Shown here: in pieces, positions 1-13,252 of the stretch
Position numbering within the stretch: the stretch's first letter is position 1
How the letters are laid out: each line of letters opens with the position of its first letter
NCBI GenBank assembly: GCA_903906615.1
Contig: CAIVKT010000285.1
Span: forward strand, 1 to 13,252
DNA: 13,252 bases
Source: an uncultured Bacteroidota bacterium
GTDB taxonomy: Bacteria > Bacteroidota > Bacteroidia > Chitinophagales > Chitinophagaceae
Direction of reading: 5' to 3'
The notes under the pieces: generated by a model
Told to the model about the DNA's origin: nothing
The model's database searches: none
Seen by the model: the letters and a program-made list of their open reading frames with translations, nothing else
Translations under genes and position numbers: made by a program

Positions 1-638
1 TGAATAGAGGCTTGATCACTTTTTTATTGTGCCTTATAGGCACCACTGTCGTAGCACAGTCTGATTGGCACCTCAAAAAAGATGAAGAAGGTATCAAAGT
101 ATATACCGCCGAAACACCCAATTCCAATTTCAAATCCATAAAGGTAGATTGCATCATCAATGCCACTGTTCCGCAGATCATAGCCTGCCTTAGTGATATG
201 AGCATACAGACGGAATGGGTATATAACAGCAAGTCTGCAAAACTCATTAAGCAAATTAAGGAAAATGAATTCGCCTTTTATTCAGAAGTGAGTGTGCCAT
301 GGCCGGGCACCAACCGCGATTATATTGCCCATATCGTCATCAACCAGGTATCGCCTACCGTTACGACTATTGACTCCCATTCCGATCCAACCTTGGTGCC
401 GGAAAAAGACGGATTGGTGAGAATAAAAAAGTCAACAGCCCACTGGGAGCTGACCACTATTAATAAAGGATCTGTGCGCATAGTATACACCCTTGCCTTC
501 GACCCTGCCGGGGCGGCGCCTGCCTGGCTCATTAATTTGTTCGTGACCAAGGGCCCATTAGAGACGTTCAAAAAATTAAAAGAAGAAGTGAAGAAGCCTG
601 CTTACCAAAACGCGCATTTTGATTACATCAAAGAGTAG
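1..638 (+). CDS. Secreted START-domain (lipid-binding fold) protein, start codon cut by window edge
   Basis: The frame is open to the left edge and reads N-R-G-L-I-T from base 3. The window's first two bases are TG, so the start codon is almost certainly one base outside (xTG), giving about 212 residues beginning MNRG. Residues 1-19 form a signal peptide: short basic start, hydrophobic stretch LITFLLCLIG, then VVA before Q-S. The mature part has the pattern of START/Bet v1-like lipid-binding domains: a KSIKVDCIINATVPQI strand/helix near the front, a central W-P-G-T-N-R-D-Y motif, and a C-terminal amphipathic helix beginning A-P-A-W-L-I-N and ending F-K-K-L-K-E-E-V. The family binds hydrophobic ligands in a cavity; no ligand or enzymatic role can be inferred here. 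The probable location is periplasm or outer surface. It converges on the minus-strand glycosyltransferase with a 7-bp gap and no obvious hairpin between them. Confidence 0.85.
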   Translation, partial: NRGLITFLLCLIGTTVVAQSDWHLKKDEEGIKVYTAETPNSNFKSIKVDCIINATVPQIIACLSDMSIQTEWVYNSKSAKLIKQIKENEFAFYSEVSVPWPGTNRDYIAHIVINQVSPTVTTIDSHSDPTLVPEKDGLVRIKKSTAHWELTTINKGSVRIVYTLAFDPAGAAPAWLINLFVTKGPLETFKKLKEEVKKPAYQNAHFDYIKE

Positions 639-645
639 CCGTGAA

Positions 646-1875
646 TTAGCTATGAAGTAGTCGCACCTTGGTACCCCGCCCGAGTGCCAATATACGGGAA
701 TACATGCGCTGAATAGCCGATAGCTGTATAACCTGCAATTTTTCCGGCACAATGTTGATCATACCAATCGCTTGCTCATATCGCGCAAGGCATATATCCA
801 TACTGAATTCTGCTGAGGCCAGTTGCCTTGCTGCCAATTGCCTTATTGCTTTGGGTACCGCTGCTATCTCTTTTATTTTGCTCACAGCATCTGCAATATT
901 ACCTACTTCATACACTCTATAGCAATCGGGAGCCAGCGCATGGTGTTCGTAGTCCTCAATGCCGCTTACGCGCGTACCTACCAAGCCACAGCCTGCGGCT
1001 AGAGCCTCCATCATAGCTATAGGTGTTCCTTCAAAATCCGAAGTTAGTAACAGCACATCGCTGGCTGCTAAATGAGCCGCAACCTCTTGCTGTGGCAGCC
1101 ATCCATAAAAAGTCACTTGTTGTTGTAGCCTTGCCTCGCTAATCTTTTTTTCGATCGTTTCTTTTGCATCACCATCACCTATCACCCGCAGTTGAAATTT
1201 TGTATCGCTTTTGGCCAGTTCCACGCATATCTTCACCAGGTCTCCCGCCCTTTTCTGGTAGTCCGTTATCCTGCCTGCATATACAAGGTTCAAAGTATCT
1301 GTATTGCCTGCTGTGGGCTTGTACGCAGGCAGTTTGATACCGCAAGGGATGGTGGCAATATTTTCGGTATTGTAGTGTCGCAGCCGCGCCTGTACGGTAT
1401 GGTGTACCCGCTCCGATACACAAGTAAAGAACGCTACCTGCTGCTGATACTTTGTGGCAAGTGCGTAATAATGCGCCTCATCGCTATGTAGCACACCTAT
1501 TACGGGGTAAGTAGCGCACATGGCTGTAGCCGATGCCCACACAACCGCATCATCAGATACAATAACAGGCGTACCGGCTGGCAGTTGCGCAAGCAATTTT
1601 TTATAAATGAACGCCCGGTATTCAGGAGTGCCAAATTCAAATTCATAACTCACCTTTGCGGAGAGGATGTGTGCCTTGCTGTTTTGCGCAGCTAATAACT
1701 GTAACAATGTATCTCTGCCCTTAGCCGAAAAGAATGCTTTTGTCGGTTCTACAGTAACGAAATAAACCTCCTTCCCCGCTTCGGCAAAGGCTGCTGCGGC
1801 ATCGGCCATCCAGCGGGTAACTCCGCCCCTGTGATAGGGGTGGCACAGAAAAGCTATTTTGTTGTTGCCACTCAT
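646..1875 (-). CDS. Glycosyltransferase, GT4-like (GT-B fold)
   Basis: This 409-residue cytoplasmic or membrane-peripheral glycosyltransferase likely transfers a nucleotide-activated sugar during surface polysaccharide assembly. The N-terminal Rossmann domain opens with a Gly-rich acceptor loop, H-R-G-G-V-T (about 15-20). The C-terminal nucleotide-sugar domain starts near VYAGRITDYQKR (198-209). It carries V-I-G-D-G (231-235) and the E-x7-E donor motif, with E282 and E290 in FEGTPIAMMEALAAG, followed by G-T-R-V-S-G-I-E-D. These are hallmarks of retaining GT4-like enzymes. Its ATG overlaps the asnB stop codon in an ATGA tetranucleotide, so the two genes are translationally coupled and asnB is the promoter-proximal gene. 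Donor and acceptor sugars cannot be read from the sequence. No frameshift or missing motif was seen. Confidence 0.9.
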   Translation of the reverse strand: MSGNNKIAFLCHPYHRGGVTRWMADAAAAFAEAGKEVYFVTVEPTKAFFSAKGRDTLLQLLAAQNSKAHILSAKVSYEFEFGTPEYRAFIYKKLLAQLPAGTPVIVSDDAVVWASATAMCATYPVIGVLHSDEAHYYALATKYQQQVAFFTCVSERVHHTVQARLRHYNTENIATIPCGIKLPAYKPTAGNTDTLNLVYAGRITDYQKRAGDLVKICVELAKSDTKFQLRVIGDGDAKETIEKKISEARLQQQVTFYGWLPQQEVAAHLAASDVLLLTSDFEGTPIAMMEALAAGCGLVGTRVSGIEDYEHHALAPDCYRVYEVGNIADAVSKIKEIAAVPKAIRQLAARQLASAEFSMDICLARYEQAIGMINIVPEKLQVIQLSAIQRMYSRILALGRGTKVRLLHS

Positions 1876-3821
1876 TGTTTATCCAGCCATCGGTTAAAAC
1901 ATATGATGCGCCACGGCATAAAGTTGAATGTGCGCTTGCCATCCATTATCTCTGCTACATATTTCCGCGCGGCAGTTGCGTCTATCATGGTACGGTCCAG
2001 TTTTTTGTAGGCTGCTTCCAGCTCATTACTAAACCATGCTCTGCCTTCTTCTTTCAGCCACACTTCTTCCGGTGTCACAAAGCCCATCTTATCTCTGCGT
2101 TGCTCAATGGCTTCGGGTATTACACCGTGCATGGCCTTGCGCAGCACATGCTTGCGTACGCCTTTGTTATACACATACCGCTCCGGCAGGCTCATGTTAA
2201 ACTCCACAAGCCGGTAATCCAAAAAAGGTGTGCGCGACTCCACACTCCACGCCATTGAATTGTGGTCTTCGTAGCGCAGCAACCCCGGCAATGGAGTGCT
2301 ATATAGCTGTTGTACCAGGTTTTCTCTCAGGCTGTGTGCATGTTGCAATTCGCCTTCATTGTTCTGGTGTAATACCCAGTCGGCCGGGGAATGTGTGGAT
2401 AGTCGCAAACGCTTAGGTAGCAGCTGAGTAATGCCTTTACCGCCTGTTAGTTGCGCAGCGCCCAATAAAAATCCCTTGGGCCAGTGCCCTTTTTCGCTTT
2501 TATAGTGCCTTGCCTCAACATACAGCGAGCGCCATTTCATTTGTTGCAACATACCTGTGTAGTACGATAGGTCGTTGCCGCCATACCCCGCAAGCTGCTC
2601 ATCTGCGCCCTGCCCGTCTATCATCACTTTAAGCCCTGCTCTGTTCGTTTCTTTAAATACCGCCCACTGGCTGAAGATAGATGTGCTGCCAAATGGTTCA
2701 TCCTGGTACCACAGCAATGTGTCGAGGTCTTCCTGCAATTGTGTGAACGAAGGAAATACCCTGTGTGGATGCGCCTTTGTTTTTGCGATCACCTGCTGCG
2801 CGTAGCTCCACTCATCATATCGCGCGTTATCAAAGCAGGCGGTTACTGTTTCTTGCCCTGCATGGTCGCCCTGTGCTTGCAGCAAGTCTGCTGCCAGGCA
2901 CACAATGCTCGATGAATCCAGCCCGCCGGATAGGCAGGAGCCCACTTTCACATCAGAGCGCAGCCGCACCCGCACTGAATCCGTCAGCAATGTCTTTAAT
3001 TGCGTAGCGGCATCCTCAAAGCTGCCCCGCCACTTTGTATTGGGTAGTTGATACCACCGTACTGTTTTCATTTTACAATCACTGTCTGCAAGGTCTATGT
3101 GCAGGTAGTGGCCGCCTGGCAGTTGTTTTATTTGTGTGTCAAATGTATTGTCCGTATGCTCTGTAGCGCCTGTGGCAAGGAACTGCCTTGCGCTGGTTTC
3201 ATTCAGCGAGAACTGAAATCCCGGCGCAGTGCTTATCTGCTTTATTTCAGAGGCCAGGTATATGGCATTTGTTCCGGTATAGTAGTAGAGCGGCTTCACG
3301 CCAAACCTATCGCGCACGGCATAGAGCTCCTGCTTCCGCTCGTCCAGCAGTACAAAGGCAAACATGCCATTGAACTTATGCAGGCATGCTGAGCCCCATT
3401 GCGCCCATGCGTGTAATATCACTTCGGTATCGGATGTGCCGGTGAATTGATGCCCTGCCTGCCGCAGTTCTTCTTTTATCTCCAGGTAATTATAGATCTC
3501 ACCATTAAACACAATAGACAGTTGCGCTTCGGCAAACAGCATAGGCTGATGCCCCGTAGGTGAAAGATCAAGAATAGATAGCCGCCTGTGCCCTAAGCCT
3601 ACTTTAAAGGATTCGCCGGGGTGCAGGTCTTCATACTTCCAGTGGTCTTTTGTGGAATGTGCGGTGTCTTTGCCTGCCCACACTTTGGCATTGCTACCGG
3701 GCTTCCAGGTAAGGAACCCCTCATCATCAGGACCGCGGTGGCGTATAACAGATGTGGCATCAATAAGCTGTGCGCTATCGCTCTTACCCCTGATGTTAAT
3801 TACCGATAGTATGCCGCACAT
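1872..3821 (-). CDS. asnB: Glutamine-hydrolysing asparagine synthetase-like amidotransferase
   Basis: This 649-residue protein has two domains. The N-terminal Ntn glutaminase starts MCGI, so Cys2 is the nucleophile after Met removal. It carries HRGPDDEG (28-35), GLGHRRLSILDLS and FNGEIYNY (105-112). The C-terminal ATP-pyrophosphatase domain has the PP-loop SGGLDSS (298-304), DGQGADE (402-408) and a downstream S-V-E-S-R-T-P-F-L-D motif. The reaction is amide transfer from glutamine to an ATP-activated carboxylate. The enzyme is about 95 residues longer than E. coli AsnB, as is usual for AsnB homologues in polysaccharide clusters. Relatives there, such as WbtH of Francisella and WbpS of Pseudomonas, are assigned to amidating uronic acids. 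Its operon partner is a glycosyltransferase and it diverges from a second sugar operon. A role in glycan amidation is therefore at least as plausible as asparagine synthesis; sequence alone cannot decide. Confidence 0.93.
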   Translation of the reverse strand: MCGILSVINIRGKSDSAQLIDATSVIRHRGPDDEGFLTWKPGSNAKVWAGKDTAHSTKDHWKYEDLHPGESFKVGLGHRRLSILDLSPTGHQPMLFAEAQLSIVFNGEIYNYLEIKEELRQAGHQFTGTSDTEVILHAWAQWGSACLHKFNGMFAFVLLDERKQELYAVRDRFGVKPLYYYTGTNAIYLASEIKQISTAPGFQFSLNETSARQFLATGATEHTDNTFDTQIKQLPGGHYLHIDLADSDCKMKTVRWYQLPNTKWRGSFEDAATQLKTLLTDSVRVRLRSDVKVGSCLSGGLDSSSIVCLAADLLQAQGDHAGQETVTACFDNARYDEWSYAQQVIAKTKAHPHRVFPSFTQLQEDLDTLLWYQDEPFGSTSIFSQWAVFKETNRAGLKVMIDGQGADEQLAGYGGNDLSYYTGMLQQMKWRSLYVEARHYKSEKGHWPKGFLLGAAQLTGGKGITQLLPKRLRLSTHSPADWVLHQNNEGELQHAHSLRENLVQQLYSTPLPGLLRYEDHNSMAWSVESRTPFLDYRLVEFNMSLPERYVYNKGVRKHVLRKAMHGVIPEAIEQRRDKMGFVTPEEVWLKEEGRAWFSNELEAAYKKLDRTMIDATAARKYVAEIMDGKRTFNFMPWRIICFNRWLDKQ

Positions 3822-3863
3822 GGTGTTTTAATGGTATAGCCTGCTGTGATTTTTTCAGCGCAG

Positions 3864-3871
3864 CAAAATTA
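3864..3871 (-). promoter_or_regulatory. Putative -7 promoter element of the asnB-glycosyltransferase operon
   Basis: On the minus strand this is TAATTTTG, matching the Bacteroidota TAnnTTTG -7 consensus. It lies 42 bases before the asnB ATG, which would give a 5' leader of about 35 nt. A TTTTG lies upstream, but with a 26-base spacer, longer than the usual 17-23 for a -33 element, so only the -7 element is convincing. Confidence 0.5.
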
Positions 3872-3939
3872 CACAAAATGCCCTGTTTTATTGCAGGCAA
3901 AAGGGTAATTTATCGCAACAACTATCACCTCATAAATGC

Positions 3940-3947
3940 TACTTTTG
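3940..3947 (+). promoter_or_regulatory. Putative -7 promoter element of the glycosyltransferase-wlbA-formyltransferase run
   Basis: TACTTTTG matches TAnnTTTG and ends only six bases before the ATG at 3954. If it is used, the transcript starts at or within a few bases of the start codon. No good TTTG -33 element is visible at the expected distance. It lies about 70 bp from the opposing asnB element in the same 132-bp divergent gap. Confidence 0.45.
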
Positions 3948-3953
3948 TGCTTA

Positions 3954-5264
3954 ATGAAGGTTCTCGCACTCACACATGCCCATTTACATCCCGGCGGGCT
4001 ATCGCCAGTATCCTGCGAGCGTGCCGACTCGCTGGTGGGTACGTGGAGCAGTGCGCTGCACTGGGACATTGATGTGGTACATACTCCTGGCACCCAATGG
4101 CGGGGTATATGGCTCGATGGCAATGGGCTACAGGTACATATCATTCACCAGCCTGCGCCACCTGCCCTGATGATGAACAAGCCACAACTGTTTTCGTCAG
4201 AGATAAAAGCCCTGCTGGCTAAGCAGCAATATGCAAAAGTGTTCGAGCTGGGCATAGCCCGTATTTCAAAACGCGCGCGCAAGGCTTTCTCTGCCAACGG
4301 CCTCGCCCTGCCCTACGAACTGGCAAAGGCCAGACAATGGGGACAGGCATTGGCAGGCAATGAACGGATAAAGAACAGCAAATACGACCTCATTTTTGTA
4401 TGTGCAGGCTACGGTGACGAATACCTGCTGGAAACCGGCCTGCTGCTCGCAGAGCAGCAGAATGTGCCCATGGTCGTTGATTTCAGGGACTTGTGGAGCG
4501 ATCATCACAATGAAGGCCGCTTTACCGAAAAACAAAAAAAGGTGATCCGCAGGCTGGAAACAAGGCTACTTCAAAAAACAGTAATGGTGAGCGTGCCGCA
4601 AAAGCATATGGCCACATTACTAAAGAAGTGGCTCAAAACACCTGTATACCTGCTTGCACACAGCGCCTATACCGACCCTGCCTGGAAGGATGGCCGTGTA
4701 GTAAGCAATGAGTTCGTGATGCTGTATGCAGGTAAGCTTTATGCCGATGGTCCGGGTCTGGGTATGCTCATAGATCTCATCAAAAAACTGGCGGCGGCTC
4801 ATTTATACAAGCCATTCCGTTGCCGTTTTTTTGTAGATGACCCGGATATGCTGAAGCGTATCGCCGAAGATAATGGTGTAGCGCAATACATGGAGATCAA
4901 CAGCTGGGTTGCCCCCGGCGAACTGTGGCAGAACATGCGCAGCGCGCACCTGCTACTTATACCCGATTCGGGTGTGGCCGAAAATTACCCGTTGCTGCCG
5001 ACCAAAACGTTTCAATACGCCTATGCCGGGCGGCAGATATTGTGCCTCTCGGCCTATAAAAATGACGAGATGCAGGAATTCCTGGATGCGCACCACGCGG
5101 GCATTGTTACTACCAACGTTGATGATGCCGCCACATGGGTGGCACAACTTTCTTTTGCCAACGAGCAGTACGAACAGATGCCCGCCATGAGGAATGTGCC
5201 ACTGCGGGCGCAGGCCGCCCATGATATGGGCATAGAAATTGAGAAAATTATGGCACAGAAGTAA
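3954..5264 (+). CDS. GT-B fold glycosyltransferase
   Basis: From the ATG at 3954 the protein is 436 residues. An earlier in-frame ATG at 3936 would add MLLLCL, but the Rossmann strand M-K-V-L-A-L-T-H followed by a Gly-rich H-P-G-G loop marks 3954 as the natural start. The N-terminal half holds D-L-I-F-V-C-A-G (145-152) and VVDFRDLWSD (174-183), typical of GT4-like enzymes. The C-terminal half begins LYAGKLY (257-263) and has a donor-site segment LLPTKTFQYAYAGR (347-360), equivalent to the usual P-x-K-x-x-E-Y-x-A-x-G motif with Gln in place of the common Glu. It is probably a cytoplasmic, membrane-associated enzyme adding a sugar to a growing surface glycan. The wlbA gene follows after 55 bp, so its substrate may be the sugar made by that pathway; this is an inference from position only. 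Confidence 0.83.
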   Translation: MKVLALTHAHLHPGGLSPVSCERADSLVGTWSSALHWDIDVVHTPGTQWRGIWLDGNGLQVHIIHQPAPPALMMNKPQLFSSEIKALLAKQQYAKVFELGIARISKRARKAFSANGLALPYELAKARQWGQALAGNERIKNSKYDLIFVCAGYGDEYLLETGLLLAEQQNVPMVVDFRDLWSDHHNEGRFTEKQKKVIRRLETRLLQKTVMVSVPQKHMATLLKKWLKTPVYLLAHSAYTDPAWKDGRVVSNEFVMLYAGKLYADGPGLGMLIDLIKKLAAAHLYKPFRCRFFVDDPDMLKRIAEDNGVAQYMEINSWVAPGELWQNMRSAHLLLIPDSGVAENYPLLPTKTFQYAYAGRQILCLSAYKNDEMQEFLDAHHAGIVTTNVDDAATWVAQLSFANEQYEQMPAMRNVPLRAQAAHDMGIEIEKIMAQK

Positions 5265-5319
5265 TACTTTTATCCCACCTTACCTGACCCCCATACCACT
5301 AAAGAAAAAGTAAAGGCAC

Positions 5320-6261
5320 ATGAAAAACTTCGCACTGATAGGCGCTGCCGGATATATTGCCCCGAGGCACCTTGCGGCCATAAGAGATACTAAGAATAAC
5401 CTGCTGGCCGCTATGGACCGCTTCGACAGCGTGGGCATATTGGATAGCTATTTTCCGCAGGCCCATTTTTTTACAGAGTTCGAGCGTTTTGACCGGCATA
5501 TAGACAAACTGAGAAGAAGGGGCGATAAGATAGATTATGTGAGCATTTGCACACCCAACTACCTGCACGACTCCCACATTCGCTTTGCGCTCCGTAGCAA
5601 TGCAGATGCTATTTGCGAAAAGCCCCTGGTCCTCAATCCCTGGAACCTGGAGGCCCTGCAGGAAATAGAAAAAGAGACCGGCAACAAAGTATTCAACATA
5701 CTGCAACTGCGCCTGCACCCATCTATTATAGCCTTGAAGGAAAAGATAGACAATGAAAAGAACGATAAACTTTACGACATAGACCTTACCTACCTCACCT
5801 CCCGTGGCAACTGGTACGGCAATAGCTGGAAGGGCGAGATCAGCAAGTCGGGCGGCATAGCCACCAATATAGGTATCCACTTCTTCGATATGCTGATCTG
5901 GATATTCGGCGCGGTGAAAGAAAATATAGTGCATGTGGTCAAGGACGATCATGCTGCCGGTATGCTGTACCTCGAAAAGGCACGTGTGCGCTGGTTCCTC
6001 AGCATCAACTACGATCACCTGCCTGCAGAAGCCAAGGCGCAGAACAAACGTACCTTCCGTGCCATCACGGTTGATGGCAAAGAGATAGAGTTCAGTGAGG
6101 GCTTTGGCGACCTGCACACCCGCAGCTACGAAGAAGTGCTGAAGGGCAATGGCTTCGGGCTGGACCAGGCTATGCCCAGCATCACGCTTGCCCATGGCAT
6201 CAGGGTAGCTGCGCCCACACCGCCCACCGGCGAGTATCATCCTTTCATTAAATCTGTATAG
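5320..6261 (+). CDS. wlbA: UDP-N-acetyl-glucosaminuronate 3-dehydrogenase (WlbA/WbpB type, Gfo/Idh/MocA family)
   Basis: This 313-residue enzyme opens with the NAD-binding signature ALIGAAGYIAPRH (5-17), characteristic of WlbA/WbpB. The Gfo/Idh/MocA lysine is K101 in C-E-K-P. The conserved active-site histidine is probably H187, in T-N-I-G-I-H-F-F-D. It also has I-L-Q-L-R-L-H-P, LTYLTSRGNWY, ARVRWFLS and EFSEGFGDLHTRSYEE, all recognisable from that subfamily. The family oxidises C3 of UDP-GlcNAc-uronic acid with NAD+. A PLP aminotransferase then makes a 3-amino sugar, which in Bordetella and Pseudomonas goes to di-N-acetyl mannosaminuronic acid for LPS. Those companion genes are absent from this window. 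It lies 55 bp after a glycosyltransferase and 10 bp before a formyltransferase. A TACTTTTA sequence at 5266-5273 could be a weak internal promoter. Confidence 0.92.
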   Translation: MKNFALIGAAGYIAPRHLAAIRDTKNNLLAAMDRFDSVGILDSYFPQAHFFTEFERFDRHIDKLRRRGDKIDYVSICTPNYLHDSHIRFALRSNADAICEKPLVLNPWNLEALQEIEKETGNKVFNILQLRLHPSIIALKEKIDNEKNDKLYDIDLTYLTSRGNWYGNSWKGEISKSGGIATNIGIHFFDMLIWIFGAVKENIVHVVKDDHAAGMLYLEKARVRWFLSINYDHLPAEAKAQNKRTFRAITVDGKEIEFSEGFGDLHTRSYEEVLKGNGFGLDQAMPSITLAHGIRVAAPTPPTGEYHPFIKSV

Positions 6262-6271
6262 AACTGCCGCA

Positions 6272-6961
6272 ATGAAAACAATAGGCATTATCACCTACGA
6301 CTATCCGCACCTGAAGACCGAACAGGTAATGCTGAACCTGCTGCAAAAGTATGCTCCATCACAAATGAAGATGTTTGCACTGCCCTTTACTCCGCGCAAA
6401 GAAAGGAACATACAAATATCACATCGGCCAAACCAGGCCAATAGCGTGCATCCGCGTAGCATGGCTGATGCTCATGGTATATCCTATACACCCGTTGCGT
6501 TCGATCATGAAATAGAGAGTGGCCTCGATTATTATGTGATACTTGGTGCTGGTATTTTGTCTGAGCGGTTTGTAAAAGATAAAAAAGTATTCAATTGCCA
6601 CCCCGGTGTTATCCCCGCTGTGCGCGGGCTTGATGCTTTTAAGTGGTCTATACTCGAAATGCAGCCCCTTGGTGTATCGCTTCATTTTATAGATGAGCAG
6701 GTGGATGCAGGTGAGATCATTTCCATACTGCCCACCAATGTATACGCTACAGATACCATCGAAACCCTTAGTCGCAGACACTACGAGAACGAAATAGCCA
6801 TTATGAGCGATTTTGAATACCACCTGCAACACCCCGCAAATATCTTTGCTGGTATAGCCACCGGCGAGCCGCACCGCAGGATGGATGCGGCCACAGAAGC
6901 AGCCATGATCGAAAAATTTGAGGCATACAAAACAACAATGGCTTACCCTGCAAATCGTTAG
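6272..6961 (+). CDS. Formyltransferase-fold enzyme, probable sugar N-formyltransferase
   Basis: This 229-residue protein has the formyl-transferase N-terminal fold shared by PurN, Fmt and sugar N-formyltransferases. The catalytic trio is intact: N108 and H110 in F-N-C-H-P-G-V-I-P, and D145 in F-I-D-E-Q-V-D-A-G-E-I-I. This matches Asn106, His108 and Asp144 of E. coli PurN almost position for position. R-G-L-D-A-F-K-W-S-I (118-127) corresponds to the folate/substrate loop of the family. It lacks the Fmt C-terminal tRNA-binding domain. It starts 10 bp after wlbA, so it is co-transcribed with a sugar-nucleotide enzyme rather than with purine genes. The likely reaction is transfer of formyl from N10-formyl-tetrahydrofolate to an amino sugar nucleotide, plausibly the 3-amino product of the WlbA pathway. 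The acceptor is inferred; a divergent PurN is the alternative. Confidence 0.8.
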   Translation: MKTIGIITYDYPHLKTEQVMLNLLQKYAPSQMKMFALPFTPRKERNIQISHRPNQANSVHPRSMADAHGISYTPVAFDHEIESGLDYYVILGAGILSERFVKDKKVFNCHPGVIPAVRGLDAFKWSILEMQPLGVSLHFIDEQVDAGEIISILPTNVYATDTIETLSRRHYENEIAIMSDFEYHLQHPANIFAGIATGEPHRRMDAATEAAMIEKFEAYKTTMAYPANR

Positions 6962-7019
6962 CCCGAATTTATCAACCTTGCTTATCTTTATAACACAATT
7001 CAATAGAAAACACTTCACT

Positions 7020-7427
7020 ATGGCGCTCTTCTCCCAACTCGGTAATTACAGAAACTTCGGACTGCTGATAGCCCGCGCGGGCGTGGGCGTTATGATGTTT
7101 TTGCATGGCCTGTCCAAACTCACCGGCGGCCCTGATAAATGGATAGACCTGGGCCATAACATGAGCCACCTGCACATTACCTTCTTCCCTGTATTCTGGG
7201 GCTTTATGAGCGCCGTTACCGAAACCATTGGCGGGCTGTTCTGCGTGCTTGGCCTGTGGTTCAGGGTGGTTAGCCTGTTTATGGTCATCAACTTCATCGT
7301 GGCTATCCTCACGCTTTTTGCCGCGGGCAAAGGCTTCATGGGTTCGTCCGAAGCTATTGAGCTTGCCTTCGTATTCTTTGGGTTCCTCTTCCTCGGCGCA
7401 GGCACATATTCAGTAGATAAAAGCTAG
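7020..7427 (+). CDS. DoxX-family integral membrane protein
   Basis: From the ATG at 7020 the product is 135 residues. A longer frame from 6918 would run inside the formyltransferase gene, so 7020 is preferred. Four hydrophobic segments are visible at about 13-31, 54-76, 80-101 and 113-130. The first contains the family-typical A-R-x-x-x-G-x-x-x-M-x-x-H-G-x-x-K-L pattern, with H29, G30 and K33. DoxX-like proteins are small four-helix inner-membrane proteins. Some are linked to quinol oxidases or thiol/redox stress systems, but the function is mostly unassigned and none is shown here. It lies 58 bp after the formyltransferase. A TATCTTTA near-match to the -7 consensus at 6983-6990 suggests it may have its own weak promoter. 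It converges on the next gene through a hairpin. Confidence 0.85.
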   Translation: MALFSQLGNYRNFGLLIARAGVGVMMFLHGLSKLTGGPDKWIDLGHNMSHLHITFFPVFWGFMSAVTETIGGLFCVLGLWFRVVSLFMVINFIVAILTLFAAGKGFMGSSEAIELAFVFFGFLFLGAGTYSVDKS

Positions 7428-7431
7428 TCCA

Positions 7432-7468
7432 TAAGTGTCCCACACCTCCTTCAGGTGCGGGACACTTA
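7432..7468. terminator. Hairpin between convergent genes, probable bidirectional terminator
   Basis: The arms TAAGTGTCCCACACCT and AGGTGCGGGACACTTA form a 16-bp stem around the 5-base loop CCTTC. The single mismatch is A opposite C in plus-strand RNA and U opposite G, a wobble pair, in minus-strand RNA, so the stem is more stable in minus-strand RNA. There is no long T tract on either side. It fills most of the 47-bp gap between two converging genes. Confidence 0.7.
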
Positions 7469-7474
7469 GATAGC

Positions 7475-8257
7475 TCACCTGTCATACGTCAGCGTTATGG
7501 GCAAACCCCACAACTTCCGCTCTCCGGATATCAGCGATATGCTGTCTATCTTAATTGTACATGGGCCATCCCATTCTTTTATCTTATCCTTCATCTGGTA
7601 GGTGAATTCAGCGCCCTGCGATGCCATAGGCCCCCATGTCTGGCCTTTTGAGTTGCTGATGCTAAACGAGTAACTACGCACATCGCAGCTTGCATCCTGC
7701 GATATCAGCCTCGGCGCCAGCATGATCAACTCGCGCGATGTATGCGCCCCTTTGATCTGCCCGATCAATACCGTTACGATACCGTTGGATGATGCAGGTT
7801 CTTCAGCTTTTACAATTTTAGCCGGTTTTGCCGGTTTGGTTTTTACAGAAGGTGCAGTAACAGGTTTAGGCTTAGTAGCTACTGCCGGTGTAGCGTCTGG
7901 CACCATTGTAGTTACAGCAGCCGGTGTTGTCGCAGGTTTTACAGGCGCAGCCGATCTTACCGCAGGCGTGGTGGGAGTGTATGCTGGTGTATGCCGTGCT
8001 GTAGTTGCGGGTTTTATAGGAGTTGTCGCCGGGCCAGGTGTTGCAATGGTTGTCGCCTTTGCAGTTGCAGCCGGGGTTGGTGTGGGTGCTGCTGTTACCG
8101 TAGGTGCAGGCATTGCCTTTGCTGTATCTGCCGCCTGTGCCGCCAATTGTTTGGCCTTCTTTTCTCTCTGTCGCTCCATTGCATCGCCGAAAGGGTGGTC
8201 TTGCGCAAAGGAGGGTAGTGAAGATATTAGTACGAAAAATAAGAGGAAGTTTTTCAT
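7475..8257 (-). CDS. Secreted Ala/Pro/Thr-rich protein with GldM C-terminal-like domain
   Basis: This 260-residue protein has a signal peptide at 1-18 (K-N-F-L-L-F-F-V-L, then S-F-A before Q-D). A short charged segment R-Q-R-E-K-K-A-K follows. Residues about 45-155 form a low-complexity linker dominated by Ala, Thr, Pro and Val with scattered Lys, probably extended and disordered. Residues about 159-260 form a compact domain with C191 and C233. Its pattern (V-R-S-Y-S-F-S-I, E-F-T-Y-Q-M-K-D-K-I, I-K-I-D-S-I, then G-E-R-K-L-W-G-L-P-I-T-L) resembles the last domain of GldM/PorM of gliding and type IX secretion. The rest of GldM and other gld genes are absent. A periplasmic or envelope role is inferred; no precise function is known. 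The overlapping plus-strand frame is a low-complexity shadow. Confidence 0.8.
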   Translation of the reverse strand: MKNFLLFFVLISSLPSFAQDHPFGDAMERQREKKAKQLAAQAADTAKAMPAPTVTAAPTPTPAATAKATTIATPGPATTPIKPATTARHTPAYTPTTPAVRSAAPVKPATTPAAVTTMVPDATPAVATKPKPVTAPSVKTKPAKPAKIVKAEEPASSNGIVTVLIGQIKGAHTSRELIMLAPRLISQDASCDVRSYSFSISNSKGQTWGPMASQGAEFTYQMKDKIKEWDGPCTIKIDSISLISGERKLWGLPITLTYDR

Positions 8258-8286
8258 GTGGATGTGGTTTGGTTAAAAATACGCAT

Positions 8287-8294
8287 CAAAATTA
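8287..8294 (-). promoter_or_regulatory. Putative -7 promoter element of the GldM-C-like protein gene
   Basis: On the minus strand this is TAATTTTG, matching TAnnTTTG and ending 29 bases before the ATG at 8257. It lies in the 58-bp gap after feoA, so the secreted protein can be transcribed on its own rather than only by read-through from feoA. No -33 partner is evident. Confidence 0.45.
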
Positions 8295-8315
8295 AATATT
8301 GCAAAAAGGACAGGA

Positions 8316-8561
8316 TCACTCCGTGGTCACCCATATCATATCGGCATCTTTTTTGCGGATGCTGAGGTAGTAACCGGCAATTTGTATGGCCATAGGGTCG
8401 CCCATCGGGGCGATCATTTCTACCCATACCGGCTCGCCGGGTATGCAGCCCATTTCCATCAGTGTGAGCTGAAATTCACTCTCGTCGTGGCTGGTGATCA
8501 CGGCCTTTGTACCCGCACGCAGCTTCGACAGTCGCATCACTTTTTCTTCCTGCACTTTCAT
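8316..8561 (-). CDS. feoA: FeoA-like small cytoplasmic protein
   Basis: This 81-residue protein is an SH3-like FeoA domain. It reads L-S-K-L-R-A-G-T-K-A-V-I near the front, then L-M-E-M-G-C-I-P-G-E-P-V-W-V, A-P-M-G-D-P-M-A-I, and closes with I-A-G-Y-Y-L-S-I-R-K-K-D-A-D-M-I-W-V. FeoA domains associate with the FeoB ferrous iron transporter at the inner membrane and influence its activity. Here no feoB follows; the next minus-strand gene encodes an unrelated secreted protein. The open frame continues upstream to 8978, but that part is antisense to the globin gene. The ATG at 8561 gives the normal FeoA length; a second ATG at 8537 would give 73 residues. It diverges from a truncated haemoglobin across 66 bp. 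Confidence 0.85.
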   Translation of the reverse strand: MKVQEEKVMRLSKLRAGTKAVITSHDESEFQLTLMEMGCIPGEPVWVEMIAPMGDPMAIQIAGYYLSIRKKDADMIWVTTE

Positions 8562-8566
8562 GTAGG

Positions 8567-8574
8567 CAAAGGTA
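8567..8574 (-). promoter_or_regulatory. Putative -7 promoter element of feoA
   Basis: On the minus strand this is TACCTTTG, matching TAnnTTTG. Only the five bases CCTAC separate it from the feoA ATG, implying a leaderless or nearly leaderless message. An upstream TTTTTTG has a 14-base spacer, shorter than usual for a -33 element. Confidence 0.45.
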
Positions 8575-8597
8575 CGAAGTAATACAGGCAAAAAAGC

Positions 8598-8605
8598 TAC
8601 TTTTG
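8598..8605 (+). promoter_or_regulatory. Putative -7 promoter element of the globin-ade pair
   Basis: TACTTTTG matches TAnnTTTG and ends 22 bases before the globin ATG at 8628. It lies back to back with the feoA element in a 66-bp divergent gap, so one regulator could act on both. No palindromic operator was recognised there. Confidence 0.5.
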
Positions 8606-8627
8606 AAGGACTGAAACCACGCATGCT

Positions 8628-9020
8628 ATGCAGGATATTACCACCACAGCCGATGTAGAACTGCTCATCAATACCTTTTACGATAAAGTAAAAAATGATG
8701 ATACGATAGGCTACATTTTTAACGAGGTGATAGGCAGCGACTGGAGCCACCACCTGCCGGTAATGTATAAATTCTGGAACATGGTGCTGCTTACTATACC
8801 CGGCTACGAGGGGTATCCTACATACAAGCATTTGGAGGTAAATAAACAGGTGCCACTTAAAAAAGAACACTTCGACCGCTGGCTGCTCCTCTGGTACGAC
8901 ACTATTGACCATCTCTTTAAAGGCGAGATAGCTGACCAGGCCAAGACGAAGGCGGAACTGATGGCCAACCTCATACACATCAAGATAGAAGAATCAGCCA
9001 AAGAAGGTTTCATCCAATAA
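8628..9020 (+). CDS. Group III truncated haemoglobin
   Basis: This 130-residue haem protein matches group III truncated globins. Aligned by eye with Campylobacter jejuni Ctb, the key positions are present: Tyr18 (B10) in F-Y-D-K-V, His42 (E7) in D-W-S-H-H-L, proximal His68 (F8) in Y-K-H-L-E, and Trp85 (G8) in F-D-R-W-L-L-L-W. The F-W at 49-50 and G-Y-E-G-Y-P at 59-64 also fit. Such globins are soluble and cytoplasmic. They bind O2 or NO, and Ctb affects respiration under low oxygen and nitrosative stress; the role here is inferred by family only. The ATG at 8628 gives full family length. It shares a divergent promoter region with feoA, and adenine deaminase follows after 11 bp. Confidence 0.92.
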   Translation: MQDITTTADVELLINTFYDKVKNDDTIGYIFNEVIGSDWSHHLPVMYKFWNMVLLTIPGYEGYPTYKHLEVNKQVPLKKEHFDRWLLLWYDTIDHLFKGEIADQAKTKAELMANLIHIKIEESAKEGFIQ

Positions 9021-9031
9021 AACTCACCAAA

Positions 9032-10666
9032 TTGTTTACTTTATCAGGCAAGCTTATTGATCTTTTTCAGCGGAGGATATATCCGGCGCAGGTGGTTATT
9101 AAAGACGGTCGCATACACGCTGTTACCGAAACTGAAACTGCCGAAGACCGCTACCTGCTGCCGGGCTTTGTGGATGCGCATATACATATCGAAAGCTCTA
9201 TGCTCGTGCCCACAGCGTTTGCACAGATAGCCGTGGTTCACGGAACAGTTGCAACCGTATCAGACCCGCACGAGATAGCCAATGTAAATGGCCTGGCCGG
9301 TGTGCAGTACATGATTGATAACAGCAAGCTATCCCCATTCAAGTTCTTCTTTGGCGCACCCTCGTGCGTACCTGCCACTGCGTTTGAAACAGCGGGTGCC
9401 ACGCTTGATGCCGCAGCAGTAGAAACACTGCTCCAAAACCCCGATATCTGGTATTTATCGGAGCTGATGAACTATCCCGGTGTGCTGTATGGCGATCCTG
9501 AGGTGCTTGCCAAGATAGCTGCCGCAAAGCGAGCAGGAAAACCTGTAGATGGCCATGCGCCCGGCTTGCGGGGCAGCGAAGCAGCAATGTATGCTGCCGC
9601 AGGTATCACCACCGATCATGAATGCTTCACCCTGGATGAAGCACTGGATAAAATTGCTGCCGGTATGCACATTCTTATCAGGGAGGGTAGCGCAGCCAAA
9701 AACTATGAAGCCCTTGCGCCCCTGTTGCATTCGCACCCCGATCGGGTAATGTTTTGCAGCGATGATAAGCATCCCGATGAGCTGTTGCTACACCACATCA
9801 ATGGCCTCGTGAAACGCTCCCTGCAAAAGGGATACGACCTTTATGATGTGCTGCGTGCTGCCTGTGTGCACCCCGTATTGCATTACAAACTGCCTGTGGG
9901 CCTGCTGCGTATTGGCGACCCCGCAGATTTCATTGTTATCAATAACCTTACCGACTTCGACATACTGCAAACCTACATCGGCGGCGAACTGGTAGCAGAA
10001 AACCACACATGTTTACTTCCTTCTATTCCCGCCACAGCTATCAATAACTTTAAGGCTACCCGAAAACAAGTGGCGGATTTTGCGATACGGACATCTACCG
10101 CTGCACCCACTATTCGTGTTATAGAGGCCATTGAAGGGCAATTGGTGACCAATTGCCTGCAACTGCCTGCAAAGGTGGAAGGCGGCTACATGGTGAGCGA
10201 TACCTCGTGGGGCATACTCAAAATAGCTGTCATCAACCGATATGAACCATCGGCCGCTGTGGCTACTGGCTTTATCAAAAACTTTGGGTTGCAGCGTGGT
10301 GCGATTGCCTCTACAGTCGCGCATGATTGCCACAACATTATAGCTGTGGGTGTTGATGATGCTTCTATATGCGCTGCTGTAAATGCCCTTATTGATTGTA
10401 AGGGTGGCATAGCAGTCGCCCGCAGCGAGGCCAGTGTCGACTTATTGCAACTGCCCGTAGCAGGCCTTATGTCATTGGATAGTGCAGAAGAAGTAGCAAG
10501 TGCTTATACACATCTTAATAGTATTGTGCGTAGCCTCGGCTCGCCATTGCATGCACCGTTTATGACGCTATCCTTCATGGCCTTGCTCGTCATCCCCTCA
10601 TTAAAGCTAAGCGATAAAGGACTATTTGATGGCAGCAAGTTTGCGTTTACAGATGTAGAGGTATAA
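9032..10666 (+). CDS. ade: Adenine deaminase
   Basis: This 544-residue metal-dependent amidohydrolase converts adenine to hypoxanthine and ammonia in purine salvage. A short beta-sandwich N-terminal segment leads to G-F-V-D-A-H-I-H (metal ligands H50 and H52) and I-E-S-S-M-L-V-P. Then come DPHEIANV (78-85), G-H-A-P-G-L (H175), T-T-D-H-E (193-197) and F-C-S-D-D-K-H-P (241-248). The C-terminal third is the adenine-deaminase-specific domain, with H-D-C-H-N-I-I-A-V-G and a cysteine-rich stretch. Length is close to the roughly 590 residues of the E. coli enzyme. The start is TTG at 9032: no in-frame ATG lies nearby and the fold begins at once with F-T-L-S-G-K-L-I-D. The 11-bp gap to the globin gene has no Shine-Dalgarno sequence, suggesting co-transcription. 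Confidence 0.95.
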   Translation: MFTLSGKLIDLFQRRIYPAQVVIKDGRIHAVTETETAEDRYLLPGFVDAHIHIESSMLVPTAFAQIAVVHGTVATVSDPHEIANVNGLAGVQYMIDNSKLSPFKFFFGAPSCVPATAFETAGATLDAAAVETLLQNPDIWYLSELMNYPGVLYGDPEVLAKIAAAKRAGKPVDGHAPGLRGSEAAMYAAAGITTDHECFTLDEALDKIAAGMHILIREGSAAKNYEALAPLLHSHPDRVMFCSDDKHPDELLLHHINGLVKRSLQKGYDLYDVLRAACVHPVLHYKLPVGLLRIGDPADFIVINNLTDFDILQTYIGGELVAENHTCLLPSIPATAINNFKATRKQVADFAIRTSTAAPTIRVIEAIEGQLVTNCLQLPAKVEGGYMVSDTSWGILKIAVINRYEPSAAVATGFIKNFGLQRGAIASTVAHDCHNIIAVGVDDASICAAVNALIDCKGGIAVARSEASVDLLQLPVAGLMSLDSAEEVASAYTHLNSIVRSLGSPLHAPFMTLSFMALLVIPSLKLSDKGLFDGSKFAFTDVEV

Positions 10667-10687
10667 ACAGAATCACTACACACACCA

Positions 10688-10830
10688 CGTAGAGACGCAT
10701 TGAATCCCTCCACTCGCGTCGGGGCAGTCAACGCATCCGCGTAGGGCAGGGAATGACTAACTCCCCTGCTAAGGAGGGTACAGCCTGCAAACAATGGCGA
10801 AGCAATTATTTTCAGGCAGGGGTGGTAGTG
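10688..10830. repeat. Degenerate intergenic repeat remnants
   Basis: The stretch is built from short inverted pairs: GACGC/GCGTC (10694-10698 and 10716-10720), ACGC/GCGT (10731-10734 and 10739-10742), ACTCCCCT/AGGAGGGT (10760-10779, imperfect) and CCTGC/GCAGG (10784-10788 and 10816-10820). The words GTAGAGACGCA, CTCCCCT, GGCGAAGC and AGGGGTGGT resemble dispersed palindromic elements remembered from Bacteroidota and cyanobacterial genomes, here broken up by changes. With only one copy in the window, repeat status is inferred. Confidence 0.4.
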
Positions 10831-10891
10831 CTCGCGCAGGACAGGCAACCCAAACACCCACGCCAAATTCCAACCCCTAATAATTTATTTT

Positions 10892-10904
10892 CCAAATAAT
10901 TTGG
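10892..10904. promoter_or_regulatory. 13-bp perfect palindrome, possible operator
   Basis: CCAAATAATTTGG is perfectly symmetric around its central A. It lies 294 bp before the recA start, in AT-rich DNA. No regulator is known for it, and it could be a chance or structural feature. Confidence 0.3.
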
Positions 10905-10993
10905 CAATGTCAAGAATTGTGTATAATATTGTGTCGTAATTGAAGCGAAGCTCTTAAAAAGTAATGATTATTGACAAAGCCATCGAACCGGAT

Positions 10994-11019
10994 GGGGAGA
11001 AAATGGGGAAGAAAAGGGG
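10994..11019 (+). repeat. Three GGGG tracts at 11-bp spacing
   Basis: GGGG begins at 10994, 11005 and 11016, so the interval is exactly 11 bases each time. The A-rich spacers are AGAAAAT and AAGAAAA. A preceding GG (10990-10991) could act as a weak fourth run. The tracts are on the recA sense strand and about one helical turn apart. Confidence 0.5.
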
Positions 11020-11049
11020 AATTTTAATCAACATTTTTCACATAAAGCA

Positions 11050-11060
11050 TTGATTATCAA
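11050..11060. promoter_or_regulatory. TTGAT-T-ATCAA palindrome upstream of recA
   Basis: An 11-bp perfect inverted repeat lies about 97 bases upstream of the recA -7 element. Related half-sites are nearby: TAATCAA, 18 bases upstream in inverted orientation, and GTTGATAAC near 11120. The cluster could bind a repressor or activator of recA, but no Bacteroidota regulator site is recognised. Confidence 0.3.
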
Positions 11061-11156
11061 CTATAATTGTAAAATGATCACTTTTTTGACAAAAGGGGGG
11101 AAATTTACTTCCCGCAGTTGTTGATAACTTGATTTCAGGGGCAGGCTATTAAAAGG

Positions 11157-11164
11157 TAATTTTG
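11157..11164 (+). promoter_or_regulatory. Putative recA -7 promoter element
   Basis: TAATTTTG matches TAnnTTTG, with TTTC at 11133-11136 as a near-match -33 element across a 20-base spacer. This spacing fits the Bacteroidota primary sigma factor. The predicted leader is about 25-30 nt and A-rich just before the ATG, with AAAAAAGTAAGTAAC and no strong Shine-Dalgarno. Confidence 0.55.
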
Positions 11165-11197
11165 GTTTAAATATTCATACGTAAAAAAGTAAGTAAC

Positions 11198-12199
11198 ATG
11201 GCAGACGACAAATTAAAAGTATTGAAGCTCGCACTCGACAAGATCGAGAAAGACTATGGCAAGGGATCGGTGATGATGCTCGGCGACAAGGGAACCGACG
11301 TTATGGAGGTCATCAGCACAGGCTCCATCGGGCTCGATGTAGCGCTGGGCGTGGGCGGACTGCCCCGTGGCCGTATAGTAGAAATATACGGGCCGGAATC
11401 TTCAGGTAAAACAACAATAGCCATACATACTATTGCACAGGCGCAAAAGAAAGGCGGTATCTGCGCAATAATAGATGCCGAGCACGCATTTGATGCCAGC
11501 TACGCCCGCAAACTGGGTGTGGATGTGGATAATCTTATCATTTCCCAGCCCGACTATGGCGAGCAGGGCCTCGAAATAGCTGATCGCCTCATCTCCAGCG
11601 GTGCTGTAGACGTGGTGGTTATCGACTCCGTAGCCGCACTGGTACCAAAAGGTGAGCTGGAAGGCGAAATGGGCGAAAGCAAAATGGGCCTGCAAGCCAG
11701 GCTGATGAGCCAGGCGCTACGCAAGCTCACTGCCACTATATCCCGCACCGGCTGCTGCTGCATATTCATCAACCAGCTCCGCGAGAAGATAGGCGTGATG
11801 TTTGGCAACCCCGAAACAACTACCGGCGGCAACGCCCTCAAGTTCTACGCATCCGTGCGACTCGATATCCGTCGTATCGCGCAGATCAAGGACGGCGACG
11901 TAGCCAGCGGCAACCGTACCCGTGTAAAGGTGGTGAAGAATAAAGTAGCTCCACCTTTCCGCCAGGTCGAGTTTGATATCATCTTCGGTGAGGGCATCAG
12001 CAAAATGGGCGAGATCATAGATATGGGCGTAGACCTGGGCATACTCCAGAAGAGTGGCTCATGGTTCAGCTACAACGAAAGCAAAATAGGCCAGGGCCGC
12101 GATTCTGTAAAGCAATTCCTTGCAGACAACCCCGAAGTTAGCGATGCTATAGAAGCCCGCATCAGGGAAGCCCTGCTGCCAACAGCAGTGCCTGCATAA
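11198..12199 (+). CDS. recA: RecA recombinase
   Basis: This 333-residue RecA is the ATP-dependent DNA strand-exchange protein of homologous recombination and DNA damage response. Walker A is GPESSGKT (65-72). The catalytic glutamate is E95 in I-D-A-E-H-A-F-D. Walker B is V-V-V-I-D-S (139-144). DNA-binding loop L1 lies near [10 protein letters not shown] (155-164). L2 follows F-I-N-Q (Q193) and includes GNPETTTGG (203-211). [11 protein letters not shown] and K-N-K-V-A-P-P-F are also intact. The C-terminal tail is short and, unlike E. coli RecA, has no long acidic end. The ATG start gives the expected N-terminal polymerisation helix. It is transcribed alone, between a long promoter region and a strong hairpin. 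Confidence 0.99.
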
Positions 12200-12217
12200 A
12201 ACACTTAGTAAGTACAA

Positions 12218-12254
12218 AAACGATAAACGCCGCACTTTGTGGCGTTTATCGTTT
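12218..12254 (+). terminator. recA hairpin terminator
   Basis: The arms AAACGATAAACGCC and GGCGTTTATCGTTT are perfect 14-bp complements around a 9-base loop, starting 18 bases after the recA stop. The 3' arm ends in GTTT and is followed by a mixed sequence rather than a long T run. It should stop recA transcripts and separate them from the methyltransferase gene. Confidence 0.85.
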
Positions 12255-12346
12255 CTATAAACTGCTGCTGAAAAACCATTATAGATCGCTTTCGGCTCTT
12301 CCACTTACTACTTTCTGCTATATTTACACCTAACAACTATATTTAT

Positions 12347-12354
12347 TACTTTTG
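12347..12354 (+). promoter_or_regulatory. Putative -7 promoter element of the methyltransferase gene
   Basis: TACTTTTG matches TAnnTTTG. A TTTA at 12323-12326 lies 20 bases upstream as a weak -33 candidate. The leader would be about 55-60 nt and very AT-rich. It lies downstream of the recA hairpin, so the next gene has its own start signal. Confidence 0.45.
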
Positions 12355-12408
12355 ACCTGCTATTCATCAACGACACTTGATGCTTTTTAAATTTTAATTT
12401 TTACTTTT

Positions 12409-12416
12409 TAATTTTG
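12409..12416 (+). promoter_or_regulatory. Second TAnnTTTG element, adjacent to the methyltransferase ATG
   Basis: TAATTTTG ends three bases before the ATG at 12420. If it served as a promoter, transcription would begin at or inside the start codon, so it may instead be part of the T/A-rich leader. It is recorded because of its exact consensus match. Confidence 0.25.
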
Positions 12417-12419
12417 ACA

Positions 12420-13241
12420 ATGTCCCCGGAGCAGTTCTTTGAACTGATGCTGAAAGAATTAGAAGTGCATACCGAAATGCAGCCCTACTATAAATTCCTG
12501 GGCAAGCAGTCGTCATGGCACTTTCGCAGGAATTATTTTCTGGAGCGCCTGCGTTATATACAAAAGCATATTGTAGACGGCGGCATTAAGAACATGGACA
12601 TCTGGGACTGTGGCTGCGGCTACGGCACCACCTGCCTCTTCCTCGCTATGAACGGCATCAAAACATACGGCACCACGCTGGAGTTTTACTTTGAGACCGT
12701 GCAAAAGCGCAAAGATTACTGGAGCCAATACGGCGACACATCACTCTTCACCTGCACCTACGAGAACCTGTTTGATAACCAGCCCGCACCCAACAGCTAT
12801 AACTGGATCATAGTACAAGATACCCTGCACCACCTGGAGCCGATAAATGATGCCCTGCAGATATTCAACATCAGCCTGCGCAAAGGCGGCAAAATATTAT
12901 CAGTTGAGGAGAACGGCAATAATATTATACAACGCATAAAGCTCTATAAATACCGGGGCAATAAGCGCATCATCACCATTTGGGATGAACGCCTGCAAAA
13001 AGATATACTCATAGGAAACGAGAACATCCGTAGCCTGGCCAACTGGAGGAAACTGTTCGAAAAGAACGGATTCAGCATACCGGATTCCATGGTGCAATAT
13101 GTGCGCTACTATCTCCCCTTCCAATACAAGTCAGCAGACCCAGAAAAGTTGTTGCAGAAAGAACGGGAGATACAATCCTCAAAAGGTTTCCGCCGCGAAT
13201 ACTTTTTCTTCGGGCTCAACTTTATCGCCGAGAAAAAGTAA
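12420..13241 (+). CDS. Class I SAM-dependent methyltransferase, substrate unknown
   Basis: The product is 273 residues from the ATG at 12420; a TTG two codons earlier is also possible but less likely. The Rossmann-type SAM-binding motif I is W-D-C-G-C-G-Y-G (62-69). An acidic residue ending strand 2 is in T-T-L-E-F (E88). D-T-L-H-H-L-E-P (134-141) is the motif IV region, and R-K-G-G-K-I-L-S-V-E-E (154-164) follows motif V. The N-terminal 55 residues are helical and include F-R-R-N-Y-F-L-E-R-L-R-Y, probably a substrate-binding cap. The C-terminal 90 residues are basic and aromatic. Nothing in the sequence fixes the substrate; lipid, quinone or glycan methylation are possible. It stands apart from recA behind a terminator and runs nearly to the window end, so downstream partners cannot be seen. 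Confidence 0.85.
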   Translation: MSPEQFFELMLKELEVHTEMQPYYKFLGKQSSWHFRRNYFLERLRYIQKHIVDGGIKNMDIWDCGCGYGTTCLFLAMNGIKTYGTTLEFYFETVQKRKDYWSQYGDTSLFTCTYENLFDNQPAPNSYNWIIVQDTLHHLEPINDALQIFNISLRKGGKILSVEENGNNIIQRIKLYKYRGNKRIITIWDERLQKDILIGNENIRSLANWRKLFEKNGFSIPDSMVQYVRYYLPFQYKSADPEKLLQKEREIQSSKGFRREYFFFGLNFIAEKK

Positions 13242-13252
13242 CCAAAGTAACA

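Follow-up and report, generated by a model that had tools for sequence, protein, structure and literature searches.

Five adjacent genes in the DNA of an uncultured Chitinophagaceae bacterium likely belong to a Wbp/Wlb-type pathway whose sugar, judging from sequence comparisons, is formylated instead of acetylated at the 3-amino group. The genes lie in a window of 13,252 nucleotides (the whole stretch that was analyzed) and occupy two divergent arms (Table 1). As a sequence-only reading of this DNA had reported, a formyltransferase gene (FT) lies 10 bp downstream of the WlbA gene, and an AsnB-type amidotransferase gene lies in the opposite arm. In that arm AsnB overlaps GTb by 4 bp. That reading also had two glycosyltransferases flanking the set; each arm does hold one, but GTa is located between AsnB and WlbA and not outside them. 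GTb falls outside the range of 1872..6961 given for the reading.

Table 1. Features of the five-gene block, with positions in the window.
Feature	Position	Strand	Basis or remark
GTb, family-4 glycosyltransferase	646..1875	-	Glycos_transf_1, 79 bits (cut-off 26.4)
AsnB-type glutamine amidotransferase, candidate uronate amidase (WbpS-like role)	1872..3821	-	TIGR01536
Divergent intergenic region AsnB/GTa	3822..3953		132 bp
GTa, family-4-like glycosyltransferase, weakly recognized	3954..5264	+	Frame open from 3936
WlbA/WbpB, UDP-GlcNAcA 3-dehydrogenase	5320..6261	+	PDB WbpB matches
FT, predicted 3-N-formyltransferase of UDP-GlcNAc3NA	6272..6961	+	Pfam Formyl_trans_N

The block GTb-AsnB-GTa-WlbA-FT is also present at loci L050 and L051. 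The five make up one unit, since L051 retains exactly these genes amid otherwise unrelated surroundings; of eight other window proteins queried, L050 has a match for seven, whereas L051 has a match for none. GTb orthologues are found at both loci (68% in L050 and 57% in L051). GTa scores 20.5 bits against Glyco_trans_4_4, below the cut-off of 29.7; its orthologue adjoins WlbA in L050, in L051, and in genome G149 (L213, 53%). The idea that GTa generally neighbors WlbA was rejected, because none turned up in 29 WlbA loci of the phylum at a distance of up to about 1.5 kb. A promoter scan of positions 3600-7200 returned five sigma-70-like sites against 5.2 expected from shuffles, i.e., no excess, and the window contains no tRNA. 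An antisense open reading frame of 331 aa (5299-6294, minus strand) lies over WlbA and is taken as an artefact.

WlbA matches the PDB entry for WbpB, 3oa2, with an E value of 1.5e-110 over residues 1-311 of 313, and 3o9z with 1.4e-102 over nearly its full length; the 3-dehydrogenase that marks the Wbp/Wlb pathway is present in the window. FT scores 47.1 bits against the Pfam domain Formyl_trans_N (cut-off 26.1), which sugar N-formyltransferases carry, and 47.3 bits against the PurN model TIGR00639 (cut-off 150.1). The earlier label of "PurN-like" is loose. The identification of FT as PurN itself was rejected on this score, on the existence of another gene of the genome, on contig C737, that reaches 147.5 bits to Formyl_trans_N, and on the sugar-gene context. 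Residues Asn108, His110, and Asp145, which we take to be the catalytic triad of sugar N-formyltransferases, are present in FT and invariant across 28 aligned rows; K15, R42, H51, and R52 are invariant as well. In a Foldseek search the AlphaFold model of FT (pLDDT 93) matched WbkC, a sugar N-formyltransferase (5vyt, E = 2.2e-11), first, but PurN, Fmt, and sugar formyltransferases tie among the structure matches, and the substrate of FT cannot be read from the fold alone. No close solved relative of FT was found, the best profile score being 55 bits.

The sequence-only reading had also stated that the aminotransferase and the 6-dehydrogenase are missing from the window and that the pathway depends on genes elsewhere, and candidates for both were located on other contigs of the same genome (G000, a metagenome-assembled genome that is 85.7% complete, in 757 contigs). 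A WbpE-type aminotransferase is represented by a fragment at the end of contig C744, which matches WbpE (6.7e-11) and is 41% identical over 70 residues to the WbpE of locus L129. The fragment equals an intact gene of the sister genome G147 in 73 of 74 residues and has the same neighbors. The intact protein scores 319 bits against WbpE and 260 against QdtB, although its top PDB match is 7b0d (329 bits) and not WbpE. Among the FT loci, its three best matches fall in those with WlbA (L060, L127, and L129), and it shares 52-57% identity with the WbpD-adjacent gene of WlbA loci L173, L174, L175, L177, L181, and L183; the aminotransferase found between WlbA and WbpD in L184, L185, and L188 is just 38% identical to it. 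The ten best matches of our own fragment (71 residues) are in FT loci without WlbA proper. In G147 and G149 the aminotransferase gene adjoins an RmlC-like gene (named by eye). Region L214 of G147 holds an unrelated aminotransferase for which no bearing on the pathway was found.

The candidate 6-dehydrogenase is encoded on contig C434 by a nucleotide sugar dehydrogenase gene that scores over the TIGR03026 cut-off and appears TviB-like. Its orthologue in G147 (90% identical) scores 574.8 against TviB, just under the cut-off of 592, and 204 or less against the UDP-ManNAc dehydrogenase models. The closest solved relatives of the C434 protein are UDP-ManNAc dehydrogenases. No WbpI 2-epimerase was seen among the open reading frames of the window.

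In the proposed pathway, the TviB-like dehydrogenase would convert UDP-GlcNAc to UDP-GlcNAcA, WlbA would oxidize C3, and the WbpE-type aminotransferase, cut by the contig end in this assembly, would produce UDP-GlcNAc3NA. FT would then transfer a formyl group from N10-formyl-THF to the 3-amine, giving UDP-2-acetamido-3-formamido-2,3-dideoxy-glucuronic acid. AsnB would probably convert the C6 acid to the amide with glutamine and ATP, and GTa and GTb would build the sugar into a surface glycan. The computed residue masses are 244.07 Da for the 3-formamido uronic acid and 243.09 Da for its amide. A 2-acetamido-3-formamido uronic acid was the combined prediction of the sequence-only reading, and it is supported at the level of the genome, in which an aminotransferase is present and WbpD was not found.

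An acetyltransferase WbpD/WlbB paired with WlbA would have spoken against formylation, and no WbpD match at 1e-15 was found in our 85.7% complete genome or in its close relatives G147, G148, and G149, which also bear FT; the best match in our own genome is partial (7.7e-11) and falls on a PglD-like gene on contig C462. Of the 79 other WlbA genomes of the phylum, 67 have WbpD, which lies less than 400 bp from WlbA in 38. These counts derive from the 81 WlbA genomes among 392, with G260 (3.1e-68, 41%) left out. The remaining 12 of the 79 lack WbpD and have no FT match better than 6e-14, and the absence of WbpD is thus not unique to FT genomes. Four of the five genomes of the phylum with both FT and WlbA lack WbpD (hypergeometric 0.0042, or 0.00099 with four such genomes when that of Muribaculaceae locus L122 is left out), a value that is overstated because the four WbpD-less genomes form one FT clade. 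At L122, a 6-dehydrogenase, a WbpD-like gene, a DegT gene, an FT-like gene, and WlbA occur together, the FT-labeled frame being only 150 aa long. Within the phylum, WbpD accompanies FT in genomes G536 and G560 (without WlbA) and G565 (with WlbA). The genomes of L127, L128, and L129 have no WbpD at 1e-15. Overall, among the 49 FT genomes searched, 19 have WlbA and 8 of these also have WbpD, including five Helicobacteraceae in which the two genes adjoin; FT therefore does not replace WbpD everywhere.

The FT family is dispersed over the Bacteroidota, Campylobacterota, Bacillota, Pseudomonadota (including Pelagibacteraceae), and other phyla. A relative of FT with 70% identity is found in Nemorincola caseinilytica, a cultured species. 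We compared 79 FT loci: the window was added to the 80 found, and L087 and L095, which share a genome with L086, were removed. Several of these loci extend less than 10 kb on a side; up to that distance from FT, Gfo/Idh genes occur in 58, DegT genes in 52, both in 48, AsnB genes in 25, and a 6-dehydrogenase gene in 29. Within 1.5 kb, 38 of the 79 loci have a Gfo/Idh gene, 34 a DegT gene, 5 a WecB-like gene, and 4 an SDR gene, compared with 0, 2, and 2 of 29 control loci for Gfo/Idh, DegT, and WecB-like genes. The control loci, about 1.5 kb on each side, are the best 30 of the matches (76 genomes matched) less our own, from the window's own family; four of the 29 were scanned with a misplaced match position that still covered nearly the whole locus. 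Rows of 6-dehydrogenase, WlbA, FT, and WbpE occur at L127 and L129, and with inserted open reading frames at L128. Many FT loci carry Gfo/Idh genes other than WlbA proper, and in G149 FT is not linked to WlbA. On a tree of 75 FTs, which leaves out L096, L114, L118, and L122 (pieces of less than 140 aa), WlbA association requires at least seven changes. Because members of the family also accompany other Gfo/Idh dehydrogenases, and some share a locus with WbpD, the substrate of FT is inferred. FT shares the Formyl_trans_N fold and the Asn/His/Asp triad with the sugar N-formyltransferases WbkC, VioF, WlaRD, QdtF, and PseJ; unlike these, it belongs to a separate family found in many phyla, whose partners are Gfo/Idh and DegT genes far more often than SDR dehydratase-like genes.

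It is improbable that FT formylates UDP-GlcNAc3N or another non-uronic 3-amino sugar with WlbA as a mere neighbor. Such a substrate would suit the 30 of 49 FT genomes searched (from 50 of the 80 loci, selected by FT identity of at least 40%, plus nine others) that have no WlbA at 1e-30, as well as the loci with other Gfo/Idh genes and the modest share with a nearby 6-dehydrogenase; here, however, FT stands 10 bp from a near-full-length WbpB match, and a candidate 6-dehydrogenase is encoded in the genome. A 4-amino-6-deoxy sugar is a still less probable substrate. PglE- or VioA-like aminotransferases (named by eye) are encoded on contigs C462, C389, and C306, and several known sugar formyltransferases use 4-amines, going by the titles of the reports, but hexapeptide acyltransferase-like genes lie near those aminotransferases on the same contigs, and SDR genes are rare beside FT where Gfo/Idh genes are common. 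We give very little credence to a purine (GAR) or other housekeeping formyltransferase located here by chance: relatives of FT, where sources name them, are mostly called phosphoribosylglycinamide formyltransferase, a name at odds with the low PurN score, the separate C737 gene, and the strong sugar-gene context.

As to the amidation step, there is a sizeable, though lesser, chance that AsnB works as a common asparagine synthetase or on some other target, leaving the product an acid. AsnB scores 425 bits against TIGR01536 (cut-off 267) and has the Cys2 (MCG start) and SGGLDS loop that correspond to the WbpS-type Cys2/SGGxDS features. WbpS-type enzymes are assigned to TIGR03108 (eps_aminotran_1) in PMC7468200, and among the more specific models this one fits best, yet AsnB falls far below its cut-off (348.6 of 816.9 bits), as it does for the E. 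coli AsnB model (227, cut-off 499). On the other side, AsnB belongs to the conserved five-gene block, AsnB genes recur near FT, and the uronamide of Porphyromonas gingivalis depends on an asnB-like gene located immediately downstream of wbpE and wzx (PMC7468200). By analogy with Porphyromonas WbpS, AsnB probably amidates the C6 acid of the formylated uronic acid. The sugar may be destined for a capsule, an O-antigen, or a protein anchor. It could be the linking sugar that anchors cargo of the type IX secretion system (T9SS), like the Wbp/Vim sugar of Porphyromonas but with an N3 formyl group; we consider this unlikely. The P. gingivalis linker is made by Wbp enzymes, WbpS, and glycosyltransferases, and a scan of two G147 proteins put one over the cut-off for a T9SS type A sorting domain (40.7, cut-off 23) and the other just under it (20.1). 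However, the 6-dehydrogenase gene precedes Wza- and Wzc-like genes (named by eye), an arrangement that speaks for a capsule or exopolysaccharide. More doubtful again is the fuller proposal that an N-formylated glucuronamide arising from a formyl/acetyl swap at N3 serves as the T9SS linking sugar in this host and its kin, with an anchor acyl group that depends on lineage.

With the known Wbp/Wlb pathway to UDP-GlcNAc3NAcA and ManNAc3NAcA in Pseudomonas, Bordetella, and Porphyromonas, this genome shares WlbA/WbpB and WbpE-type genes and has a candidate 6-dehydrogenase gene, but no WbpD/WlbB was found and a formyltransferase adjoins WlbA instead. The P. gingivalis Wbp/Vim system, as described in PMC7468200 and PMC13086638, belongs to what should be the same phylum and likewise groups an AsnB-type gene with a wbp gene, has its wbp genes dispersed in the genome, and includes glycosyltransferases alongside; it carries a 3-N-acetyl group where a formyl group is predicted here. 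In the accessible part of PMC3210612, 2-acetamido-3-acylamino-glucuronic acid and glucuronamide make up an established class of sugars whose N3 acyl group varies. The GlcNAc3N-acyl-A(N) glycans of Pseudoalteromonas, Vibrio, and Plesiomonas are of this type, with malyl, acetyl, and 3-hydroxybutyryl groups, and that part notes no 3-formyl uronic acid. Among the literature matches listed, most subscription journals lying outside them, titles, abstract openings, and term counts gave no report of a 3-formamido uronic acid or of a formyltransferase with WlbA/WbpB; the string "3-formamido-2" occurs in two of the texts listed. A 3-N-formyl version is a believable new twist on the known pathway. If it is correct, a widespread family mostly named GAR transformylase would gain a function, 2-acetamido-3-formamido uronic acid would join the predicted sugar alphabet with two masses for which glycan data already in hand could be searched, and the Wbp sugar would have an exchangeable module in its N3 acyl group. 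A plasmid search with FT gave two weak matches, one of them at a site annotated with a formyltransferase and a Gfo/Idh oxidoreductase.

The best reading of these genes is a predicted pathway that works like the Wbp pathway with its acyl step exchanged, and in which 3-N-formylation probably replaces 3-N-acetylation. It resembles Wbp in its working, but we do not class it as a member, because a search for the 3-N-acetyltransferase WbpD did not find it. The predicted residue masses, 244.07 for the acid and 243.09 for the amide, differ from those of the di-N-acetyl sugars (258.09 and 257.10). In the literature searched, no description of the 3-formyl form or of a corresponding enzyme was found.

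On comparative grounds, the glycosyltransferase GTb, AsnB, the glycosyltransferase GTa, WlbA and the putative sugar 3-N-formyltransferase (FT) form one unit. The comparison set 13 window proteins against three relatives. Locus L050 matches 12 of the 13 and is collinear save for an inverted recA-methyltransferase end, while in the 20.7-kb locus L051 only the five genes of the set match, in unchanged order and orientation (identities to the window: FT 79%, WlbA 81%, AsnB 64%, GTb 57%, GTa 56%). Genome G149 keeps GTa next to WlbA, with FT at another place.

Coordinates of the gene set and of related features in other loci
Feature	Location	Strand	Remark
GTb	646-1875	-	glycosyltransferase
AsnB	1872-3821	-	132 bp from divergent GTa
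GTa	3954-5264	+	glycosyltransferase
WlbA	5320-6261	+	PDB WbpB match, residues 1-311 of 313, E 1.5e-110
FT	6272-6961	+	starts 10 bp past WlbA
recA-methyltransferase segment, window	11198-13241		flipped relative to L050
recA-methyltransferase segment, L050	14482-16591		
WbpE-type aminotransferase with RmlC-like neighbor, L163	8312-10004		L163 and L164: two sister genomes
WbpE-type aminotransferase with RmlC-like neighbor, L164	8271-9960		
Second Formyl_trans_N gene, own contig C145 (L014)	350-3023		263 aa, with flanking genes
Muribaculaceae cluster, L122	5672-13951		
FT match, L122	10001-10667		
Long FT, L129	9740-10837		365 aa
Long FT, L128	9980-11101		373 aa

The window FT contains a Formyl_trans_N domain; PurN identity was ruled out by the curated cut-off. 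Residues Asn108, His110 and Asp145 are unchanged across an alignment of 28 rows, as are others in the N-terminal part, K15, R42, H51 and R52 among them. The predicted structure (pLDDT 93) has the formyltransferase fold, and its top Foldseek match is the sugar N-formyltransferase WbkC, while VIA-align left PurN, Fmt and the sugar formyltransferases tied.

WlbA is present in 81 of 392 sampled genomes of the phylum (inferred to be Bacteroidota), and the WbpD search covered 80 of these, own genome included. WbpD occurs in 67 of the 79 others, in 38 of them on the same strand and less than 400 bp from WlbA; it was not found in the own genome, which is fragmented and 85.7% complete (3.54 Mb, 757 contigs) and of which the window is one entire contig, C285. 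Among the 80, only the own genome has a full FT match, with partial matches in four others at 6e-14 or weaker. The close relatives G147, G148 and G149 likewise carry WlbA, and WbpD was not found in them at 1e-15. WbpD is present in three more FT-bearing genomes of the phylum, G536 and G560 (without WlbA) and the Muribaculaceae genome G565 (with WlbA). In the phylum, 4 of 5 genomes with FT and WlbA lack WbpD, versus 12 of the 79 others (hypergeometric 0.0042), although the four represent one FT clade and so are not four independent events. Those 12 genomes have no FT either.

Candidates for two further steps lie elsewhere in the genome. A DegT aminotransferase gene that matches WbpE begins, truncated, at the end of contig C744; the fragment is identical to the intact G147 gene at 73 of 74 residues and has the same neighbors. 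The G147 protein scores higher with WbpE (319 bits) than with QdtB (260), and higher again with the unassigned PDB entry 7b0d (329). Its top three matches among FT loci are the WlbA loci L060, L127 and L129; the top ten of the short own fragment are all in loci without WlbA proper. Among the phylum's WlbA loci, 29 were compared: six have a gene adjoining WbpD that is 52-57% identical to the G147 protein, and three others an aminotransferase with only 38% identity to it. In G147 and G149 it adjoins an RmlC-like gene (identified by eye), which leaves some doubt over its substrate. The 6-dehydrogenase candidate, a nucleotide sugar dehydrogenase, opens contig C434, ahead of genes that by eye are Wza- and Wzc-like. 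Its 90% identical G147 copy scores 574.8 with the TviB UDP-GlcNAc 6-dehydrogenase model (cut-off 592) and at most 204 with UDP-ManNAc dehydrogenase models, yet the closest solved relatives of the own protein are UDP-ManNAc dehydrogenases.

The FT search gave 405 homologues, of which 120 were listed, and a scan of named genomes retained 80 of 107 FT loci; removing two duplicates and adding the window gave 79 loci. Within 10 kb of FT, 58 contain Gfo/Idh, 52 DegT, 48 both, 29 a 6-dehydrogenase and 25 AsnB. A Gfo/Idh gene lies within 1.5 kb in 38 of the 79, versus 0 of 29 other formyltransferase loci, an imperfect control drawn from the window's own family. In L127 and L129, genes for 6-dehydrogenase, WlbA, FT and WbpE are consecutive (with a WecB-like epimerase in addition in L129), and L128 carries this enzyme set interrupted by inserted ORFs. 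WbpD was not found in these three genomes at 1e-15. The long FTs of L128 and L129, which accompany WlbA, 6-dehydrogenase and WbpE genes, have an additional C-terminal part, in L129 weakly matching ankyrin-repeat models. One Rhizobiaceae genome carries FT three times on a single contig (L086, L087, L095; 37% match each).

On a tree of 75 FTs, association with WlbA changes at least seven times. WlbA is found at 1e-30 in just 19 of 49 FT genomes, and eight of the 19 also carry WbpD. Five of the eight are Helicobacteraceae with the order WlbA-FT-WbpD-WbpE, where FT adjoins an acetyltransferase that could take the same amine. All five of their FT records (L065, L070, L071, L072, L073) have an early run of 10-13 G with the sides out of register, which looks like phase variation; extracts of PMC2823697 list HCAN_0643, annotated as a methionyl-tRNA formyltransferase, as a candidate phase-variable formyltransferase, possibly of the same family, in a Helicobacter canadensis cluster. 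L122 in G565 unites 6-dehydrogenase, WbpD-like, DegT, FT-labelled and WlbA genes in one cluster, yet its FT-labelled ORF has just 150 aa. Given the limited occurrence of WlbA, its co-occurrence with WbpD, L122, and the genomes lacking both WbpD and FT, the most fitting description of the family is that it serves predicted 3-amino sugars from Gfo/Idh and DegT enzymes, with a 3-amino uronate the likely substrate where the partner is WlbA.

The nearest precedent found for pairing WlbA with AsnB is wbp/WbpS of P. gingivalis. According to passages of PMC7468200 and PMC13086638, the T9SS linking sugar there is a 2-N-seryl, 3-N-acetylglucuronamide, and the asnB-like PGN_1234 (WbpS), downstream of wbpE, is required for the uronamide form. 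Other acyl groups on 3-acylamino glucuronamides are known from excerpts of PMC3210612. The window AsnB scores best with a general model; TIGR03108 leads the specific models, well under its cut-off. Of two G147 proteins scanned, one passes the cut-off for the T9SS type A sorting domain. A capsule or exopolysaccharide would be at least as likely a destination as a T9SS linking sugar, since the 6-dehydrogenase gene precedes Wza- and Wzc-like genes.

Other sugar genes occur on the own contigs. The second Formyl_trans_N gene, on C145, is flanked by deacetylase-like and glycosyltransferase-like genes (by eye) and possibly serves another formylated sugar. On C462 (L001), consecutive PglC-, PglD- and PglE-like genes (by eye) suggest a bacillosamine-type sugar.
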